From an uncultured Paracoccaceae bacterium (GTDB lineage Bacteria; Pseudomonadota; Alphaproteobacteria; Rhodobacterales; Rhodobacteraceae): DNA of 64,000 bases. The notes under the pieces are model-generated. The model saw only the letters and a list, made by a program, of their open reading frames with translations. It made no database searches and was not told the DNA's origin. The DNA lies in assembly GCA_947500135.1 (NCBI GenBank), contig CANMQX010000003.1, forward strand, positions 62,001 through 126,000, read 5' to 3'. Both the position numbers and the translations under genes were made by a program. Shown piece by piece: positions 1-64,000 of the stretch (within the stretch, counting starts at the first letter, position 1; the number at the start of each line of letters is the position of its first letter).

Positions 1-821
<821 letters not shown>

Positions 822-830
822 TGAAAACCC

Positions 831-863
831 TGTCGGCAAAGCGTCGGACAAACGTCGGACTTG
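831..863. repeat. CGTCGG-type intergenic repeat, copy 1
   Basis: The bchL-bchM gap contains GTCGGCAAAGCGTCGGAC followed by AACGTCGGAC, an iterated CGTCGG unit. A close relative occurs at 34790-34824 in an unrelated intergenic gap. Seen directly in the sequence; that it is a dispersed genomic repeat is inference from two copies. Confidence 0.4.
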
Positions 864-900
864 CGTATGGCAAGGTTTCCGCCGCCTGTGGGGTGCCTGC

Positions 901-1593
901 ATGACGCAATATGCCGCAACACGCGACCGGGTCGAAGATTACTTTGACCGTTCCGCCACCAAAGTCTGGGAGCGGCTGACATCGGATGCGCCAGTGTCTG
1001 GTATTCGCGCCACAGTCCGTGCGGGCCGTGATCAGATGCGTGATCTGCTGTTGGATCAGTTTCCTGTTGATCTGCGCGGTGCCCGTCTTCTGGATGCGGG
1101 CTGCGGCACCGGGGCGATGGCGGTAGAATTGGCTAAGCGTGGCGCACAGGTTGTCGCCGTTGATATTTCACCCGCGCTGATCGATATCGCTAAACAGCGT
1201 GTCCCTGCAGGGTTGCCCGGCGATATCGATTGGGTGGCTGGCGATATGCTGGATGCGACCAAGGGCGGGTTTGACCATGCGGTCGCGATGGATTCACTGA
1301 TCTATTACGGCCCCGATGACGTGGCCGCCGTGTTGGGCCGTGCCGCCGCCCGCGTGCGTGGCAAGTTCGCCTTTACCCTGCCACCACGTACCCCAATGCT
1401 GATGGCGATGTGGCGTGTGGGCAAACTGTTCCCCCGCGCGGATCGCAGCCCGACCATGGTGCCGCAGACAACCGCTGGCGTTGCCAATGCGCTGCGGGCG
1501 GCAGGTATTGCGGGACAGCTGCGCGAGGTTTCCCGCGTCAAATCGGGCTTCTACATCTCAAACGCCCTTGTGTTTGATGGGGGTGCGTCATGA
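901..1593 (+). CDS. bchM: Magnesium-protoporphyrin IX methyltransferase BchM
   Basis: BchM methylates Mg-protoporphyrin IX with S-adenosylmethionine to give the monomethyl ester, the substrate of the AcsF cyclase encoded downstream. The protein has 230 residues. The SAM-binding glycine motif LLDAGCGTGAM is at about residues 63-73, followed by the acidic VVAVDIS strand. The ATG at 901 was chosen over the open frame from 790 because the N-terminus MTQYAATRDRVEDYF fits the family and the upstream part looks intergenic. The stop overlaps the lhaA start (ATGA). Confidence 0.95.
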   Translation: MTQYAATRDRVEDYFDRSATKVWERLTSDAPVSGIRATVRAGRDQMRDLLLDQFPVDLRGARLLDAGCGTGAMAVELAKRGAQVVAVDISPALIDIAKQRVPAGLPGDIDWVAGDMLDATKGGFDHAVAMDSLIYYGPDDVAAVLGRAAARVRGKFAFTLPPRTPMLMAMWRVGKLFPRADRSPTMVPQTTAGVANALRAAGIAGQLREVSRVKSGFYISNALVFDGGAS

Positions 1594-3020
1594 TTTTCCG
1601 CGCCGCTGCCCTGAAGAAAGTATCCATCGGTCTGCTGCCCTTTGGTGATGCGGTGAGTGAAGACCTGCCACTGGGCCAGCTTTTACGCCTGTCACTGTTT
1701 CAGGTTTCGGTAGGTATGGCGGCGGTGATGCTGCTGGGCACGTTGAACCGGGTGATGATCGTTGAACTGAATATCGGTGCCATGCTGGTGGCGGCGATGA
1801 TTGCCATTCCGGTGCTGGTCGCCCCGTTCCGGGCGCTGGTTGGGTTCAAATCAGACAATTACAAATCAGCCATCGGCTGGAAGCGCATCCCTTACCTGTG
1901 GTTTGGGACGATGTGGCAGTTTGGTGGCCTTGCCATCATGCCCATGGCGCTGCTGGTGCTGTCGGGTGATCGCACCCTTGATATGCCATGGGCCGGGTAT
2001 GCGGGTGCGGCGCTTGCGTTTTTGTTGACCGGGATTGGCATGCATATGACCCAGACCGCCGGTCTGGCGCTGGCCGCAGATCGCGCCACGGATGAGACCC
2101 GCCCCAAGGTCGTGGCCCTGCTTTATGTCATGAACCTTGTCGGGATGGCGGTTTCGGCGCTGATTATTGGCGCGCTGTTGCGTGATTATTCTGCGCTGCG
2201 GCTGGTGCAGGTTGTGCAGGGTACGGCTGTTGTGACCTTGCTTTTGAACCTGATTGCCTTGTGGAAGCAGGAAAAGGTCGCCCCCATGACCAAGGCCCAG
2301 CGCGCGGCGGCAATCCCCACATTCCGCGATGCCTGGCGCGATCTGGCCGATGGCGGTGATGCGGGCCGCCTGTTGGCCGTTGTGTTTATCGGGACCATGG
2401 CCTTCAACATGCAAGACGTGCTGTTGGAGCCCTATGGCGGCGAAATTCTGGGCCTATCTGTATCGGCCACGACCCTGCTGACGGCCATGTGGGCTGCGGG
2501 CGCGTTGGTTGGTTTTGGTGTTGCCGCCCGTTGGCTGGCGCGGGGGATCGACCCCTACCGGATGTGCGCGCGCGGCATTCTGGCCGGGGTTGCGGCGTTT
2601 TGCGCGGTCATCTTTTCCGCGCCGATGGCATCGCCGGTTCTGTTTTATGCCGGTGCTGCCCTGATCGGGTTTGGCGGCGGTTTGTTCGGGGTTGCCACCC
2701 TGACGGCGGCCATGACCATGCCGACACTCGGTGCGGCCGGGCGTGGCCTTGCGCTGGGCGCCTGGGGTGCGGCCCAAGCCACGGGCGCTGGCCTGTCTAT
2801 CTTTATCGGGGGCACCATGCGTGACCTTGTGAACCATGCCGCTGGGAACGGCACATTGGGAGAGGCGCTCGCCACGCCTGCCACCGGCTATTCGGTTGTG
2901 TACCACACCGAAATTGGCCTTCTTTTCATCACTTTGGTCGTCCTTGGCCCGCTTGTGCGGGTCATGGCCGTGCCGAACCGGACATCTGGCAAGCTGGGTT
3001 TGCCAGATTTCCCGACCTAA
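1590..3020 (+). CDS. lhaA: LhaA light-harvesting complex assembly protein (PucC/BCD family MFS)
   Basis: This 476-residue, highly hydrophobic protein has about 12 predicted membrane segments and belongs to the bacteriochlorophyll-delivery branch of the major facilitator superfamily (LhaA/PucC). LhaA helps assemble the LH1 antenna, probably by handling bacteriochlorophyll in the membrane. The conserved segment [20 protein letters not shown] lies at about residues 72-91, near the start of the family core. Its place between bchM and puhA is the standard one in purple bacteria. It begins inside the bchM stop (ATGA) and ends 19 bp before puhA. Confidence 0.93.
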
Positions 3021-3039
3021 CCACCGAAAGGACAACACA

Positions 3040-3822
3040 ATGGTTGGTGTAGAATTTTTTGGAAACTTTGATCTGGCGAGCGCAGCGATATGGCTTTTCT
3101 GGATCTTTTTTGCAGGGCTGATCTATTACCTGCAAACCGAGAATATGCGCGAAGGCTATCCTTTGCGTGACGATGATGACGGGGTGCCTGCCAATGAAAG
3201 CCTTTGGCCCATGCCAAAGGAAAAGACATTCCATCTGCGTGATGGCCGGGGCGAGCTGACCGTTCCGTCGAAAGAATATGAAGATAGCAAGATGCGCACC
3301 GATCTGGCGCTTGAGCCTTCCTCTGCCTCGACCGGGTCGCCTTGGATCCCGACCGGTGATCCGATGATTGATGGTGTTGGCCCTGCCGCCTGGGCCCCGC
3401 GCAAGGATCATCCCGAACTGGATGCCCATGGTCATGTCAAGATCAGGCCGATGGCGACATTGGATGATTTCCATGTCTCTGCCGGGCGTGATCCGCGTGG
3501 CAAGCCCGTTGTCGGCGGCGATGGAGAGGTTGTCGGCCGTGTGACCGATATGTGGGTGGATATACCCGAACAGATGGTTCGTTTCATGACCGTTGATCTG
3601 AACCCCGAAGGCACCGGCAAGACCCGTCTGATCCCGATGAATATGGCCAAGATCGGCGCTGACCGTGTGACCGTGCGGTCGCTGCACGCCCATAACTGGG
3701 ATGGCATGCCAGCCACCAAGAAGGCCGATGAGGTCACATTGCTCGAAGAGGATAAGATCATGGCATATTACGCGGGCGGCACGATGTACGCCACGCCGGC
3801 CCGATCACAGACCGTCCTTTAA
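3040..3822 (+). CDS. puhA: Photosynthetic reaction centre H subunit PuhA
   Basis: PuhA is the H subunit of the type II reaction centre; it caps L and M on the cytoplasmic side and shapes proton delivery to QB. The protein has 260 residues, the usual length. One membrane helix lies near the N-terminus (about residues 12-32, [18 protein letters not shown]), then [10 protein letters not shown] and a soluble PRC-barrel domain. The ATG at 3040 follows a GAAAGGA ribosome site; the longer open frame from 2836 is only overlap with lhaA. Confidence 0.97.
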
Positions 3823-3831
3823 TGAACCTGC

Positions 3832-3854
3832 GGTCCCGTTTCGCCAACGGGGCC
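3832..3854 (+). other. Intercistronic hairpin between puhA and puhB
   Basis: GGTCCCGTT pairs with AACGGGGCC around a TCGCC loop (9 bp, one G-U). There is no T-run after it. A role in stabilising the abundant puhA mRNA is inference. Confidence 0.5.
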
Positions 3855-3882
3855 GTTCCACCCATGCCAGAGGGAAGCTGCC

Positions 3883-4521
3883 ATGAGCCACGATGATTTC
3901 AAATTCGAACCTGTTCGCGGATTGCCCGAGGAGCTGCCCAAGGATGAACATATTCTGTGGCAGGGCGCCCCGGACCCCCGCCGTCTGGCCCGCGAGGCGC
4001 TGAGCGTTCGTTGGGTGGCTGGGTATTTTACCCTGCTGGCCGTTTGGCGCATTGGTGCGTCATCTGCCGACTTCCCCTTTGGCGTGGCGCTGTTGCATGG
4101 CTTGCCCTTTGTTGTCTCCGGCCTGATTGCCTGCGGTATCCTTTATGGCATTGCCTATGTGCAGGCCCGGTCCACCGTTTACACCCTGACCAACAAACGG
4201 GTGGCGATGCGCATTGGTGCCGCCCTGACCATGACCCTGAACCTGCCTTATGTGTGTATCGGCACCGCCAAGCTGGATCAGAAACCGTCCGGTCATGGCA
4301 CGCTGACCTTTGAACTGATTGGCGATACCCGCCTGTCATATATGATGACCTGGCCGCATGTCCGGCCTTGGCGCATGGCGCGGACCCAGCCCGCCCTGCG
4401 CTGTATCCCGGATGCCGAGGCTGTTGCCCGTATCTTTGCCGATGCGGCTGAAACCCGGATTTCGCAGCCGCAGATTGCCCGTGTTCATCATCATGACGGC
4501 GATGCCGTCGCAGCGGAGTAA
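3883..4521 (+). CDS. puhB: Photosynthetic complex assembly protein PuhB
   Basis: PuhB is needed for reaction-centre assembly in Rhodobacter. This 212-residue protein begins MSHDDFKFEPVRGLPEELPKDE, the family's conserved N-terminus, followed by the motif ILWQGAPDPRRLAREAL (about residues 24-40). Three hydrophobic segments follow (about 45-60, 65-80, 82-100), then a PH-like domain starting at STVYTLTNKRVAMRIGAAL. It lies 60 bp after puhA and 5 bp before puhC. An AGAGGG ribosome site precedes the ATG. Confidence 0.94.
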   Translation: MSHDDFKFEPVRGLPEELPKDEHILWQGAPDPRRLAREALSVRWVAGYFTLLAVWRIGASSADFPFGVALLHGLPFVVSGLIACGILYGIAYVQARSTVYTLTNKRVAMRIGAALTMTLNLPYVCIGTAKLDQKPSGHGTLTFELIGDTRLSYMMTWPHVRPWRMARTQPALRCIPDAEAVARIFADAAETRISQPQIARVHHHDGDAVAAE

Positions 4522-4526
4522 GCATC

Positions 4527-4982
4527 ATGTCAGTTGCCAAGCAAATGCGTCATCGTGACAAGGAAATGGTCCCCCGTATCCTTGTTCAGGGGATGTTTGC
4601 TCTGATGGCATCAAGCCTGGCCATTGTGGCCTATGCCCAGTGGTTTGATGTGCCCCAGCGGGGTGTGCTGATCGAGGCCCCGATTGTGCAATCGGTTGAT
4701 GTTGTGCTGACCGGGGATCGTGAAGGCACGTTTGAAGTCTACGATCTGGCAGGCACGCAAATCGCTGCCTCTTACGAAAACAAGGCCGGGTTTATCGGTG
4801 TCATGGGCCGGGTCATTGACCGCGAACGGACGGTGCGTGGTCTGCCGGTGGATGCGCCATTGCAAGTGGTCCGCCGTGACAATGGCCATGTGGCCATTAT
4901 CGACCCCAGCACGGGTCATGTGTTCGAGTTGATTGGGTACGGAAAAGACAACGTTGCTGCCTTTGCGCAGCTTTTGAACTGA
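4527..4982 (+). CDS. puhC: Photosynthetic complex assembly protein PuhC
   Basis: PuhC is a small membrane-anchored factor needed for normal assembly of the reaction centre-LH1 core. The protein has 151 residues with one N-terminal membrane segment (about 17-36, LVQGMFALMASSLAIVAYAQ) and a periplasmic domain containing a VVLTGDREGTFEVYDLAG segment and GFIGVMGRVIDRER. Length and position after puhB match the family. The whole operon reads in one direction. Confidence 0.9.
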   Translation: MSVAKQMRHRDKEMVPRILVQGMFALMASSLAIVAYAQWFDVPQRGVLIEAPIVQSVDVVLTGDREGTFEVYDLAGTQIAASYENKAGFIGVMGRVIDRERTVRGLPVDAPLQVVRRDNGHVAIIDPSTGHVFELIGYGKDNVAAFAQLLN

Positions 4983-4986
4983 AACC

Positions 4987-5015
4987 TGCGCCGGGGCTCG
5001 CCACCCCGAGGCGCA
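4987..5015 (+). other. Intercistronic hairpin after puhC
   Basis: TGCGCCGGGG pairs with CCCC-ga-GGCGCA around a short loop, leaving a two-base bulge. No T-run follows, so an RNA-processing or stability element is more likely than a terminator. Function inferred. Confidence 0.45.
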
Positions 5016-5037
5016 TCAAATGTGAAAGGGAACGCAC

Positions 5038-5334
5038 ATGGGATTGCTATTCAGAGAGAAAGAAACCGCACCTTGCACGGTGACGATTTCGCACCGTTTT
5101 GAGGAATTATCGGCACATGTCCGGCTGGATAACGGGGCGATCATTCACCCCGGCGACACTGTGCAGGTGCAGGGCCCTGAGATCATGGCCGCCTTTGGCG
5201 AGATGATCGAGGAAAAGCGCACCGCCGTGATCACCCGCGCCAGCAAACTGGAACAGCTATGGACCCGCGCCACGGGTGATCTGGAGTTCATGGAACTGTG
5301 CGAGTTTTCGTTCAGCGAGGAGGTGATGTCATGA
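5038..5334 (+). CDS. Conserved small protein of unknown function in the puh-acsF operon
   Basis: A 98-residue soluble protein with no membrane segment or signal peptide. It has a strong ribosome site (AAAGGGA) and its stop overlaps the acsF start (ATGA), so it is almost certainly co-translated with acsF. The N-terminus carries CTVTISHRFEELSAHVRLDNG and the motif IHPGDTVQVQGPEI, suggesting a small beta-rich fold; the C-terminus is acidic (ELCEFSFSEEVMS). A small gene at this position, between puhC and acsF, is to my knowledge usual in Roseobacter-type clusters, but I know no assigned function. A helper for the cyclase is a guess from position. Confidence 0.85.
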   Translation: MGLLFREKETAPCTVTISHRFEELSAHVRLDNGAIIHPGDTVQVQGPEIMAAFGEMIEEKRTAVITRASKLEQLWTRATGDLEFMELCEFSFSEEVMS

Positions 5335-6449
5335 ATATGCATTCATCAGACGCCAGCACCGCAGAAGAGGCCATTGCCGCACAAGAGGCGCTGCCGCCGC
5401 TGACCAATGAGGAAGCCACGCAAGTCGCGATGTCCAACACCCTGCTGACCCCGCGTTTCTACACCACTGATTTTGATGAAATGGACGCGATTGATGTGAC
5501 ACCCGTCCGTGGTGAATGGGATAAGCTGATTGCCCAGATGAAATCGGACCCCAACAAGGGCCATTTCAAAAAGAACGAAGACTGGGACAAGGTTGATTGG
5601 GACGGCATGGAACCCGCGTTGAAGGCCGAGTTCATCGATTTCCTGATCTCAAGCTGTACCGCTGAATTTTCGGGCTGTGTACTTTACAAGGAGATGAAAC
5701 GCCGCGGGTCGAACGAGGATATCACCACCTTGTTCCAGTTGATGGCGCGGGATGAGGCCCGCCATGCCGGGTTCATCAATGATGCCCTGCGCGAGGCGGG
5801 GATTGCGGTGAACCTTGGCTTTCTGACGCAGGCCAAGAAATACACCTATTTCCGACCAAAGTTCATCTATTACGCGACCTACCTGTCTGAGAAGATTGGC
5901 TATGCTCGATACATCACCATCTACCGCCATCTGGAAAAGCATCCCGAACATCGGTTTCATCCGATTTTCAAGTGGTTCTGCGAATGGTGCAATGACGAGT
6001 TTTCACATGGTGAGGCATTCGCCTTGCTGCTGAAAACAGACCCGAAATTGACCGAAAGCTGGGTTAACAAGCTGTGGATCAAGTTTTTCCTGACGGCCGT
6101 TTTTTCGACCATGTGGGTCCGTGACCATCAGCGGCCTGAATTTCACAAGGCGCTGGGCGTTGATCCCGAATGGTACGGGCAGGAAGTGTTCCGCAAGACA
6201 TCCGACATTTCGCGTCAGGTGTTTCCGATGGTGCTGGATATCGATCATCCACGTTGGAAGCCGACATTGCGCCGGATGGAAGCCGCCAATGTGCAGATTG
6301 CGCAAGGCCGCAAGCAGGGCGGCATCGGCGGTTGGGCCAAACGCATGGCGGGGTCTGCCAAGGCCGGGTTTGCCTTTGTGTCCTTGCTGACCATCCCGGT
6401 TGAAAAAAGCACAGTGCCTGCCAGCCCAAGGATGGAGCCCGCCTACTGA
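5331..6449 (+). CDS. acsF: Aerobic Mg-protoporphyrin IX monomethyl ester (oxidative) cyclase AcsF
   Basis: AcsF is the diiron enzyme that uses O2 to close ring E and form protochlorophyllide, the mark of aerobic bacteriochlorophyll synthesis. The protein has 372 residues. Ferritin-like iron-ligand motifs are visible: CTAEFSGCVLYKEM, the DEARHAGF helix, and CNDEFSHGEAF. The ATG at 5331 follows GAGGAGG; the open frame extends upstream to 5298 only as overlap with the small gene before it. The stop overlaps the puhE start (ATGA). No anaerobic bchE cyclase is seen in the window. Confidence 0.97.
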   Translation: MNMHSSDASTAEEAIAAQEALPPLTNEEATQVAMSNTLLTPRFYTTDFDEMDAIDVTPVRGEWDKLIAQMKSDPNKGHFKKNEDWDKVDWDGMEPALKAEFIDFLISSCTAEFSGCVLYKEMKRRGSNEDITTLFQLMARDEARHAGFINDALREAGIAVNLGFLTQAKKYTYFRPKFIYYATYLSEKIGYARYITIYRHLEKHPEHRFHPIFKWFCEWCNDEFSHGEAFALLLKTDPKLTESWVNKLWIKFFLTAVFSTMWVRDHQRPEFHKALGVDPEWYGQEVFRKTSDISRQVFPMVLDIDHPRWKPTLRRMEAANVQIAQGRKQGGIGGWAKRMAGSAKAGFAFVSLLTIPVEKSTVPASPRMEPAY

Positions 6450-7231
6450 TGACATCGCCATGGATCGCATCGCTGTTTGCCATTTTCGTCTGGTGGTTTT
6501 CCACCGGGGCGATTTTGGTGGCGGTGCGTCGGGCGGACCGGCTGGGCACCCACGGGATGACCGTGTTTAGCTGGCTACCGCTTTTGGCCCTGGGCATCGT
6601 GGCGGTGGTGTTGTCACTGCCGGATGCAAGCGTGTTTGGCGCCTATTTGGGATTTGTCGGCGCGCTGGCGATCTGGGGCTGGGTTGAACTGGCGTTTCTG
6701 GCGGGTGTCATCACCGGCCGGATGCGCGATGACTGCCTACCCGGCCTGTCAGGCAAGGCCCGTTTTCAACGTGCCTTTGCCACAGTCGCCTATCACGAAC
6801 TGGCCCTGACAATTGGCTTGCTGTGTCTTGTCATTGCATCAAGCGGTGCCCCGAACCGGATGGCAGTATCGACCTATCTGGTGCTGTTTCTGGCCCGCAT
6901 CTTTGCCAAGCTGAACCTGTTTTTCGGTGTGCCCCGGATCAACACCGAATTTGTGCCCGACCGGCTGTCGCACCTGAAAACCTATTTCCGGCGTGGCCCT
7001 GTGACACTGGCCTTTCCCGCCGCGATCACCGCGTTGACGGCGCTGCTTGCGGTCTGTGCCGAACGGTTATGGACAGCCGGGTCTGATGCAACGGTTGTGG
7101 GCTTTGCCCTACTGACCGCCTTGGCCGCGCTTGCCCTGCTCGAACATTGGCTGATGGTGGTTCCGCTGCCTGACGCGAAACTCTGGCGTTGGATGCTTCC
7201 TGCGCCCAAAACACTGCCCAACGAGGACTGA
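6449..7231 (+). CDS. puhE: PuhE, putative photosynthetic complex assembly protein 2 (DUF3623)
   Basis: A 260-residue membrane protein with about seven hydrophobic segments. The first, SLFAIFVWWFSTGAILVAV, ends at VRRADRLGTHG. The RINTEFVPDRLSHLKTYFRR stretch, at about residues 168-187, is characteristic of the family. Loss of PuhE in Rhodobacter affects reaction-centre and bacteriochlorophyll levels; the biochemical role is not settled. It is translationally coupled to acsF and ends 3 bp before hemA. Confidence 0.9.
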   Translation: MTSPWIASLFAIFVWWFSTGAILVAVRRADRLGTHGMTVFSWLPLLALGIVAVVLSLPDASVFGAYLGFVGALAIWGWVELAFLAGVITGRMRDDCLPGLSGKARFQRAFATVAYHELALTIGLLCLVIASSGAPNRMAVSTYLVLFLARIFAKLNLFFGVPRINTEFVPDRLSHLKTYFRRGPVTLAFPAAITALTALLAVCAERLWTAGSDATVVGFALLTALAALALLEHWLMVVPLPDAKLWRWMLPAPKTLPNED

Positions 7232-7234
7232 CAG

Positions 7235-8449
7235 ATGGATTTTGACGCACTTTTCAACAAACAACTCGACCAGCTGAAAAGCGATGGCAACTATCGTTAT
7301 TTCGCGGAGCTTGAAAGGAAATGCGGCAAGTTTCCCCGGGCGGCGAACCATGACGAGGATGGCGTGCGTGATGTAACCGTCTGGTGTTCGAACGATTATC
7401 TGGGCATGGGCCAGCACCCGCAGGTGATTGCCGCCATGTGCGAGGCGGTGGAACGTACTGGCACAGGCGCTGGCGGCACCCGGAATATCAGTGGCACCAA
7501 CCATGACCATCTGTTGTTGGAAAATGAGCTGGCCGATCTGCACGGCAAGGAAGCCGCGTTGCTGTTTACCAGCGGCTATGTGTCAAATTGGGCGGCCCTT
7601 TCGACCCTTGGCAGCCGGTTGCAGGATTGCGTCATCCTGTCAGATGCAGGCAATCACGCCTCGATGATTGAAGGCATTCGCCATTCCAAGGCCAATAAGG
7701 TGATCTGGCGCCATAATGACGTTGCCGATCTGGAGGCCAAGCTGGCCGCATTGCCCGCCAATGTGCCCAAGATCGTTGCCTTTGAAAGCGTCTATTCGAT
7801 GGATGGCGATATCGCCCCGATCCGTCAGATCGTTGAAGTGGCCGAGAAATACGGTGCGATGACCTATCTGGATGAGGTCCATGCCGTGGGCATGTATGGC
7901 CCGCGTGGTGGTGGCGTCAGCGAACGCGAAGGTCTGGCAGATCGTATCACCCTGATTGAGGGCACGTTGGGCAAAGCCTTTGGCGTTGTGGGCGGCTATA
8001 TCACCGGATCCGCTGCGTTATGTGATTTTATCCGCAGTTTCGCCTCTGGTTTCATCTTTACCACGGCGCTGCCCCCAGCGGTGGCTGCTGCCGCCCGCAC
8101 ATCGATTGCCTATCTCAAGGAATCCGAGATTGAGCGTGCTAAGCAGCGCCGTCAGGTCGCCCGTTTACGCGCCGCATTGGATCGCGAAGGCATTCCGCAT
8201 ATGCACAACGAAAGCCATATCGTACCTGTGCTGATCAAGGACCCGGTCAAAACCCGGATGTTGGCCGATTATCTGATGCGCGAGTGGGACATTTATGTGC
8301 AACCGATCAATTATCCGACCGTTCCTAAGGGGACTGAGCGGCTGCGCTTTACCCCATCACCGCTACATACTGATGCCGATATTGATCATCTTATCAATGC
8401 TTTAAGTGTCTTGTGGCGGCAATGCGCGCTTGCCCACGCGGTGGCGTAA
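7235..8449 (+). CDS. hemA: 5-aminolevulinate synthase HemA
   Basis: HemA condenses glycine and succinyl-CoA to 5-aminolevulinate, the first step of haem and bacteriochlorophyll synthesis (Shemin pathway). The 404-residue protein is a fold-type I PLP enzyme: [19 protein letters not shown] near residue 80, [17 protein letters not shown] near 210-224, and the PLP lysine in [13 protein letters not shown] near 245. It lies 3 bp after puhE, tying precursor supply to the photosynthesis operon. Confidence 0.97.
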
Positions 8450-8474
8450 CGTCCATCACGCAATCTTTTGCAGA

Positions 8475-8492
8475 CGGGGGTGGACCCCCCCG
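8475..8492 (+). other. GC-rich hairpin between hemA and cycA
   Basis: CGGGGG-TGGA-CCCCCCCG forms a short strong hairpin 26 bp after the hemA stop. With no T-run it is a weak terminator candidate at best; an mRNA processing or stability role is inference. Confidence 0.4.
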
Positions 8493-8561
8493 CAACATGC
8501 ATTACATTACCCTCGACTGGGGCAAACGGTCACCAAAGCAAGATCGAAAAGGAACACGATC

Positions 8562-9005
8562 ATGAAGAAATTTACTATTGCAGCCGCTCTTGCTGTGCTT
8601 GCAGCGCCAGCTTTTGCTGATGGACACGCATCGACACAAGGCGATGCCGCCGCTGGTGAAGAACAATTCAACCGGCAATGCGTTGCATGCCACGTCGTTG
8701 CAGACGCATCTGGCGAAGTGCTGGCAGGCCGCAACGCAAAAACTGGCCCGAACCTTTACGGTATCGCAGGCCGCGTTCCAGGTTCGATCGAAGGCTTCCG
8801 CTATAGCGATTCAGTTGTTGAATTGGGCGAAGCTGGCACGTTGTGGACCGAAGAGACATTTGTCGGCTACGTGCAGAACCCAACCGGCTGGTTGCGCGAA
8901 ACGCTTGATAACCGTCGTGCCCGCGGCAAGATGGCTTATCAGGTCCGCGAGGAAAGCCAAGCCTACGACCTCTATGCTTACCTGTCGACGTTCGCTGCTG
9001 AATAA
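8562..9005 (+). CDS. cycA: Cytochrome c2 (periplasmic class I c-type cytochrome)
   Basis: A 147-residue soluble cytochrome c that would carry electrons from the bc1 complex to the photo-oxidised reaction centre. A clear signal peptide (MKKFTIAAALAVLAAPAFA, about 19 residues) precedes one haem site, CVACH, at about residues 44-48. The GPNLYGIAGR segment and the late methionine in RGKMAY, a likely axial ligand, follow. An AAAAGGA ribosome site precedes the ATG at 8562; the open frame from 8406 is hemA overlap. The hemA-cycA pair is conserved in Roseobacter photosynthesis clusters. Confidence 0.93.
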   Translation: MKKFTIAAALAVLAAPAFADGHASTQGDAAAGEEQFNRQCVACHVVADASGEVLAGRNAKTGPNLYGIAGRVPGSIEGFRYSDSVVELGEAGTLWTEETFVGYVQNPTGWLRETLDNRRARGKMAYQVREESQAYDLYAYLSTFAAE

Positions 9006-9030
9006 TCAGCCGCAACAGAATTCAGTGATT

Positions 9031-9062
9031 GGGCCGTCGGAGCATCCTCCGGCGGCCCTTTT
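9031..9062 (+). terminator. Rho-independent terminator of the bchL...cycA run
   Basis: GGGCCGTCGGAG and CTCCGGCGGCCC form a 12-bp stem (one G-U) with a CATC loop followed by TTTT. It sits 26 bp after cycA and closes the rightward operon; the convergent beta-lactamase gene ends just beyond it. Confidence 0.85.
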
Positions 9063-9064
9063 CG

Positions 9065-9943
9065 TTATTGTGCCTGCAATACGCTGACAACAGCAGCGCC
9101 AAGATCGGTAATCGCGGCATTGCGCCCGTCCCAACTCGCGGGGCTTTCGGCGATATAGATGGCGACAAAGACAGGTGCGTCACCCGGCGGTGTGATCATC
9201 GCCACAACGCTGCGCGAGCCGGATCGCCCGCCGCCAGATTTGTCAGCAATCGACCAGCCAGCTGGCAGATGCGGTCGGATCATCCCTTGCGTCGCCCAGC
9301 CATCGCTCATCCAATCCGCCAGTTGCTGTTGGGAGCGGGGTTTCAGCGCATCGCCCAGCAGGAGCGTTTCCCAAGTTGCAATCATGGCGGCGGGCGTTGT
9401 GGTGTCCCTTGGATCGCCAGGCAAATACTGGTTCATCTCGGGCTCCATCCGGTCAAGCCGGGACACTGGATCGCCGATGTCGCGCAGATAGTTGGTGACC
9501 GCCTCTGTCCCGCCCAGACGCCGGATCAGCAGGTTGGCTGCTGTATTATCGCTTTTGTCCAGCGTGCCGTAGCAAAGTTCATCGATCTGCATGTCATCGC
9601 CCGCGCGGTCCTCTGTCGCGGGGGCAAATGACAGGATATCTGACGCGGTCACTTTTATCGTTTCATCCAGTGAAAGTGTCCCGTTGTCGGCCCGGCCCAG
9701 AATGGCGCCGCAGAGCAGTGATTTGAACGTACTGTTCATGGGGAAACGTTCATCCGCCCGATGCCCCCATACCCAATCTGTGCCGCTATCGCTGATCGCA
9801 ATACCCACACGCCCGCTGATTTCGGCCTCTGTCTCGGCGATTGTATCGGCCAATTGTGCTAGCGGATCTGCGTTCACGCCGGTTGCTGCCATCGTTAATG
9901 TGGCAACGAAGAACTGCTGTCGAAAGGTCTTTAGAAAGGTCAT
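9065..9943 (-). CDS. Class A serine beta-lactamase
   Basis: A secreted beta-lactam hydrolase with all class A motifs: catalytic S-T-F-K in NSTFKSLLCG (S70/K73), S-D-N in DKSDNTAAN (S130), the omega-loop Glu in R-M-E-P-E-M-N (E166/N170), and K-S-G in ADKSGGGRSGSRS (K234). The start at 9943 gives a signal peptide MTFLKTFRQQFFVATLTMAATGVNA and follows GTAAGG; an upstream ATG at 9973 is possible. Mature size is ordinary (about 265 residues). It has no link to photosynthesis, yet it lies between cycA and bchO, where I would not expect it. Intrinsic or acquired origin cannot be decided here. Confidence 0.9.
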   Translation of the reverse strand: MTFLKTFRQQFFVATLTMAATGVNADPLAQLADTIAETEAEISGRVGIAISDSGTDWVWGHRADERFPMNSTFKSLLCGAILGRADNGTLSLDETIKVTASDILSFAPATEDRAGDDMQIDELCYGTLDKSDNTAANLLIRRLGGTEAVTNYLRDIGDPVSRLDRMEPEMNQYLPGDPRDTTTPAAMIATWETLLLGDALKPRSQQQLADWMSDGWATQGMIRPHLPAGWSIADKSGGGRSGSRSVVAMITPPGDAPVFVAIYIAESPASWDGRNAAITDLGAAVVSVLQAQ

Positions 9944-9988
9944 CTTCTGCCTTACGTCTATTATGGTTATCAAAGGCAGGTGGGATTG

Positions 9989-10843
9989 CTAGCGGCGTTG
10001 CGCAAGACCGATCAGGTTGGCAATTGCGGTAGCGTCCTCTTCATGGGCCAGATGCCCCAGATTTGGCAGTTCCGTCAGGTGGGCATCCGCCAGTTTCGGC
10101 AGGATATCCCGGCTGACTTGTGGTGGAACGGCCATGTCGTTCAGCCCGGTGATCAGCTGTACTGTGGTATCGATTTGGGGCAGTCGTGCCAGTAACCCGT
10201 CAAGCGACCACTGCGCCATCATTGAAAGGGTCGCATCTACATGCCCCCGATCCGTGGCCAGCCGGTAGTAAAGCCCTATTCCATCCGCATCCAGCTTCGA
10301 CCCCGTTCCAGTGATCAGCCGGGCCACGCTGCTGTGCGTTGTGGTTGCGGCAAACAGGCTTGCGCTGAATGGTGTCACCGCCAGCGCCTTGGCCATGATC
10401 GGGAATAGCCAGCCTGCGACCCCTTTGAAATTGCCCAAAGCGGCATTGATGCCAGTGATCCCTTTTGCAGGCCGCATCCCCAGTTCCCACAGCCGCAAGG
10501 CAATGGCGACCCCAGCCGAATGCCCGACAATGTGGGTGGGGTTCAGGTTCTGGTGTCGGCAGAGCGACAGGATGTCTTCGGCCATGTGGTCCAGCCCGCA
10601 GCGCTGCTGCGCGCCAAGCTGGGTAAACCCCTGCCCGGGCAAATCGATGGCAACGACATGATTGGTCTGCATCAGTAGCGGAAACAGGTGCCGAAAGCTC
10701 TGTGTCGCCCCGCCCGCCCCATGGATCAACAGGATTGTATCGCCTGTGCCTGCCTCTTGCAGGTGCCAGCGATGGGGGCGGTGTAGTACGATCCGGGAAT
10801 AATCGGTCAGGGGCCAGTCGGTTGCATCGTCTGGCCAGCGCAT
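9989..10843 (-). CDS. bchO: BchO, putative alpha/beta hydrolase of the Mg-chelatase operon
   Basis: A 284-residue alpha/beta-hydrolase-fold protein. The oxyanion segment ILLIHGAGGATQSFRHLFPLL and nucleophile elbow IVGHSAGVAIAL are visible, and a late His lies in NLGHLAHEEDA. BchO is encoded with Mg-chelatase genes throughout purple bacteria; its reaction is not established. The ATG at 10843 lies one base after the bchD stop, so the longer open frame to 10975 is bchD shadow. It is the last gene of the leftward crtA-bchI-bchD-bchO operon. Confidence 0.92.
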   Translation of the reverse strand: MRWPDDATDWPLTDYSRIVLHRPHRWHLQEAGTGDTILLIHGAGGATQSFRHLFPLLMQTNHVVAIDLPGQGFTQLGAQQRCGLDHMAEDILSLCRHQNLNPTHIVGHSAGVAIALRLWELGMRPAKGITGINAALGNFKGVAGWLFPIMAKALAVTPFSASLFAATTTHSSVARLITGTGSKLDADGIGLYYRLATDRGHVDATLSMMAQWSLDGLLARLPQIDTTVQLITGLNDMAVPPQVSRDILPKLADAHLTELPNLGHLAHEEDATAIANLIGLAQRR

Positions 10844-10844
10844 T

Positions 10845-12506
10845 TCAATCGCCCAGCGCTGTTGCGACGGATTGCGACAGCTTCTGTGCGTCGGCGCGGG
10901 GCAATGGCAGATAGGCGGCATCAAGCGTCTGTGCCAGGTTGCGCAGTGCCGGTTCGGGCCGGTTGCCCGTGTCAATCACAAGAGCGTCGATGCCTTGGCT
11001 GCGCAGCGTGCGGGCAATCTGTTGGGCATCGGTGGCCGCCTGTTTGCGGTTGGCCGTCCCATCCAACGCGATATTTGCCCGCCCATCGGTCAGGATGGCG
11101 ATGGTCGGTGTCAGACCTTTGCGTTTTGCATGATTGGCCTGCTCGAACGCGGTCATCATACCCGCCGCCAGCGGTGTGCCGCCGCCGCCGGGCAATCCGG
11201 CAAGGCGGCGTTTGGTTTGTACAAGTGAACGTGTGGGGGGCAAAAGAAGCTCTGCCTCTGTCCCCCGAAACGCCACAAGGGCCACATGGTCGCGCCGCGC
11301 ATAAGCTTGCGCGAGCAGCAGTTCGACGGCCCCCTTTGCTTCGGCCAGCCGGGTCAAGGCAGTAGAGCCTGAGGCGTCGACGGTGAAGATCAGCAGTCGG
11401 TCTGATTTTTCTTCGAACCGTTTGATGCGGAAATCGCTGGGCCGAATCTGGATTGTATCCCGCCCTGTCGCATTCTTGCGGATCGTTTGCCATGGGGCAG
11501 CCGCGCGCAGCGTGCCGATGATGTCGATCCGCGCGCCATCGCTGATCTTGCCCGCGCGCGCGGGGAGCGGCCTGCCCCGCCGATTACCCTTGCGCGCCGC
11601 ACCCGTGCCATTGCCGCGCCCTTGGCGGGCTTTTTGGGCGGCAAGTTTTTCGAGCAGGTTATCGGGAAGAAGCGCGCGAACGGCTTCGAGCAGAAGTTCG
11701 TCGGGGATGTCGAGCGTGTCGTCGCTGTTTTGGTTTTCAGTTTGGTCTGGTGGTGGTGCTTGGGGTTCCTGTGGTGCCGGTTCGGGGATGCGTGTGGCCC
11801 GATGTGCCAGCGTCAGGGCGCAGGCGATTTCGATGTCTTCTGCATTTACCGTGTCCCGGTCGTGCAAGGTCGCGTGGGCCTTGGCGGCGCGAAGTGTGAA
11901 GAGCGGCGCGCGCAGGCTGTCGATGCCAAGTTGAGCGGCGATATGGGTGATTTGCTTGATCAATTCTGGCGCAACATAGGGCAGCGCCCGAGCCTGGGCG
12001 GGGGTGAAGCCCGCTCCCGGGGGGAGGGTCGGGGGCTGCCCGGCGCTGCCGGGCGTTACATCTGCGATGTCACGCAACGCCACCTCGGAGAGGTCTGTGT
12101 GGAATGCGAGGCGTTCTGCGAGTTTCGGATCAAGCATCTCGTCTGGCGCGGCCCCTTCATCAAACGCCATAAGTGTATGACCCGCGTTCTGATCAAGCGC
12201 GATAGAGAGATGTGCCGACAACCGCGCCGGGGCGCGTTCGGCCATGGCAAGGCTGATGGGGCCGGGTGTGGCCAGCAGCCCCTGTTCCTGCACCAATCGC
12301 CCGGTTGCCAGGGTTGCAGACAGGTCAAGACCGCCAAAAAGGGCCTCTTCACTGATGGCGGGGTGGATGCGTTTGGCCTTTGTGTCGATCCGTTTTTGTA
12401 ATTCGTCCCGTACCGGCCCGGACCTTGCACGGATTGTGATCCCGCCAAGTCGGGGGTCAATGGCCAGCAGTTGCAGCGCCAGCGTGGCCTGCGTCCAGCT
12501 ATCCAA
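10845..12506 (-). CDS. bchD: Magnesium chelatase subunit D BchD
   Basis: BchD is the AAA+/integrin-I-domain subunit that, with BchI and BchH, inserts Mg2+ into protoporphyrin IX. The N-terminal region is a degenerate AAA+ domain, then comes a linker rich in Pro, Glu and Gln, and a C-terminal VWA domain with MIDAS motif TVDASGS. The start is uncertain: no ATG fits. A TTG at 12506 preceded by GGAAGAAG gives 553 residues beginning at the conserved LDSWTQATLALQLLAIDP; a GTG at 12533 is the alternative. Either overlaps the end of bchI. Confidence 0.93.
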   Translation of the reverse strand: MDSWTQATLALQLLAIDPRLGGITIRARSGPVRDELQKRIDTKAKRIHPAISEEALFGGLDLSATLATGRLVQEQGLLATPGPISLAMAERAPARLSAHLSIALDQNAGHTLMAFDEGAAPDEMLDPKLAERLAFHTDLSEVALRDIADVTPGSAGQPPTLPPGAGFTPAQARALPYVAPELIKQITHIAAQLGIDSLRAPLFTLRAAKAHATLHDRDTVNAEDIEIACALTLAHRATRIPEPAPQEPQAPPPDQTENQNSDDTLDIPDELLLEAVRALLPDNLLEKLAAQKARQGRGNGTGAARKGNRRGRPLPARAGKISDGARIDIIGTLRAAAPWQTIRKNATGRDTIQIRPSDFRIKRFEEKSDRLLIFTVDASGSTALTRLAEAKGAVELLLAQAYARRDHVALVAFRGTEAELLLPPTRSLVQTKRRLAGLPGGGGTPLAAGMMTAFEQANHAKRKGLTPTIAILTDGRANIALDGTANRKQAATDAQQIARTLRSQGIDALVIDTGNRPEPALRNLAQTLDAAYLPLPRADAQKLSQSVATALGD

Positions 12507-13500
12507 GAACTTCTTCCACCGTGCGCGCAACACGTGTTCCGCTGCCCGCCTCATCCAACGGATCGCGCCGCAAGCGGTGGCGCAACGCCATGGGGGCGAC
12601 ATCGCGCACATGCGCGCGGGTCAGGGCGGTGTCGTCGCGCCATGCGGCATAGGCGCGGGCGGCCTTAAGCAATGTCAGTTCGCCGCGCAGCCCGTCAGAC
12701 CCAAGGGCGAGGCAAAGTTCAGCCACGTCTTTCAGCGTCTTTTCAGGCGTTTTCAACTTGGTCAGCGATTTGCGCGCAGTCAGGATACGGTCGCGGATTG
12801 CGGCATCTTCCGCCTGCCAGCGCAGCATGAAGGCGGCATTGTCATTTTCAAACGCATCACGGCGTTTGATGACCGCTACCCTTGTGTCGATTTCCTTGGG
12901 TGATGTGACCTCGACCGACAGCCCGAACCGGTCAAGCAGTTGCGGCCGCAATTCGCCTTCTTCCGGGTTGCCGGAGCCGACAAGGACAAAGTGGGCGGGG
13001 TGCCGGATGGACAGGCCTTCGCGTTCGACCACGTTTTCGCCGGATTGGGCCACATCAAGCAGCAGGTCGACGATGTGGTCTTCGAGCAGGTTCACCTCAT
13101 CAATATAAAGGTAGCCGCGATTGGCTTTGGCTAGCAGGCCGGGCTGGAACGCCTTTTCGCCCTTGGTCAGCGCCTTTTCGATATCCAGAGCGCCTGTCAC
13201 CCGGTCTTCGGTCGCGCCCAAGGGCAGGTCGACAACGGGTGTTGGTTTTTCATGGCTGCGCTTGGTTTTCAGATTTGCCCAGCCGGGGACCTCGGCCGCC
13301 TTTGCACTGTTCACCGGGCAACCTTTGATTGCCTTGATCGGCGGCAGCAGGGCGGCCAGCGCGCGTACAGCCGTAGATTTGCCCGTGCCCCTGTCCCCAA
13401 ACACCAAAACGCCGCCGATACTGGGGTCGATGGCCGTCAGGATCATCGCCCGTTTCATTTCATCCTGACCAACGATGGCGGAAAAGGGGAAGGGGGTCAT
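12499..13500 (-). CDS. bchI: Magnesium chelatase subunit I BchI
   Basis: BchI is the AAA+ ATPase that powers Mg2+ insertion into protoporphyrin IX. The protein has 333 residues, the expected length. The Walker A motif GDRGTGKST is at about 35-43 and Walker B YLYIDEVNLL near 140. The start at 13500 follows GGAGG and overlaps the crtA stop (ATGA), so the open frame up to 13539 is not used. bchD follows with an overlap. Confidence 0.96.
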   Translation of the reverse strand: MTPFPFSAIVGQDEMKRAMILTAIDPSIGGVLVFGDRGTGKSTAVRALAALLPPIKAIKGCPVNSAKAAEVPGWANLKTKRSHEKPTPVVDLPLGATEDRVTGALDIEKALTKGEKAFQPGLLAKANRGYLYIDEVNLLEDHIVDLLLDVAQSGENVVEREGLSIRHPAHFVLVGSGNPEEGELRPQLLDRFGLSVEVTSPKEIDTRVAVIKRRDAFENDNAAFMLRWQAEDAAIRDRILTARKSLTKLKTPEKTLKDVAELCLALGSDGLRGELTLLKAARAYAAWRDDTALTRAHVRDVAPMALRHRLRRDPLDEAGSGTRVARTVEEVLG

Positions 13501-14198
13501 GCGGCCTCCAGTTTCTTGAGTGGTGAGGTGCCGTTCCATGTGCCCCGGTCCGAATGGACCGAGAAACGGACATATAGTTCTTCGCGAAACCAGCCTTCAT
13601 CCCTGACGGCACGGATGGCGTCGGCATGCGGGCCTGTCCGGGCGAAGGCGGCCATGGCTTTTTCGGACGGCCAGATGGAAAACGTGACCTGATGCAGCAT
13701 CGGGACCTCGCCAATGCCGATCTTGAAAGCCACGTTGGGGTCCTGCCCGATCATTTTTGAGATATTGGGCACCCGGCCCCAAAACCGGGCAAGGGTGCGT
13801 GGTTTGATCGTGGCCCGCGTCAGTGCGGCAAGCGGGCCGTTGGTAAGGTTAGTGTCAGGTTGGAACGGGGTTTTGCCGGACCATTGCCCGCGCGCAGTCT
13901 GGGTTTGCAAAAAGACGGTCCAGTTTTCGGTCGCGCGCCGGATGTAGCGGGCAAAGACACCAGTTTGCGTGCGCTTGCGTGCGGTTTCGGCATCCGGCCA
14001 TGTGGCCAGGATCGCGTAGACGGCTGTATTGGGGACGGGGGTGAACCCCTCGCCCGTGCCAGAGCCGCAGAGTTTCCAGAACCCGATATCGGTGGTGCGG
14101 CTAAGTGGTAGCCGTGCGGCGCCCATCATGCCCAGCGCCCATGCCCGGGCCAGAACCCCGGAAAAGCGGTAGAATGACAGGGTGACAATCTGGGTCAC
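13497..14198 (-). CDS. crtA: Spheroidene monooxygenase CrtA
   Basis: CrtA adds the 2-keto group to spheroidene, giving spheroidenone in aerated cells, so this organism should use the spheroidene pathway. The 233-residue protein contains SFYRFSGVLARAWALG near the start, then FWKLCGSGTGEGFTP and the conserved MLHQVTFSIWPSEKAM. I chose the GTG at 14198 (AAAGG seven bases upstream). An in-frame TTG at 14222 would begin inside a PpsR box and has no ribosome site. It leads the crtA-bchI-bchD-bchO operon. Confidence 0.92.
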   Translation of the reverse strand: MTQIVTLSFYRFSGVLARAWALGMMGAARLPLSRTTDIGFWKLCGSGTGEGFTPVPNTAVYAILATWPDAETARKRTQTGVFARYIRRATENWTVFLQTQTARGQWSGKTPFQPDTNLTNGPLAALTRATIKPRTLARFWGRVPNISKMIGQDPNVAFKIGIGEVPMLHQVTFSIWPSEKAMAAFARTGPHADAIRAVRDEGWFREELYVRFSVHSDRGTWNGTSPLKKLEAA

Positions 14199-14216
14199 GG
14201 TCGGAACCTTTGTTGG

Positions 14217-14289
14217 TGTCAAGTTATCCTGACATAGGACCGCTCTTTTGGGAAGATCATGCGATAATAATTGTCAACTTAGCCTGACA
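14217..14289. promoter_or_regulatory. Two PpsR/CrtJ boxes between crtA and crtI
   Basis: Two near-identical palindromes of the TGT-N12-ACA type occur at 14217-14234 (TGTCAAGTTATCCTGACA) and 14272-14289 (TGTCAACTTAGCCTGACA), 55 bp apart. PpsR/CrtJ is known to bind such paired sites and repress carotenoid and bacteriochlorophyll genes in oxygen and light. They lie between the divergent crtA and crtI starts and should control both directions. ppsR itself is not in the window. Confidence 0.85.
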
Positions 14290-14305
14290 CTATTAGTGTT
14301 AAGCC

Positions 14306-15844
14306 ATGATTACATCTGATCTGACCGACTCAAACGCAGCAATTGTTATCGGTGCGGGCCTTGGTGGCCTTGCTGCAGCGATGCGTTTGGGGGCCAAAGG
14401 TTACGCTGTGACGGTGCTGGATCGGCTGGATCGGCCCGGCGGGCGGGGGTCATCTGTCACGCAGGATGGACACCGATTCGACCTTGGCCCGACGATTATT
14501 ACCGTCCCGCAGGTATACGAGCAGCTATGGGCCGCTTGTGGCCGCGATTTTCACAAAGATGTCGATCTGCGCCCGATGGACCCGTTTTATGAGGTTCGAT
14601 GGCCGGACGGGTCGACCTTTACCGCCCGGCAAGACACCGATGCGATGCTGACCGAGGTTGCGCGGCTCAGCCCGCGCGATGTGCCCGGTTACAAGCGGTT
14701 TTTGAAGGATAGTGAACGTCGCTATGTTGTCGGCTTTGAAGGCATGGTCGCCAAGCCGATGCACAAGCTGTGGGAAACGATCAGGGTTCTGCCAGAGTTT
14801 GCCCGGCTGCGCGCGGATAAATCCATCCTTGGCCTCGCCAAGCGGCGGGTAAAGGATGCCCGGTTGCGCATGGCCCTGTCGTTTCATCCGCTGTTTATTG
14901 GCGGTGATCCGCGGCACGTCACATCGATGTATGCTTTGGTCGCCTATCTCGAAAAGGAATTCGGCGTTCATTATGCGATGGGCGGTGTGCAGGCGATTGC
15001 CGACGCGATGGTGGCTGTGATCCGGTCGCAAGGCGGGCAGGTGCGCCATGGGATCGAGGTGGATGAGATACTGGTCGAAGCCGGTGCAGCCAAAGGTGTG
15101 CGGCTGGTGAATGGAGAGCGTATTGCCGTCCCGCTCGTCGTCAGCAACGCCGATGCGGGCCATACCTATCAACGTCTGCTGCGCAACCAACCCCGCAAAC
15201 GGTGGACCAGCAAAAAGCTGACATCGCGCCGATGGTCGATGGGTCTGTTTGTCTGGTATTTCGGGACCAAGGGCACAGCCAATATGTGGCCCGATATGGG
15301 CCATCACACGATCACCAATGCGCCGCGTTATGAGGGGTTGCTGAAAGATATCTTTATCAAGGGCAGGTTGTCGGACGACATGAGCCTTTACATCCATCGC
15401 CCCGCGCGGACCGACCCAAGCGTTGCGCCCAAGGGGGACGATACATTCTATGTCCTGTCGCCCGTGCCACATCTGGGGTTCGATGATCCGGTCGATTGGG
15501 AGGTCGAGGCCCAGACGTACAAAGCCAAGGTACAGGCCGAGGTTGAAAAATACCTTCCCGGTTTTGCCGACCATATCAGTACTGAAATGACCTTGACCCC
15601 CGCTGATTTCCGGGATCGGTATCTGTCGCCCAACGGGTCAGGCTTTTCGATAGAACCGCGTATTCTGCAATCCGCATGGTTCCGCCCGCATAACGTCAGT
15701 GAAGAGGCTGATGGTCTTTATCTGGTGGGTGCAGGTACCCATCCCGGTGCTGGCGTGCCGGGTGTGATCTCCAGCGCTGAAGTGTTGGGCAAGCTTGTAC
15801 CGGATGCCCCTGTGCAACCTGAACTGAAAATGGCCGCCGAATGA
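14306..15844 (+). CDS. crtI: Phytoene desaturase CrtI
   Basis: CrtI is the FAD-dependent desaturase that converts phytoene to neurosporene in the spheroidene pathway. The protein has 512 residues. The dinucleotide-binding motif VIGAGLGGLAAAMRLGAKG is at about 14-32, and the bacterial-type desaturase signature YLVGAGTHPGAGVPGV lies near the C-terminus. It starts 16 bp after the second PpsR box with only a weak ribosome site. The stop overlaps crtB (ATGA). Confidence 0.96.
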   Translation: MITSDLTDSNAAIVIGAGLGGLAAAMRLGAKGYAVTVLDRLDRPGGRGSSVTQDGHRFDLGPTIITVPQVYEQLWAACGRDFHKDVDLRPMDPFYEVRWPDGSTFTARQDTDAMLTEVARLSPRDVPGYKRFLKDSERRYVVGFEGMVAKPMHKLWETIRVLPEFARLRADKSILGLAKRRVKDARLRMALSFHPLFIGGDPRHVTSMYALVAYLEKEFGVHYAMGGVQAIADAMVAVIRSQGGQVRHGIEVDEILVEAGAAKGVRLVNGERIAVPLVVSNADAGHTYQRLLRNQPRKRWTSKKLTSRRWSMGLFVWYFGTKGTANMWPDMGHHTITNAPRYEGLLKDIFIKGRLSDDMSLYIHRPARTDPSVAPKGDDTFYVLSPVPHLGFDDPVDWEVEAQTYKAKVQAEVEKYLPGFADHISTEMTLTPADFRDRYLSPNGSGFSIEPRILQSAWFRPHNVSEEADGLYLVGAGTHPGAGVPGVISSAEVLGKLVPDAPVQPELKMAAE

Positions 15845-16863
15845 TCCGACCTGACGACCTGAACCATTGCAAAGAGGCGATCCGCCATGGGTCGCTGTCA
15901 TTTCATGCCGCATCGAAACTGCTGCCTGCATCGGTGCGCGATCCGGCCTTGGCCTTATACGCCTTTTGCCGCTTGGCCGATGATGAGGTTGACGAGGGCG
16001 AATATCAGGCGGGCGCTGTTTTGCGTTTGCAGGAACGGCTTGATCTGGCCTATGCGGGCAAACCGCGCAATGCGCCCGAAGATCGGGCCTTTGCAGCGAT
16101 TATTTCAGATTTTGAGATGCCGCGCGCATTGCCCGAGGCATTGCTGGAAGGGCTGGCATGGGATGCGGCCGAACATCGCTATGACAGTTTGAGCGGAGTG
16201 CGGGATTATTCCGCCCGCGTCGCCAGTGCCGTGGGTGCGATGATGTGTGTGCTGATGCGGGTGCGTGACCCCGATGCGCTGGCCCGCGCTTGTGATCTTG
16301 GGGTTGCCATGCAGCTGACCAATATCGCCCGCGATGTGGGCGAGGATGCGCGCATGGGTCGGATTTACCTGCCGTTGGATTGGCTGGCCGAGGCGGGGAT
16401 TGATCCGCTGAACTTTACCCGCGACCCGATGCCGACCGATGATGTCCGGCGCATGGTCAAACGATTGCTGGCCGAGGCAGACAGACTTTATCGCCGATCC
16501 GAAGCCGGGATCAATGTGCTGCCCTTGCAGGCGCGCACGGGGATATGGGCGGCCCGGTTGATCTATGCAGGCATTGGCAAAGAGCTGCGGCGGCAGGGCT
16601 ATGACAGCATTTCGATGCGCGCCCATACCTCGACCGCGCAAAAGCTCGGATGGCTGGTCCAATCAGGCGCGCGCACGGTTGGTTCCGTGATCATGCCGAA
16701 ATCCGCCGTGATCTATGCCAAACCGCTGGATGAGGTGGCGTTTCTTGTGGATGCCGCGAGCCGGGCCAAAGCCGATCCGGGCCGATCTGCGTCGGTGGTG
16801 GATATTCTGGCGCAATTGCGCGCACGCGAACAAGGCATTGGAACTGACCGTCCGCTGGCGTAG
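15841..16863 (+). CDS. crtB: Phytoene synthase CrtB
   Basis: CrtB joins two geranylgeranyl diphosphates into phytoene, the first committed carotenoid step; the substrate would come from CrtE at 59749. The protein has 340 residues. Both aspartate-rich diphosphate-binding motifs are present: LADDEVDEG near 43-51 and NIARDVGEDARMGRIYLP near 161-178. It is translationally coupled to crtI and lies 30 bp before tspO. Confidence 0.96.
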   Translation: MIRPDDLNHCKEAIRHGSLSFHAASKLLPASVRDPALALYAFCRLADDEVDEGEYQAGAVLRLQERLDLAYAGKPRNAPEDRAFAAIISDFEMPRALPEALLEGLAWDAAEHRYDSLSGVRDYSARVASAVGAMMCVLMRVRDPDALARACDLGVAMQLTNIARDVGEDARMGRIYLPLDWLAEAGIDPLNFTRDPMPTDDVRRMVKRLLAEADRLYRRSEAGINVLPLQARTGIWAARLIYAGIGKELRRQGYDSISMRAHTSTAQKLGWLVQSGARTVGSVIMPKSAVIYAKPLDEVAFLVDAASRAKADPGRSASVVDILAQLRAREQGIGTDRPLA

Positions 16864-16893
16864 TAAACGGGGTGACCTTGAAAGGGCCCTGCG

Positions 16894-17376
16894 ATGGATA
16901 TTCTGCTGTTTTTCCTGTTTCTGGCTGCAACTTTCGGTGCCGCGGCAACAGGCGCCCTGTTTCCAACGGGTGAATGGTACAAAAACCTGAACAAACCATC
17001 ATGGGTGCCACCTGATTGGGTGTTCCCGGTGGCGTGGACCAGCATCTATCTGCTGATCGCTTTCGCGGGCGCCCGGGTCGCCGGTCTGGAGGGGAGCGCC
17101 TATGCCATGGCATTCTGGGCAATCCAGATCGCATTGAACGCATTATGGACGCCGGTCTTTTTTGGGCTGCGGCATCTTAAGGCGTCATTGCCCGTCATGG
17201 TCTGCCTGTGGCTGGCCGTTTTTGGTGCGACAGTGACCCACTGGCAGTTGGATTTCTGGGCCGGGCTGGCGTTTTCCCCCTATCTGGCATGGGTGACGGT
17301 GGCAGCGGCGCTGAACGTGGCGATGTGGCGGCTGAACCCGGACGAGAAGCCATTGGATTTGGCGAATATGTCGTAA
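16894..17376 (+). CDS. tspO: TspO/MBR family tryptophan-rich sensory protein
   Basis: A 160-residue five-helix membrane protein. The family motif region LNKPSWVPPDWVFPVAWTSIYLL (about residues 31-53) is rich in Trp and Pro. In Rhodobacter, TspO is an outer-membrane protein that affects tetrapyrrole levels and photosynthesis gene expression. Its place after crtIB is the standard one. It is the last photosynthesis gene before the 40-kb non-photosynthetic segment; in relatives crtC normally follows. Confidence 0.93.
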   Translation: MDILLFFLFLAATFGAAATGALFPTGEWYKNLNKPSWVPPDWVFPVAWTSIYLLIAFAGARVAGLEGSAYAMAFWAIQIALNALWTPVFFGLRHLKASLPVMVCLWLAVFGATVTHWQLDFWAGLAFSPYLAWVTVAAALNVAMWRLNPDEKPLDLANMS

Positions 17377-17390
17377 GTCTGTAAAGGCCT

Positions 17391-18194
17391 TTAAGCCGTT
17401 CCTTTCTGGTCCTTTTGTTCGGCCAACGCGTCGCGCAAGGCGTCCCCGGTCAGGTTGATGGCGAGAACGCAGATAACCACCGCCAGCCCGGGCCAGATCA
17501 TTTGCAGCGGGGTTGACCGCATGTGAATGCGCGCATCCAGCAGCATTGTTCCCCATTCGGGCATCGGAGGCTGCACCCCAAAGCCAAGAAACCCGAGTGC
17601 TGAGATGCCAAGGATCGCGCGGGCGAACATGCCGGTCCAGACGACCGCAAGCGACGGCAACAGTGATGGCAGGTAATGCCAGCGTGCGATCACCAGCGGC
17701 GACAGCCCCGCAAGCTTTGCCTGAACAACGTAGCCCCGGTTTTGCAACGACAGCCCGATACCCCGCGCGACACGGGCATAGCGCATCCAGCCGGTTACCG
17801 TCAGGGCAAAGATCAGGCTGCCCGTACCGGCCCCGAGCACGCCTGCGATCACCACTGCGGCCACAAGATCGGGGAAGGCCAGAAATGTGTCGGTTACCCG
17901 CATCATGAGCCAATCGGTCAGTTTCCCCCCTTGCGCGGCCACAAGACCCGCAACCGTGCCGATGCACAGGCCGATGACCGAGATCAGAAAGGCAAGACCG
18001 AGCGACCAGCGCGCACCATGCAGCAACCGCGACAGGATATCCCGCCCCAGCGCGTCTGTCCCCAGCAGCCATTCGAGGCTTGGTGGGTTTAAGCGATGTG
18101 GGATGTTGATCTGCGTGGGGTCATAAGGTGCGAGCATTGGCCCGATCAGCGCAAGCAGCACCAGGACAACCACAAGCGTGCCAACACTACGCAT
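17391..18194 (-). CDS. ABC transporter permease (DppC/OppC/NikC type)
   Basis: A 267-residue inner-membrane permease of the peptide/nickel ABC family with about six membrane segments. The N-terminal motif LIGPMLAPYDPTQINI is followed by HRLNPPSLEWLLGTDALGRDILSRLLHGAR, typical of DppC-like proteins. The start at 18194 overlaps the stop of the partner permease; an upstream ATG at 18218 is also open. It is the last gene of a five-gene leftward transporter operon. The substrate is not predictable from this subunit. Confidence 0.88.
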   Translation of the reverse strand: MRSVGTLVVVLVLLALIGPMLAPYDPTQINIPHRLNPPSLEWLLGTDALGRDILSRLLHGARWSLGLAFLISVIGLCIGTVAGLVAAQGGKLTDWLMMRVTDTFLAFPDLVAAVVIAGVLGAGTGSLIFALTVTGWMRYARVARGIGLSLQNRGYVVQAKLAGLSPLVIARWHYLPSLLPSLAVVWTGMFARAILGISALGFLGFGVQPPMPEWGTMLLDARIHMRSTPLQMIWPGLAVVICVLAINLTGDALRDALAEQKDQKGTA

Positions 18195-19125
18195 CCCGCT
18201 CTCCGATCCGGGGATCAAGGGCGCGATAGATCAGGTCGATCAGCAGATTGACCGTTACGAAAAGCACCGCAGTCAGGACCACCACGGCTTGCACCTTGGG
18301 GAAGTCGCGCGCCTCGATCGCGCTCACCAGAAAGCTGCCAAGGCCGGGGCGGGCAAAGATCACCTCGACCATGACCACGCCCTCTAGCAAAAAGGCCAGT
18401 TCGAGGCCGAAGACGGTCACGACGGGGATGGCCGCATGAGGCGCCACATGGTCGCGTTCGATATCCCGATTGGCGACGCCCCGCCGTCGGAAGGCTGGCA
18501 GGAAGGGCTGACCGCGTGCCTCCAGGATGCCTGAACGTAGGATGCGTGTCAGCGATGCAGCGACCCCCAAACCCAGTGTGAGCGCGGGCAAGATGATATG
18601 CGCGGGCGTACGGGTCCCCATTGCGGGCAGCCAACCCAGTTGAACCGCAAACAGCAGGATGAGCAGAAGTCCCAGCCAATAGGCCGGAATGGCAGCGCCT
18701 ATCGATGCCAGTGCCACGGCACACCGGTCCAGCCAGCCACCGGGACGGCGCGTGGCAACATAGGCAAGCGGCACAGAGGTAAGCAGGCCGATGATCAGGC
18801 CTGCAAGTGCTAGCGGTAGGGTGTAGGATATCATCGTCACCAATTCCGGCCAGACGTTGCGCCCGGTCACGGATGATTGCCCAAAATCGCCAACCAGAAG
18901 CGGGCCGACCCATGCTTGAAAGGCGGTCCAGAAATGTGCGTCCAGTCCAGCCTCTGTGCGGACCTGATCGACCACCTCTGCCGGGACCACTGCCTGATAG
19001 CGTGCGATCGCAATGGCCAAAGCAGGATCACCGGGTGCGTGCCATAGCAGTGCAAAAGTCGCCAGCGCTGCGCCCGTCAGCACCACGGCGGCGCGCAGCA
19101 GAAGGCTCGCGATGAGCTGGATCAC
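18187..19125 (-). CDS. ABC transporter permease (DppB/OppB/NikB type)
   Basis: A 312-residue permease with about six membrane segments and the family motifs HAPGDPALAI near the N-terminus and LEGVVMVEVIFARPGLGSFL near residue 245. It pairs with the DppC-type permease whose start it overlaps by 8 bases, and its own start overlaps the stop of the upstream ATPase gene (ATGA). Peptide or nickel uptake is the family role. Confidence 0.88.
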   Translation of the reverse strand: MIQLIASLLLRAAVVLTGAALATFALLWHAPGDPALAIAIARYQAVVPAEVVDQVRTEAGLDAHFWTAFQAWVGPLLVGDFGQSSVTGRNVWPELVTMISYTLPLALAGLIIGLLTSVPLAYVATRRPGGWLDRCAVALASIGAAIPAYWLGLLLILLFAVQLGWLPAMGTRTPAHIILPALTLGLGVAASLTRILRSGILEARGQPFLPAFRRRGVANRDIERDHVAPHAAIPVVTVFGLELAFLLEGVVMVEVIFARPGLGSFLVSAIEARDFPKVQAVVVLTAVLFVTVNLLIDLIYRALDPRIGERDA

Positions 19126-19847
19126 GCGACCTGTTCCAGTGCGCCAAGGGTGAATGCTGCATCGCGTAACATCCGGCCATATGCTGTTTGGGGGGCTTGG
19201 ACGAAGCTTTGCGATCTGGTCAGTTCTTCGACGCGTCCGGCGCGCAGGACGGCGATGTCGTCTGCAAAGGCGGCGGCGTAGCCCAGATCATGGGTCACGA
19301 TCAGGGATGCGAAGCCTTCTTCGTGCTGCATTTGCGCGATTAGGCGCGCGGTGTGTTTTTGGGTAACGGCGTCGAGCGCCGAAAGCGGTTCGTCGAACAG
19401 AACGAGCGGCGGTTTTGCGATCAGCGCGCGCAGAATGCCCATGCGCTGCGCTTGACCAATGGACACCTCGGTTGGGCGACGGTCCAGCAAATCGGGCGCG
19501 ATCTCCAGACCATGGCAAAGGGCGTTCAGACGATCCGGATCTGCAACCATACCCTGCGCAACCAATGGTTCCATCACCGCGCGGCGCAGTGACATGCGTG
19601 GATTGAACGCGCTGCGTGGCTCTTGCATGACCAGCGCAGGACGGCAGCGGCGCACTGGAGCGTTATCCCATGTGACCTGACCTGAACTGCACGGCACCAG
19701 CCCGAGGATAGCGGCAATCAGCGTGGATTTCCCCGCGCCACTTTCACCGACAACAGCGAGTGTTCGATTCGGCCCAAGTGAAAGCGAGATATCCTGCAGC
19801 GTCACGGTGGTTCCGCGTCGGACGGAAACGTGATCGACCGTTAGCAT
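19122..19847 (-). CDS. ABC transporter ATP-binding protein (DppF/NikE type)
   Basis: A 241-residue nucleotide-binding subunit. Walker A GESGAGKST is near 34-42, the Q-loop PRSAFNPRMS follows, the signature is VSIGQAQR, and Walker B is LVLFDEPLSALD. It forms a pair with the ATPase encoded directly upstream (overlap 7 bp); such heterodimeric ATPases are typical of peptide/nickel importers. Confidence 0.88.
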   Translation of the reverse strand: MLTVDHVSVRRGTTVTLQDISLSLGPNRTLAVVGESGAGKSTLIAAILGLVPCSSGQVTWDNAPVRRCRPALVMQEPRSAFNPRMSLRRAVMEPLVAQGMVADPDRLNALCHGLEIAPDLLDRRPTEVSIGQAQRMGILRALIAKPPLVLFDEPLSALDAVTQKHTARLIAQMQHEEGFASLIVTHDLGYAAAFADDIAVLRAGRVEELTRSQSFVQAPQTAYGRMLRDAAFTLGALEQVA

Positions 19848-20524
19848 GGCAGTTCAAGCCAGTTACGATGGGCGCAAAGCGACTTGGCGGCTTGGGTCAC
19901 CGGAGCCAACAGGAACTGTTCTGTTGGTGCGTCTTCGACAATCCGTCCGTCTTCCATGACCATCAAGCGATTGACCCGGCGGGCCGCAAGGCCAAGATCG
20001 TGGGTGATCAGCAATAGCGCGGTCTTGCGATCTGACAGATAAGCGTCCAGCAAATCCATCGTGCCAGCTGCTACTACCGAGTCCAAAGCCGATGTTGGTT
20101 CATCCATGACCAGCAGGTCCGGCGTCCCGATCAAGGCCATGGCGATGACAAAGCGTTGCTGCATCCCCCGGCTCCAGCCCCATGGGCGCTTGTTCAAGTC
20201 ACTACCTTCGATGTGCAAGGCGGCAAACAGGTCCTGCCGCCGGGTCGGATCAGGTGAAAGGTTCAGCGCGTGTTCCGCCTCACGCCAATGAAACGCCATG
20301 GAGCGCAGCGGATCGAGCGCCTCGTCCGGGCTTTGCGGAACATGAGCGACACGTTGGCCTTGCGCGCGCAGCCTATCGATCAACGCGTGACCAAGCGTTG
20401 ATTTGCCCGAGCCGGAGGCACCAACAAGCCCCACACGCTCACCGGGTCTGATATCCACATTTGTGGGATGTAAGATCGTGCGGCCAGAGCGGATTGCGCA
20501 AAGGCCGGTCGCGGTGATTGTCAT
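19841..20524 (-). CDS. ABC transporter ATP-binding protein (DppD/NikD type)
   Basis: A 227-residue nucleotide-binding subunit with Walker A GASGSGKST near 35-43 and Walker B LLVMDEPTSALD. The signature region reads WSRGMQQRFVIAMAL instead of LSGGQ, a common degeneration in one half of these heterodimers. The start overlaps the stop of the substrate-binding protein gene (ATGA). Confidence 0.87.
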   Translation of the reverse strand: MTITATGLCAIRSGRTILHPTNVDIRPGERVGLVGASGSGKSTLGHALIDRLRAQGQRVAHVPQSPDEALDPLRSMAFHWREAEHALNLSPDPTRRQDLFAALHIEGSDLNKRPWGWSRGMQQRFVIAMALIGTPDLLVMDEPTSALDSVVAAGTMDLLDAYLSDRKTALLLITHDLGLAARRVNRLMVMEDGRIVEDAPTEQFLLAPVTQAAKSLCAHRNWLELPC

Positions 20525-22044
20525 TCGGTCAAGGCAGTCTCATGTGTGATCCAGTAGGTTTCGGTCGGGTGTACGGCATAGCCGGTCAATCCTGGCCGCG
20601 CCACATTGGTTTGACTGACGTGAAAGACCGGGATCATGGCGGCGTCCGCTGCGATGATGTCTTGCACCTGATCATAGATTGCTTTGCGTTCCTCTTGGTC
20701 AAAGGTCGTGCGGCCATCGGCCAGCAGTTGGTCCAGTTCGGGGTTGTTGTAGCCGCCCGCATTTGACCCGCCAGTGGATTTTAGCAGCGCCTCAAGCACC
20801 GCGCCGGGGTCGCCTTGGGGTGTTGTCACCCATGCCTGCAGGAACATATCGGCGCTTCCATTGGCGATTGCGTCGTTGCTTGCCCCATATTCGCCGACAC
20901 GCACATTCGCTGTGACGCCGATGGCTTGCAGGAAGGCTTGGGTCAGTTCCGCCGTTGGGGGCAAAGCGGCGCGGGAGGAATAGGTCACGATGTCAATCTC
21001 CAGCGCTGCGCCATCCAGCATCCATGTCCCGCCTTCCTTGGTCGCACCGGCCTCGGCCAGCAACTGCTCGGCCAATGCCGGGTCATAGACAGGATCAATC
21101 TCAGCTGCCCACCCCATGCCAGCCGGGTACACCGTGCCCGCAGGCACGCCGCCGACGCCCGACAGGGCGGCGTCCACAATGCCTTGCCGATCAATCGCGG
21201 CAGATATCGCGCGCCGGACCAGCGGATTGGCCGTTGGACCGTTGGCGGCGTTCACGGTGTAAAAATAAAGCCGGGCTGTCGGGGCGGCAAAGCCAAGCGC
21301 GCCGGTTTCCTGAATACGCGCGAAATCTGTTTCGGGATAGTTGATCACCATATCGACCTCACCCGCTTCAAACGCCAATGCGGATGCACCCGGATCGGGG
21401 ATGGCGACGACGCTCACCTCTTCAAAACCTGGTGCGCCAAGGCGATAGTCGGTGTTCGCGGCTACACGATAAAGCTGTTCGGGGATCGCTTCTTGAAAAA
21501 CATAGGGGCCTGTGGCGTTGATCGGATAGTCGTTGGACGCCGCGCCAAGAACGGCAATACCGGGTTCGGAGAGCGTCCAGGGGAAGGCTGCGTTTGGGCT
21601 ATTCGTCGTAAACACAACAATCTGGTCCCCATCCGTCGATATGGCAGCCAGATCAAGCAGGTTTGCGATGCGTGCGTTATAGCCTGCATGCGCCTCGTCA
21701 GAGATTGGGACAATCGCATCCACCACGGCCTGTGCTGTTACCGATGTGCCGTCATGGAATGTCAGGCCATCGCGCAGTGTAACACGCCATGTCGTTGGTG
21801 ACGATTGTGCGATCCCTGCCGCCAAACGCGGATAAAGGTTCAGTTCGTAATCGATGCCCATCAGGGTTTCGGTCACACCCGTCTGGTTCGACATCCAGCC
21901 GTTATATCCTGCGCGGGGGTCGGGAACCTCTGCCGTCGGGCCGAAGCCCACAGAAATCGTAAAGCTGCCATCTTGCGCAGATGCTGGCAAAGCGGGGCCT
22001 TGCGCCACAAGAGCGGCCAAAGCAAGTTTTGAGATAAACGACAT
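20521..22044 (-). CDS. Periplasmic substrate-binding protein, family 5 (peptide/nickel)
   Basis: A 507-residue secreted solute-binding protein. The signal peptide MSFISKLALAALVAQGPALPASA is followed by family-5 features: WRVTLRDGLTFHDGTSVTAQAVVDA and the LVRRAISAAIDRQGIVDAALSG segment. It leads the operon SBP-ATPase-ATPase-permease-permease. An AAGGAA ribosome site precedes the ATG. Whether it binds peptides, nickel chelates or something else cannot be decided by eye; the nearby Rrf2 regulator leaves metal or redox control possible. Confidence 0.87.
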   Translation of the reverse strand: MSFISKLALAALVAQGPALPASAQDGSFTISVGFGPTAEVPDPRAGYNGWMSNQTGVTETLMGIDYELNLYPRLAAGIAQSSPTTWRVTLRDGLTFHDGTSVTAQAVVDAIVPISDEAHAGYNARIANLLDLAAISTDGDQIVVFTTNSPNAAFPWTLSEPGIAVLGAASNDYPINATGPYVFQEAIPEQLYRVAANTDYRLGAPGFEEVSVVAIPDPGASALAFEAGEVDMVINYPETDFARIQETGALGFAAPTARLYFYTVNAANGPTANPLVRRAISAAIDRQGIVDAALSGVGGVPAGTVYPAGMGWAAEIDPVYDPALAEQLLAEAGATKEGGTWMLDGAALEIDIVTYSSRAALPPTAELTQAFLQAIGVTANVRVGEYGASNDAIANGSADMFLQAWVTTPQGDPGAVLEALLKSTGGSNAGGYNNPELDQLLADGRTTFDQEERKAIYDQVQDIIAADAAMIPVFHVSQTNVARPGLTGYAVHPTETYWITHETALTE

Positions 22045-22056
22045 GGGCGATTTCCT

Positions 22057-22344
22057 TCAGGCTTGAGAGTTGGTGGTCGGTGGCGCGGCGTATCTATCGT
22101 GGGCGAGCGTTTTCGCTTCGGCCCTTGAAAGTGAAGACAAGGCTTCTTCAACGCTTAGGCCTTTTGCATGCGCCTTTTGCCAGATTCGCCTTGCAGATAC
22201 CGGCGACCAAGGCAGTGCCGCCTGACCCAGCCAATTGCGTAGCGGTGCCGGCAATGCATCATAGGTTTGCATCGGATCAGCCGCGCGACGCCTGCCGCGA
22301 AGGCTTGTTTGCCCAAGATTGCGCGCGTGTTGTTGAGACATCAT
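22057..22344 (-). CDS. Small DUF6525-like protein upstream of the transporter
   Basis: A short basic protein of about 95 residues beginning MMSQQHARNLGQTSLRGRRR. It contains a conserved-looking core (AADPMQTYDALPAPLRNWLG and PWSPVSARRIWQKAHAKG). I recognise this pattern as the DUF6525 type found in Rhodobacteraceae; no function is known. It lies 12 bp before the substrate-binding protein gene and is probably co-transcribed. The start (22344 or 22341) is preferred over the longer frame to 22407, which would run into the divergent promoter region. Confidence 0.65.
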   Translation of the reverse strand: MMSQQHARNLGQTSLRGRRRAADPMQTYDALPAPLRNWLGQAALPWSPVSARRIWQKAHAKGLSVEEALSSLSRAEAKTLAHDRYAAPPTTNSQA

Positions 22345-22446
22345 GTTCGCCGAGACTACGAGATAAGCAATCACGCAACTACCGAAGTTACTAGATACAC
22401 GCAACACATAATGTTACGTGATCTGAAAGATGCGCGGAGAAACACC
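22345..22446. promoter_or_regulatory. Divergent promoter region with a repeated GTTAC motif
   Basis: This gap separates the leftward transporter operon from the rightward Rrf2 gene. It holds two related stretches, GTTACTAGATAC at 22388 and GTTACGTGATCT at 22413, which could be operator half-sites. The second lies beyond the alternative ATG at 22411. Binding by the Rrf2 protein is inference. Confidence 0.35.
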
Positions 22447-22851
22447 TTGAAACGAAACAGTCGTCTGTCCCTGGCCCTTCACACCCTGAGCCATATGGCT
22501 GGGAATCCTGAAAAGATGCGCACCTCTGCGGACATCGCGGACCATGCGGGCACAAACCCGGTTGTTGTACGGCGGGTCCTGGGTCGATTGCGGGAGGCGG
22601 GGTTGCTCACCTCCGAGAAGGGGCATGCGGGCGGATGGCAGTTGGCTCGTGCGCCAGAGGCGATTACGCTGGCCGACGTTTACCTCGCGCTTGATGAAAG
22701 GCTTGTTGCGAGCGATGAAAACGCCGATGCCCCCGCCTGTTCGGTGGAGCATGCGTTGCACAAGCGGGTCTCAAGCGTTTTGGAAGATGTCGAACGCAGC
22801 TTGGTCCAAAAACTGGGTGAAACGTCAATCTCTGAAATGCGCGGAAACTGA
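22447..22851 (+). CDS. Rrf2 family transcriptional regulator
   Basis: A 134-residue winged-helix regulator. The N-terminus (LKRNSRLSLALHTLSHMAG) and the helix-turn-helix segment RTSADIADHAGTNPVVVRRVLGRLREAGLLTSEKGHAGGW match the family. Only one Cys (in PACSVEHAL) is present, so it lacks the three-cysteine iron-sulfur set of IscR/NsrR. The TTG at 22447 after GGAG fits the usual family N-terminus; an ATG at 22411 would add 12 residues. Divergent from the ABC operon, which it may regulate. Confidence 0.85.
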   Translation: MKRNSRLSLALHTLSHMAGNPEKMRTSADIADHAGTNPVVVRRVLGRLREAGLLTSEKGHAGGWQLARAPEAITLADVYLALDERLVASDENADAPACSVEHALHKRVSSVLEDVERSLVQKLGETSISEMRGN

Positions 22852-22853
22852 TC

Positions 22854-23363
22854 CTAGGCCTGATAAGGCTCGATCCTGTCCGCCGACAACGCGTAGCCGA
22901 TTTCTGCAAGCTGCGTCGAGATGGATGAGACGCCAAACATGCCGGTCACATTCACCGGTTCGAACAGCCCTTCGGTTTCATAAGGCGTTTGTGTGGTAAC
23001 AAATACCAATTGATTGGCGGGCGGGGGCGGTACGTGGACGCAGGCCCCGACATAAGGCACCAGAATAAATGCGGTGACGCCGGTGCCCTTGTAGTCAATT
23101 GGCACAATGAACCCGGGGATGCGGACGATCTGACCGTTCCAATCGGCACGAACGCCGCTGGATGCGGGTTGCTGGTTCGACATCGGGGCACTGTCATGAT
23201 CAATCAAACCCCGCAATGCGCTGGGGATCGCCGTCTCGTTCTCGGGCAGCAGATCATCCCAGTCGAGGTCGATATAGTCTTCGGCCCGCGCCATGCCGGG
23301 CACAAGTACCGTTGCTGCCATCCCGGCCAGAACCGCGCGGCGCTGAAGATGTCCGCTTACCAT
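22854..23363 (-). CDS. DUF3299 domain secreted protein, copy 2
   Basis: A 169-residue exported protein with signal peptide RRAVLAGMAATVLVPGMARA and the DUF3299 core: VRIPGFIVPIDYKGTGVTAFILVPYVGACVHVPPPPANQ. The conserved Cys and His in GACVH suggest metal or thiol chemistry, but this is not shown. It is the last gene of the leftward zur-zinc operon and a paralog of the gene directly upstream, whose stop overlaps its start. Confidence 0.82.
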   Translation of the reverse strand: MVSGHLQRRAVLAGMAATVLVPGMARAEDYIDLDWDDLLPENETAIPSALRGLIDHDSAPMSNQQPASSGVRADWNGQIVRIPGFIVPIDYKGTGVTAFILVPYVGACVHVPPPPANQLVFVTTQTPYETEGLFEPVNVTGMFGVSSISTQLAEIGYALSADRIEPYQA

Positions 23364-23866
23364 TCGTAGATCTCCATTTCATTGGCCGCGATGAAATAGC
23401 CCGTCTTGCCCAGATCAGTGGATTGCAACTGCGTGCGCATGACCCCGGTCACCCAGACGGCATCCCATAGTTGGTCACCAGGCCAAGGGTCCGTGGCGTT
23501 GACCATGACAAGCTGGTTTGCGGGTGGCGGCGGTGTGTGAATGCAGGCCCCGACATAGGGGACGAGCATAAAGTTGGTCACCCCTTCGGCGCTGACATCG
23601 AAGGGGATGATGAAACCCGGCATTTTGATATAGGCGCCGTTCAGCGTTTCGTTCAGCTTGACCGCGTTGGCGTCATAGATCGGGTTCCAAAGATCGTTGA
23701 CCAGATCAATCTCTCCCTCCCCGATGATTTCCGAATAGGGGACGCCCGGCGGGATAAGGTCCTCCCACTTGATTTCCCGTGGTGTGGCGGCCAGCGCTGC
23801 CTTTGGTCCCGCAACCATGGCCGACAAAAGCATCAATGTGGTTCTGCGATTTAGCAAGTAAGCCAC
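23357..23866 (-). CDS. DUF3299 domain secreted protein, copy 1
   Basis: A 169-residue exported protein (signal TTLMLLSAMVAGPKAALA) whose core, KMPGFIIPFDVSAEGVTNFMLVPYVGACIHTPPPPANQ, closely matches its downstream paralog. Both keep GAC(I/V)H. DUF3299 proteins are commonly encoded with MacB/LolCDE-type ABC transporters and DUF2796 proteins. The context suggests a part in zinc uptake at the periplasm. Confidence 0.82.
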   Translation of the reverse strand: MAYLLNRRTTLMLLSAMVAGPKAALAATPREIKWEDLIPPGVPYSEIIGEGEIDLVNDLWNPIYDANAVKLNETLNGAYIKMPGFIIPFDVSAEGVTNFMLVPYVGACIHTPPPPANQLVMVNATDPWPGDQLWDAVWVTGVMRTQLQSTDLGKTGYFIAANEMEIYEW

Positions 23867-23879
23867 CTCGTTCTCAGCA

Positions 23880-25130
23880 TTACGTTTTGACGATCATACC
23901 ATCAGCAACAGACATTCTGTAAGCCCGCAATGCGGGGACAAGGCTCACAATTGCGCCAGCACATATCACACCAAGGATGACCCAGGCTTCGCGCAGCGTC
24001 GGCGCATCAATTGGCAGCCACAGGCCAAAAGCACTGTCGACAATCGGCTGCGCAATGATCAACCCGATATATAAAAGCGCCAGCCCTAGCATAGCACCCG
24101 CTGCCGCCATCACCATCGCCTCCAGCACCAGCATGCCCAGAATGGTGGCGGGTCGTGCCCCCATCGCGCGAAAGATCGCCATTTCGCGGCGGCGTTCATT
24201 GAGACTGGAAAAGATGGTGGCCATCATGCCAATCAGCGCAGTGACAACAACCATGGCTGAAACCGCCAAAAGCGCCGTTTCCGCGATGCCGACAATCCCC
24301 CAAAGCTCTTGCAAAGCGACGCCGGGCAGGATCGCAAGCAATGGCTCTTCGGGGTATTGGTTGATCGCGCGCTGCAAGGCAAAGGTCTGTAGCGGACTTT
24401 CCACGCCCACAAGGGCCGCAGTCACCGCTTTTGGCGTCAGGTCCATCCCGCGAATGACATCAACAGGCGTGGACTGGCCCGGGATTTGCGCGCCGCTTTG
24501 CCAATCGACATGGATCGCTTCGATCGCCTCCATGCTGACAATGACCGTGCGGTCTACCGGTGTCCCCGTCTTTTCCAGAATGCCCGACACGCGAAACGGC
24601 TGATCCTTATGTTCGGTAAAGGATGCCAGGCCATGGGCCACGATAATCGGGTCATCGACGCTGTAGCCCAGAGTCGCCGCGACATCCGCACCAATCACAG
24701 TATCAAACAGGTCATCCATGATGACCCCATCAGCGACGCCCAGCGATCTGCCTTGCCGGTATTTATAATGCTCAAAAAACGCCTGCGTGGTGCCCATGAC
24801 CCGAAACTGGCGATGGCTGTCGCCCAGGGAAATCGGGACAATCCAGTCAACGTCAGGCCGTGCCGCGATGTCCTGATAGCTTTCCCAAGTCACGTTGTTG
24901 GTCGCATTGCCAATGCGGAAAACGGAATACAGCAAAAGTTGTACGGACCCGGACCGCGCGCCGACGATCAGATCTGTGCCGGAGATCGTATCGGCAAAGC
25001 TGGCCTTGGCGCCGGTCCGCACCTTTTCGACACCCAGAAACAGCGCGACTGACAAGGCGATGGCAAGTATTGTCATACCCACCGTCAGCGCACGCGCGAA
25101 AAGCGAAGCGATGGCAAGGCGCAGGGTCAT
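23880..25130 (-). CDS. FtsX/LolC-type ABC transporter permease
   Basis: A 416-residue membrane protein with the FtsX/MacB layout: one N-terminal membrane segment (about 15-32), a large periplasmic domain, and three C-terminal membrane segments (about 285-310, 335-360, 383-403). The LNERRREMAIFRAMGARPATILGMLVLEA motif between C-terminal helices is diagnostic. It overlaps the upstream ATPase gene (ATGA). It lies in a zinc-responsive operon, resembling the Zrg-type zinc uptake loci described in Vibrio. Confidence 0.87.
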   Translation of the reverse strand: MTLRLAIASLFARALTVGMTILAIALSVALFLGVEKVRTGAKASFADTISGTDLIVGARSGSVQLLLYSVFRIGNATNNVTWESYQDIAARPDVDWIVPISLGDSHRQFRVMGTTQAFFEHYKYRQGRSLGVADGVIMDDLFDTVIGADVAATLGYSVDDPIIVAHGLASFTEHKDQPFRVSGILEKTGTPVDRTVIVSMEAIEAIHVDWQSGAQIPGQSTPVDVIRGMDLTPKAVTAALVGVESPLQTFALQRAINQYPEEPLLAILPGVALQELWGIVGIAETALLAVSAMVVVTALIGMMATIFSSLNERRREMAIFRAMGARPATILGMLVLEAMVMAAAGAMLGLALLYIGLIIAQPIVDSAFGLWLPIDAPTLREAWVILGVICAGAIVSLVPALRAYRMSVADGMIVKT

Positions 25131-25822
25131 GCCGCGGCCCTTTCAATCTGCGCAATATCTTCCATGCGGATGACCCGATCAAAGCGGTCACCAAGTCTGG
25201 CGTCATGACTGACCATCAAGAGGGAGGTTTGATGCGCATCCGTTTGTGCGAATAGCAGGTCAAGAAAGGCCGCCTGACTGCCAGCATCAAGGGCGGAAGT
25301 GGGTTCATCCGCGATGATCAAAGGCGGCTGTCCGATCAGTGCCCGCGCTACCGCGACGCGCTGCTGCTGCCCCACGCTTAGCGCATTGGCCTTGTTGCGA
25401 CCCACATCGGGTGGCAGGCCAAGTGCCGCGCACAGGTCGGTGGCTTGCGCCACCGCATTACCCGCGCGTTTGCGCCGCTGGGGCGCAAAGCGAAGCGGAA
25501 GCAGGATATTGTCGGCGACTGTGCCAAAAGGCAGCAGGTTGAATTGCTGAAAGATCACGCCGATCTGTTCGGCCCGGAACCTGTCACGCTTGCCGCCAGA
25601 TAATGCGGTTAATTCAGTGCCTGCGATGCTGATTGAGCCGCGATCCGGAAGGATCGTGCCACAGATCAACGACAAAAGCGTCGACTTCCCCGCCCCGCTT
25701 TCGCCCAGCAACAAAACCGATTCACCCTCTAAGATCGCAAAATCGGGTACGGTCAGCGCGAATGATCCCCGCCTCGGCCAGCGATAACCAACATCAGATA
25801 AGGTCAGGACGGCTGGTGTCAC
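25127..25822 (-). CDS. LolD/MacB-type ABC transporter ATP-binding protein
   Basis: A 231-residue ATPase with Walker A GESGAGKST near 37-45, QQFNLLPFGTVADNILLPL as Q-loop region, signature LSVGQQQR and Walker B LIIADEPTSALD. It should energise the FtsX-type permease encoded immediately downstream. The gene begins 6 bp after the DUF2796 gene. Confidence 0.88.
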   Translation of the reverse strand: MTPAVLTLSDVGYRWPRRGSFALTVPDFAILEGESVLLLGESGAGKSTLLSLICGTILPDRGSISIAGTELTALSGGKRDRFRAEQIGVIFQQFNLLPFGTVADNILLPLRFAPQRRKRAGNAVAQATDLCAALGLPPDVGRNKANALSVGQQQRVAVARALIGQPPLIIADEPTSALDAGSQAAFLDLLFAQTDAHQTSLLMVSHDARLGDRFDRVIRMEDIAQIERAAA

Positions 25823-25828
25823 CTGCGC

Positions 25829-26488
25829 TCAGCGTCCCAGGTTCAAAACGGGCGCGTCACGTTCCACTTCGAAGCCCTGCGCGCCTGATGCCGTGATGAT
25901 TTGCACTTCGACCTCTTTGGCATTTGGGAACGTGTCAAAATAGGCGAAGGTGATCTCGCTCAACGCATCCGGGTTGTCGCAGGTCAGCGTGTATTCGGCA
26001 TGGAATTCGGTGTGACCGGCATGTTCGGCATGCTCTGCGTGGTCTTCATCTCCGTGGTCGTCATGCTCATCATGCCCGTGATCCTTGTCGTCGGCGTGGT
26101 CTTCGTGATCTTCTTCGGCGTGATCATCGTGATGCTCTTCGTCATGTTCATCATGCCCATGCGCGTCATGATCGTCTTCGCTTTCCAGTTTTGCTTCTGC
26201 TGTCGTCACCGTGCAAGCTGCAGCATCAGGCAAAACGAACAAATCAAGCGGTGCGCTCAGCGTCGCGACCGCCGCATCAATTGCGGCAAGATCGGCGTCA
26301 CTTTCCGCCGCATATTCAAACCCAACGATATCGGCCCCCGGGGCATGAAACTCCATCGCAACCGTCGTGGCATCAATGGCGATGTTCAGCGCGCCAACAC
26401 CATGTTCATGGGCGTCAAGCTGGCGGGTATCATCGGCGAGTGCGGGCAGAGCGGCGACAAGAGCAAGAAGAGAGAATGCGTGTTTCAT
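25829..26488 (-). CDS. DUF2796 (ZrgA-like) zinc-binding periplasmic protein
   Basis: A 219-residue exported protein with signal MKHAFSLLALVAALPALA. Right after it is DDTRQLDAHEHGVG, the DUF2796 start. A roughly 65-residue stretch from about 102 to 166 is made almost only of His, Asp, Glu, Gly and Ala (repeats such as DEHDEEHHDDHAEEDHEDHA), a clear divalent-metal chelating region. Two Cys flank it. The best reading is a zinc-capturing protein feeding the adjacent transporter. It follows zur directly. Confidence 0.85.
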   Translation of the reverse strand: MKHAFSLLALVAALPALADDTRQLDAHEHGVGALNIAIDATTVAMEFHAPGADIVGFEYAAESDADLAAIDAAVATLSAPLDLFVLPDAAACTVTTAEAKLESEDDHDAHGHDEHDEEHHDDHAEEDHEDHADDKDHGHDEHDDHGDEDHAEHAEHAGHTEFHAEYTLTCDNPDALSEITFAYFDTFPNAKEVEVQIITASGAQGFEVERDAPVLNLGR

Positions 26489-26518
26489 GTTACATCCAAG
26501 TGATTTGTGTGAGAGGGA

Positions 26519-26905
26519 TCAGGCCGCGCAGCTTCCGCATTGCCCATGGATTTCAACGATGTGCCGGTCCGCTTGAAAAGCACTTTGATCGGTCAGTGCT
26601 GTGAGTTTCGCAAGCAGATCACTGCCGTCATGTTCCTCGACCGATCCGCAATCTTCGCAGATAGCAAGGACAGGCACGCTTTCGACATGGCTGCAGCGGC
26701 AGGGCACAAAGGCCTTGATGGATTCCAGACGATGCGCGCGCCCTTGATCGGTCAAGGCCGATAGCGTCCGATAGACGGTGGGTGGCGCGATATCAGGTTC
26801 ACCGACCTGAAGCCGTTCAAGAATTTGGTAAGCCGTCATCGGCCTGTCGCATGCGTTCAGCACGCTCAGGACATCACTTTGCCGGGCAGCCGCACGTTTT
26901 CTCAT
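26519..26905 (-). CDS. zur: Fur family zinc uptake regulator Zur
   Basis: A 128-residue Fur-family repressor. The DNA-binding part contains AYQILERLQV and APPTVYRTLSALTDQGRAHRLES. The metal sites include HVESVPVLAICEDCGSVEEH and the C-terminal HGQCGSCA, giving two CxxC pairs for structural zinc. The genes that follow (His-rich DUF2796 protein, ABC transporter, DUF3299 pair) point to zinc and not iron. It leads the leftward operon, so it probably represses itself. Confidence 0.85.
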   Translation of the reverse strand: MRKRAAARQSDVLSVLNACDRPMTAYQILERLQVGEPDIAPPTVYRTLSALTDQGRAHRLESIKAFVPCRCSHVESVPVLAICEDCGSVEEHDGSDLLAKLTALTDQSAFQADRHIVEIHGQCGSCAA

Positions 26906-26932
26906 CCATCAGGCTCCATCGTTTCAAATTTT

Positions 26933-26948
26933 TTATTTTATAAAATAA
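26933..26948. promoter_or_regulatory. Perfect AT-rich palindrome upstream of zur (candidate Zur box)
   Basis: TTATTTTATAAAATAA is a perfect 16-bp palindrome, 28 bp before the zur start. Zur boxes are AT-rich palindromes, and the position fits autoregulation of the zinc operon. Binding is inferred. Confidence 0.6.
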
Positions 26949-27120
26949 CAAACCGCAAGCTGTGAAACGCCAAACGGGGGTGCCCTAACTTCACCCCCGC
27001 CGTTGTTCGGCCTGCCGGCAAGGATCGTCTGGACCAGCCAAACAGACGCCCCGGTCAGATCTGTCATTGTGGACCAGTACCCCCTCTTGAACCTGCTCAA
27101 AATCAGTGAAACCATTGGGG

Positions 27121-28917
27121 ATGGAACTTCACTTCAAATCTTGGGCTGAGTCGGCCCCGCGTTTGGTCGCTGTGGCTGCGGGGCGGGAACCGGCTGATCT
27201 GGTTATGCGTGGCGGGAAGCTGGTGAATGTCCAGACCCGCGAAATTCTTGATTGGCAAGTTGCTGTGGCTAACGGTCGCTTTGCTTTTATTGGCCCCGAT
27301 GCGTCCCATTGTATTGGTCCTGATACCCGGGTGATTGACGCCGATGGCCGCTATCTGATCCCTGGGCTTTGCGACGGTCATATGCATATCGAAAGCGGCA
27401 TGCTGACCCCTGCGGAATTCGCCGCCGCCGTCATTCCCCATGGCACCACCACCATGTTTACTGACCCGCATGAGATCGCCAATGTGTTGGGTCTGCGTGG
27501 TGTGCGGATGATGCATGACGAGGCGCTGATGCAGCCCATCAATATCTATACCCAGATGCCGTCTTGCGCGCCCTCTGCCCCCGGTCTGGAGACGACCGGG
27601 TTTGAGGTTTCGGCAGAAGATGTAGCCGAGGCGATGGGCTGGCCCGGCATCATTGGTCTGGGTGAGATGATGAACTTTCCCGGTGTGATCAATGGCGATC
27701 CCCAGATGCTGGCCGAGATGGCGGCAACCATGAATGCGGGCAAGACCGTGGGCGGGCATTACGCCAGCCCCGACAAGGGTATCCCGTTCAGCGCCTATGT
27801 CGCTGGCGGTGCGGCAGATGATCACGAAGGCACGGCAGAGGCGGATGCTATTGCGCGGGTGCGCAATGGGATGAAGTCGATGATGCGGCTGGGGTCGGCC
27901 TGGTATGACGTGGAAAGCCAGATTACCGCGGTGACGAAAAAGGGGCTCGACCCGCGTAACTTTATCCTGTGTACCGACGATTGCATGGCCGGGACGTTGG
28001 TCAATGACGGGCATATGAACCGGGTGGTGCGCCATGCGATTGATTGCGGATGTGATCCGTTGGTGGCCCTGCAAATGGCGACGATTAATACAGCCACCCA
28101 TTTCGGGTTGGAGCGTGAATTGGGATCCATCGCGCCGGGGCGGCGGGCGGATGTGATCTTGACCTCTGACCTGACGACCTTGCCGATTGAGCATGTGATC
28201 GCAAGGGGCCAGACGGTCGCGCAGGATGGTAAGATCAGCGTCGATTGCCCGCATTATGACTGGCCCACTGATGCGCGACAGACGGTGCGGATGGGCAAGC
28301 AGCTGACAACCGATGATTTTGCGGTCACGGCACCCGACGGGGCCAATACGGTGAAGGCGAAGGTGATTGGGGTGGTCGAAAACCAGGCCCCGACCGAAGC
28401 GCTGACCGCTGAACTACCAGTGATTGATGGGTTGGTCGAGGGGCAGGGTGACACCTATCAGATTGCGCTTGTGGAACGGCACAGGGCAACTGGGGCCGTC
28501 ACAAACGGCTTCGTTTCGGGCTTTGGGTATACCGGCAAGATGGCCATGGCCTCGACCGTGGCGCATGATAGCCACCATATGATCGTCGTCGGCACAGATC
28601 GCGCAATGATGGCCGCTGCGGCGAACCGGCTGGGCGAGGTCGGCGGCGGTGTGAGCGTCTGGAAAGACGGTCAGGAACTGGCGTTGGTGGAATTGCCCAT
28701 CGCGGGCCTGATGTCGGACCGACCCGCAGCAGAAGTCGCGGCCAAGGCCGATGATATGGTCGCGGCCATGGCGGCCTGTGGATGCACCCTGAACAATGCC
28801 TATATGCAGCATTCGCTGCTGGCGCTGGTTGTCATCCCATCATTGCGGATCTCTGATCTGGGACTGGTGGACGTTGACAAATTTGAACTGACAGAACTTT
28901 TTGAGGAAAACACATGA
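27121..28917 (+). CDS. ade: Adenine deaminase Ade
   Basis: This enzyme deaminates adenine to hypoxanthine in purine salvage. The protein has 598 residues and an amidohydrolase fold. The metal motif CDGHMHIESGML is near 85-96, TMFTDPHEIANVLG near 117-130, then GLGEMMNFPG and the catalytic-side ILCTDDC. The C-terminal domain has GGVSVWKDGQELALVELPIAGLMSD. The ATG at 27121 was chosen; an in-frame GTG at 27106 is possible and neither has a strong ribosome site. The stop overlaps the amn start. Confidence 0.93.
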   Translation: MELHFKSWAESAPRLVAVAAGREPADLVMRGGKLVNVQTREILDWQVAVANGRFAFIGPDASHCIGPDTRVIDADGRYLIPGLCDGHMHIESGMLTPAEFAAAVIPHGTTTMFTDPHEIANVLGLRGVRMMHDEALMQPINIYTQMPSCAPSAPGLETTGFEVSAEDVAEAMGWPGIIGLGEMMNFPGVINGDPQMLAEMAATMNAGKTVGGHYASPDKGIPFSAYVAGGAADDHEGTAEADAIARVRNGMKSMMRLGSAWYDVESQITAVTKKGLDPRNFILCTDDCMAGTLVNDGHMNRVVRHAIDCGCDPLVALQMATINTATHFGLERELGSIAPGRRADVILTSDLTTLPIEHVIARGQTVAQDGKISVDCPHYDWPTDARQTVRMGKQLTTDDFAVTAPDGANTVKAKVIGVVENQAPTEALTAELPVIDGLVEGQGDTYQIALVERHRATGAVTNGFVSGFGYTGKMAMASTVAHDSHHMIVVGTDRAMMAAAANRLGEVGGGVSVWKDGQELALVELPIAGLMSDRPAAEVAAKADDMVAAMAACGCTLNNAYMQHSLLALVVIPSLRISDLGLVDVDKFELTELFEENT

Positions 28918-30395
28918 ACGTGGCGCATCAGGTGGCATTAAAAACCCCCGACATCCCCCAGCCCGAAGCGTTTGACGACCCGGCCAAGGCGGTTGATCGG
29001 CTGATCATGCTATATCAAACTGCGGTCAGTTTCCTGTCGGACAATTTTGCGGCTGCACTCACCGACGGGCAACCGCTGAGCCGTGTGCGTGCGTTCTATC
29101 CCGAAATCCGGCTGACCACGACGACCTATGCCAAGACGGATACCCGCCTGTCCTTTGGGCACGTCGCTGAACCGGGGGTCTATGCCACGACCGTCACCCG
29201 ACCGGACCTCTTTGCTGATTACCTGTGTCAGCAAATCGGATTGCTGATCGAAAGCCACGGGGTGCCGGTGATCATTGGTGCGTCCGACACCGCCATGCCG
29301 GTCCATTTTGCGGCGGCCAATGACCCAAACCTGACCGTGCCGCAAGAAGGATCGATGGATTTCAACCTGCGCGACAATTTCGATGTGCCAGACCTGAGCA
29401 CCACACATGATGACATCGTGAATGGCGAAACTTTCACCTATCCCGATGGGGCGCGGCCACTGGCCCCGTTTACGGCACAACGGGTCGATTACTCACTCGC
29501 CCGGCTGCAACACTATACCGCCACAGCGGCAGAGCATTTTCAGAACCATGTGCTGTTCACCAACTACCAGTTCTATGTCGAAGAGTTCGAGGCTTACGCC
29601 CGCGAGATGCTGGATGATCCAGAGAGCGGATACACCAGCTTTGTCAGCACCGGAAACATCGAGATCACTGAATCCGGCACGCCGATCCCGACACCGGCAA
29701 AACTGCCACAAATGCCGACCTATCACCTGAAAAGGGAAAACGGCGGTGGGATCACCCTTGTCAATATCGGGGTGGGACCATCAAACGCCAAGACGGCAAC
29801 AGACCATATCGCCGTCCTGCGTCCGCATGCCTGGCTGATGGTCGGGCATTGCGCCGGTCTACGTAATTCGCAGCGGTTGGGTGATTTCGTGTTGGCGCAC
29901 GCCTATCTGCGCGAAGATCACGTATTGGATGACGATCTGCCGGTCTGGATTCCAATCCCGGCACTGGCCGAAATCCAGATCGCGCTGGAAACAGCGGTGG
30001 CCGATGTGACCAAGCTGGAAGGGTATGAGCTGAAACGGATCATGCGGACAGGTACGGTGGCCACCATCGACAACCGCAACTGGGAACTGCGTGAACATAC
30101 CGGCCCGGTGCAGCGTTTGTCACAGTCGCGGGCGATTGCGCTGGACATGGAAAGTGCGACGATTGCGGCGAACGGATTCCGGTTTCGCGTGCCGTACGGC
30201 ACCTTACTTTGCGTCAGCGACAAGCCGCTTCACGGGGAGCTGAAATTACCGGGAATGGCGTCGAATTTCTATAAAACGCAGGTGGCCGCGCATCTGATGA
30301 TTGGTATAAGAGCCATGGAAAGACTGCGTGAAATGCCGCTGGAACGCATCCACAGCCGCAAATTACGTAGCTTTGAAGAGACAGCATTCCTGTAA
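28914..30395 (+). CDS. amn: AMP nucleosidase Amn
   Basis: Amn cleaves AMP to adenine and ribose 5-phosphate, supplying adenine to the deaminase encoded just upstream. The protein has 493 residues. The N-terminal AMP-nucleosidase-specific domain is followed by a nucleoside-phosphorylase-like domain with LVNIGVGPSNAKTATDHIAVLRPHAWLMVGHCAGLR and the late ALDMESATIAANGFRFRVPYGTLLCVSDKPLHGE. It is coupled to ade by an ATGA overlap: the pair links AMP breakdown to hypoxanthine. Confidence 0.95.
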   Translation: MNVAHQVALKTPDIPQPEAFDDPAKAVDRLIMLYQTAVSFLSDNFAAALTDGQPLSRVRAFYPEIRLTTTTYAKTDTRLSFGHVAEPGVYATTVTRPDLFADYLCQQIGLLIESHGVPVIIGASDTAMPVHFAAANDPNLTVPQEGSMDFNLRDNFDVPDLSTTHDDIVNGETFTYPDGARPLAPFTAQRVDYSLARLQHYTATAAEHFQNHVLFTNYQFYVEEFEAYAREMLDDPESGYTSFVSTGNIEITESGTPIPTPAKLPQMPTYHLKRENGGGITLVNIGVGPSNAKTATDHIAVLRPHAWLMVGHCAGLRNSQRLGDFVLAHAYLREDHVLDDDLPVWIPIPALAEIQIALETAVADVTKLEGYELKRIMRTGTVATIDNRNWELREHTGPVQRLSQSRAIALDMESATIAANGFRFRVPYGTLLCVSDKPLHGELKLPGMASNFYKTQVAAHLMIGIRAMERLREMPLERIHSRKLRSFEETAFL

Positions 30396-30528
30396 TTCTG
30401 CAAAAAACAGCCGAAAACCCGTTATTTTCACTTGAAATGCGCCACTAATCATTGTGGTGTCCCACAACATACCGTTATATGAGCGGGTAAGAGGCCCAAC
30501 TACTGGGCGAACGAGGGAGACCAGTAAA

Positions 30529-30819
30529 ATGGCGACAAAACCAATGACAAAAGCGCAGCTTGTTGCTGCACTGGCCGATGAAACAGGCATGGACAAGAAA
30601 GCTGCGGGTTCCGCGCTTGATGCTGTGACAGGCATCATCACCAAGGAAGTATCCGGCGGTGGCGCTGTGACATTGCCTGGTGTTGGCAAAATCTATTGCC
30701 GCGAGCGCCCAGAGCGTATGGTCCGCAACCCTGCCACGGGTGAGCAGATCAAGAAGGAAGCTGACAAGGTTGTCAAAATGACAATCGCCAAAGCGCTGAA
30801 AGACAGCGTTAACGGCTAA
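30529..30819 (+). CDS. hup: HU family DNA-binding protein
   Basis: A 96-residue histone-like protein. MTKAQLVAALADETGMDKKAAGSALDAV forms the helical N-terminus, and the DNA-binding arm contains GVGKIYCRERPERMVRNPATGEQIKKEA. The arm reads RMVRNPATGE, as in other alphaproteobacterial HU variants. The ATG at 30529 replaces an upstream frame start with no ribosome site. A strong terminator follows. Confidence 0.93.
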   Translation: MATKPMTKAQLVAALADETGMDKKAAGSALDAVTGIITKEVSGGGAVTLPGVGKIYCRERPERMVRNPATGEQIKKEADKVVKMTIAKALKDSVNG

Positions 30820-30850
30820 GCCACCGGGCCTGTGCCCAAGCGAATTTTTA

Positions 30851-30878
30851 AAAGGTCGCCCTGATGGGCGGCCTTTTT
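30851..30878 (+). terminator. Rho-independent terminator after HU
   Basis: GGTCGCCC and GGGCGGCC form a stem (one G-U) with a TGAT loop followed by five T. It lies 35 bp after the HU stop. Confidence 0.88.
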
Positions 30879-31016
30879 GCGTATTTCCTGATCTGTTTGG
30901 CATATGCGTGGGCTACGGCATCGCCGTAACGTTGACATGCGCTTTGCTGTTGATCTGTGACACGCGGCCATTCATCCTGTAAGACAGCCAAAGATATAGA
31001 TTCCCAAGGTTTTCCA

Positions 31017-32456
31017 ATGACCAATTCATCAGTAACACCCGTCATTTTATGTGGTGGCTCCGGCACGCGTTTATGGCCGCTGTCGCGCAAGAGTTACCCC
31101 AAGCAATTCGTAGAGCTGATGGGCGAAGAGACGCTGTTCCAAGCCTCTGCCCGGCGCATGTCAGGCAGTTCTGACAAACTGTCATTCAATGCCCCGCTGG
31201 TCCTGACAAATTCCGATTTTCGATTTATCGTGACTGAACAGTTGCAGGCGATTGGCATTGATCCGGGTGCTATCCTGATCGAACCGGAGGGGCGCAATAC
31301 CGCGCCAGCCATTCTGGCCGCCGCCCTTTACGTGCAGCAAAACGACCCTGATGCTGTCATGCTGGTTGCCCCGTCCGATCATGTTGTCCCAGATCGTGAC
31401 GCATTCCATGCTGCTGTTGCCGCCGGGATGGAGCCTGTGATGGCCGGCGATCTGGTTACGTTTGGCATTGCCGCAACGCATCCTGAAACCGCCTATGGCT
31501 ATCTGGAGCTGGTCGAAAAACCGCAGCCCAAAACACCGATCAAGCTGTCGCGTTTTGTCGAAAAACCGGATGCCGCCAGCGCTGCGCAGATGCTGGCCCA
31601 AGGCAACTACCTGTGGAATGCAGGTATATTTTTGTTCAAGGCTGCCGATATTATTGCAGCGTTCCAAACACATGCCGCATCGCTGTTGGAGCCTGTGGGC
31701 GAGGCGCTGCGCACAGCCCAAACTGATCTGGGTTTCTTGCGGTTGGGGCCGGAGGCCTGGGCCCAAGCCGATGATATCTCTATCGATTATGCGGTCATGG
31801 AACGCGCTGATAACCTGTCGGTGGTCAGCTATGCTTCGGACTGGTCGGATCTTGGTGGTTGGGATGCCGTGTGGCGCGAAAGCGGGCCTGACGCTGATGG
31901 TGTCGTAACGTCTGATGGCGCAACAGCAATTGACTGTCGTGACAGTCTGCTGCGGGCCGAAGGCGACCGGATGGAAATTGTTGGCATCGGTCTGGAAAAC
32001 ATCATGGCCGTAGCGATGAATGATGCAGTGCTGGTGGCAGACATGTCGCGCGCGCAGGATGTGAAATTGGCGGTTTCCGCGTTGAAAGAAAAACAGGCGG
32101 TGCAGGCCACGCAATTCCCCAAGGATCACCGCCCATGGGGCTGGTTTGAAAGCCTGGTTGTGGGCGACCGTTTTCAGGTCAAACGTATCCTGGTCCATCC
32201 GGGTGCCTCGCTGAGCCTGCAAAGTCATTATCACCGGTCAGAGCATTGGATTGTTGTGGAAGGCACGGCAAAGGTGACCATTGATGATGACGTGAAACTG
32301 GTCACCGAAAATCAATCCGTTTACCTACCGTTGGGTTGCGTGCATCGGATGGAAAACCCGGGCAAAGTTCCGATGGTTTTGATTGAGGTGCAAACCGGTG
32401 CATATGTGGGCGAAGATGACATCGTGCGGTACGAAGACGTCTATGCACGCAGCTGA
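31017..32456 (+). CDS. manC: Mannose-1-phosphate guanylyltransferase / mannose-6-phosphate isomerase
   Basis: A 479-residue bifunctional enzyme that makes GDP-mannose for polysaccharides. The N-terminal nucleotidyltransferase carries VILCGGSGTRLWPLSRKSYPKQF and the VAPSDHVV and FVEKPD motifs. The C-terminal cupin domain has RPWGWFESL and SLQSHYHRSEHWIVVEGTAKV, the isomerase part. The ATG at 31017 follows AAGG. Together with the phosphomannomutase-like gene at 48247 it provides the GDP-mannose branch; export genes lie just downstream. Confidence 0.93.
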   Translation: MTNSSVTPVILCGGSGTRLWPLSRKSYPKQFVELMGEETLFQASARRMSGSSDKLSFNAPLVLTNSDFRFIVTEQLQAIGIDPGAILIEPEGRNTAPAILAAALYVQQNDPDAVMLVAPSDHVVPDRDAFHAAVAAGMEPVMAGDLVTFGIAATHPETAYGYLELVEKPQPKTPIKLSRFVEKPDAASAAQMLAQGNYLWNAGIFLFKAADIIAAFQTHAASLLEPVGEALRTAQTDLGFLRLGPEAWAQADDISIDYAVMERADNLSVVSYASDWSDLGGWDAVWRESGPDADGVVTSDGATAIDCRDSLLRAEGDRMEIVGIGLENIMAVAMNDAVLVADMSRAQDVKLAVSALKEKQAVQATQFPKDHRPWGWFESLVVGDRFQVKRILVHPGASLSLQSHYHRSEHWIVVEGTAKVTIDDDVKLVTENQSVYLPLGCVHRMENPGKVPMVLIEVQTGAYVGEDDIVRYEDVYARS

Positions 32457-32666
32457 CAAGCGCTGCCTTGGCGTCGTAAGTCACTGCACCGCTGGGTTGT
32501 TTGTCGTGGTCTAAATGGCACAAAAACACGCATGAGAGCCCGTGAAACCGGCAAAATGCATGATTTTTCTTTCGAATATGCAAAGGCTCCGGCATAATTA
32601 ATAAAAAAAGAGCAGTGGAAGTCTTACGAAATCTTGGGCTTCGCACAACGATTTTGAGGATTTGGT

Positions 32667-33269
32667 ATGAAACGTTTACTTTTCTTGGTTTGCGGTCTTT
32701 TCTTGACCGCATCAGCCGCCTTTGGACAGGGCAATTACCTTGTCCAGCCCGGTGACACATTGCGGATCGAAGTACTGGAAGACGGCAACCTGAACCGGAC
32801 GGTTCTGGTTACGCCTGATGGCCGCTTCGCCTTCCCTTTTGCTGGATCGCTGCGCGCATCCGGGCGTACGGTTGAACAGATCCGCCGTTCTGTCGTGGCC
32901 AGTATCAAGGGCAGCTTTGCCTCTGAGCCGACGGTTTTTGTTTCTGTCGCCGCGCTGGACCCGACCGAGGATGAAGAGGACGAACCGCCCACAATCAATG
33001 TCTATTTTCTGGGGGAAGTGAACACCCCCGGTCTGGTTCTGGTTGAGCCGGGCACGACATTCCTGCAAGGCCTGTCGCAGGCTGGCGGTTTCACGAATTT
33101 TGCAGCAACGAAACGCGTGCAGCTACGCCGGACGGATCGCCGGACTGGCCAGCAATCCGTGACGACGATCAACTATCGCGCCTTGTCGGAAGGCGCGTCG
33201 CTAAGCCGATCAATCCGGTTGTATGATGGTGATGTCATCCTGATCCCTGAACGGCGTTTGTTTGAATAA
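32667..33269 (+). CDS. Polysaccharide biosynthesis/export periplasmic protein (Wza-like, short)
   Basis: A 200-residue exported protein: signal MKRLLFLVCGLFLTASAAFG, then the Poly_export domain (NYLVQPGDTLRIEVLEDGNLNRTVLVTPDGRFAFPFAGSL) and one SLBB-like domain (INVYFLGEVNTPGLVLVEPGTTFLQGLSQAGGF). It is shorter than classical Wza and has no lipobox, so it probably relies on the barrel protein encoded next to it. Same direction as manC. Confidence 0.87.
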   Translation: MKRLLFLVCGLFLTASAAFGQGNYLVQPGDTLRIEVLEDGNLNRTVLVTPDGRFAFPFAGSLRASGRTVEQIRRSVVASIKGSFASEPTVFVSVAALDPTEDEEDEPPTINVYFLGEVNTPGLVLVEPGTTFLQGLSQAGGFTNFAATKRVQLRRTDRRTGQQSVTTINYRALSEGASLSRSIRLYDGDVILIPERRLFE

Positions 33270-33297
33270 TCGGTATGGCCGGAAGTCTGGGGGCCTT

Positions 33298-34677
33298 GTG
33301 ATCACAGTTGGAAATAGCTTTGAAAAACGCGGTTTGGCGCAGGGTCTGCTTTTGTCATCCATGTGCTTTTTATCCAGCGCAGCCAGTGTGTTGGCGCAAG
33401 AAGCCGGTGGGCTGAATGCGACATTTGATGTGGGCCAACGGCTGGACTATCGCGAAGAAGAAGGTTTTGCCGCCGGCGATGTGTCCGAATTCCGGTCGCT
33501 GACCACATTGGGGTTCGGGATCAGCAGCGAAACCCGCAACCAAAGCATTGCCTTTGACGTGTCATCCGGGCTTGCTATTACCTTGGGCGATGACAGCGAA
33601 ACCACCTTTGAGGGGACGCAGGCCACGCTGGATTACACGCTGGACAATCGCGACAATTTGCTGACCTTCAACACCCGCTACAGGCGTGATCAGGTGGATG
33701 ATCTGGTCTTTGAAACGACCATGGTCGATGACGAGGTGGCCACTGGCGTGGGCCTGCGTGAAGTCACGACTGTCACCACCGGCCTGACCTTGGGACGTGA
33801 AAGCCGCGTTACGGGTATTCTTGGTTACTCCTATGAAAACAGTGAATTTTCTGACGTTCTGGACCCATCATTGAATGACAGCGATCGTCAAAATGCAGAG
33901 GCCCGGATCAGTTTTGGACTGACGCGCACGGCCATCGTTGATCTATTTGGCGCATGGGGCGAGGTTGATGAACAGGGTGCGGGCGCGACTGATCGGGAAA
34001 CGCGTCGCGTAGGCATCGGCCTGGAATATGAGATCAGCCTGATCACCACAGTCACCGGTGAGATCGCCTATAGCGAAGAGGAAAGCCGCGGTGACACCAT
34101 CGACGAGACTGAAGGCTTTAACTACGCATTGTCAGTGGTGCGTGCCCGGCCGAACGGGGCGATCAATCTGAACTACACGCAGGCCGATACGTTGAACGGC
34201 GCCCGGCGCCAGCTGACCGCCCGGCAGGAGCTCACCTTTCGGCGCGGTGCGCTGAACTACGCGCTGGGCGCGACACGGACGGATGGGTTTGACGCGCAAT
34301 TGCTGGCCAATCTGACCTATAGCTACGAATTGGACCGCAATAGCACGACCGGCATTACCCTGAGCCAGGTTGGCACAATAAACAGTGATGACGAAGAAGT
34401 CGTGAACACCCGGTTCGACCTGTCATATACCCGCGCCCTGAGCCGCGTTTCCGAGATCAATGCCGGTTTGGCGGTGGTGGATGAAAATGTGCTGGAAGAC
34501 GGTGCAGCCGACCAGCGATCGATCCGGTTTGACGTCAGTTATGGTTATGAGGTGGGCCGGGATTGGTTGCTGACCTCGGGTTATGAATATTCGACCGTGC
34601 GCGTAGATGGCGAAGATGACCGTGATCGCAGCACGGTTTATATTGGTCTTTCCAGAAGTTACGCCTACCGTCCTTAG
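33298..34677 (+). CDS. Outer-membrane beta-barrel protein of an exopolysaccharide locus
   Basis: About 459 residues with a signal peptide (LAQGLLLSSMCFLSSAASVLA) followed by many alternating beta strands rich in Asp, Glu, Thr and Tyr and a terminal aromatic region (YIGLSRSYAYRP). This is the profile of an outer-membrane barrel, perhaps a polysaccharide secretion porin for the preceding export protein. The GTG at 33298 with GGGGG upstream is preferred over a TTG at 33262 inside the previous gene. No specific family was recognised with confidence. Confidence 0.7.
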   Translation: MITVGNSFEKRGLAQGLLLSSMCFLSSAASVLAQEAGGLNATFDVGQRLDYREEEGFAAGDVSEFRSLTTLGFGISSETRNQSIAFDVSSGLAITLGDDSETTFEGTQATLDYTLDNRDNLLTFNTRYRRDQVDDLVFETTMVDDEVATGVGLREVTTVTTGLTLGRESRVTGILGYSYENSEFSDVLDPSLNDSDRQNAEARISFGLTRTAIVDLFGAWGEVDEQGAGATDRETRRVGIGLEYEISLITTVTGEIAYSEEESRGDTIDETEGFNYALSVVRARPNGAINLNYTQADTLNGARRQLTARQELTFRRGALNYALGATRTDGFDAQLLANLTYSYELDRNSTTGITLSQVGTINSDDEEVVNTRFDLSYTRALSRVSEINAGLAVVDENVLEDGAADQRSIRFDVSYGYEVGRDWLLTSGYEYSTVRVDGEDDRDRSTVYIGLSRSYAYRP

Positions 34678-34789
34678 CCGCTGGGTTAACGCGGTCTTGC
34701 TGTATCGTGCGCGGTGTCTGCCCTGCAGTCGCGCCGCAGGCCCCGAATCATGTGTTAATGCAGGGGAATTGGCCCGAAATGCCCGGTCT

Positions 34790-34824
34790 GCAAAGCGTCG
34801 GCCAGACGTCGGCAAAGCGTCGGA
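34790..34824. repeat. CGTCGG-type intergenic repeat, copy 2
   Basis: GCAAAGCGTCGG, CAGACGTCGG and CAAAGCGTCGGAC follow each other in the gap before the 2-hydroxyacid dehydrogenase gene. The unit matches the copy at 831-863 and suggests a dispersed family. Confidence 0.4.
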
Positions 34825-34928
34825 CCCCTGGGTGTAAATTCTGCTGTTTAACGCATCGCGCGGTGGCGCGTTTGAATGTGGCGTGAGCGGGCGGTAGGGT
34901 CGCCCGATCTGTTGAAGCCGGAGAAGCC

Positions 34929-35990
34929 ATGCCAGCACCCAGTGTTCTCCTTGATCCGCATTGGCGCGGTATGGCCGAGCTGTTCAGCGCAGCCGATCTG
35001 ACCCGGTTGCATGACACATGTCACGTGGTGTGGGGGCAGGATGCCCCGATCCCTGCGGATGTTCTTGCCGGGGCCTTGCCACAGGCCAAGGTTCTGATTG
35101 CGGCTGAACCCGTGGTCACCCGTGACACATTGGATGCTGCCCCGCATCTGCGTATGGTCATCGAAGTGTCGGGTGCCTTTCCCGACAGTATTGATTACGC
35201 AGCCTGTGCGGCGCGCGACGTTGAGGTGTTAAGCTGTGCGCCGGGTTTTCGTCAGGCCGTGGCCGAGATGGGCCTTGCCATGGCATTAACCGGCGGGCGT
35301 GGATTGATCGCTGAACATGAGCGGTTCCGCGAAGGCGCGGAGCATTGGTTGGAAGATCACGCCGAAACGGATTTCACCCTTTATGGTGCTGATATAGGCT
35401 TTGTCGGTTTTGGTCAGATTGCGCAGGAAATGACCCGGCTGCTGGCCCCTTTTGCGCCGGTGATCCGCGCCTATGACCCATGGTTGCCGGACCATGTGGC
35501 CGCCGAACATGAAGTTACGCTGACATCGTTGCAGACGGTCATGTCGCGTTCGCGTTGCGTGTTTGTGACAGCCATTCCAACGGCTGAAAACCTGCATCTG
35601 CTGGATGCTGCCGCCCTTGCGCAGATGCCGCGTCATGCCTTGCTTGTATTGCTTAGCCGGGCGCATCTGGTCGATTTTGATGCGTTGCGTGATGCTGTGA
35701 TGCGGGGTCATATCCGGGCTGCAATTGATGTGTTCCCGACCGAACCGGTGCCTGCCGATGATCCGATCAGGACTGCGTCCGGTGCGATCCTGTCGCCGCA
35801 TCGTGCCGCTGCTGTCAAAGACGGCCGTCAATTGATTGGGCGCATGATTGTCGATGATATCAGCGCACTTGTTTCGGGATCACCTGACCGCCGTCTGGCC
35901 GTCGCTGATCCCGAACGTATTGCCGTATTGGCAGGTGCGACGGATGCCACGCAGGTGGCTGCGATGTCGAAATCCCGACAGCCCGGTTAA
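34929..35990 (+). CDS. D-isomer-specific 2-hydroxyacid dehydrogenase family protein
   Basis: A 353-residue NAD(P)-dependent dehydrogenase. The Rossmann fold reads DIGFVGFGQIAQEMTRLLAPF, with AYDPW after it. The C-terminal AAIDVFPTEPVPADDPIRTASGAILSPHRA includes the catalytic-type E-P and H. The substrate is not predictable; the usual active-site Arg region reads LLVLLSRAHLVD, slightly divergent. No clear operon partner. Confidence 0.85.
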   Translation: MPAPSVLLDPHWRGMAELFSAADLTRLHDTCHVVWGQDAPIPADVLAGALPQAKVLIAAEPVVTRDTLDAAPHLRMVIEVSGAFPDSIDYAACAARDVEVLSCAPGFRQAVAEMGLAMALTGGRGLIAEHERFREGAEHWLEDHAETDFTLYGADIGFVGFGQIAQEMTRLLAPFAPVIRAYDPWLPDHVAAEHEVTLTSLQTVMSRSRCVFVTAIPTAENLHLLDAAALAQMPRHALLVLLSRAHLVDFDALRDAVMRGHIRAAIDVFPTEPVPADDPIRTASGAILSPHRAAAVKDGRQLIGRMIVDDISALVSGSPDRRLAVADPERIAVLAGATDATQVAAMSKSRQPG

Positions 35991-35994
35991 AGCT

Positions 35995-36645
35995 TTAGAA
36001 GTTGAAGCTGACGCCCAGATTGACCGCGTTTGTCACGATATCGGTTTCGAGCGTGCCGCCACTGTCCAGATCGGCGGTGTTGGACGAGAAAGTCCCCTTA
36101 TATTCGCCAAAAACGGACCACTGGTCGTTGATCGGGTAGGTTGCACCGGCGATCCATGTCGCCGCCGGGCCAGTCAACTGATATTCGAAGGTTTCAGATG
36201 CGCCATTCGTCAGCTCAACATGTGGTATGGCGACCCCAAGCCCGCCGCCGACATAAGGTGACACATCCCCGAATGCCCCTGCCCAGCGCCGATAGGCATT
36301 GACCGTCAGCGTGTTGATCCCGTCTGTAAATTCCAGAACATCATAACCCGCTGGAAGGTCGTCATCTTTTGGATAGACCTTGTTATGTGCAAAATCGAGC
36401 CCGTAACCAAAGGAGCTTGTCTGCCAACGTGTGGCCCTGATCCCATAATAGACCGGCGCGTCGAAAGAACGCCCTTCCCAATCCTGCGAAAAATCATCAT
36501 CCGCAAGCACATCATCATCGCGAATCGAGATATCGGATGATGGTGCGGATTGCACACCGCCATAAATGCTCAACTCAACCTCTGCGAAAGCAGAGGCCGG
36601 TGCAGTCATAGCAATGCAAATGCTGGCAGCAAGCGCGCGATTCAT
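35995..36645 (-). CDS. Outer-membrane beta-barrel protein, possibly LpxQ-like
   Basis: A 216-residue exported barrel protein: signal MNRALAASICIAMTAPASAFA, then AEVELSIYGGVQSAPSSD, WEGRSFDAPVYYGIRATRW, YGLDFAHNKVYP and a terminal aromatic strand (VNLGVSFNF). The YYGIRATRW and LDFAHNKVY segments remind me of the lipid A oxidase LpxQ group, but general OmpW-like barrels cannot be excluded. The start at 36645 gives the clean signal peptide. Confidence 0.65.
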   Translation of the reverse strand: MNRALAASICIAMTAPASAFAEVELSIYGGVQSAPSSDISIRDDDVLADDDFSQDWEGRSFDAPVYYGIRATRWQTSSFGYGLDFAHNKVYPKDDDLPAGYDVLEFTDGINTLTVNAYRRWAGAFGDVSPYVGGGLGVAIPHVELTNGASETFEYQLTGPAATWIAGATYPINDQWSVFGEYKGTFSSNTADLDSGGTLETDIVTNAVNLGVSFNF

Positions 36646-37071
36646 CTGTTTGGTCCCGACATGAGTGTCTGCTTCGAGCAATAAGAAGCTTCATGGACGA
36701 TGACAACAAAACATTAAGTGAATCCTAATACTCGTGACCCTTCTGTGTCGGCATCGTCACAAACAGTTTGATTTTGTACTATAAATTGCCGATCCCCGGC
36801 AAAAAATAGCCTATCCGTTGCGGCAATATGTCTGTTTTTTGTCCGCCCCGCCTCGCCCGATGCCGAGAATCGGCCAGCCCCATTATTTTGTGCATCTTAA
36901 CGATGTGTTGGTCAGTTTCGGTCCAACACGGGACCCAACCCCGGCCTGCGCCCGAATGTCCGCTGGACTGATCTGGATTAGATGGGTAAACAGCGGCAAA
37001 TTGCCTGTTGAAAACAGCGGGCCAGTTTCTTGTGCGGGCAAAAAAGCCCATGAATATCGGAGATGTATCCC
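36646..37071. other. Long intergenic region upstream of petA
   Basis: This 426-bp gap lies between the divergent barrel-protein gene and petA, so it should hold two promoters. I see a TACTATAAAT stretch near 36777 that could be a -10 element, and a short GGGC-A6-GCCC hairpin at 37037-37052 before the petA start. A 110-codon open frame here (36818-37150) lacks coding character. Confidence 0.35.
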
Positions 37072-37635
37072 GTGTCACATGCAGACGAAAATCCCGGCAC
37101 CCGTCGAGACTTCCTTTATTACGCAACTGCGGGGGCGGGCGCTGTCCTGACTGGCGCTGCTGTTTGGCCCTTGGTCAACCAGATGAATCCGTCGGCGGAT
37201 GTTCTGGCGCTTGCGTCGATTCGCGTAGATGTTGGTGCCGTCGATCCTGGCACGCAGATCACTGTCCTGTGGCAGGGGAAGCCGGTTTTCATCCGCGCCC
37301 GGACCCAGGAAGAAATTGAAGAGGCGCGTGCTGTGCCACTGTCCGACCTTCCCGACCAAGGTGCCGAAAACGCAAACCTTGGCGACGAAGCCGAGGCAAC
37401 TGACGAAAACCGCGCCCTTTCAGAAGATGGTGTTTGGCTGGTTCAGATGGGCGTATGTACACATTTGGGCTGTGTCCCACTGGGTGACGGTGCAGGGGAT
37501 TTCCATGGCTGGTTCTGCCCATGCCATGGTTCGCATTACGATACGGCTGGTCGGATCCGCAAAGGTCCTGCGCCACGTAACCTTCCCGTTCCCGTTGCGT
37601 CCTTCGTGGACGAAACAACGATCCAACTCGGTTAA
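37072..37635 (+). CDS. petA: Ubiquinol-cytochrome c reductase iron-sulfur subunit PetA
   Basis: The Rieske protein of the bc1 complex, which reduces cytochrome c1 and thereby cytochrome c2 during cyclic photosynthetic and respiratory electron flow. The twin-arginine signal [17 protein letters not shown] is near residue 8, then the [2Fe-2S] motifs CTHLGC and CPCHGSHYD. The GTG at 37072 (GGAG nine bases upstream) gives 187 residues, the length I recall for the Rhodobacter protein; an ATG at 37063 has no spaced ribosome site. Confidence 0.96.
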
Positions 37636-37647
37636 GGAGAGAGAACC

Positions 37648-38997
37648 ATGGCTGGTATTCCCCACGACCATTACGAACCTAATTCAAACGGCGAAAAGTG
37701 GCTGCATTCGCGCCTGCCCATCGTGGGTTTGCTGTATGACACGTTGATGATCCCCACACCCAAGAACCTGAACTGGATGTGGATTTGGGGTATTGTCCTG
37801 ACATTCACACTGGTTTTGCAGATCGTCACCGGCATCGTGCTGGTCATGCATTATGTGCCGCATGTCGATATGGCCTTCCAATCGGTTGAGCATATCATGC
37901 GCAACGTCAATGGCGGCCATATGATCCGCTATTTTCATATGAACGGTGCTTCGCTGTTCTTCTTTGCTGTTTATCTGCATATTTTCCGCGGTCTTTACTA
38001 TGGGTCCTACAAGGCCCCGCGTGAGGTCACATGGATCATCGGTATGCTGATTTATGTGCTGATGATGGGCACCGCCTTTATGGGTTACGTGCTGCCGTGG
38101 GGCCAGATGTCGTTCCACGGGACGGCTGTGATCACCGGCCTGTTTGGCGCGATCCCGTTCATCGGTGAAAGCGTACAGGTCTGGCTTTTGGGTACGCCCA
38201 ATGGTGCCATTGATCAGCCTGCGCTGAACCGCTTCTTCTCGCTCCACTATCTGCTGCCGTTTGTGATCGCGGGTCTTGTGGCTGTCCATATCTGGGCCTT
38301 CCACACCACGGGCAACAACAACCCCACGGGTGTTGAGGTGCGTCGCACAAGCAAAGAAGACGCCGCCAAGGATACCCTGCCATTCTGGCCATATTTCGTG
38401 ATCAAGGACCTGTTTGCCCTTGGTATCATCATGGCCCTGTTCATGGCGGTTGTCGGCTTTATGCCCAACTATCTGGGCCACCCTGATAACTACATCCCGG
38501 CCAACCCATTGGCGACACCGTCGCATATCGTGCCTGAATGGTATTTCCTGCCCTTCTACGCCATCCTGCGCGCCTTCGACCAAGAGGTCTGGCTGGTGAT
38601 CGCAGTCAACTGGCTGAGCTTTGGCATCATCGACGCCAAGTTCTTTGGTGTGATTGCGATGTTTGGTGCCATTGTGGTGATGGCCTTGGCCCCGTGGCTG
38701 GATACATCATCCGTCCGCTCTGGTCGCTATCGCCCGATGTTCAAATGGTGGTTCTGGCTGCTGGTGGTCGATTTCATCGTCCTGATGTGGGTTGGCGCCC
38801 GTCCGGCAGAAGGCATCTATCCTTACATCGCCTTGCTTGGGTCCACGTATTGGTTCGCCTATTTCCTGGTGATCCTGCCGCTCTTGGGCGTGATCGAGAA
38901 ACCGATGACCCCGCCCGCCACGATCGAAGACGACTTCAACGCCCACTATGCGCCTGACGATGCGGGGTCCACGACCCTTGCAAAACCGGCCGAGTGA
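37648..38997 (+). CDS. petB: Cytochrome b of the bc1 complex PetB
   Basis: A 449-residue membrane protein with eight expected helices. It carries both b haems and the quinol sites: [18 protein letters not shown] near 144 and the [15 protein letters not shown] segment (Qo PEWY) near 294. Length and sequence are of the bacterial fused type. It follows petA by 12 bp with a GGAGAGA ribosome site. Confidence 0.97.
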
Positions 38998-39014
38998 GAA
39001 AGGACAAAAGAACA

Positions 39015-39875
39015 ATGTTCCGCAAGCTCACCCTGACTGCCGCAACTGCACTGGCCCTGACAACGGGCCAGGCCATCGCGGCTGAAGTCGAAACCCATAT
39101 CGAGGATTTCGCATTCTCGTTCGAAGGCCCGTTTGGCAGCTATGATCAGATGCAATTGCAGCGCGGTTTGCAGGTCTATACCGAAATCTGCTCTGCCTGC
39201 CACGGTATGGAACTGATCCCGTTTCGCACCCTGCATGATGAAGGTGGCCCCGCGCTGCCCGAAGATCAGGTGCGTGCCTATGCTGAAGGCTTTGAAATCT
39301 TTGATCCGACCCTGTTTGACGGCGAAGGTGATTTCCGCCCTGCCACCCCGGCGGATCATTTCCCAGCTTCGTCGCTGTCAAATGCCCCTGACCTGAGCCT
39401 GATGGCCAAGGCCCGCGCCGGTTTCCACGGCCCTTACGGTACCGGGATCAGCCAGTTCGTCAATGGGATGGGTGGTGCTGAATATATCGCATCACTGCTG
39501 ACCGGTTACGAAGAAGAGCCCGAATGCGCCTTGGAAGGCGAGCCGATGGATGGCTATTACAACGTTGCTTTTGCCGCCGGTGGTTTCCCTGACAGCTGCA
39601 AGGACGACCATGGCAAGCACAAGGTGCCCGGTAGCTGGATTTCCATGGCGCCACCGCTTTACGGCGATGATGTTGACTATGCTGATGGGCATTCAACCGA
39701 ATTGCACCATGTCGCCGAAGACGTATCCGCGTTCCTGATGTGGACCGCAGAGCCCAAGATGATGGCCCGTAAGCAGGCCGGTCTGACTGGCGTGCTGTTC
39801 CTGACTGTTTTGTCGGTGCTGCTGTATCTGACTAACAAGCGTCTTTGGGCGCCGCATAAGAAGAAAAAGCATTAA
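39015..39875 (+). CDS. petC: Cytochrome c1 PetC
   Basis: A 286-residue membrane-anchored cytochrome. The signal peptide [22 protein letters not shown] is followed by haem-binding CSACHG near 57-62 and a C-terminal anchor ([20 protein letters not shown]). The ATG at 39015 follows AAAGGA. Last gene of petABC, closed by a terminator. Confidence 0.96.
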
Positions 39876-39895
39876 GGCTGATGCCAAGAATACTG

Positions 39896-39925
39896 AAAGG
39901 CCCGCCAGTTTGGTGGGCCTTTTGC
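39896..39925 (+). terminator. Rho-independent terminator after petC
   Basis: GGCCCGCCA and TGGTGGGCC form a 9-bp stem (one G-U) around GTT, followed by TTTT. It closes the petABC operon. Confidence 0.85.
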
Positions 39926-39985
39926 GTTTATGGGCTGTTACGCTATCGGGTTCCCGGTCACACAGCTCGCATATGAGAAAACCCG

Positions 39986-40043
39986 CCCCGGGCTTGACCC
40001 GGGGCCTCTACTTCAACCACGAGGTCCCGGGTCAAGCCCGGGA
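39986..40043. repeat. Double palindromic intergenic element (REP-like)
   Basis: Two GC-rich palindromes, each with core CCCGGG-N5-CCCGGG, are arranged head to head (CCCCGGGCTTGACCCGGGG and TCCCGGGTCAAGCCCGGGA) with a CCTC/GAGG inner pair and a 12-base loop. The whole can fold as one long hairpin. Such elements are common between convergent genes in alphaproteobacteria; here it sits between petC and thiQ. Confidence 0.65.
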
Positions 40044-40084
40044 CGCGGTTGCCCCGCTGCACCCATGTCGTATGATCGGAAACG

Positions 40085-40774
40085 TCATAAATAGGCCGCC
40101 AATGCCGGGGGCGGTGCCGCAAAAAGCTGATCGGTTGGGATAGCCGGATGCACGACCCCATCCGCGACCAGCGCCGTCTCATTCGCCACACGCTGTGCGT
40201 CTGCCGGGTCATGTGTGATCATGATCACGGTCCTATCTGTCCTCAGAAGGGTTTTCTGCACCAGATCCAGCATTTCCGATCGGAGGGCAGGGCCAAGCGC
40301 AGCGAAAGGCTCGTCCAGCAGGATCACGGGTCTGTCCGCTAAGAGGACCCGAGCCAACGCGGCACGGCTTTGCTGCCCACCTGACAAGGCAGCAGGTTTT
40401 CTGTCAGCCATGCCATGCAACCCAACCTGATCCAGCACGGTTGTGACCTGGGCCTTTTGGCTGTCGCTCAATCGCAGCTTGGGTTGCAGGCCCAGCCCGG
40501 CATTTTGCCCGATGGTCAGATGCGGGAACAGGTTATTGTCCTGAAACAGGATGCTGATAGGTCGTGCGCCGGGGGCCGTGCCGGTCAGGTCCTGCCCGTC
40601 ATAGCTGACCCTGCCGCTGCTTGGTGTCAGGAATCCCGCCAGTGCCGATAACAGCGTCGATTTGCCTGCCCCGGACGGCCCAATGAGTGCTGTAATCCCG
40701 CCGGGCCGGAAGCTTAGATCGGCAGACAGTTGGAAATCCCCTTGGGTCAGGGTCAGATTTTCACATGTCAGCAT
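40085..40774 (-). CDS. thiQ: Thiamine ABC transporter ATP-binding protein ThiQ
   Basis: A 229-residue ATPase: Walker A GPSGAGKST near 32-40, signature LSGGQQSR, Walker B VILLDEPFAALGP. It drives import of thiamine or thiamine diphosphate with ThiP and ThiB, encoded upstream in the same operon. The start at 40774 overlaps the end of thiP; the longer frame to 40813 is thiP shadow. Confidence 0.92.
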   Translation of the reverse strand: MLTCENLTLTQGDFQLSADLSFRPGGITALIGPSGAGKSTLLSALAGFLTPSSGRVSYDGQDLTGTAPGARPISILFQDNNLFPHLTIGQNAGLGLQPKLRLSDSQKAQVTTVLDQVGLHGMADRKPAALSGGQQSRAALARVLLADRPVILLDEPFAALGPALRSEMLDLVQKTLLRTDRTVIMITHDPADAQRVANETALVADGVVHPAIPTDQLFAAPPPALAAYL

Positions 40775-42269
40775 TGGCTCTGCCCCCCTGATCGCAGATC
40801 CAGAACATCGCAAGGCTGAGGGTCAGCAGCAAGAGTCCGGCTGCTGCTGCTGCCTGCATCTGATAGGCCCCCATCAACCGGAACATGGCCAAAGGCAATG
40901 TTTCCTGCGCCTGCCCGGCAAAAAGGGCGATCACCCCCAAATCCCCCATAGAAAGTGCTGCGGCCAGCCCGGCCCCGAACCCCAGCGGTCGTCTGATCCG
41001 CGGCAACATCACGATCCGCAGCCATGCCAGTGGACCCAGCCCCAATGTGGCCCCCAGCCGCCCGAAATCGCGCTGCACGTCAGCGACCGCAGGCCCGATG
41101 GACCGCAAAACGAAAGGCAGTGCCAAGGTCGCGTTCACCAATGCGGTGACCACGAGCGCAAGTTTTGCCGGGTTGATGAAAGGGTAGACGATGACGAAAG
41201 CACCGGTGCCGACAACCAGACCGGAGGCGGCAAGTGGCAATGCGCCGATGATGCTGACCAACCGGCTTTGCCATAGGGCGAGCGACAGGGACAAGGTGAT
41301 GCACAAGGCGGAGGAGATGGTGGCGACGATAATCGACCTGATTGCTGCTTGCCAGACGGAGGGCGGCATATCCATCAGTCCCGGTACCCCGCGCACCGCA
41401 ATCATGCCAAGCGGGAGGAGCAGGAATGCAGCGGCGGCACTGATCGCCGCTATGTCCCAACCCGGCGCGGGCAGGTTCCAGCGTTGGATCACCCGATCCA
41501 TCCCGCCGCTCAGCATATCGGGTTTGGTGATTTTCCATGCGATGAATGCGGCGACGGCGCAGAGGCTGAATTGCACCCCGGCCAGTAGCGCCGCCCGCCC
41601 CAGATCGAAATCAAAGCGCAGTGCCTGATAGATCGCCAGTTCGACTGTGGTGGCCCGTGGTCCGCCCCCCAATGTCAGCGCCACGGCAAAACTGGTCAGA
41701 CAGATCAGAAAGATGACAAGAAACGCACCGGGCAGGGTGCTGCGCAGCATGGGCCGTTCCAGCATTTGCCAGATCGATGTGTTGAGCGTTGCAGCAAGCC
41801 GGAACCGTTCTGCCGGGATCGCCAGCCAGCCTTGCAGGATCAGCCGTGTGGCCAGTGGCAGGTTGAAGAACACATGCGCCAGTACAACCCCGTGAAATCC
41901 GTAGATCGTGAATGTTGGCAGTCCGGCTGCGCTTAATGCATCATTGAGTAACCCGCCGCGCCCGAAGATGGCGAGCAATCCGATCATCGCCACGATAACC
42001 GGTAACAGAAAAGGCGCCCCCAGCAGGGTGATCAGCGCGCCGCGCCCTTTGAACTGCCGTCGCGCCAGCGCCCGCGCGACGGGTATTGCCAGCATCACGC
42101 TGATCGCAGCAGAGGCGAGCGCTTGCAGGATGGTAAACCGGATCGCTGCCCAATCGGCCGCCCCCAGCCCGCCATCCCATTCGGCGCGCCAGCCGACAGC
42201 GGCCAGCGTGCCAAGGGTCAACGCCAGGACCAGCATCCCCGCAAGGATGCCGGGCCAGCGTGGGGTCAT
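40761..42269 (-). CDS. thiP: Thiamine ABC transporter permease ThiP
   Basis: A 502-residue permease made of two similar halves, each with about six membrane segments, as usual for ThiP and the ferric-type permeases. LRSTLPGAFLVIFLICLTSFAVALTLGGGPRATTVELAIYQALRF near 175-220 is the first cytoplasmic-loop region. The ATG at 42269 overlaps the thiB stop (ATGA); an ATG at 42290 is possible. The TPP riboswitch upstream supports thiamine as substrate. Confidence 0.92.
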   Translation of the reverse strand: MTPRWPGILAGMLVLALTLGTLAAVGWRAEWDGGLGAADWAAIRFTILQALASAAISVMLAIPVARALARRQFKGRGALITLLGAPFLLPVIVAMIGLLAIFGRGGLLNDALSAAGLPTFTIYGFHGVVLAHVFFNLPLATRLILQGWLAIPAERFRLAATLNTSIWQMLERPMLRSTLPGAFLVIFLICLTSFAVALTLGGGPRATTVELAIYQALRFDFDLGRAALLAGVQFSLCAVAAFIAWKITKPDMLSGGMDRVIQRWNLPAPGWDIAAISAAAAFLLLPLGMIAVRGVPGLMDMPPSVWQAAIRSIIVATISSALCITLSLSLALWQSRLVSIIGALPLAASGLVVGTGAFVIVYPFINPAKLALVVTALVNATLALPFVLRSIGPAVADVQRDFGRLGATLGLGPLAWLRIVMLPRIRRPLGFGAGLAAALSMGDLGVIALFAGQAQETLPLAMFRLMGAYQMQAAAAAGLLLLTLSLAMFWICDQGGRANADM

Positions 42270-43255
42270 TTGGACAGGGCGTTGCGCCATTCTTCCAATG
42301 CCGCGTCACGTTTGTCTGCCGCATCTTGTGCCGAAAACAGCAGCGCCTTTTCAGGTGTCAGCAAGGTTTCAAACCCGTCGGGCAGCCCGTCAGCGGGCGT
42401 GGCTGCGGGGTACATCCAGTTGGTGGTCGGAATCACGCTTTGGAATGCATCGCTGACCATGAAAGCCATGAACTGATCGGCCAGATCGGATTGATCCGTG
42501 CCCGCGACCTTGCCAGCCACTTCGACCTGCATGTAATGCCCTTCGTCAAAGCCCCAGGCGATCTTGCTGGCGTCTTCCTCCGCGATCAGGTGGTAGGCGG
42601 GGGAGGTGGTGTAGGACAGGACGGCGTCAGCCTCCCCATCCAGAAACAGACCGTAAGCTTCGGACCAGCCGGGTGTGACGGTCACGATATTGTCCGCCAG
42701 ATCGGCCCAGATCGTGCCAGCCTCGTCCCCGTACGCGGCTTTGACCCACATCAGCAGACCCAGACCGGGGGTGGATGAACGCGGGTCCTGAATGACGATC
42801 TTGGTCTCGCTATCGGCCAGTTCGCGCAAGGATGCGGGGGCGGTGTCACCCACGTTGCCGACAAAGGCGAAATAGCCCCAGTCGAATGGCAGAAAATCGG
42901 GATCGTCCCATGCGATGGGCAGCGACAGGTGCGCATCAACCCCGTGCGGCGCAAATAGCCCGGTTTCGCGCGCCGCAGCGGTCAGGTTGGTGTCGAGGCC
43001 GAGCACGATATCAGCTTCGGTTCCTGGCCCTTCGAGTTGCAGGCGCGCCAGCAAGGCCGCCCCATCGCCCGCGCCGATGAATTGCAGATCGCAGTCGCAG
43101 CTTTCTTCAAAAGCGGCCTCAACCGCGGGGCCAGGGCCCCATTCGCTGGTGAAGCTGTCATAGGTGTAGACTTGCAAGACGGGTGTGTCCGCCAATGCGC
43201 CAGTGGCACCAAGGGCAAGTCCCGCAACAGCTGGCAGATAGGTGGTTGGTTTCAT
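42266..43255 (-). CDS. thiB: Thiamine-binding periplasmic protein ThiB
   Basis: A 329-residue secreted solute-binding protein with signal MKPTTYLPAVAGLALGATGALA, then VLQVYTYDSFTSEWGPGPAVEAAFEESC, the N-terminal pattern of ThiB. The late region NTLVALF-like part is replaced by ALLFSAQDAADKRDAALEEW. It leads the thiBPQ operon behind a TPP riboswitch, so it should be repressed when thiamine diphosphate is plentiful. Confidence 0.93.
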   Translation of the reverse strand: MKPTTYLPAVAGLALGATGALADTPVLQVYTYDSFTSEWGPGPAVEAAFEESCDCDLQFIGAGDGAALLARLQLEGPGTEADIVLGLDTNLTAAARETGLFAPHGVDAHLSLPIAWDDPDFLPFDWGYFAFVGNVGDTAPASLRELADSETKIVIQDPRSSTPGLGLLMWVKAAYGDEAGTIWADLADNIVTVTPGWSEAYGLFLDGEADAVLSYTTSPAYHLIAEEDASKIAWGFDEGHYMQVEVAGKVAGTDQSDLADQFMAFMVSDAFQSVIPTTNWMYPAATPADGLPDGFETLLTPEKALLFSAQDAADKRDAALEEWRNALSK

Positions 43256-43302
43256 CGTATCCTCCAAATGCGACGGGCGGAATTGGGGGATAGCATCGTG
43301 CT

Positions 43303-43391
43303 AAACCTTCCCTCCGCCGGTCTTAACCGGTTCAGGTTCTACGGGTCCGCTATGAAGCATCTCAGCCAGTTTTGGCCCCCCGAGGTGCGCC
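43303..43391 (-). ncRNA. TPP (THI element) riboswitch
   Basis: Read on the minus strand, the leader contains CTGAGATGC followed about 18 bases later by ACCTGAACCGGTTAAGACCGG-CGGAGGGAA. These are the two conserved TPP-sensing segments, including the P2/P4 hairpin CCGGTTAAGACCGG. It sits about 50 bp before thiB, so thiamine diphosphate should shut down thiBPQ expression. Confidence 0.93.
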
Positions 43392-43481
43392 TTAGCTAGG
43401 ATGGATTGGGGGCGGGGGCAAGGGAAACCTCTTGAGCCTGATTGTCGCGCCCGCTAGACCCACACGGCAAAGGGGACGCGC

Positions 43482-44585
43482 ATGTCGATTAACAGTTTTG
43501 GTCATCTTTTCCGGTTTACGACATGGGGAGAGAGCCATGGGCCTGCTTTGGGCGCTACGGTGGATGGTTGTCCGCCCCGTGTGCCGTTGGAACCGGCGAT
43601 GATCCAGCAGTGGTTGGACAAGCGTCGTCCAGGGTTGAACAAGAACACCACCCAGCGCAATGAACCTGATGCGGTCGAAATCCTATCGGGTGTGTTTGAG
43701 GGGCAGACAACCGGCACGCCAATCCAGTTGATGATCCGCAATACTGATCAGCGGTCGAAGGATTATGGCGATATTGCCAATACCTTCCGCCCGGGTCATG
43801 CCGATATTACCTATCATCAGAAATACGGGCTGCGTGACTATCGCGGGGGTGGCCGGTCATCGGCCCGTGAAACCGCGTCGCGTGTTGCGGCCGGTGGTGT
43901 CGCCCGCGAGGCGATCAAGGCGATTGCATCCAACGTCCAGATCAGGGGTTACATGACCCAGATGGGCACCAAGCAGATCGACCGGGCGCGTCTGGATTGG
44001 GCACAGATTGATCAGAACGATTTTTTCTGCCCCGATGCCGAAGCCGCCCGGGAATGGGAAGATTACCTGCAATGGCTGCGCAAAGATGACCACAATTCGG
44101 TTGGGGCGATTATCGAGGTTGTGGCCCGTGGTGTTCCTGCGGGCATTGGCGCCCCGATTTATGGCAAGCTGGATACCGATCTGGCCGCTGCCATGATGTC
44201 GATCAACGCAGTCAAAGGTGTTGAGATTGGCGAAGGTATGGCCGCAGCTGCCCTGACAGGGCGCGACAATGCGGATGAGATTTTCATGGGGCAGGGCGGC
44301 CCGGAATACAGTTCCAACCATGCGGGCGGCATTCTGGGCGGGATCAGCACCGGGCAGGATGTTGTCGTTCGTTTTGCAGTCAAACCCACATCATCGATCC
44401 TGTCGCCGCGTCAATCGATCCGCATGGATGGCACCCCGACTGAGGTGATCACCAAGGGTCGCCATGATCCGTGCGTCGGTATCAGGGCGGTGCCGGTGGG
44501 CGAGGCGATGATGGCCTGTGTCATTCTTGACCATCTTCTTTTGGATCGTGGTCAGACGGCTGGCGTTCGTGGCCAGATCGGTTAG
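43482..44585 (+). CDS. aroC: Chorismate synthase AroC
   Basis: AroC converts 5-enolpyruvylshikimate 3-phosphate to chorismate in the shikimate pathway. The 367-residue protein carries the signatures [12 protein letters not shown] near 12-23, [24 protein letters not shown] near 122-145, and [21 protein letters not shown]. It is a single gene with an AAAGGG site upstream. Divergent from thiB. Confidence 0.97.
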
Positions 44586-44665
44586 TAATTGTGTCTGTTA
44601 CCGAAACAAGTTGTTGATTGTTATAGGTTACTGATACGGTGACCCGATGAACTGAGGGGGGAATC

Positions 44666-45787
44666 ATGCTGCCGCACTTCCGCTATTTTCTGGCTGCGAT
44701 GCTGTGTTTTGGTCTTGCTGGCTGTGGCCTGCCACGGGGCGCTGGTTTTCAGGCTGAAGTGCTTGCCGCATCATCGGTCGAAACCAAAGATGATGGCACG
44801 GTTGAACGGACCTATGATTTTTCGGTCTTTGAGGTCACGCGCGAAACATTGCCTGTCTTGCAGTCCTGGCCGGATCTGGGTGCGCGCCACTATCGCTGGA
44901 TCAGCGACAGGCAGGCGGCCACATCGATGATCATTGCCCCCGGTGACAAATTGCAGCTGACCGTCTGGGATGCTGAGGAAAACTCCCTTTTGTCCGGGAC
45001 GGGCCAGCGCGCTACCCCCTTGCAAGAGGTCGAGGTCAGTGCCAATGGCCAGATTTTCGTGCCTTACATTGGCAATCTGAAAGTATCCGGCATGGCCCCC
45101 GAAACCGCCCGGCAGCGGATCGAGGAAGAGTTGACCATGACGATCCCGTCGGCACAGGTGCAGCTGATTTCGGCCCCGGGTCGTGCCAATACAGCCAATA
45201 TCGTGACTGGCGTTACGGCCCCCGGCATTTACCCGCTGGAATATCGCAATGTGAAGCTGCTGGATTTCCTGTCGCTGGGGGGCGGTGTTCCCGCCGATCT
45301 GGTCAATCCGCAGGTCCGGTTGGCCCGTGGCAGTAATGTTTATGGCATTTCCTATGATCGTCTGTTGTCTAATCCCGCATTGGATACAACGGTGCGTGGC
45401 GGTGACCGGATTATTGTTGAGCCAGAGGATCGGACTTTTCTGTCCTTGGGTGCCACCGGCACGCAAGCCATACACCCGTTCCCGCAGGATGAGGTCAGCG
45501 CCCTTGATGCCATGGCCATTGTGGGTGGGGTGAACCCCGGCCGCGCCAACCCAGAAGGTATTCTGGTCTTGCGCGAATATGATGCATCGCAGGTCCGCAC
45601 GGATGGGTCCGGCCCGCCGATGGATCGCGTTGTGTTCACGCTTGACCTGACATCGGCGGATGGTCTGTTTTCGGCGGCCCAGTTCGACATTCAGCCCGGT
45701 GATCTGGTCTATGGCACGGAAAGCGCGCTTGGCTCTGCCTTTACGGTGCTGAATATCTTTAACACGGTCTCGACGTTGCGGAACTAG
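44666..45787 (+). CDS. Polysaccharide export outer-membrane lipoprotein (Wza/KpsD type)
   Basis: A 373-residue lipoprotein: the signal ends in the lipobox LAGC at about residue 20. MIIAPGDKLQLTVWDAEENSLL starts the Poly_export domain, followed by SLBB domains (VTGVTAPGIYPLEYRNVKLLDFLSLGGGVP). The second half repeats the SLBB pattern. It would form the outer-membrane channel of a capsule or exopolysaccharide system. It is separate from the shorter export protein at 32667; no Wzc kinase is seen in the window. Confidence 0.9.
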   Translation: MLPHFRYFLAAMLCFGLAGCGLPRGAGFQAEVLAASSVETKDDGTVERTYDFSVFEVTRETLPVLQSWPDLGARHYRWISDRQAATSMIIAPGDKLQLTVWDAEENSLLSGTGQRATPLQEVEVSANGQIFVPYIGNLKVSGMAPETARQRIEEELTMTIPSAQVQLISAPGRANTANIVTGVTAPGIYPLEYRNVKLLDFLSLGGGVPADLVNPQVRLARGSNVYGISYDRLLSNPALDTTVRGGDRIIVEPEDRTFLSLGATGTQAIHPFPQDEVSALDAMAIVGGVNPGRANPEGILVLREYDASQVRTDGSGPPMDRVVFTLDLTSADGLFSAAQFDIQPGDLVYGTESALGSAFTVLNIFNTVSTLRN

Positions 45788-45814
45788 GGTCTGTTGACGG
45801 TCACCATACGCCGC

Positions 45815-48049
45815 CTAGAATAATGCGATATCTGTGGCCAGCGTGTTGAAATCGGTGACCCCGTTGATCTGCAGGATGTTGCCATCGCCCAGATCGATGG
45901 TCACGTCCGTGCCGTTGATCTGGCCGTAGACTGTCAGCACGTCCTGCGCCGAGGTCAGCCCCTTCCACAGTGATGCGTCCAGTTCGATGTCATCCACCCC
46001 CTGTTCGTAATCGGCGATAAGGTCAGTGCCGCCGTTGAAAATGAAACTGTCTGCGCCTGCGTTACCGAACAGGATGTCGTCACCGGTCCCGCCTTCCAAC
46101 CGGTCATCATCGCCGCCGCCGCGCAGCACATCCTGCCCGCTGCCCCCTTTTAGATAATCATCGCCATCACCGCCCATGATCAGGTCACCCCCGGCTTCCC
46201 CATCCAGGTCATCATTTCCCGCGCGTCCAAGCAGGACATCATCGCCGCCACCTGCGCGCACAATGTCGTTGCCCGCGCCTGCGCTGATGATATCGATCCC
46301 GTCCCCGCCATTGATCGCGTCATTGCCCATTGTGCCGCTGATGACGGTGTCGCCGCCGGTGGTTTGTGCTGCTGCCGCGTTACCCCCGCCTGCCAGCGCA
46401 TCGCGCAGGGTGCCAAAGCTATGGCCGCTGATCACTGCGATACTGTCTGACAGGCTGCCGACAGTTCCGGCATCGTCGCCCGGTGGGGGTGTCGGGTTGG
46501 GATAGGGCGGCGGCGTCGCTGGCCCCGGATAACCCGGTTCGATCACGGTTGAAATCCGCGTACCTGCCCCGATCACATCGCCATTATCCAAATGCCGATA
46601 GTCGATAAAGTTGCCATCTGCGCTGCGCACAATCAGCAATTCATCGCCATAGGCCACATCCATCCCGTAGGGTTGGATCGAAAAGGTCAGTTGGCTGATA
46701 TCGCGCAGAAGCGGCCAAAGCGACAAGTCCAGTTTATCCTCGCCCATCGTGAAATCGGTGATTGTGTCTGTCAGCCCGTCGCGCGACAGGATGAATGTGT
46801 CGGCCCCTGCGCCCCCGGTCATCGTGTCGCTGCCATCACCATCACGCAGGATGTCATCGCCAGTGCCCGCACTGATCTGATCATTGCCATTATGCCCTTG
46901 CAGTATGTCGTTGCCCGCCGTCCCCACCAGCAGCCCGCCACCAATCGCTGCCGTATTGGTCACACCGGGCAGGCCCGCGTCGTAGCGCAGCTGGGTCACC
47001 CCGATTTCGCTGCTGCTGGCGACATAGATATCAAGCCCGTTGCCGCGCCCTTGCACGGCCAGTGCGCTTACATTGTCGAGGCTCATGTCGTTGCTGTCTT
47101 CGATATGCGCGCGGGCCAAAAGGTGCCCACCTTCAAGCAGCACAAAGACGGATACCCCATCATCCGCCCCGCCTGCGATCACATAGGTCTGGCCCTGATG
47201 GGTTATCACCTCCAGCGATGTGATCCCCCCGAACCGCGAGGTCAGGCTATCAAGCACATGGTCGCGCATCGTCAGGCTGCCATCCAACCCCACCTCCATC
47301 ACGCTAAGCGTGCTGCTGCCTGCCGCACCCAGGATCGCATAAGTGGTGCCCCCGACCGTGGCCATTTCCATGGCGCTGGGCGCGCTGATCCACAGCCCGT
47401 CATCGGGGTTGATGTGATCAGTGGCCACGGTCGACCCATTTGCTCCGACCGCCCAGCTTGTTACCCCGTTTTGCAGTGGGTTGGCGGTGAAAAGGTAGTC
47501 TTGCCCGTCAATCCGTGCCGCCGCTGTTGTCGTGACTTGATCGGCGTAGCCAGTGGCCCCATCATGGGTCACCTGCTGTCCGGTGAATGTGCCGCCTGCG
47601 TCAAAGGAAAGCTGCCCGATCCCCGCAATTCCGGCGATGCCGCCATAGATGATCTGAGTCCCGTCATCGAAACTGATTTGTGCCCCGTGCTGGAAACCAG
47701 CAAAGCTGGCGGGCAGTGTTGTCAGCGTGCTGGCTGTCGTAAATGTGCCGTCGCTGTTCAGGCCGCGCGTTTGCAAATCCCCACCGGACCCGCCGCCGGT
47801 GAGCAGGCCGCTATCCGCCCCGAAGGTTACGGCGCTGATCGTGGCGGTTGCACCTGGTTGGTTACCGCCGTTGAAAGGCGTGTTGTCGATGGGTGCCAGA
47901 TTGGCTGGCCCGATTTGCCAGCTTTGCAGCACCCCGTCATACCGTGTTGTGCTGATCAGAAACCCGTCCACAATCGCCAGATCGGTGATCCGCGAATGAT
48001 CCAGTTCAGCGTCGTCAGAGACGTGATCGGCAAACAAGAGCGTTGACAT
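45815..48049 (-). CDS. RTX calcium-binding repeat protein with N-terminal propeller-like region
   Basis: A 744-residue acidic protein without a classical signal peptide. Residues up to about 380 form repeats resembling a beta-propeller (for example ITDLAIVDGFLISTTRYDG and VSALAVQGRGNGLDIYVASS). Two blocks of GGxGxDxUx nonapeptides follow (LQGHNGNDQISAGTGDDIL and INGGDGIDIISAGAGNDIV onward). Such proteins leave the cell by type I secretion and fold on binding calcium. The Pro-rich linker PGYPGPATPPPYPNPTPPPG separates the blocks. The ATG at 48049 follows GGGGGACC. Confidence 0.85.
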   Translation of the reverse strand: MSTLLFADHVSDDAELDHSRITDLAIVDGFLISTTRYDGVLQSWQIGPANLAPIDNTPFNGGNQPGATATISAVTFGADSGLLTGGGSGGDLQTRGLNSDGTFTTASTLTTLPASFAGFQHGAQISFDDGTQIIYGGIAGIAGIGQLSFDAGGTFTGQQVTHDGATGYADQVTTTAAARIDGQDYLFTANPLQNGVTSWAVGANGSTVATDHINPDDGLWISAPSAMEMATVGGTTYAILGAAGSSTLSVMEVGLDGSLTMRDHVLDSLTSRFGGITSLEVITHQGQTYVIAGGADDGVSVFVLLEGGHLLARAHIEDSNDMSLDNVSALAVQGRGNGLDIYVASSSEIGVTQLRYDAGLPGVTNTAAIGGGLLVGTAGNDILQGHNGNDQISAGTGDDILRDGDGSDTMTGGAGADTFILSRDGLTDTITDFTMGEDKLDLSLWPLLRDISQLTFSIQPYGMDVAYGDELLIVRSADGNFIDYRHLDNGDVIGAGTRISTVIEPGYPGPATPPPYPNPTPPPGDDAGTVGSLSDSIAVISGHSFGTLRDALAGGGNAAAAQTTGGDTVISGTMGNDAINGGDGIDIISAGAGNDIVRAGGGDDVLLGRAGNDDLDGEAGGDLIMGGDGDDYLKGGSGQDVLRGGGDDDRLEGGTGDDILFGNAGADSFIFNGGTDLIADYEQGVDDIELDASLWKGLTSAQDVLTVYGQINGTDVTIDLGDGNILQINGVTDFNTLATDIALF

Positions 48050-48246
48050 GAAGGTCCCCCAAGACCGGTTGCCGCCGGGTGGCATGGCGGTAAAGCCAGC
48101 CCTGGCCCGAATGCGCAGTTTGACGGTTCTTGGTTTAGATTTGGTGCAGCGCTATGCCGCATTTTATTCAACTTGGCCGGGTTTGCCGTTGAAGCCTGTC
48201 CAAGGGCCGCGCTAAGGTCGCCCCGATCCGATGGTAGGAGTTTGAT

Positions 48247-49638
48247 ATGTCACCGAAATTTGGCACAAGCGGCTTGCGTGGGCTGGTGACTGACCTGACC
48301 GCTGACTGCGTTGCGGATCATGTCGGCGCGTTCATTGCATCCTGCGATATGGGATCTGGCCTTTATGTTGGCCATGATTTGCGCACCTCATCCCCCGATA
48401 TTGCCGATATGGTCACCGATGCCGCTTGCGCGCGTGGCGTCGCGGTCACCTATTGCGGCCCGGTGCCGACCCCCGCCCTGGCCCTCGCGGCGATGCAGGC
48501 GGGTGCGGCTGCTGTGATGGTCACTGGCAGCCATATCCCAGCGGATCGCAATGGGTTGAAATTTTACACCCCCGAAGGCGAGATCACGAAGGATCATGAG
48601 GCGGCGATTGTGGCTGCACTTGGTGCCCCGACGCCCGACGTCCTTCCGACTGATATGATCCGCGTTGACGGCGTCGCGCAAGCTTATATGGATCGCTATA
48701 TCACCGGATTTGCGGATGCCCTGCAGGGGATGCGCATTGGGCTTTATGCACATAGTGCGGTTGGCCGCGACTTGATGGATTTCCTGCTGACCCGGCTTGG
48801 CGCGCAGGTCATCATGTTGGGCCGTTCGGATGAATTTATCCCCGTTGATACCGAAGCCGTATCCGCCCCTATCCGTGCGCAGCTACAGGCATGGGCGGCA
48901 GAGCATGGCGTCGATGCCATCATTTCGACGGATGCCGATGGCGATCGTCCCTTGGTCGCGGATGAAACGGGCGCCATCGTTGTGGGTGATGTGCTGGGGC
49001 AGATCACTGCAGGTTTGCTGAATGCAGCAACCATTGTGACGCCGATTTCGTCCAATACAGGGGTTGAGCAGGGCGGCCATTTTGAAAAGGTCGTCCGTAC
49101 CCGCATTGGATCGCCCTATGTGATTGCGGGCATGGCGGCCCACCCACACCGGGTCGTGGGCTATGAGGCGAATGGTGGTTTCCTGCTGGGCTTTGATGCC
49201 ACAGGCCCGACCGGTCCGTTGCCGCAATTGCTGACCCGTGATGCGGTGCTGCCCATTCTTGCCTGCCTTGCCGCCGCCCGTGAGACGAGTGTCAGCGCGC
49301 TGGTGAGCCGCCAACCAGCCCGGTTCACCGCCGCTGATCGCTTGCAAGAGGTCCCTACTGACCAATCCGCGGCCTTTGTGGTCGGTTTGCGCGGGGATGC
49401 GGATCAGCGTGCGGCGTTTCTGGCCCCGTTTGGCGCAGCAGAACAGGCTGTCAACACTGATGACGGGCTACGCATGACCCTTGCGAATGGCCGCATCATC
49501 CATTTGCGCCCATCCGGCAATGCACCCGAGCTGCGCTGTTACGTTGAGGCGGAAACCACTGCCGCTGCGGATGAGATGCTATCACAAGGGTTAGCGCAGT
49601 TGCGCGGCGTCTTCATGTCGAACGTCAGGCATTGTTGA
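48247..49638 (+). CDS. Phosphomannomutase/phosphoglucomutase family protein
   Basis: A 463-residue alpha-D-phosphohexomutase. The active-site loop reads VTGSHIPADRNGLKFY (usually TASHNP), the metal loop STDADGDRPLV (DxDxD-R), the sugar loop GYEANGGFLL, and the phosphate loop RPSGNAPELRCY. It should convert mannose 6-phosphate to mannose 1-phosphate for manC. The Ile in SHIP in place of SHNP is a small deviation seen in some relatives. Confidence 0.9.
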   Translation: MSPKFGTSGLRGLVTDLTADCVADHVGAFIASCDMGSGLYVGHDLRTSSPDIADMVTDAACARGVAVTYCGPVPTPALALAAMQAGAAAVMVTGSHIPADRNGLKFYTPEGEITKDHEAAIVAALGAPTPDVLPTDMIRVDGVAQAYMDRYITGFADALQGMRIGLYAHSAVGRDLMDFLLTRLGAQVIMLGRSDEFIPVDTEAVSAPIRAQLQAWAAEHGVDAIISTDADGDRPLVADETGAIVVGDVLGQITAGLLNAATIVTPISSNTGVEQGGHFEKVVRTRIGSPYVIAGMAAHPHRVVGYEANGGFLLGFDATGPTGPLPQLLTRDAVLPILACLAAARETSVSALVSRQPARFTAADRLQEVPTDQSAAFVVGLRGDADQRAAFLAPFGAAEQAVNTDDGLRMTLANGRIIHLRPSGNAPELRCYVEAETTAAADEMLSQGLAQLRGVFMSNVRHC

Positions 49639-49761
49639 CGCGGCGCACCCGGTTTTCCACATCTGGCTGCGTCTTGGCGTCGCGCAGTGTTGGCCCAAAC
49701 GTCTAGCATTTCTGACCCAGACCGGACCTTAGGCGCGAACTGGGTCAGCGGTGACAGGGCG

Positions 49762-49769
49762 GACTTAAC
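49762..49769. repeat. Target-site duplication, left copy (GACTTAAC)
   Basis: The same 8 bases occur at 53049-53056, directly outside the inverted repeats of the mobile element. Eight bp is the usual duplication length of IS1595-family elements. Confidence 0.8.
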
Positions 49770-49800
49770 CGGCCTTATGTATCAAACTCACCAAACAACT
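49770..49800 (+). repeat. Left terminal inverted repeat of the IS1595-type element
   Basis: CGGCCTTATGTATCAAAC, then T-CACCAAACAAC; the right end at 53018-53048 reads the same on the other strand with G for T and one A fewer. Confidence 0.85.
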
Positions 49801-49836
49801 GCGCAACGCGGCGGGGTGTGAGGGATGATTAAGGTT

Positions 49837-50889
49837 TTAGTCCTTGTCGGGGTATTGTGGCCACAACTCTACTCCGAACTCCCCGTCCTCACGCCTTTTA
49901 AGAAAGTCGCCGATCCATCCAGATCTGAACGCCTGCTCTGTCTTGACATCAATAGTCTCTCCCGAAATGAGATCATCTTGATCAATTTCGGCTCTGAAAG
50001 AGAGTTCCCCAGAAAGCCTGCCGTCTTCGCGGTCAAAGACCGTTTGATATTTGACGACCACTTCGACCACCACAATATCGTTTTCGGCTGTTTCTTTAAA
50101 ACTAGAACTGATGGATTTTTGTCTGCTGACAGGTATGTATCGCCTTTCGGTAGTCCTTGGCGGCAAGCTCGCAGCGATGGGAAAGTGTCCAAGAACATCA
50201 ACATTCGGGACCTTACTTTCGGGGCTAACACTTTCGTCGCTGAAAGCAGCAATAATACCCTCGATATTGAAAGCTGTGCTGCCCCCATTGTTCGAAAGAT
50301 CGAACTCAATAATGAAGATACTTTCATTGATGTCCTTCGCTCTGAAATTGGAGGCGGACAAGTAAGCCCTGACCTGCAATTCTCCAAATTTTCTAGAAGT
50401 AATATTGGCCTCAAGCGCGGAGTCTGCGGCTTTCATGGCAGCTTTGCTGCTGATCTTGGCTTCTTCAAGCATTTTCTCTGTGTGAAAACTAGCCTTTCTG
50501 GTGAAGTGCAGCGTGAAGCCTATAAGAACAATGCCGACAAAGGTTACTATGGCGGTTCCGAGCGTAGCCCAAAACATCCACTTGGCCCACGTAGCCATAC
50601 CCTCTTGAGCCTTAAGGTCCCTGCTTTCGTTATCTCGCTGGCGATCAGCTTCTATCTTGTCTTCTTCGGATATCAAGTCGCGTATCGCGGACTCGACCCC
50701 TTGGAGCGCGGGTATTATATCCGGTGTGCCGGTTTCGTCTTCTTGGGTTGCTGCATCGCCGTTATCTCCGCTATTTTCCTGCCCGGTCTCTCCCACTGGT
50801 TCATCTTCGATAGCGACTTGTGGCCAAACTGATGTGGCCGAAAAAGCTACTCCAAGTGCAATGACGTACAACCAAGTGCGGATAGGCAT
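49837..50889 (-). CDS. Membrane-anchored passenger protein of unknown function
   Basis: A 350-residue protein. A signal-like N-terminus (MPIRTWLYVIALGVAFSATS) is followed by an acidic low-complexity stretch (about 26-55), a charged helical part, then a membrane segment with Trp-rich start (about 100-128, WAKWMFWATLGTAIVTFVGI). A coiled-coil-like helix (KASFHTEKMLEEAKISSKAAMKAADSALEA) and a C-terminal beta-rich domain follow. I recognise the TM-plus-helix layout as common in proteobacterial mobile elements, function unknown. Its start overlaps the DUF6471 gene by 43 bp. The long opposite-strand frame is a shadow. Confidence 0.78.
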   Translation of the reverse strand: MPIRTWLYVIALGVAFSATSVWPQVAIEDEPVGETGQENSGDNGDAATQEDETGTPDIIPALQGVESAIRDLISEEDKIEADRQRDNESRDLKAQEGMATWAKWMFWATLGTAIVTFVGIVLIGFTLHFTRKASFHTEKMLEEAKISSKAAMKAADSALEANITSRKFGELQVRAYLSASNFRAKDINESIFIIEFDLSNNGGSTAFNIEGIIAAFSDESVSPESKVPNVDVLGHFPIAASLPPRTTERRYIPVSRQKSISSSFKETAENDIVVVEVVVKYQTVFDREDGRLSGELSFRAEIDQDDLISGETIDVKTEQAFRSGWIGDFLKRREDGEFGVELWPQYPDKD

Positions 50890-51077
50890 TGTAATAAAAA
50901 CCCTGCAGTAAATTTCCCTCGGCTTACCTTATTGCGCAGGTTGCGTTCGTTGTCTTCGATTCCTTTTTCCGCGAGTAATTCAATCAACTGCGCGTATGTG
51001 GTGCCTTTGCGAGCCATTTCAGCCCGCAGGATACCCTTAGCGCGCTCTTCCCAGTCTGTTCGTTCCGGCATTATCAT
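50847..51077 (-). CDS. DUF6471 domain protein
   Basis: A 76-residue basic protein with the DUF6471 pattern: WEERAKGILRAEMARKGTTYAQLIELLAEKGIEDNERNLRNKVSRGKFTAGFLLQCLSALG. The sequence looks like a helix-turn-helix (TYAQLIELL, then ERNLRNKVSRG), so it may be a small regulator. It is divergent from the transposase, with repeated palindromic motifs between the two, which would suit autoregulation. Function is not established. Confidence 0.78.
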   Translation of the reverse strand: MIMPERTDWEERAKGILRAEMARKGTTYAQLIELLAEKGIEDNERNLRNKVSRGKFTAGFLLQCLSALGCTSLHLE

Positions 51078-51084
51078 TCCTTAA

Positions 51085-51161
51085 GGTGCTAATATCATCA
51101 TTTAACGTGCTATAGCACTTGACTTGGCACGTCAATATCATCATATATGGTGCATAAGCAC
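51085..51161. promoter_or_regulatory. Direct repeats with GTGC-N4-GCAC palindromes between DUF6471 and the transposase
   Basis: Two 28-bp direct repeats at 51091-51118 and 51134-51161 start with the identical AATATCATCAT and end in GTGC-TATA-GCAC or GTGC-ATAA-GCAC, 43 bp apart; a further GGTGC lies at 51085. A TTGACT (51119) and TATATG (51144) could be -35/-10 of the transposase promoter, placing one repeat on top of it. This looks like an operator controlling transposition; the binder is unknown, DUF6471 being the obvious candidate. Confidence 0.6.
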
Positions 51162-51169
51162 AGGATACG

Positions 51170-52138
51170 ATGAACATGGCACAGCGCTCTCTTCTCTCAG
51201 CGGCATCACGCACACTTAGCCTTCGTAAGATTTACAAGGCTGGTGAAGATGCGGCCTATGAGACGTTCTGCGAAATGCGCTGGCCTGATACAAATGGCGA
51301 GGCTGTTTGTCCGCAGTGCGGCCATGACGAAACATACAACATCACCACGCGCCGCAAGTTCAAGTGCAAGGCATGCGCGCACCAGTTTAGCGTCACATCG
51401 GGTACTATCTTTGCCAGTCGCAAGATGGACTTTGTTGACCTGCTGGCCGCTATTTTCCTGATCGTGAACGCGTCCAAGGGCATGAGCATGGTTCAGTTGT
51501 CGCGCGATCTGGACTGCCAGTATAAAACGGCATTCGTTCTGGCGCACAAGCTGCGTGAAGCGATTGCACAGGAGGTACACACTGGCGAAGTGCTGGACGG
51601 TCATGTTGAGATTGATGGCGCATACTTTGGTGGCCACATCCGCCCGGCAAACGCCAAGGTTGACCGCGTAGACCGTCGCTTGAAGCGTCACCAGACAGGC
51701 AAGCGCCGCGTTGTGGTAGCTATGCGTGAGCGTGAGGGTCGTACGCTGCCATTCATCGCCATGGGTGAAGGTGAGGGCGTCAATCTGGCAATCGAGAACG
51801 TCAGCCGCACAGCCACTATGTCAGCCGATGAAGCAAGCCATTGGGACATGCTGCATGACGGTTGGATGGTTGACCGCGTGAACCATAGCGAAGTCTACAG
51901 CGACCACGGTAAGCACACGAACATGGTTGAATCGTTCTTCTCGCGTCTGCGCAACATGATCGAAGGCCAGCACCACGGTGTTAGCCCCAAGTACCTGCAC
52001 CAGTATGCGAACCACTCTGCATGGCTGGAAGACAACCGCCGTACCGACAACGGCACATTGGCGCATATCGTTGTGTCAAACGCGATGGACGCGCCTGTTT
52101 CTCGGAACTGGAAAGGGTACTGGCAGCGGGCGGCATAG
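51170..52138 (+). CDS. IS1595-family transposase
   Basis: A 322-residue transposase. The N-terminal zinc ribbon (CPQCGHDE near 47, then FKCKACAHQF near 66-75) and the catalytic domain (HVEIDGAYFGGHIR near 146, later YSDHGKHTNMVESFFSRLRNMIEG) are those of the ISXO2/IS1595 group. The frame is intact. The start has AGGA four bases upstream of the first ATG; a second ATG lies two codons on. It lies between matching inverted repeats, so the element may be active. Confidence 0.9.
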   Translation: MNMAQRSLLSAASRTLSLRKIYKAGEDAAYETFCEMRWPDTNGEAVCPQCGHDETYNITTRRKFKCKACAHQFSVTSGTIFASRKMDFVDLLAAIFLIVNASKGMSMVQLSRDLDCQYKTAFVLAHKLREAIAQEVHTGEVLDGHVEIDGAYFGGHIRPANAKVDRVDRRLKRHQTGKRRVVVAMREREGRTLPFIAMGEGEGVNLAIENVSRTATMSADEASHWDMLHDGWMVDRVNHSEVYSDHGKHTNMVESFFSRLRNMIEGQHHGVSPKYLHQYANHSAWLEDNRRTDNGTLAHIVVSNAMDAPVSRNWKGYWQRAA

Positions 52139-52212
52139 ACTACCTCTGGTAGCTAACTAGGCCCTAAACCACAATAATTTGCGTATAAGCATAACGCGAA
52201 GGCTGGAAATGA

Positions 52213-52241
52213 TTAGGGGCCGGTGATATACCGACCCCTAA
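52213..52241. repeat. Inverted repeat just before the tRNA gene
   Basis: TTAGGGG-c-CGGT and ACCG-a-CCCCTAA face each other around GATAT. It ends one base before the tRNA. It could terminate transposase transcription or act in tRNA processing; no T-run follows on the plus strand. Confidence 0.5.
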
Positions 52242-52313
52242 GACAGTGTGGCGGAATGGTTACGCAGGGTTCTCGCAAGGCCCCCCATGCGGGTTCGAGT
52301 CCCGTCGCTGTCT
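52242..52313 (+). tRNA. Atypical tRNA, Cys-like body with CGC anticodon, on the transposon
   Basis: A 72-base cloverleaf folds fully. Acceptor GACAGTG/CGCTGTC (one G-U), T8, D stem GCG/CGC with A14, GG and A21 in the loop, anticodon stem GGGTT/GGCCC (two G-U), loop CTCGCAA (T33, anticodon CGC), T arm GCGGG-TTCGAGT-CCCGT, an A15-T48 pair, and discriminator T73. CGC would read GCG (Ala), but C3-G70 replaces the Ala G3-U70 identity pair. D-arm layout and U73 resemble alphaproteobacterial tRNA-Cys, whose loop is CTGCAAA. The 3' CCA is not encoded (CAA follows). A terminator follows. Confidence 0.72.
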
Positions 52314-52321
52314 CAACTATT

Positions 52322-52352
52322 AGAGGCCTCGCTTTGCAGCGGGGCCTTTTTC
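52322..52352 (+). terminator. Rho-independent terminator after the tRNA
   Basis: AGGCCTCGCT and AGCGGGGCCT form a 10-bp stem (one G-U) around TTGC, followed by five T. It lies 9 bp beyond the tRNA, supporting a short independent transcript. Confidence 0.85.
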
Positions 52353-52553
52353 GCAGAATCAACATAACAGATTATTTTCTCGATTCAAGTAGTAGATTCA
52401 ATGGCTTACAGGATCGCAATAAGAGTCCAATATCAAACACTTACGTGAATGAATGGCTTTTTTATGACGGTAAATGATTCTGTTGCCCTCAACAGGTTGT
52501 GCCATATCGTGCCATCACCCACAAGATATTCCCCATAGTTATCCACAGAATCG
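52353..52553. other. AT-rich non-coding stretch in the transposon
   Basis: About 200 bp between the tRNA terminator and the convergent 141-residue gene. I see no coding region, tRNA or strong hairpin here; base composition is clearly lower in G+C than the host genes. Confidence 0.5.
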
Positions 52554-52979
52554 TTATGCAGCGTGCATCCCGACCGCCCTCCACAAACACCCATCCGGCC
52601 CAAAGTCTTGCACCACGCGCCCTACCTTTTGCTCACGTTGCAGTAAATCCCGCACTCGCTTAAGCACGTCGGCCTGCAATGCGTCGTCAGCATCCCACCC
52701 TTTCACTCCAATGATGTGCGCCGCAATGGTTTCATCATCAGCCGATCCCTGCCTTAGCCTATCGCGGGTCATCAGTTTCAACTCATTGCGCCCGAATAGT
52801 TGCTTGTACTTCCCACGCGGCGCTATCCCCTTGGGGTCTTCCTGATAGCCGCACAGCACCAGTGTCCGGTCTATGGCGTCCAGATCGGCCTTGAGGGCAT
52901 CAGCGGCTTTCATAGCGACCTTGTGCTGGCCCGCTATCTCGCCGCGCTTCTTTATCAGTCCGTGTATTGTATTCTGCAT
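52554..52979 (-). CDS. Small passenger protein with N-terminal coiled coil
   Basis: A 141-residue protein beginning MQNTIHGLIKKRGEIAGQ. The helical start followed by ADLDAIDRTLVLC matches a group of small proteins often found beside transposases and recombinases in Rhodobacteraceae (pattern LIxKRxEIAGQ...LDxIDxTL). The C-terminal half contains RDLLQREQKVGRVVQDFGPDGCLWRAVG, which looks like a small winged-helix-type segment. The function is unknown. It is the last gene before the right end of the element. Confidence 0.7.
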   Translation of the reverse strand: MQNTIHGLIKKRGEIAGQHKVAMKAADALKADLDAIDRTLVLCGYQEDPKGIAPRGKYKQLFGRNELKLMTRDRLRQGSADDETIAAHIIGVKGWDADDALQADVLKRVRDLLQREQKVGRVVQDFGPDGCLWRAVGMHAA

Positions 52980-53017
52980 ACCCGAATTATGGATTCACAC
53001 CCTTGTTTTTATAAGGT

Positions 53018-53048
53018 ATGTTGTTGGTGCGTTTGATACATAAGGCCG
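53018..53048 (-). repeat. Right terminal inverted repeat of the IS1595-type element
   Basis: On the minus strand it starts CGGCCTTATGTATCAAAC, then G-CACCAACAAC, matching the left end at 49770. Confidence 0.85.
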
Positions 53049-53056
53049 GACTTAAC
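53049..53056. repeat. Target-site duplication, right copy (GACTTAAC)
   Basis: Identical to 49762-49769. Removing the element and one copy restores one continuous intergenic sequence. Confidence 0.8.
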
Positions 53057-53126
53057 CGACTTTGGTCGCGCCCACGTGAACGTCTGCTTTGATGTCTCAA
53101 AGCAGAAATCTTGAGGTAAAATGTAG

Positions 53127-53741
53127 CTATCGCGTTAACGTCGCACATCTCCTGAGTGATAAACGCCGCGCTACGTCCTTCTTGTGCAAAGCGTGTTGCA
53201 AGCGATCAGATAGGAAGACGGCCCCGTGAATGTTTGGGTCGACCCAAATATCAAGTTGCGCGGGAATATCTGGAAATACCTCAACCGCGCCGTCCTCTAA
53301 CGGGCTATCCAGGGAGAACTCCCCGGGTTGAAGCGTGTTTTCAATCAGCCCTCTGCCGCCACCGACAGTTTTTCGAGCCTCACCAAAAACCACGCTGAAA
53401 TAGGATCTGTCGGACATGACCTGCATACTTTTGCCAAACAAAGTAACTGGTATCAGGCGTGTCCTACCCAGATCGCATTTGGTTAGAACGGACGCAAAGG
53501 CTTCCGAAACATATAGTGTCGTCCACGAGAAAACGTGGGGCATTCGCATTGGCGCGTTGCCTTTCTTTTCGTCGAAGATCAGGTTTGTTGGTAGCAGCTT
53601 TGGATCGACAGGAACGCCGCGATAAAGGTCTCGCTTAACTTGTACTAAGTCGCGGAAGGTTAGCTTGTCTTCAGCGTCTTTGAACATGAGGTTCAGGGAG
53701 GTATCAGCTTGACCGCGAGATACCCAAACTTGCTCATTCAT
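53127..53741 (-). CDS. Hypothetical protein resembling Imm11/Imm43-type immunity proteins
   Basis: A 204-residue soluble protein. The C-terminal part, IPAQLDIWVDPNIHGAVFLSDRLQHALHKKDV, has the pattern (D-x-W-x-D/H-P...G-x-x-F-x-S-D-x-L) that I associate with DUF1629/Imm43-like immunity domains of polymorphic toxin systems. The N-terminal part (LIFDEKKGNAPMRMPHVFSW) is also in keeping. No complete toxin gene is adjacent; a short open fragment lies just upstream. The assignment is by pattern memory only. Confidence 0.55.
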   Translation of the reverse strand: MNEQVWVSRGQADTSLNLMFKDAEDKLTFRDLVQVKRDLYRGVPVDPKLLPTNLIFDEKKGNAPMRMPHVFSWTTLYVSEAFASVLTKCDLGRTRLIPVTLFGKSMQVMSDRSYFSVVFGEARKTVGGGRGLIENTLQPGEFSLDSPLEDGAVEVFPDIPAQLDIWVDPNIHGAVFLSDRLQHALHKKDVARRLSLRRCATLTR

Positions 53742-53777
53742 TTGCTCGATCCATCCCTCAATTCCAATTTCGCGCTA

Positions 53778-53954
53778 TCAAACCACTTCTGCGATATCCC
53801 ATACAGCCCAAAACTGTTGCAGACATTCGTTGAGGTGCAGAAATCGGTCGAGATGGGCTCTTTCGAGACCTTCGCCGCATTTTGCGTGAACGTCCACTTC
53901 TCCGTCTTGGGCTGGATACCTCACATGAAAGTCAAGCCGGGTGACTTTAAACAC
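53778..53954 (-). other. Short open frame, possible gene remnant upstream of the immunity-like gene
   Basis: A GTG-started frame of 58 codons ends 36 bp before the immunity-like gene, on the same strand. The peptide includes VTRLDFHVRYPAQDGEVDVHAKCGEG and ends QQFWAVWDIAEVV; it looks protein-like in composition. It begins only 8 bp after the serralysin stop, so it could be the tail of a toxin truncated by rearrangement, or a small protein. I do not recognise it. Confidence 0.35.
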
Positions 53955-53962
53955 GTCACCGG

Positions 53963-56026
53963 TTAAAGGATGAAATCAGCACTGCTGAGCCCGGTTGCAT
54001 CAGAGAGCAGGATTTCGAGGTCAGCGATGCCATCGCCATTGCGGTCGGCCTGCACGATTGTGTCGGTGCCTTCTGTTTTCAGCCGCAGCTGACCAGCGCC
54101 GGAAAACGCATCTGTGCCGATAAAGGCGAAACCCTGATCGCCGCTTGCGTCCCTGTCTGCGTCGATCAATTGCAGATCGATCAGGTCCTGCCCGGTTTCG
54201 AAATCCGTCACCTCATCGCGCTGGGCGCTGCTGCTGTCAGACAGGAAGCTGAACACAAATGTATCTGCGCCCAACGCACCGGTCAGCGTGTCGGCATCCC
54301 AGCCGCCTTCGATCCGGTCATCGCCTGTGCCACCATCGATTGTGTCGGCCCCGCGCCCACCGGACAGTGTATCATTGCCCCCACCGCCACTGATCACATC
54401 ATGGCCTGTGCCGCCGGTGATTGTATCAACACCACTGCCACCGGTCAGCGTATCTTGCCCGCTATTGCCGCGCAGCGTGTTTGTGCCGCTGTCGACCCTG
54501 ATATCATCAGCGCCGGAATTGCCGGTTAGGTCGTCATCGCCTGCCCCGCCAGACATGTCGTCATTGTCTGCCCCGCCATGTGCCGTGTCATTGCCATCGC
54601 CACCGATCAGCGTGTCATCCCCGGCATCCCCTGTCATGATGTCATCATCGGCCCCGCCGTCCAGCATGTCATTGCCTGCCCCGCCGATCAGCATGTCCTG
54701 ACCTGCACCGCCTTGCAGCGTATTGCCCGCCTCATTGCCGACCAGTTTGTCTGCACCGGCCCCGCCGATTGCGTTTTCGATGGTGACCCCATTGGCGATG
54801 GTGTAGCCGCCGCTTACCCCTGCGGCAGAGGATACAAAACCACCACCGCCGATTTCATAGGTCAGCGTGGCGTCACGCAGGTCAATCGTACTGTCCAGGC
54901 TGCCGGAATAGCGGATCGTGTCATTGCCGCCAGTGTCCCAGATCGCCTTCCACGCTGTGATCCCGGATTCGGGCAGTTCGTAGACGTTATCACCGGAAGC
55001 GTAGGACCTATTGGCCCCATAGATTGCTTGTAGGGCTGCGATATCCAACGCCATTGGCCCGGCCTCATTCCCGCGCAGATAGCTGGATGATGGGGTGGTC
55101 TGATACCCAGCATTATAGGACATGGTGGTATAGATGCCTTGGTTCAGCCCGCTGACCCCGTAATCGCGAAAGGCGGCATGCACCCCGCTGAACGGGTTGC
55201 CGGCATCATGTGGGTGTTCCAGGCCAAGCCCATGCAGAAATTCATGGACCAATGTGGCATAGGCCAATCCGCCTTCTTCCAGCCCACCGCCCGGCGCGTC
55301 ATCCCAACCAAAACCGTTGCCGTTAAACACCCCGACGCTGGCCCGGGTCCCCGACGGCATGTAAAAATAGCCAAGCAGGCCGTTATTGTTCAGCTCATTG
55401 GTGTCGAGCACCAGTTGGAAATCGGCATTGGGGTTGGTGGTGACCGCAAAGCGCAGGTCAGTCACCGCCGCAATGGAATCGAGCGCTGCAATGGCCCGGG
55501 CTTTTTCATAAGCGTTCCAACCCTCTGACACGATATCATCCTGCCCGGTATTGGTGCTGCGCCCGAACGCCGCCCGGCCACCGGCATCCACGAAATGCAC
55601 CGAGATCACGCTATCGCTGCGCTGTGTCCCACTATCAAGCGATGCGACAGGGTTGCCGGCCGGTGCCGCGACCGCCTTGGCTTGCAGGGAATAGTCGCCG
55701 CTGAATCGGTCCCGGGACCCAGCCGCCTCTACATAATAGGTGCCGGCACTGTTGCCGCCAAAGGTGATTGCGGCGTCCTTATTGGTGTTGGATGACGACA
55801 ATTCGTCATCCCCCGTGATCATGGCCCCATCCGCATCATAGACCCGCAGGTAGGAATCCCTGATCCCGTCGGAACCGACCCCGCGCTGGGTGACCTGCAC
55901 CCACTCGCCGGCGGCCAGATCCATGCGGACCCAGTCCCTGTCACCGGCAAAGTCGATCTGGCCGGTGATGGTTTGTCCAATGTTCAATTCAACGGATGTA
56001 GTGGTATTTGCTGGTGTATCTGACAT
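53963..56026 (-). CDS. Serralysin-like M10 metallopeptidase with RTX repeats
   Basis: A 687-residue secreted protease without classical signal, as expected for type I secretion. A pre-peptidase C-terminal (PPC-like) domain occupies about 10-115. The zinc-binding motif HEFLHGLGLEH is at about 261-271 and the Met-turn TTMSYN near 303. GGxGxDxLx calcium repeats run from about 425 to 590 (GGAGADKLVGNEAGNTLQ onward), and a terminal domain ends in SSADFIL. No type I exporter genes are in the window. The ATG at 56026 was preferred to 56047. Confidence 0.92.
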   Translation of the reverse strand: MSDTPANTTTSVELNIGQTITGQIDFAGDRDWVRMDLAAGEWVQVTQRGVGSDGIRDSYLRVYDADGAMITGDDELSSSNTNKDAAITFGGNSAGTYYVEAAGSRDRFSGDYSLQAKAVAAPAGNPVASLDSGTQRSDSVISVHFVDAGGRAAFGRSTNTGQDDIVSEGWNAYEKARAIAALDSIAAVTDLRFAVTTNPNADFQLVLDTNELNNNGLLGYFYMPSGTRASVGVFNGNGFGWDDAPGGGLEEGGLAYATLVHEFLHGLGLEHPHDAGNPFSGVHAAFRDYGVSGLNQGIYTTMSYNAGYQTTPSSSYLRGNEAGPMALDIAALQAIYGANRSYASGDNVYELPESGITAWKAIWDTGGNDTIRYSGSLDSTIDLRDATLTYEIGGGGFVSSAAGVSGGYTIANGVTIENAIGGAGADKLVGNEAGNTLQGGAGQDMLIGGAGNDMLDGGADDDIMTGDAGDDTLIGGDGNDTAHGGADNDDMSGGAGDDDLTGNSGADDIRVDSGTNTLRGNSGQDTLTGGSGVDTITGGTGHDVISGGGGNDTLSGGRGADTIDGGTGDDRIEGGWDADTLTGALGADTFVFSFLSDSSSAQRDEVTDFETGQDLIDLQLIDADRDASGDQGFAFIGTDAFSGAGQLRLKTEGTDTIVQADRNGDGIADLEILLSDATGLSSADFIL

Positions 56027-56277
56027 GCTGCGACCCCCATCGTGCAATTCACGTTGCGCAGAGAGATGACTTCAGATTGTGGCGGAGGCGTGCCCGAATT
56101 GCTCGGAACCCGGGGCATGACGCGCAGCTTTGAACTGATTAAATCACTGTTTTGCTTTGTGTTTTAGAAACCAGCCTTAATCGTTCATGAATTTTGGTAC
56201 GGTGGTTGAACACATCGTTCATGACCCTGACCTGATACTGCGCGCGATTTCATTCATCGCGGAAGGCGCCCTTCTCC

Positions 56278-57042
56278 ATGCCAGATCAGACCCCAAACCT
56301 GTCCTTGCCCTTTATCATGCCAGCGCAGGCACAAAAGCACGTCACTCATAACGAAGCGATCGAGCTGTTGGACATGATTGTTCAACTGACGCTGGAAAGC
56401 ACCGGAGCCACCACACCACCCGGCAGTCCGACTGAAGGTCAGGCCTGGGCGCTGGGTGGGGGCGCGACAGGCGACTGGGCCGGGCAGGATGGCATGATCG
56501 CCACATGGCGCGGCGGTGGCTGGCTGTTCGTGGCCCCGCGCGAAGGCTGGCAGGCTTGGGTGCTGGACGTGGCCGCCATGCAGGTGCTGACCGGTGGTAG
56601 CTGGATCACCCAGGGCGATTTGCCGCCCTTGGAAAATTTGTCTGGGGTTGGCGTAAATGCGGTATCGGACGCCACCAATCGCCTGAGTGTGTCCAGCGAT
56701 GCGACATTGCTGAATAATGATGGCGCAGGTCATCAGCTAAAGATCAACAAGGCCAGCACTGCCGAAACCGCGTCACTGCTTTACCAGTCCGGGTTTGATG
56801 GTCGCGCCGAAATGGGTCTGGCTGGCGAAGACAATTTCAGCATCAAGGTCTCGGCGGATGGGTCATCATGGACCACAGCACTGTCGATTGATGCGGCAAC
56901 AGGTCATGCCCAATTCGCCGAAGTAATGGCATTAACGCCGGGGGCCGCACCTGCCAGCCCGGCTGCGGGTGATATCTATTTCGACGCCAGCAGCAGGAAG
57001 TTGCGCTGCTTTGACGGCACCATCTGGAACGATCTGTTTTAG
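56278..57042 (+). CDS. DUF2793 domain protein (phage tail/gene-transfer-agent-like)
   Basis: A 254-residue protein. The first half, TPNLSLPFIMPAQAQKHVTHNEAIELLDMIVQL and WAGQDGMIATWRGGGWLFVAPREGWQAWVLD, is the DUF2793 pattern found in alphaproteobacterial phage tail-fibre-like and gene transfer agent loci. The C-terminal part is a low-complexity tail-fibre-like region. No other phage genes are near, so it is a stand-alone copy. Function unknown. Confidence 0.8.
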   Translation: MPDQTPNLSLPFIMPAQAQKHVTHNEAIELLDMIVQLTLESTGATTPPGSPTEGQAWALGGGATGDWAGQDGMIATWRGGGWLFVAPREGWQAWVLDVAAMQVLTGGSWITQGDLPPLENLSGVGVNAVSDATNRLSVSSDATLLNNDGAGHQLKINKASTAETASLLYQSGFDGRAEMGLAGEDNFSIKVSADGSSWTTALSIDAATGHAQFAEVMALTPGAAPASPAAGDIYFDASSRKLRCFDGTIWNDLF

Positions 57043-57272
57043 GGTTCTGCGCCTTCTGCATCTAAACTTTGCTAGTCTATCCCTGTCGGCAACCTTGGTT
57101 GGGTTTGCTGACAGGGCTATATTGGGCGTCTACGCCTTGTGGTATTAACGATGTTTCCTAGGTCGTGTTGACAATCACGACGCAGCACCGGTGCAGCGCA
57201 AAGACTATCGAGCGACATGGGCCTATCATTGGTCTGTGCGTTATAGAGCCTGCCGCCAGCAGGCAATTCTAT
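57043..57272. other. Junction between the 40-kb segment and crtC
   Basis: This 230-bp gap holds no gene I can support. It is the right boundary of the non-photosynthetic segment that separates tspO from crtC. No inverted repeat or tRNA attachment site was recognised here. Confidence 0.4.
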
Positions 57273-58283
57273 TCACATCGTCCAACTGCGTCGTCTTGGG
57301 ACCCGCATGGCAAGCATCGGTTTAATCAGGGATGATCTGAACCGGTTGAGGTCAAGTGCCTCATGGACGCCGGTGACCATTTCACCGTTCAGTTGGGTCT
57401 GCACTGCCGAACGGGAATAAAACGGTGCATCCAGCATGTTCAGCACTTGTTTTGGCATCACGCCCCGGTCGGCCCGGGTTTCGCGTTTGACCTGCCAGAG
57501 CGAGCGTTTGAACCGGGTGCGCGGTGGTGCATCAACCTTTTGTGCGTTTCCGTCCGCGTCAAAGGCGATCGCGGTGTCGAGCGTTGTCCCATCCCGCCGC
57601 ACGGCATCATAGATGCAGGTCGCCCCGGACTTGGTCGGGTAGCGCCCCCAGGTCCAGAAACTAAAATCCTGCTCCAGCGCGCGGGTCCCGAAATTGGCGT
57701 CGAAATAGCCATGGCCCGACCATTGCCAGCCCTTTGCCTCCAGATCGACAGCGATGTCCGATGACGGGGCGAAGGGTCGCCAGATATGCGTGCCGTCGGG
57801 GGTTAGAGGCAGTTCAACGGATGTCACAGCATGGGGCGTGACGGTGATCTGCCCCCGCACCCTGCTGATCAGGGGCGGGCTGCTGATTTCATGGATATCA
57901 ATGACCAGTTCGCCGCCCGTCCAGTGCATTGATGATGGTCCAACCTGAAAATGATCCGTTGTGGTGTGCAGGGCCGCACGTCCACGGTCCGTCATGGTGA
58001 ACCGCCCGCCGGGACCATATGTAGCCACGTTGATACAGCAATGATTGGCGGGATCGCGCCGCCCTGACCACGCATACCACGGTGAAAAAACCGATCCTAT
58101 GAACCCGATGACAGAGACCGCTTTGGTCCCGCAATCGCTGATCCCGTCAACATACCACCAGGCGTAACCGTTTGGGGGGACATCGAGGTGGAAGCATGGT
58201 CCGTCATGATCGCCGCGGCCGCGTGCCGGGCGGAGAGTGTCGCCATCGGTACCCCCGCCCCCGGATGCGCCCCGCCCCCGCAC
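57273..58283 (-). CDS. crtC: Hydroxyneurosporene synthase (carotenoid 1,2-hydratase) CrtC
   Basis: CrtC hydrates the psi-end of neurosporene in the spheroidene pathway. The conserved protein starts at FHLDVPPNGYAWWYVDGISDCG and contains IGFIGSVFSPWYAWSGRRDPANHC and VATYGPGGRFTMTDRGR. The start is unclear: the only ATG/GTG/TTG in frame near the conserved part is the GTG at 58283, which adds about 30 low-complexity residues (GRGASGGGGTDGD). A non-standard start nearer 58200 is possible. The gene overlaps the 3' end of crtD out of frame by up to 187 bp. Confidence 0.88.
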   Translation of the reverse strand: MRGRGASGGGGTDGDTLRPARGRGDHDGPCFHLDVPPNGYAWWYVDGISDCGTKAVSVIGFIGSVFSPWYAWSGRRDPANHCCINVATYGPGGRFTMTDRGRAALHTTTDHFQVGPSSMHWTGGELVIDIHEISSPPLISRVRGQITVTPHAVTSVELPLTPDGTHIWRPFAPSSDIAVDLEAKGWQWSGHGYFDANFGTRALEQDFSFWTWGRYPTKSGATCIYDAVRRDGTTLDTAIAFDADGNAQKVDAPPRTRFKRSLWQVKRETRADRGVMPKQVLNMLDAPFYSRSAVQTQLNGEMVTGVHEALDLNRFRSSLIKPMLAMRVPRRRSWTM

Positions 58284-59659
58284 AGGTACAGCCCCGGCAG
58301 GCTGGTCCGCGCCGTCGGGCGTTTGAACCCCGCCGTCAACCCATGCGGGCTGCGCCCGTAAAGGGAACCGAGGCTCCCCGGAAACATCTGATCGAAGCCC
58401 TGCGGCGTGGTCAGCGCGTCCGGCCCCGGTATCGGCCCGAAGCTGAGCCCGAATGCCTTCAACCGGTCGAAAATCTGTATCTGACATGGTGGCTTTTCCT
58501 TTTCGGGGTCATTCAGAACCGGGGGCGCATTCATGATGATCTCAAACCGCTGGACAGCGTCTTGGGCGACCTGCCCGTGATCCTGCGCGCATAGGTACAG
58601 CGTGGCATCGGCGGGCATTTGCCCCTTGGCCAAGGCCGCAAACTCCGCGCTCAGGTCATGGCCAAAAAACACAGTATGATGGGCCAGCGCTGGGCCGTCT
58701 GGGGCTGCCGCAAAAGCATGCACATAGGCAGACAAACTGCGTGGCTCCGTATGCGTCTTCGTCACGGCGTTTTGCGGTGCCTTCCCCAGCAAACCGGTTT
58801 CCAGCGCCCTTGGGTCGCCGTTGAAAAGCACATAATCGGCCGGGTGGTGGCCCGCATCAGTTTGCACCCCTGTCACACGCCCGCCTTGTTGGGTGATCCG
58901 GGTCGCCTTGGTCTGATAGACAAATGTCGCCCCGCGTTTGCTGGCCAAACCCGCAACCGCGTTGGCCAGACCATGCATTCCACCCTTGACCGTCCAGACG
59001 CCCCGCGCCTCTGCCTGCCAAATCAGGGACAGGATTGCAGGTGCTGCATACGGTGATCCGCCAACATATGTGGCGTAGCGTCCAAAAAGCTGGGCCAGCT
59101 TGGGTTCGCTGAACGCGCTGCGCAGCATTCCGGCAAGGGTCCGGTGCGGGGCCATGTCTCGTATCAGTCCGGGCTGGCGCAAAACCGTCTTGGTCACGGC
59201 CCATTGATCCGGTGCTGCGGTCTGCATGATCGGGTCGTCAAAGGCGTCAAACAGTCGTTTGGCCCGGTCGGAAAACCGGGTGAATTGCTGTGCGGCCTTT
59301 TCGCCAAAGACGGCGCGGATATTCGCGCGGCTTTCATCAGGGTCGGCCATCAGATCAAGGCACGTGCCGTCATCCCAGTAATGACGCGCCAGCGTTTTCA
59401 GGGGGGTAAGCGTGACATGATCCGCCAGCGCCTCATCCACATCGGCAAACAAGGCCTCAAACACCGGGCGCATAGTCAGAACAGTGGGCCCCGCGTCAAC
59501 GGGCCCTGCGGCGGACGCAACGGTGCGTATTTTCCCGCCCGGCGCGGCGTGCATATCCAACACGGTCACAGCGCAGCCTTGATGGGCCAGTCGCAACGCG
59601 GCAGCCAGCCCGCCGATGCCAGCACCAATGATCACGACCTTTGGTCCGCTTTGCGTCAT
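58097..59659 (-). CDS. crtD: Methoxyneurosporene (1-hydroxycarotenoid 3,4-) desaturase CrtD
   Basis: A 520-residue FAD-dependent desaturase related to CrtI. VVIIGAGIGGLAAALRLAHQG is at about 8-28 and the C-terminal signature LYLCGGGAHPGAGVPMATLSARHAA near 470. It introduces the 3,4 double bond of spheroidene precursors. The ATG at 59659 is just inside the open frame; the upstream part would run through the promoter. The last residues overlap crtC in another frame. Divergent from crtE. Confidence 0.93.
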   Translation of the reverse strand: MTQSGPKVVIIGAGIGGLAAALRLAHQGCAVTVLDMHAAPGGKIRTVASAAGPVDAGPTVLTMRPVFEALFADVDEALADHVTLTPLKTLARHYWDDGTCLDLMADPDESRANIRAVFGEKAAQQFTRFSDRAKRLFDAFDDPIMQTAAPDQWAVTKTVLRQPGLIRDMAPHRTLAGMLRSAFSEPKLAQLFGRYATYVGGSPYAAPAILSLIWQAEARGVWTVKGGMHGLANAVAGLASKRGATFVYQTKATRITQQGGRVTGVQTDAGHHPADYVLFNGDPRALETGLLGKAPQNAVTKTHTEPRSLSAYVHAFAAAPDGPALAHHTVFFGHDLSAEFAALAKGQMPADATLYLCAQDHGQVAQDAVQRFEIIMNAPPVLNDPEKEKPPCQIQIFDRLKAFGLSFGPIPGPDALTTPQGFDQMFPGSLGSLYGRSPHGLTAGFKRPTARTSLPGLYLCGGGAHPGAGVPMATLSARHAAAAIMTDHASTSMSPQTVTPGGMLTGSAIAGPKRSLSSGS

Positions 59660-59677
59660 TCGACCCTGAGTCTCTTC

Positions 59678-59721
59678 TGTCCTGTTTGATTTACATTGAC
59701 ACATGTAAACTAAAATGGACA
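59678..59721. promoter_or_regulatory. Paired PpsR/CrtJ boxes and promoter between crtD and crtE
   Basis: TGT-N12-ACA boxes lie at 59678-59695 and 59704-59721, 26 bp apart. A TTGACA (59696-59701) lies exactly between them and could be the crtE -35, with CACTAT (59720) as -10, so PpsR would cover the promoter. TTTACAT and ATGTAAA around it also form an inverted repeat. Both crtE and crtD could be controlled. Confidence 0.8.
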
Positions 59722-59748
59722 CTATGAACTGTAACCTGGAGATCATGC

Positions 59749-60630
59749 ATGCGAATCTCGGACCGGATCGAAGCGTCAATAACGGCGGCCATTGAAATGA
59801 GCCAGGGCGGCATCGCCCCGGGCAGGCTTGCCAGTGCGTTGAACTATGCTGTGACACCCGGGGGCGCGCGGATCAGGCCGACAATTCTGACATCTGTGGC
59901 ACTTGCCTGCGGCGACAGTCGCCCGGCATTGACCGATGCAGCGGGTGCCGCGCTAGAGGTCATTCATTGCGCCAGCCTTGTTCATGACGATCTGCCCTGT
60001 TTTGACGATGCCGATATGCGGCGGGGCAAGGCGGCGCTTCATCTGGCCTATTCCGAACCGCTTGCGGTTTTGACGGGCGACAGCCTGATCATCATGGGGT
60101 TTCAGATCCTGGCGCGTGCTGCCGGAAATGACCCAGCGAGCGCCGTTGCGCTGATTGATATTCTGGGCACCCGCACGGGTATGCCCTTTGGCATCTGTGC
60201 CGGGCAAGGCTGGGAAAGCGAAGACCAGATTGACCTGTCCGCGTATCATCAGGCCAAAACCGGGGCCTTGTTCATCGCGGCGACACAAATGGGGGCGGTT
60301 GCCGCCGGTCAGAACGCGGAGCCTTGGGAAGAACTCGGCGCGCGTATTGGTGAGGCGTTTCAGGTCGCTGATGATCTGCGTGATGCGCTATGTGACGAGG
60401 CGACATTGGGCAAACCCGCCGGTCAGGATGACCTGCACGGGCGGCCCAATGCGGTGGCATCGCTGGGCATTACAGGGGCGATCCAACGATTTGATGATAT
60501 TCTGGGCGGCGCGATTGCATCAATCCCGGCTTGCCCGGGCGAAGCCGCATTGGCGCAGATGGTGCGCGCCTACGCCGATAAACTGGTGCCAGCAGGTGCC
60601 CGCAATCGGCCAACCGTTCCGGGTGAATAA
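59749..60630 (+). CDS. crtE: Geranylgeranyl diphosphate synthase CrtE
   Basis: CrtE elongates farnesyl diphosphate to geranylgeranyl diphosphate, used for carotenoids (CrtB) and for the bacteriochlorophyll tail. The protein has 293 residues. The first aspartate-rich motif reads VHDDLPCFDDADMRRGK near 81-97 and the second FQVADDLRDA near 204-213. An ACCTGGAG ribosome site precedes the ATG. It touches crtF (stop/start overlap). Confidence 0.95.
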   Translation: MRISDRIEASITAAIEMSQGGIAPGRLASALNYAVTPGGARIRPTILTSVALACGDSRPALTDAAGAALEVIHCASLVHDDLPCFDDADMRRGKAALHLAYSEPLAVLTGDSLIIMGFQILARAAGNDPASAVALIDILGTRTGMPFGICAGQGWESEDQIDLSAYHQAKTGALFIAATQMGAVAAGQNAEPWEELGARIGEAFQVADDLRDALCDEATLGKPAGQDDLHGRPNAVASLGITGAIQRFDDILGGAIASIPACPGEAALAQMVRAYADKLVPAGARNRPTVPGE

Positions 60631-61772
60631 TGGCTGATGTCGATCTGCCCGGTCCAACGCTGCACAATAGCGGGCCGCGCCCGGCATCGCGGCTGACCCG
60701 GCTGATCGCCTCCCGCCGGTTTCAAAAATGGGCAGCCCGGTTTCCATTGACCCGCCGCATTGTCCGCAACGAAGGCGAGGCGATGTTTGATCTGGTGGCC
60801 GGGTTCTGCCATTCGCAGACTTTGCAGGCTTTGATCCAGCTTGAGATACCGCAAATGCTGCTTGAGGCGGAACAGGACGCGGGCATGCTTGCGCGCCACA
60901 CAGCACTGCCCAGTGACAGGATGCAGGTCCTGCTATCGGGCGGGGTTGCGATTGGTTTGCTGAAGAACCGCCGCAACGGGTGCTATGCGCTAACCACACG
61001 CGGCGCGGCACTGACCGGGGTGCCGGGGCTGGCGGGAATGATCAAACATCACGATGTGCTTTACCGTGACCTTGCCGATCCGGTCGCGTTCTTCCGGGGC
61101 GAGGTGCAAACGGAACTGGCCGATTTCTGGCCTTATGTCTTTGGGGCAGGTGGGGCAACGGACCCGGATGTCGCCGCAGCCTATTCACAACTGATGGCCG
61201 ACAGTCAGGTGCTGGTTGCCGAAGACACGCTGGCGGCCATTGATCTGGGTCAGGCATCACGGCTGATGGATGTAGGTGGCGGGACCGGTGCATTTTTGAC
61301 GGCGGTGGGCGCGGCTCATCCGGCCCTGACGATGACCCTGTTCGATCTTCCCGCAGTGGCGCCAGCGGCCCAAACCCGATTCGATGCCGCCGGCCTGACA
61401 GATCGGGTGACAATCGCGACGGGGTCTTTTCGGGATGATCCGCTGCCAACAGGTGCTGATGTGATCAGCCTTGTGCGTGTTCTTTATGATCACGCTGATG
61501 CCACGGTGGCCCACCTATTGGGCGCGGTTTATGCCGCCTTGCCCCCGGGTGGGACGGTCATTGTGTCTGAACCCATGACCGGTGGTGTTGCGCCCAACCG
61601 ATCAGGTGACGCCTATTTCGCCCTTTATTGCATGGCGATGCGGACGGGACGCGCGCGGTCCTCCGATCAGATTGCGGAACTGATGTCAGCTGCCGGATTT
61701 ACATATCTTCACTGCCCCGCGCCATCACGGCCCTTCGTGACCTCGGTTGTGTCGGGTGTAAAGCCAAGTTGA
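60630..61772 (+). CDS. crtF: Hydroxyneurosporene O-methyltransferase CrtF
   Basis: CrtF methylates the 1-hydroxyl of demethylspheroidene with SAM. The 380-residue protein has the O-methyltransferase layout: an N-terminal dimerisation/helical part and a C-terminal Rossmann domain with RLMDVGGGTGAFLTAVGAAHP near 211-231. It is last before the bchC promoter; a PpsR-box pair starts 10 bp after its stop. Confidence 0.94.
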   Translation: MADVDLPGPTLHNSGPRPASRLTRLIASRRFQKWAARFPLTRRIVRNEGEAMFDLVAGFCHSQTLQALIQLEIPQMLLEAEQDAGMLARHTALPSDRMQVLLSGGVAIGLLKNRRNGCYALTTRGAALTGVPGLAGMIKHHDVLYRDLADPVAFFRGEVQTELADFWPYVFGAGGATDPDVAAAYSQLMADSQVLVAEDTLAAIDLGQASRLMDVGGGTGAFLTAVGAAHPALTMTLFDLPAVAPAAQTRFDAAGLTDRVTIATGSFRDDPLPTGADVISLVRVLYDHADATVAHLLGAVYAALPPGGTVIVSEPMTGGVAPNRSGDAYFALYCMAMRTGRARSSDQIAELMSAAGFTYLHCPAPSRPFVTSVVSGVKPS

Positions 61773-61781
61773 CACTCAAAA

Positions 61782-61825
61782 TGTCCAAAGTAATTGACAG
61801 TTTGTTCTGTAAAGCTAGACTGACA
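61782..61825. promoter_or_regulatory. Paired PpsR/CrtJ boxes upstream of bchC
   Basis: TGTCCAAAGTAATTGACA (61782-61799) and TGTAAAGCTAGACTGACA (61808-61825) both match TGT-N12-ACA and are 26 bp apart, as in the crtD-crtE gap. A TTGACA at 61794 with TAGACT at 61816 may be the bchC promoter, directly covered by the boxes. The crtF-bchC gap is a known PpsR/CrtJ target in Rhodobacter. Confidence 0.87.
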
Positions 61826-61889
61826 GGAAGAACAGAGTGTCGCAGTTGAGTCCCCCCAAGGGTCGCAAGTGCAACACGAGGGAGACATC

Positions 61890-62828
61890 GTGGAGAGCAA
61901 AGCCGTCATCCTATCCGCGCCGAAACAGCTGGCGTTGGGACATGTGGGCATCACGCCGCCTGCCGCGGATGATATTGTTGTGGCCGTCCGGCATTCAGGT
62001 ATTTCGACTGGCACAGAAAAACTGTTCTGGTCCGGTGACATGCCGCCCTTTCCCGGAATGGGCTACCCCCTGATCCCCGGCTATGAGGCCGCTGGCGAAG
62101 TGATCGAAGCCGGTGCAGATAGCGGTTTTCGCGTTGGTGAACATGTATTTGTGCCCGGTGCCAGCTGCTATGAAGGCGCGCATGGGCTGTTTGGCGCGGC
62201 CGCCGAAACACTGGTGACCAAAGCGGCGCGCGCCACGCGGATCGACCGGGGCTTGGGTGCCGCAGGTGCGTTGCTGGCCTTGGCCGCAACAGCCCGGCAT
62301 GCGATGGCCGGACCTGGCAAAGCGGTTCCCGACTTGATTGTTGGGCATGGTGTGCTTGGCCGCCTTCTGGCTCGGTTGACCATTGCCGCAGGTGCGCCCG
62401 CACCCACGGTATGGGAAATTGACCCCGCCCGGATGGATGGCGCAGATGGCTATGCGGTTGTGACGCCCGATACCGACGAACGCCACGACTACATGTCGAT
62501 TTACGATGCCTCGGGTCAGGGCGATCTGTTGAATGACCTGATCGGGCGTATCGGCAAGGGCGGCGAAATTGTTCTTGCCGGGTTCTATACAGCACCACTG
62601 CAATTCGCATTTCCGCCCGCTTTCATGAAGGAAGCGCGCCTGCGGATCAGTGCCGAATGGGCCGCCGATGACATGATCGCCACCAAAGCACTGGTGGAGG
62701 CCGGGGTGCTGGAACTGGCTGATTTGATCACACACAGGCAACCGGCAGCGGCGGCAGCGAAGGCATATGAAACCGCCTTTACCGATCCGGCCTGCCTGAA
62801 AATGATTCTGAACTGGGGTGCGGCATGA
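61890..62828 (+). CDS. bchC: Bacteriochlorophyllide a dehydrogenase BchC
   Basis: BchC oxidises the 3-hydroxyethyl group to 3-acetyl, a late bacteriochlorophyll step. The 312-residue protein is a medium-chain dehydrogenase: [33 protein letters not shown] in the catalytic half and [16 protein letters not shown] in the NAD-binding half. The GTG at 61890 follows GAGGGAGA; a GTG at 61869 is less well placed. The stop overlaps bchX (ATGA). Confidence 0.94.
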
Positions 62829-63829
62829 AAGATGAAATTCCAAACCTGAAGGATTTCGACAAACGCCTGCGGGATGAAGCGGCAGAAGAGCCAACGCTTG
62901 AGGTACCACAAGGCGAACCGACCTCCAAAACCCAGATCATCGCGATTTATGGCAAGGGCGGCATCGGCAAATCCTTCACCCTGGCCAACCTGTCACACAT
63001 GATGGCCGAGATGGGCAAACGGGTGCTGCTGATCGGATGTGACCCAAAATCTGACACCACCAGCCTGCTATTTGGTGGCAAGGCCTGCCCAACGATCATC
63101 GAGACCTCTGCCAAGAAAAAGATAGCCGGTGAAGAGGTTCAGATCGGAGATGTCTGTTTCAAACGCGGCGGCGTCTTTGCCATGGAACTTGGCGGCCCAG
63201 AGGTGGGTCGCGGCTGTGGTGGCCGTGGGATCATCCACGGGTTTGAACTTCTCGAAAAACTGGGGTTCCACGACTGGGACTTTGATTATGTGCTTCTCGA
63301 CTTTCTTGGGGACGTCGTCTGTGGCGGCTTCGGTCTGCCCATCGCGCGCGATATGGCGCAGAAGGTTATCCTGGTCGGCTCAAATGATCTGCAATCCCTA
63401 TATGTTGCGAACAATGTCTGCTCCGCTGTCGAATACTTCCGCAAGCTTGGCGGTAATGTTGGGGTGGCCGGGTTGGTCATCAATAAAGACGACGGGACCG
63501 GAGAAGCCCAAGCCTTCGCCGAGGCAGTCAACGTTCCTGTCCTTGCTGCAATTCCACAAGACGATGACCTGAGGAAAAAATCGGCCAATTACCAGATCGT
63601 CGGTACCCACGAAAGCCAATGGGGCACGATGTTTGAAGGACTGGCCGAAGCCGTGGGCGTGGCCCCACCGGTGCGCCCGACACCATTGGATCAGGACGGC
63701 TTGCTCGGCCTGTTCGACGCCAAGGATACCGGCGGCGACTATCAACTGATCCCCGCAACCGATGTCGATATGCGCGGCAAGAATGCCAAACCCAAAGAGT
63801 CGCTGGAGGTCATTTATGACGATGCCTGA
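62825..63829 (+). CDS. bchX: Chlorophyllide reductase iron protein BchX
   Basis: BchX is the NifH-like ATPase of chlorophyllide reductase, feeding electrons to BchYZ. The 334-residue protein has an N-terminal extension of about 38 residues, then [41 protein letters not shown]. The cluster-binding cysteines are in GRGCGGRG and [10 protein letters not shown]. It differs from BchL by the KSFT P-loop and the extension. Overlaps bchC upstream and bchY downstream. Confidence 0.96.
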
Positions 63830-64000
63830 CGACCAGCGGCAAGGCTATGAGGTCGGTTATGATGATGCTGGCAATGTCCAGATCATCGAAGGCGCGGCCC
63901 GGTCAGAGGTCCCGGATCAGGTCCGCGACGCCGTTGCGTTGGAAGGCGGCTGTACTGCCGGTGCCGACACCATGGAGGCTGCCGCGCGGGCCGCAGGTAA
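63816..64000 (+). CDS. bchY: Chlorophyllide reductase subunit BchY (3' truncated)
   Basis: Only the first 61 codons are present. The ATG at 63816 has GGAGG six bases upstream and lies inside the end of bchX; a second ATG is two codons on. The visible part is acidic (GYEVGYDDAGNVQIIEGAA) and reaches EGGCTAGADTMEAAARAAG. The assignment rests mainly on position after bchX; about 85-90 percent of the protein is outside the window. Confidence 0.85.
   Translation, partial: MTMPDDQRQGYEVGYDDAGNVQIIEGAARSEVPDQVRDAVALEGGCTAGADTMEAAARAAG

What the first reader, a model, noticed from the sequence alone, without database searches (positions are those of the whole stretch)
52242..52352. Transposon-borne tRNA with Cys-like body but CGC anticodon, with its own terminator
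Seen: a complete cloverleaf with T8, A14, GG, A21, T33, TTCGAGT loop, an A15-T48 pair and U73, and a strong terminator 9 bp on. The anticodon loop CTCGCAA differs from the tRNA-Cys loop CTGCAAA as if one C had been added and one A lost. CGC pairs with GCG (Ala), yet the Ala G3-U70 pair is absent. Inference: it might be charged with Cys and decode GCG, act by frameshift decoding, or be a regulatory or decoy tRNA. A tRNA as cargo of an IS1595-type element is something I do not know as described.
Basis: partly seen in the sequence, partly recalled or inferred. Interest (0 to 1): 0.82.

Follow-up and report, generated by a model that had tools for sequence, protein, structure and literature searches.

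The report
Jumping gene carrying a mismatched tRNA
A small bacterial jumping gene (an IS1595-type transposon) carries a complete tRNA gene whose body looks like a cysteine tRNA but whose reading triplet fits alanine, and relatives suggest that this tRNA keeps its shape and is passed between such jumping genes, so it may have a real but still unknown job.

Summary
The window has an intact 3,279-bp IS1595-family transposon (49770-53048, TIRs, 8-bp TSD GACTTAAC). Between its transposase stop and a convergent small ORF lies hairpin - tRNA - terminator. Rfam scores the tRNA 47.1 bits (cut-off 29), the weakest of 40 tRNA matches in the genome. Its body is nearest to tRNA-Cys, its anticodon is CGC, it has U73 but no G3-U70 pair and no encoded CCA.

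It is not a lone accident. Of 81 transposase loci, 6 carry tRNA-like cargo: four homologous Cys-type cassettes, one Gly-like, one with two tRNAs (Leu-type body/UUA; Arg- or Met-like body/GCU). The carriers are scattered over the transposase tree. Across eight cassettes the stems covary (13 of 20 pairs change on both sides); U33, G35 and A37 never vary, and N34 takes all four bases. Cassettes also occur without a transposase. Sister elements hold, among other ORFs, toxin-antitoxin and defence-like genes in that slot.

Best reading: a maintained, mobile, identity-mismatched tRNA acting on translation, probably in genetic conflict. Charging, expression and effect are untested. Nearest known things are mistranslating tRNA-ProX and phage tRNAs with altered anticodon loops. 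The paper searches listed no description of it.

The parts
49762..49769 (.). target-site duplication, left copy GACTTAAC
   Evidence: identical to 53049-53056
49770..49795 (.). left terminal inverted repeat of the IS1595-family element
49837..50889 (-). left-slot cargo ORF, 350 aa, looks like a membrane protein (by eye); no Pfam match at E 0.001
50847..51077 (-). small ORF with DUF6471 domain (76 aa), recurrent next to the transposase
   Evidence: Pfam PF20075 E 1e-30; 42 such ORFs of 70 aa or more in the 67 complete elements
51170..52138 (+). IS1595-family transposase, 322 aa, zinc ribbon plus DDE domain
   Evidence: PF12762 E 3e-34, PF12760 E 5e-15; NF033547
52214..52240 (+). hairpin directly 5' of the tRNA, covarying in relatives
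52242..52313 (+). tRNA-Cys-like gene with CGC anticodon (loop CUCGCAA), U73, no encoded CCA
52322..52349 (+). intrinsic-terminator-like hairpin plus T run
52554..52979 (-). convergent right-end ORF, 141 aa; relatives look like winged-helix proteins (by eye; no Pfam match for this one at E 1)
   Evidence: tblastn relatives in 22 of 81 right halves; this or related ORFs in 55 of 67 complete elements
53023..53048 (.). right terminal inverted repeat
53049..53056 (.). target-site duplication, right copy GACTTAAC

Best explanation
SHOWN: an IS1595-family transposon carries, in a cargo slot between its transposase and a convergent right-end gene, a cassette of hairpin - tRNA - terminator. The tRNA body is nearest to tRNA-Cys. 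In relatives it keeps the cloverleaf by compensatory changes, shows U33-N34-G35-(C/A)36-A37, and turns up in distant transposase lineages, so the cassette is exchanged between elements or was gained repeatedly. INFERRED: it is made as a real tRNA (read through from the transposase gene or from a promoter of its own, cut by RNase P just after the hairpin, trimmed and given CCA by the host enzyme). Because body and anticodon disagree, it acts on translation, either delivering its own amino acid (most likely Cys) at Ala or Ser codons at low level, or occupying such codons uncharged. It is kept as a cheap conflict gene, like the toxin-antitoxin and defence-like genes found in the same slot of sister elements.
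For: TIR and 8-bp TSD for the window element and 66 of 80 related loci. Rfam tRNA score above cut-off in the window and in 8 of 9 relatives tested. Covariation on 8 cassettes: 13 of 20 pairs changed on both sides, 96.3% of cells paired, 0 of 500 shuffles as high; sliding by one column drops pairing to about 50%. tRNA labels scattered on the 81-transposase tree: 6 changes, at least 4 forced by starred branches; a quick tree, 13 of 78 inner branches starred. Window transposase is 97% identical to that of L002, whose right half shares only short stretches with the window's; the window's right part from about 52578 is 73-84% identical to ten elements without the cassette, nine of which have ORFs in that slot (the tenth, L028, was not in that list). 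Nearest body isotype is Cys for 8 of 8 cassettes. Right-slot ORFs, 87 scanned: SocA_Panacea 7, KilA-N 3, Peptidase_M78 3, and one each of HicB, RelE, RhuM. PADLOC: 63 models hit, against 8 in 87 flank ORFs; the 63 are inflated because many are sister models of one family. Other elements hold other tRNAs that look mismatched: L048 Leu-type body/UUA, viral L146 Leu-type body/UGU.
Against: No expression or charging data. [quoted passage not shown] No encoded CCA, unlike the other host tRNAs printed. Lowest tRNA score in the genome. No promoter-like site between transposase stop and tRNA. Weak anticodon stems: 3 of 8 lack the pair next to the loop. Rare: 1 of 56 genomes of the genus at E 1e-15. 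U33, G35 and A37 could be partly shared descent. Not every element tRNA is clearly mismatched: L142 is Thr-like with a Thr anticodon, L026 Gly-like with a Gly-type triplet, and L048's GCU tRNA is nearly tied between Arg (0.66) and Met (0.65). Most slot ORFs have no named conflict family, so the conflict link is by neighbourhood only.
Confidence: 0.45

Rival explanations
1. Decoy or spare tRNA in a tRNA-cleavage conflict: the altered anticodon loop makes it resist, or soak up, a toxin or defence enzyme that attacks tRNA-Cys or related tRNAs, so the element protects itself or its host.
For: Phage tRNAs carry anticodon-loop changes predicted to escape anticodon nucleases (PMC10264068, abstract and passages). 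Toxin-antitoxin and defence-like genes occur in the same slot (with controls 101, 102). The loop is the odd part while the body is kept.
Against: A spare tRNA should still read Cys codons; these do not. No partner nuclease was recognised among the ORFs of the window element.
Confidence: 0.2
2. Processing device: the tRNA fold is only an RNase P signal that makes a defined, hairpin-capped 3' end of the transposase mRNA; the anticodon does not matter.
For: In the five transposase-linked copies the cassette starts about 65-80 nt after the transposase stop, same strand, with the hairpin a few nt before the tRNA; no promoter-like site between in the window.
Against: In L155 hairpin, tRNA and terminator lie about 100 nt inside an IS1595-type end with no transposase between them; L156, L157 and L169 have hairpin and tRNA with no transposase match in the stretch held. 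U33, G35 and A37 are invariant in 8 of 8 although the stem around them changes.
Confidence: 0.13
3. Neutral passenger: a captured tRNA gene on the way to decay.
For: Lowest Rfam score in the genome; two of eight cassettes (L155, L169) have an unpaired acceptor pair each; L026 has no Rfam tRNA match at its cut-off; no terminator follows L169.
Against: Pairs changed on both sides in all four stems; hairpin kept as well, on a model-fitted alignment; present in several transposase lineages.
Confidence: 0.12
4. Frameshift or four-base decoder: the Cys triplet GCA sits one place 3' of normal, so the tRNA reads a four-base codon or shifts frame.
For: N34-GCA in 6 of 8 loops; ARAGORN gives L169 a four-base anticodon.
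Against: The other loops fit 7 nt with U33 in place; L156 and L157 have no GCA; no frameshifted gene was noticed in the window element, though none was searched for specially.
Confidence: 0.06

Closest known systems
tRNA-ProX of Streptomyces (mistranslating tRNAs; PMC11415595, section 17 read)
   Same: Body of one amino acid with the anticodon of another, Ala (AGC) included; encoded by bacteria as a maintained gene family.
   Different: Pro body, A33 and A34, paired with its own ProRSx; that section does not describe transposon cargo. Here Cys-type body, U33, any base at 34, no synthetase recognised in the element.
Phage tRNAs with altered anticodon loops (PMC10264068, abstract and passages)
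   Same: tRNA genes on mobile DNA with loop changes.
   Different: Those are discussed as working replacements of host tRNAs; here the anticodon class differs from the body.
allo-tRNA (PMC7609411, section 7 read)
   Same: tRNAs with many anticodons; one pseudogene overlaps a transposon-related ORF, and a link to transposons or toxin-antitoxin systems was proposed there.
   Different: allo-tRNAs have a 12-bp acceptor branch in 8/4 or 9/3 form and mostly Ser identity; here a normal 7/5 shape with U73.
IS1595-family elements (family features from PMC8101967, passages; their habit of carrying passenger genes is recalled)
   Same: Transposase domains, TIR, 8-bp TSD.
   Different: Cargo is a tRNA gene beside protein genes.
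tRNA fragments left by integrating elements (PMC9897764, passages)
   Same: tRNA-like sequence at mobile DNA.
   Different: Those are partial copies at element ends; this one is complete and lies inside.

Membership tests
IS1595 family of insertion sequences | transposase with N-terminal zinc ribbon and DDE_Tnp_IS1595 domain | tested here: met
   PF12760 and PF12762; NF033547
IS1595 family of insertion sequences | terminal inverted repeats and 8-bp TSD | tested here: met
IS1595 family of insertion sequences | usually a single transposase gene (PMC8101967) | tested here: not met
   extra ORFs and the tRNA; the 66 complete relatives are also 2.3-4.6 kb long, so this is a cargo-bearing form. The wording is 'usually', so not an exclusion
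canonical tRNA | cloverleaf covariance score over cut-off | tested here: met
   47.1 bits against 29
canonical tRNA | body identity agrees with anticodon | tested here: not met
   Cys-type body, CGC anticodon, no G3-U70
canonical tRNA | expressed and charged | not testable with these tools
   no RNA data
tRNA-Cys | U73 and G1-C72 | tested here: met
   8 of 8 cassettes
tRNA-Cys | GCA anticodon at 34-36 | tested here: not met
   CGC in the window; GCA at 34-36 in 0 of 8 cassettes in the register of A3
tRNA-Ala | G3-U70 pair | tested here: not met
   C3-G70
tRNA-ProX | Pro-type body, A33, A34, nearby ProRSx | tested here: not met
   nearest body Cys, U33, C34; no synthetase recognised among the element's ORFs

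The most novel reading that the evidence does not exclude
IS1595-type transposons of Rhodobacteraceae and relatives carry a whole class of interchangeable mismatched tRNAs (Cys-type body on Ala or Ser codons, Leu-type body on a stop or a Thr codon, perhaps Arg-like body on Ser codons) as RNA-only conflict genes: small cassettes that deliberately misread or block translation during phage attack or element competition.
Probability: 0.18. Interest if true: 0.87.

Novelty: new variant of a known kind. Interest (0 to 1): 0.66.

Why it matters
If true, it adds tRNA genes to the cargo list of simple transposons and gives natural tRNAs that break the body-anticodon rule in a horizontally moving, testable form. 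It would join deliberate mistranslation to mobile-element conflict, two open topics. It also points to an IS1595 element type with swappable cargo slots that include toxin-antitoxin and defence-like genes, a place to look for new systems.

Tried and rejected
Phage and plasmid collections: no phage record covers 80% of the window tRNA (62 records with pieces, 20 listed, all of those short D-arm or T-arm pieces); the L032 cassette has no match in plasmids or phages; the window element matches 8 plasmid records, 15% at most, the listed pieces lying in the transposase part. Viral contigs with the cassette pattern (12 stretches): 6 ordinary tRNA-Cys GCA genes and 6 sites without an ARAGORN tRNA at the match. 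R1 model in 385 genomes of the class at E 1e-15: own genome plus 9 ordinary tRNA genes; in 5 genomes of G235's genus: G235 only. A cassette as weak as L169 (59 bits) would be missed at that limit. In the family R1 matches 394 of 394 genomes, mostly through ordinary tRNA genes as far as inspected; only the 30 best loci were inspected. Pattern search with up to 1 mismatch: 29 of 394 genomes; the 5 exact places and one with a mismatch (G156) are cassettes, 4 others have no tRNA at the match, the rest begin like ordinary tRNA-Cys (by eye).

Idea that the tRNA is needed because the host lacks Ala-UGC: the draft shows neither Ala-UGC nor 16S rRNA, so rRNA operons with their tRNAs are probably unassembled; the 16S search rang in only 9 of 14 control genomes, so this is inconclusive. 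Empty site: an own-genome paralogue of the left intergenic repeat runs 7 nt past the junction, with mismatches in the TSD, too little to count. Inverted repeats around L156, L157, L169: none that look like element ends. Idea that L048's UUA tRNA serves an in-frame TAA next door: its two neighbour ORFs end in TGA. ARAGORN can misplace the anticodon: L083 was called Phe AAA but reads, by eye, as a Leu UAA tRNA; registers were therefore checked on Infernal pairings or by eye against host tRNAs. My isotype comparison is crude: 54 of 61 right when left out; the 'Phe' 0.49 next to the window's Cys 0.62 may be that mis-called Leu.

Rows dropped: L026, the two L048 tRNAs, L142 and L146 are not in A3. 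Of 92 right-slot ORFs 87 were scanned; left out were two overlapping the tRNA (window, L032) and one each of L040, L069, L073. Left-slot ORFs (77) were not scanned. Control ORFs: 87 drawn from 425. Only 25 of 28, 63 and 53 families were shown.

Changed on checking: the novel-case odds went from 0.20 to 0.18, because the Arg assignment is nearly a tie with Met and the PADLOC count is inflated.

Full report
What is there. The window holds a complete transposon at 49770-53048. Its 26-nt inverted ends are flanked by GACTTAAC on both sides. The transposase at 51170-52138 carries the zinc ribbon and DDE domain of the IS1595 family. Left of it lie a DUF6471 ORF and a 350-aa ORF without a Pfam match at E 0.001. 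Right of it lies the reported feature: a hairpin at 52214-52240, a tRNA at 52242-52313 and a terminator-like hairpin with T run at 52322-52349. A convergent 141-aa ORF and the right end follow.

The tRNA. ARAGORN reads Ala-CGC. Rfam gives 47.1 bits and a 7-nt loop CUCGCAA. It is the weakest of 40 tRNA matches in the genome, and unlike the other host tRNAs printed it encodes no CCA. It has U73, C3-G70 and a D-arm like that of the host tRNA-Cys. In a simple body comparison without the anticodon arm, Cys is nearest (0.62) and the next isotype has 0.49; the method got 54 of 61 references right when each was left out. Energy folding of the tRNA alone does not favour the cloverleaf (z -0.30), so the case rests on the covariance model and on relatives.

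Relatives. A search with the transposase over species genomes found 203 relatives and kept 80 loci. With the window that makes 81. Ends with identical 8-bp repeats were found for 66 of the 80, 67 with the window. tRNA-like cargo is present in 6 of 81: window, L032, L050, L078 (only one end found), L026 and L048. Four share one cassette of hairpin, Cys-type tRNA and terminator; the tRNA starts about 95-105 nt after the transposase stop. L026 has the same hairpin and terminator around a Gly-like tRNA that gets no Rfam tRNA match. L048 has two tRNAs on the other strand: a Leu-type body with anticodon UUA (an ochre-suppressor pattern) and a body nearest to Arg, with Met close behind, with GCU. Among 21 viral-contig loci, 11 have complete ends and 2 of these hold a tRNA: L146, a Leu-type body with UGU, and L142, Thr-like with GGU, which is not clearly mismatched. 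Two of the 11 (L133, L134) repeat L008 and L053 by TSD and end sequence.

More cassettes came from 394 family genomes: L155, L156, L157 and, at a lower score, L169. L155 lies about 100 nt inside an IS1595-type end with no transposase between; a small ORF, an ORF resembling the right-end gene (by eye) and, at the contig edge, what reads like the start of another transposase follow. L156, L157 and L169 have no transposase match in the stretch held. In the window's genus 1 of 56 genomes has the cassette, in 385 genomes of the class only the window's genome, both at E 1e-15.

Is it maintained? On eight Cys-type cassettes, 13 of 20 pairs show changes on both sides, 96.3% of cells pair, and none of 500 shuffles reaches this; sliding the partners by one column gives about 50% paired. 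The flanking hairpin covaries too, on an alignment fitted to the model. In the anticodon loop U33, G35 and A37 are the same in 8 of 8, position 36 is C in six and A in two, and position 34 takes all four bases. The anticodons thus read Ala codons (CGC, UGC, CGC, UGC, AGC, GGC) or Ser codons (GGA, AGA). ARAGORN gives L169 a four-base anticodon, which fits an enlarged loop. Shared descent may explain part of the loop agreement.

Does it move? On a quick tree of the 81 transposases the six tRNA carriers need six changes; starred branches force at least four. The tree has only 13 starred inner branches of 78. The window transposase is 97% identical to that of L002, yet L002 holds different DNA after the stop codon. 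From about 52578 on, the window's right part is 73-84% identical to ten elements that lack the cassette; nine of them have ORFs in that slot. So the tRNA sits in an exchangeable cargo slot.

What else fills the slot? Of 87 right-slot ORFs scanned (92 found), 7 match SocA_Panacea, 3 KilA-N, 3 Peptidase_M78, 2 NYN, and one each HicB, RelE, RhuM and Bro-N. In PADLOC BstA and RmrA are each hit by up to 4 members, capP by 3; 63 models are hit in all, inflated by sister models. The same scan of 87 flank ORFs outside the elements hit 8 PADLOC models, and none of these toxin-antitoxin names is among the 25 of 53 Pfam families shown. PADLOC matches are similarity only, and I have no count of distinct proteins.

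How it most likely works. Steps shown: the gene, a fold kept by compensatory change, its presence in several transposase lineages, its place in a slot that also holds conflict-type genes. Steps inferred: it is transcribed, processed and given CCA; its body and anticodon disagree, so it either delivers a wrong amino acid, most likely Cys, at Ala or Ser codons or blocks them; this is kept for conflict with phages or rival elements. [quoted passage not shown] The processing-device rival explains the tight coupling to the transposase gene but not the cassettes without a transposase. The decoy rival is the strongest competitor.

Against what is known. IS1595 features are met (PMC8101967, passages), apart from the extra cargo. 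The nearest functional parallel is tRNA-ProX, a Pro body with Ala, Asn or Thr anticodons (PMC11415595, section 17); its defining features are not met here. Phage tRNAs with altered anticodon loops are predicted to escape nucleases (PMC10264068, abstract and passages). An allo-tRNA pseudogene overlapping a transposon-related ORF is on record (PMC7609411, section 7). Complete tRNAs inside an element differ from the partial copies left by integration (PMC9897764, passages). The paper searches (listings of titles and abstract starts only) showed no tRNA as cargo of an IS1595 element; most subscription papers are not held, so this is a limited statement.

Verdict. Its job is unproven. I rate it a new variant of a known kind.

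Noticed in passing
L048:7075-7151 and L048:7620-7707 (minus strand): An IS1595 element (TSD CAGATCTG) with two cargo tRNAs: Arg- or Met-like body with GCU anticodon and Leu-type body with UUA anticodon, both with encoded CCA.
   Followed up: partly
L003, L011, L054, L056, L057, L059, L063, L081, about 125-150 nt after the transposase stop: 8 of 81 right halves share a leader motif: GTGATCAC or GTGAATTCAC, then GTCAAG, between a hairpin and protein cargo (similar in viral L140). Rfam showed nothing there in the two tested, L003 and L011. Possibly a new structured leader RNA; pairing was not tested.
   Followed up: partly
slots of the 67 complete IS1595 elements: A group of roughly 3.3-kb IS1595 elements with swappable cargo that includes toxin-antitoxin and defence-like genes; many ORFs without family matches may be unknown systems.
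   Followed up: partly
L158, minus strand 1530-1619: tRNA with a Ser-type body and UGU (Thr) anticodon, next to an ORF resembling phosphoserine phosphatase (by eye), with no IS1595 transposase match in the stretch held. Draft genome, so possibly an error.
   Followed up: no
L146:3360-3448: Viral-contig IS1595 element with a Leu-type tRNA body and UGU (Thr) anticodon upstream of the transposase.
   Followed up: partly
window 49674-49765: The transposon sits beside an intergenic repeat with further copies in this genome and in other genomes of the genus.
   Followed up: no
window 43292-43392, minus strand: TPP riboswitch, 67.8 bits, ordinary.
   Followed up: no
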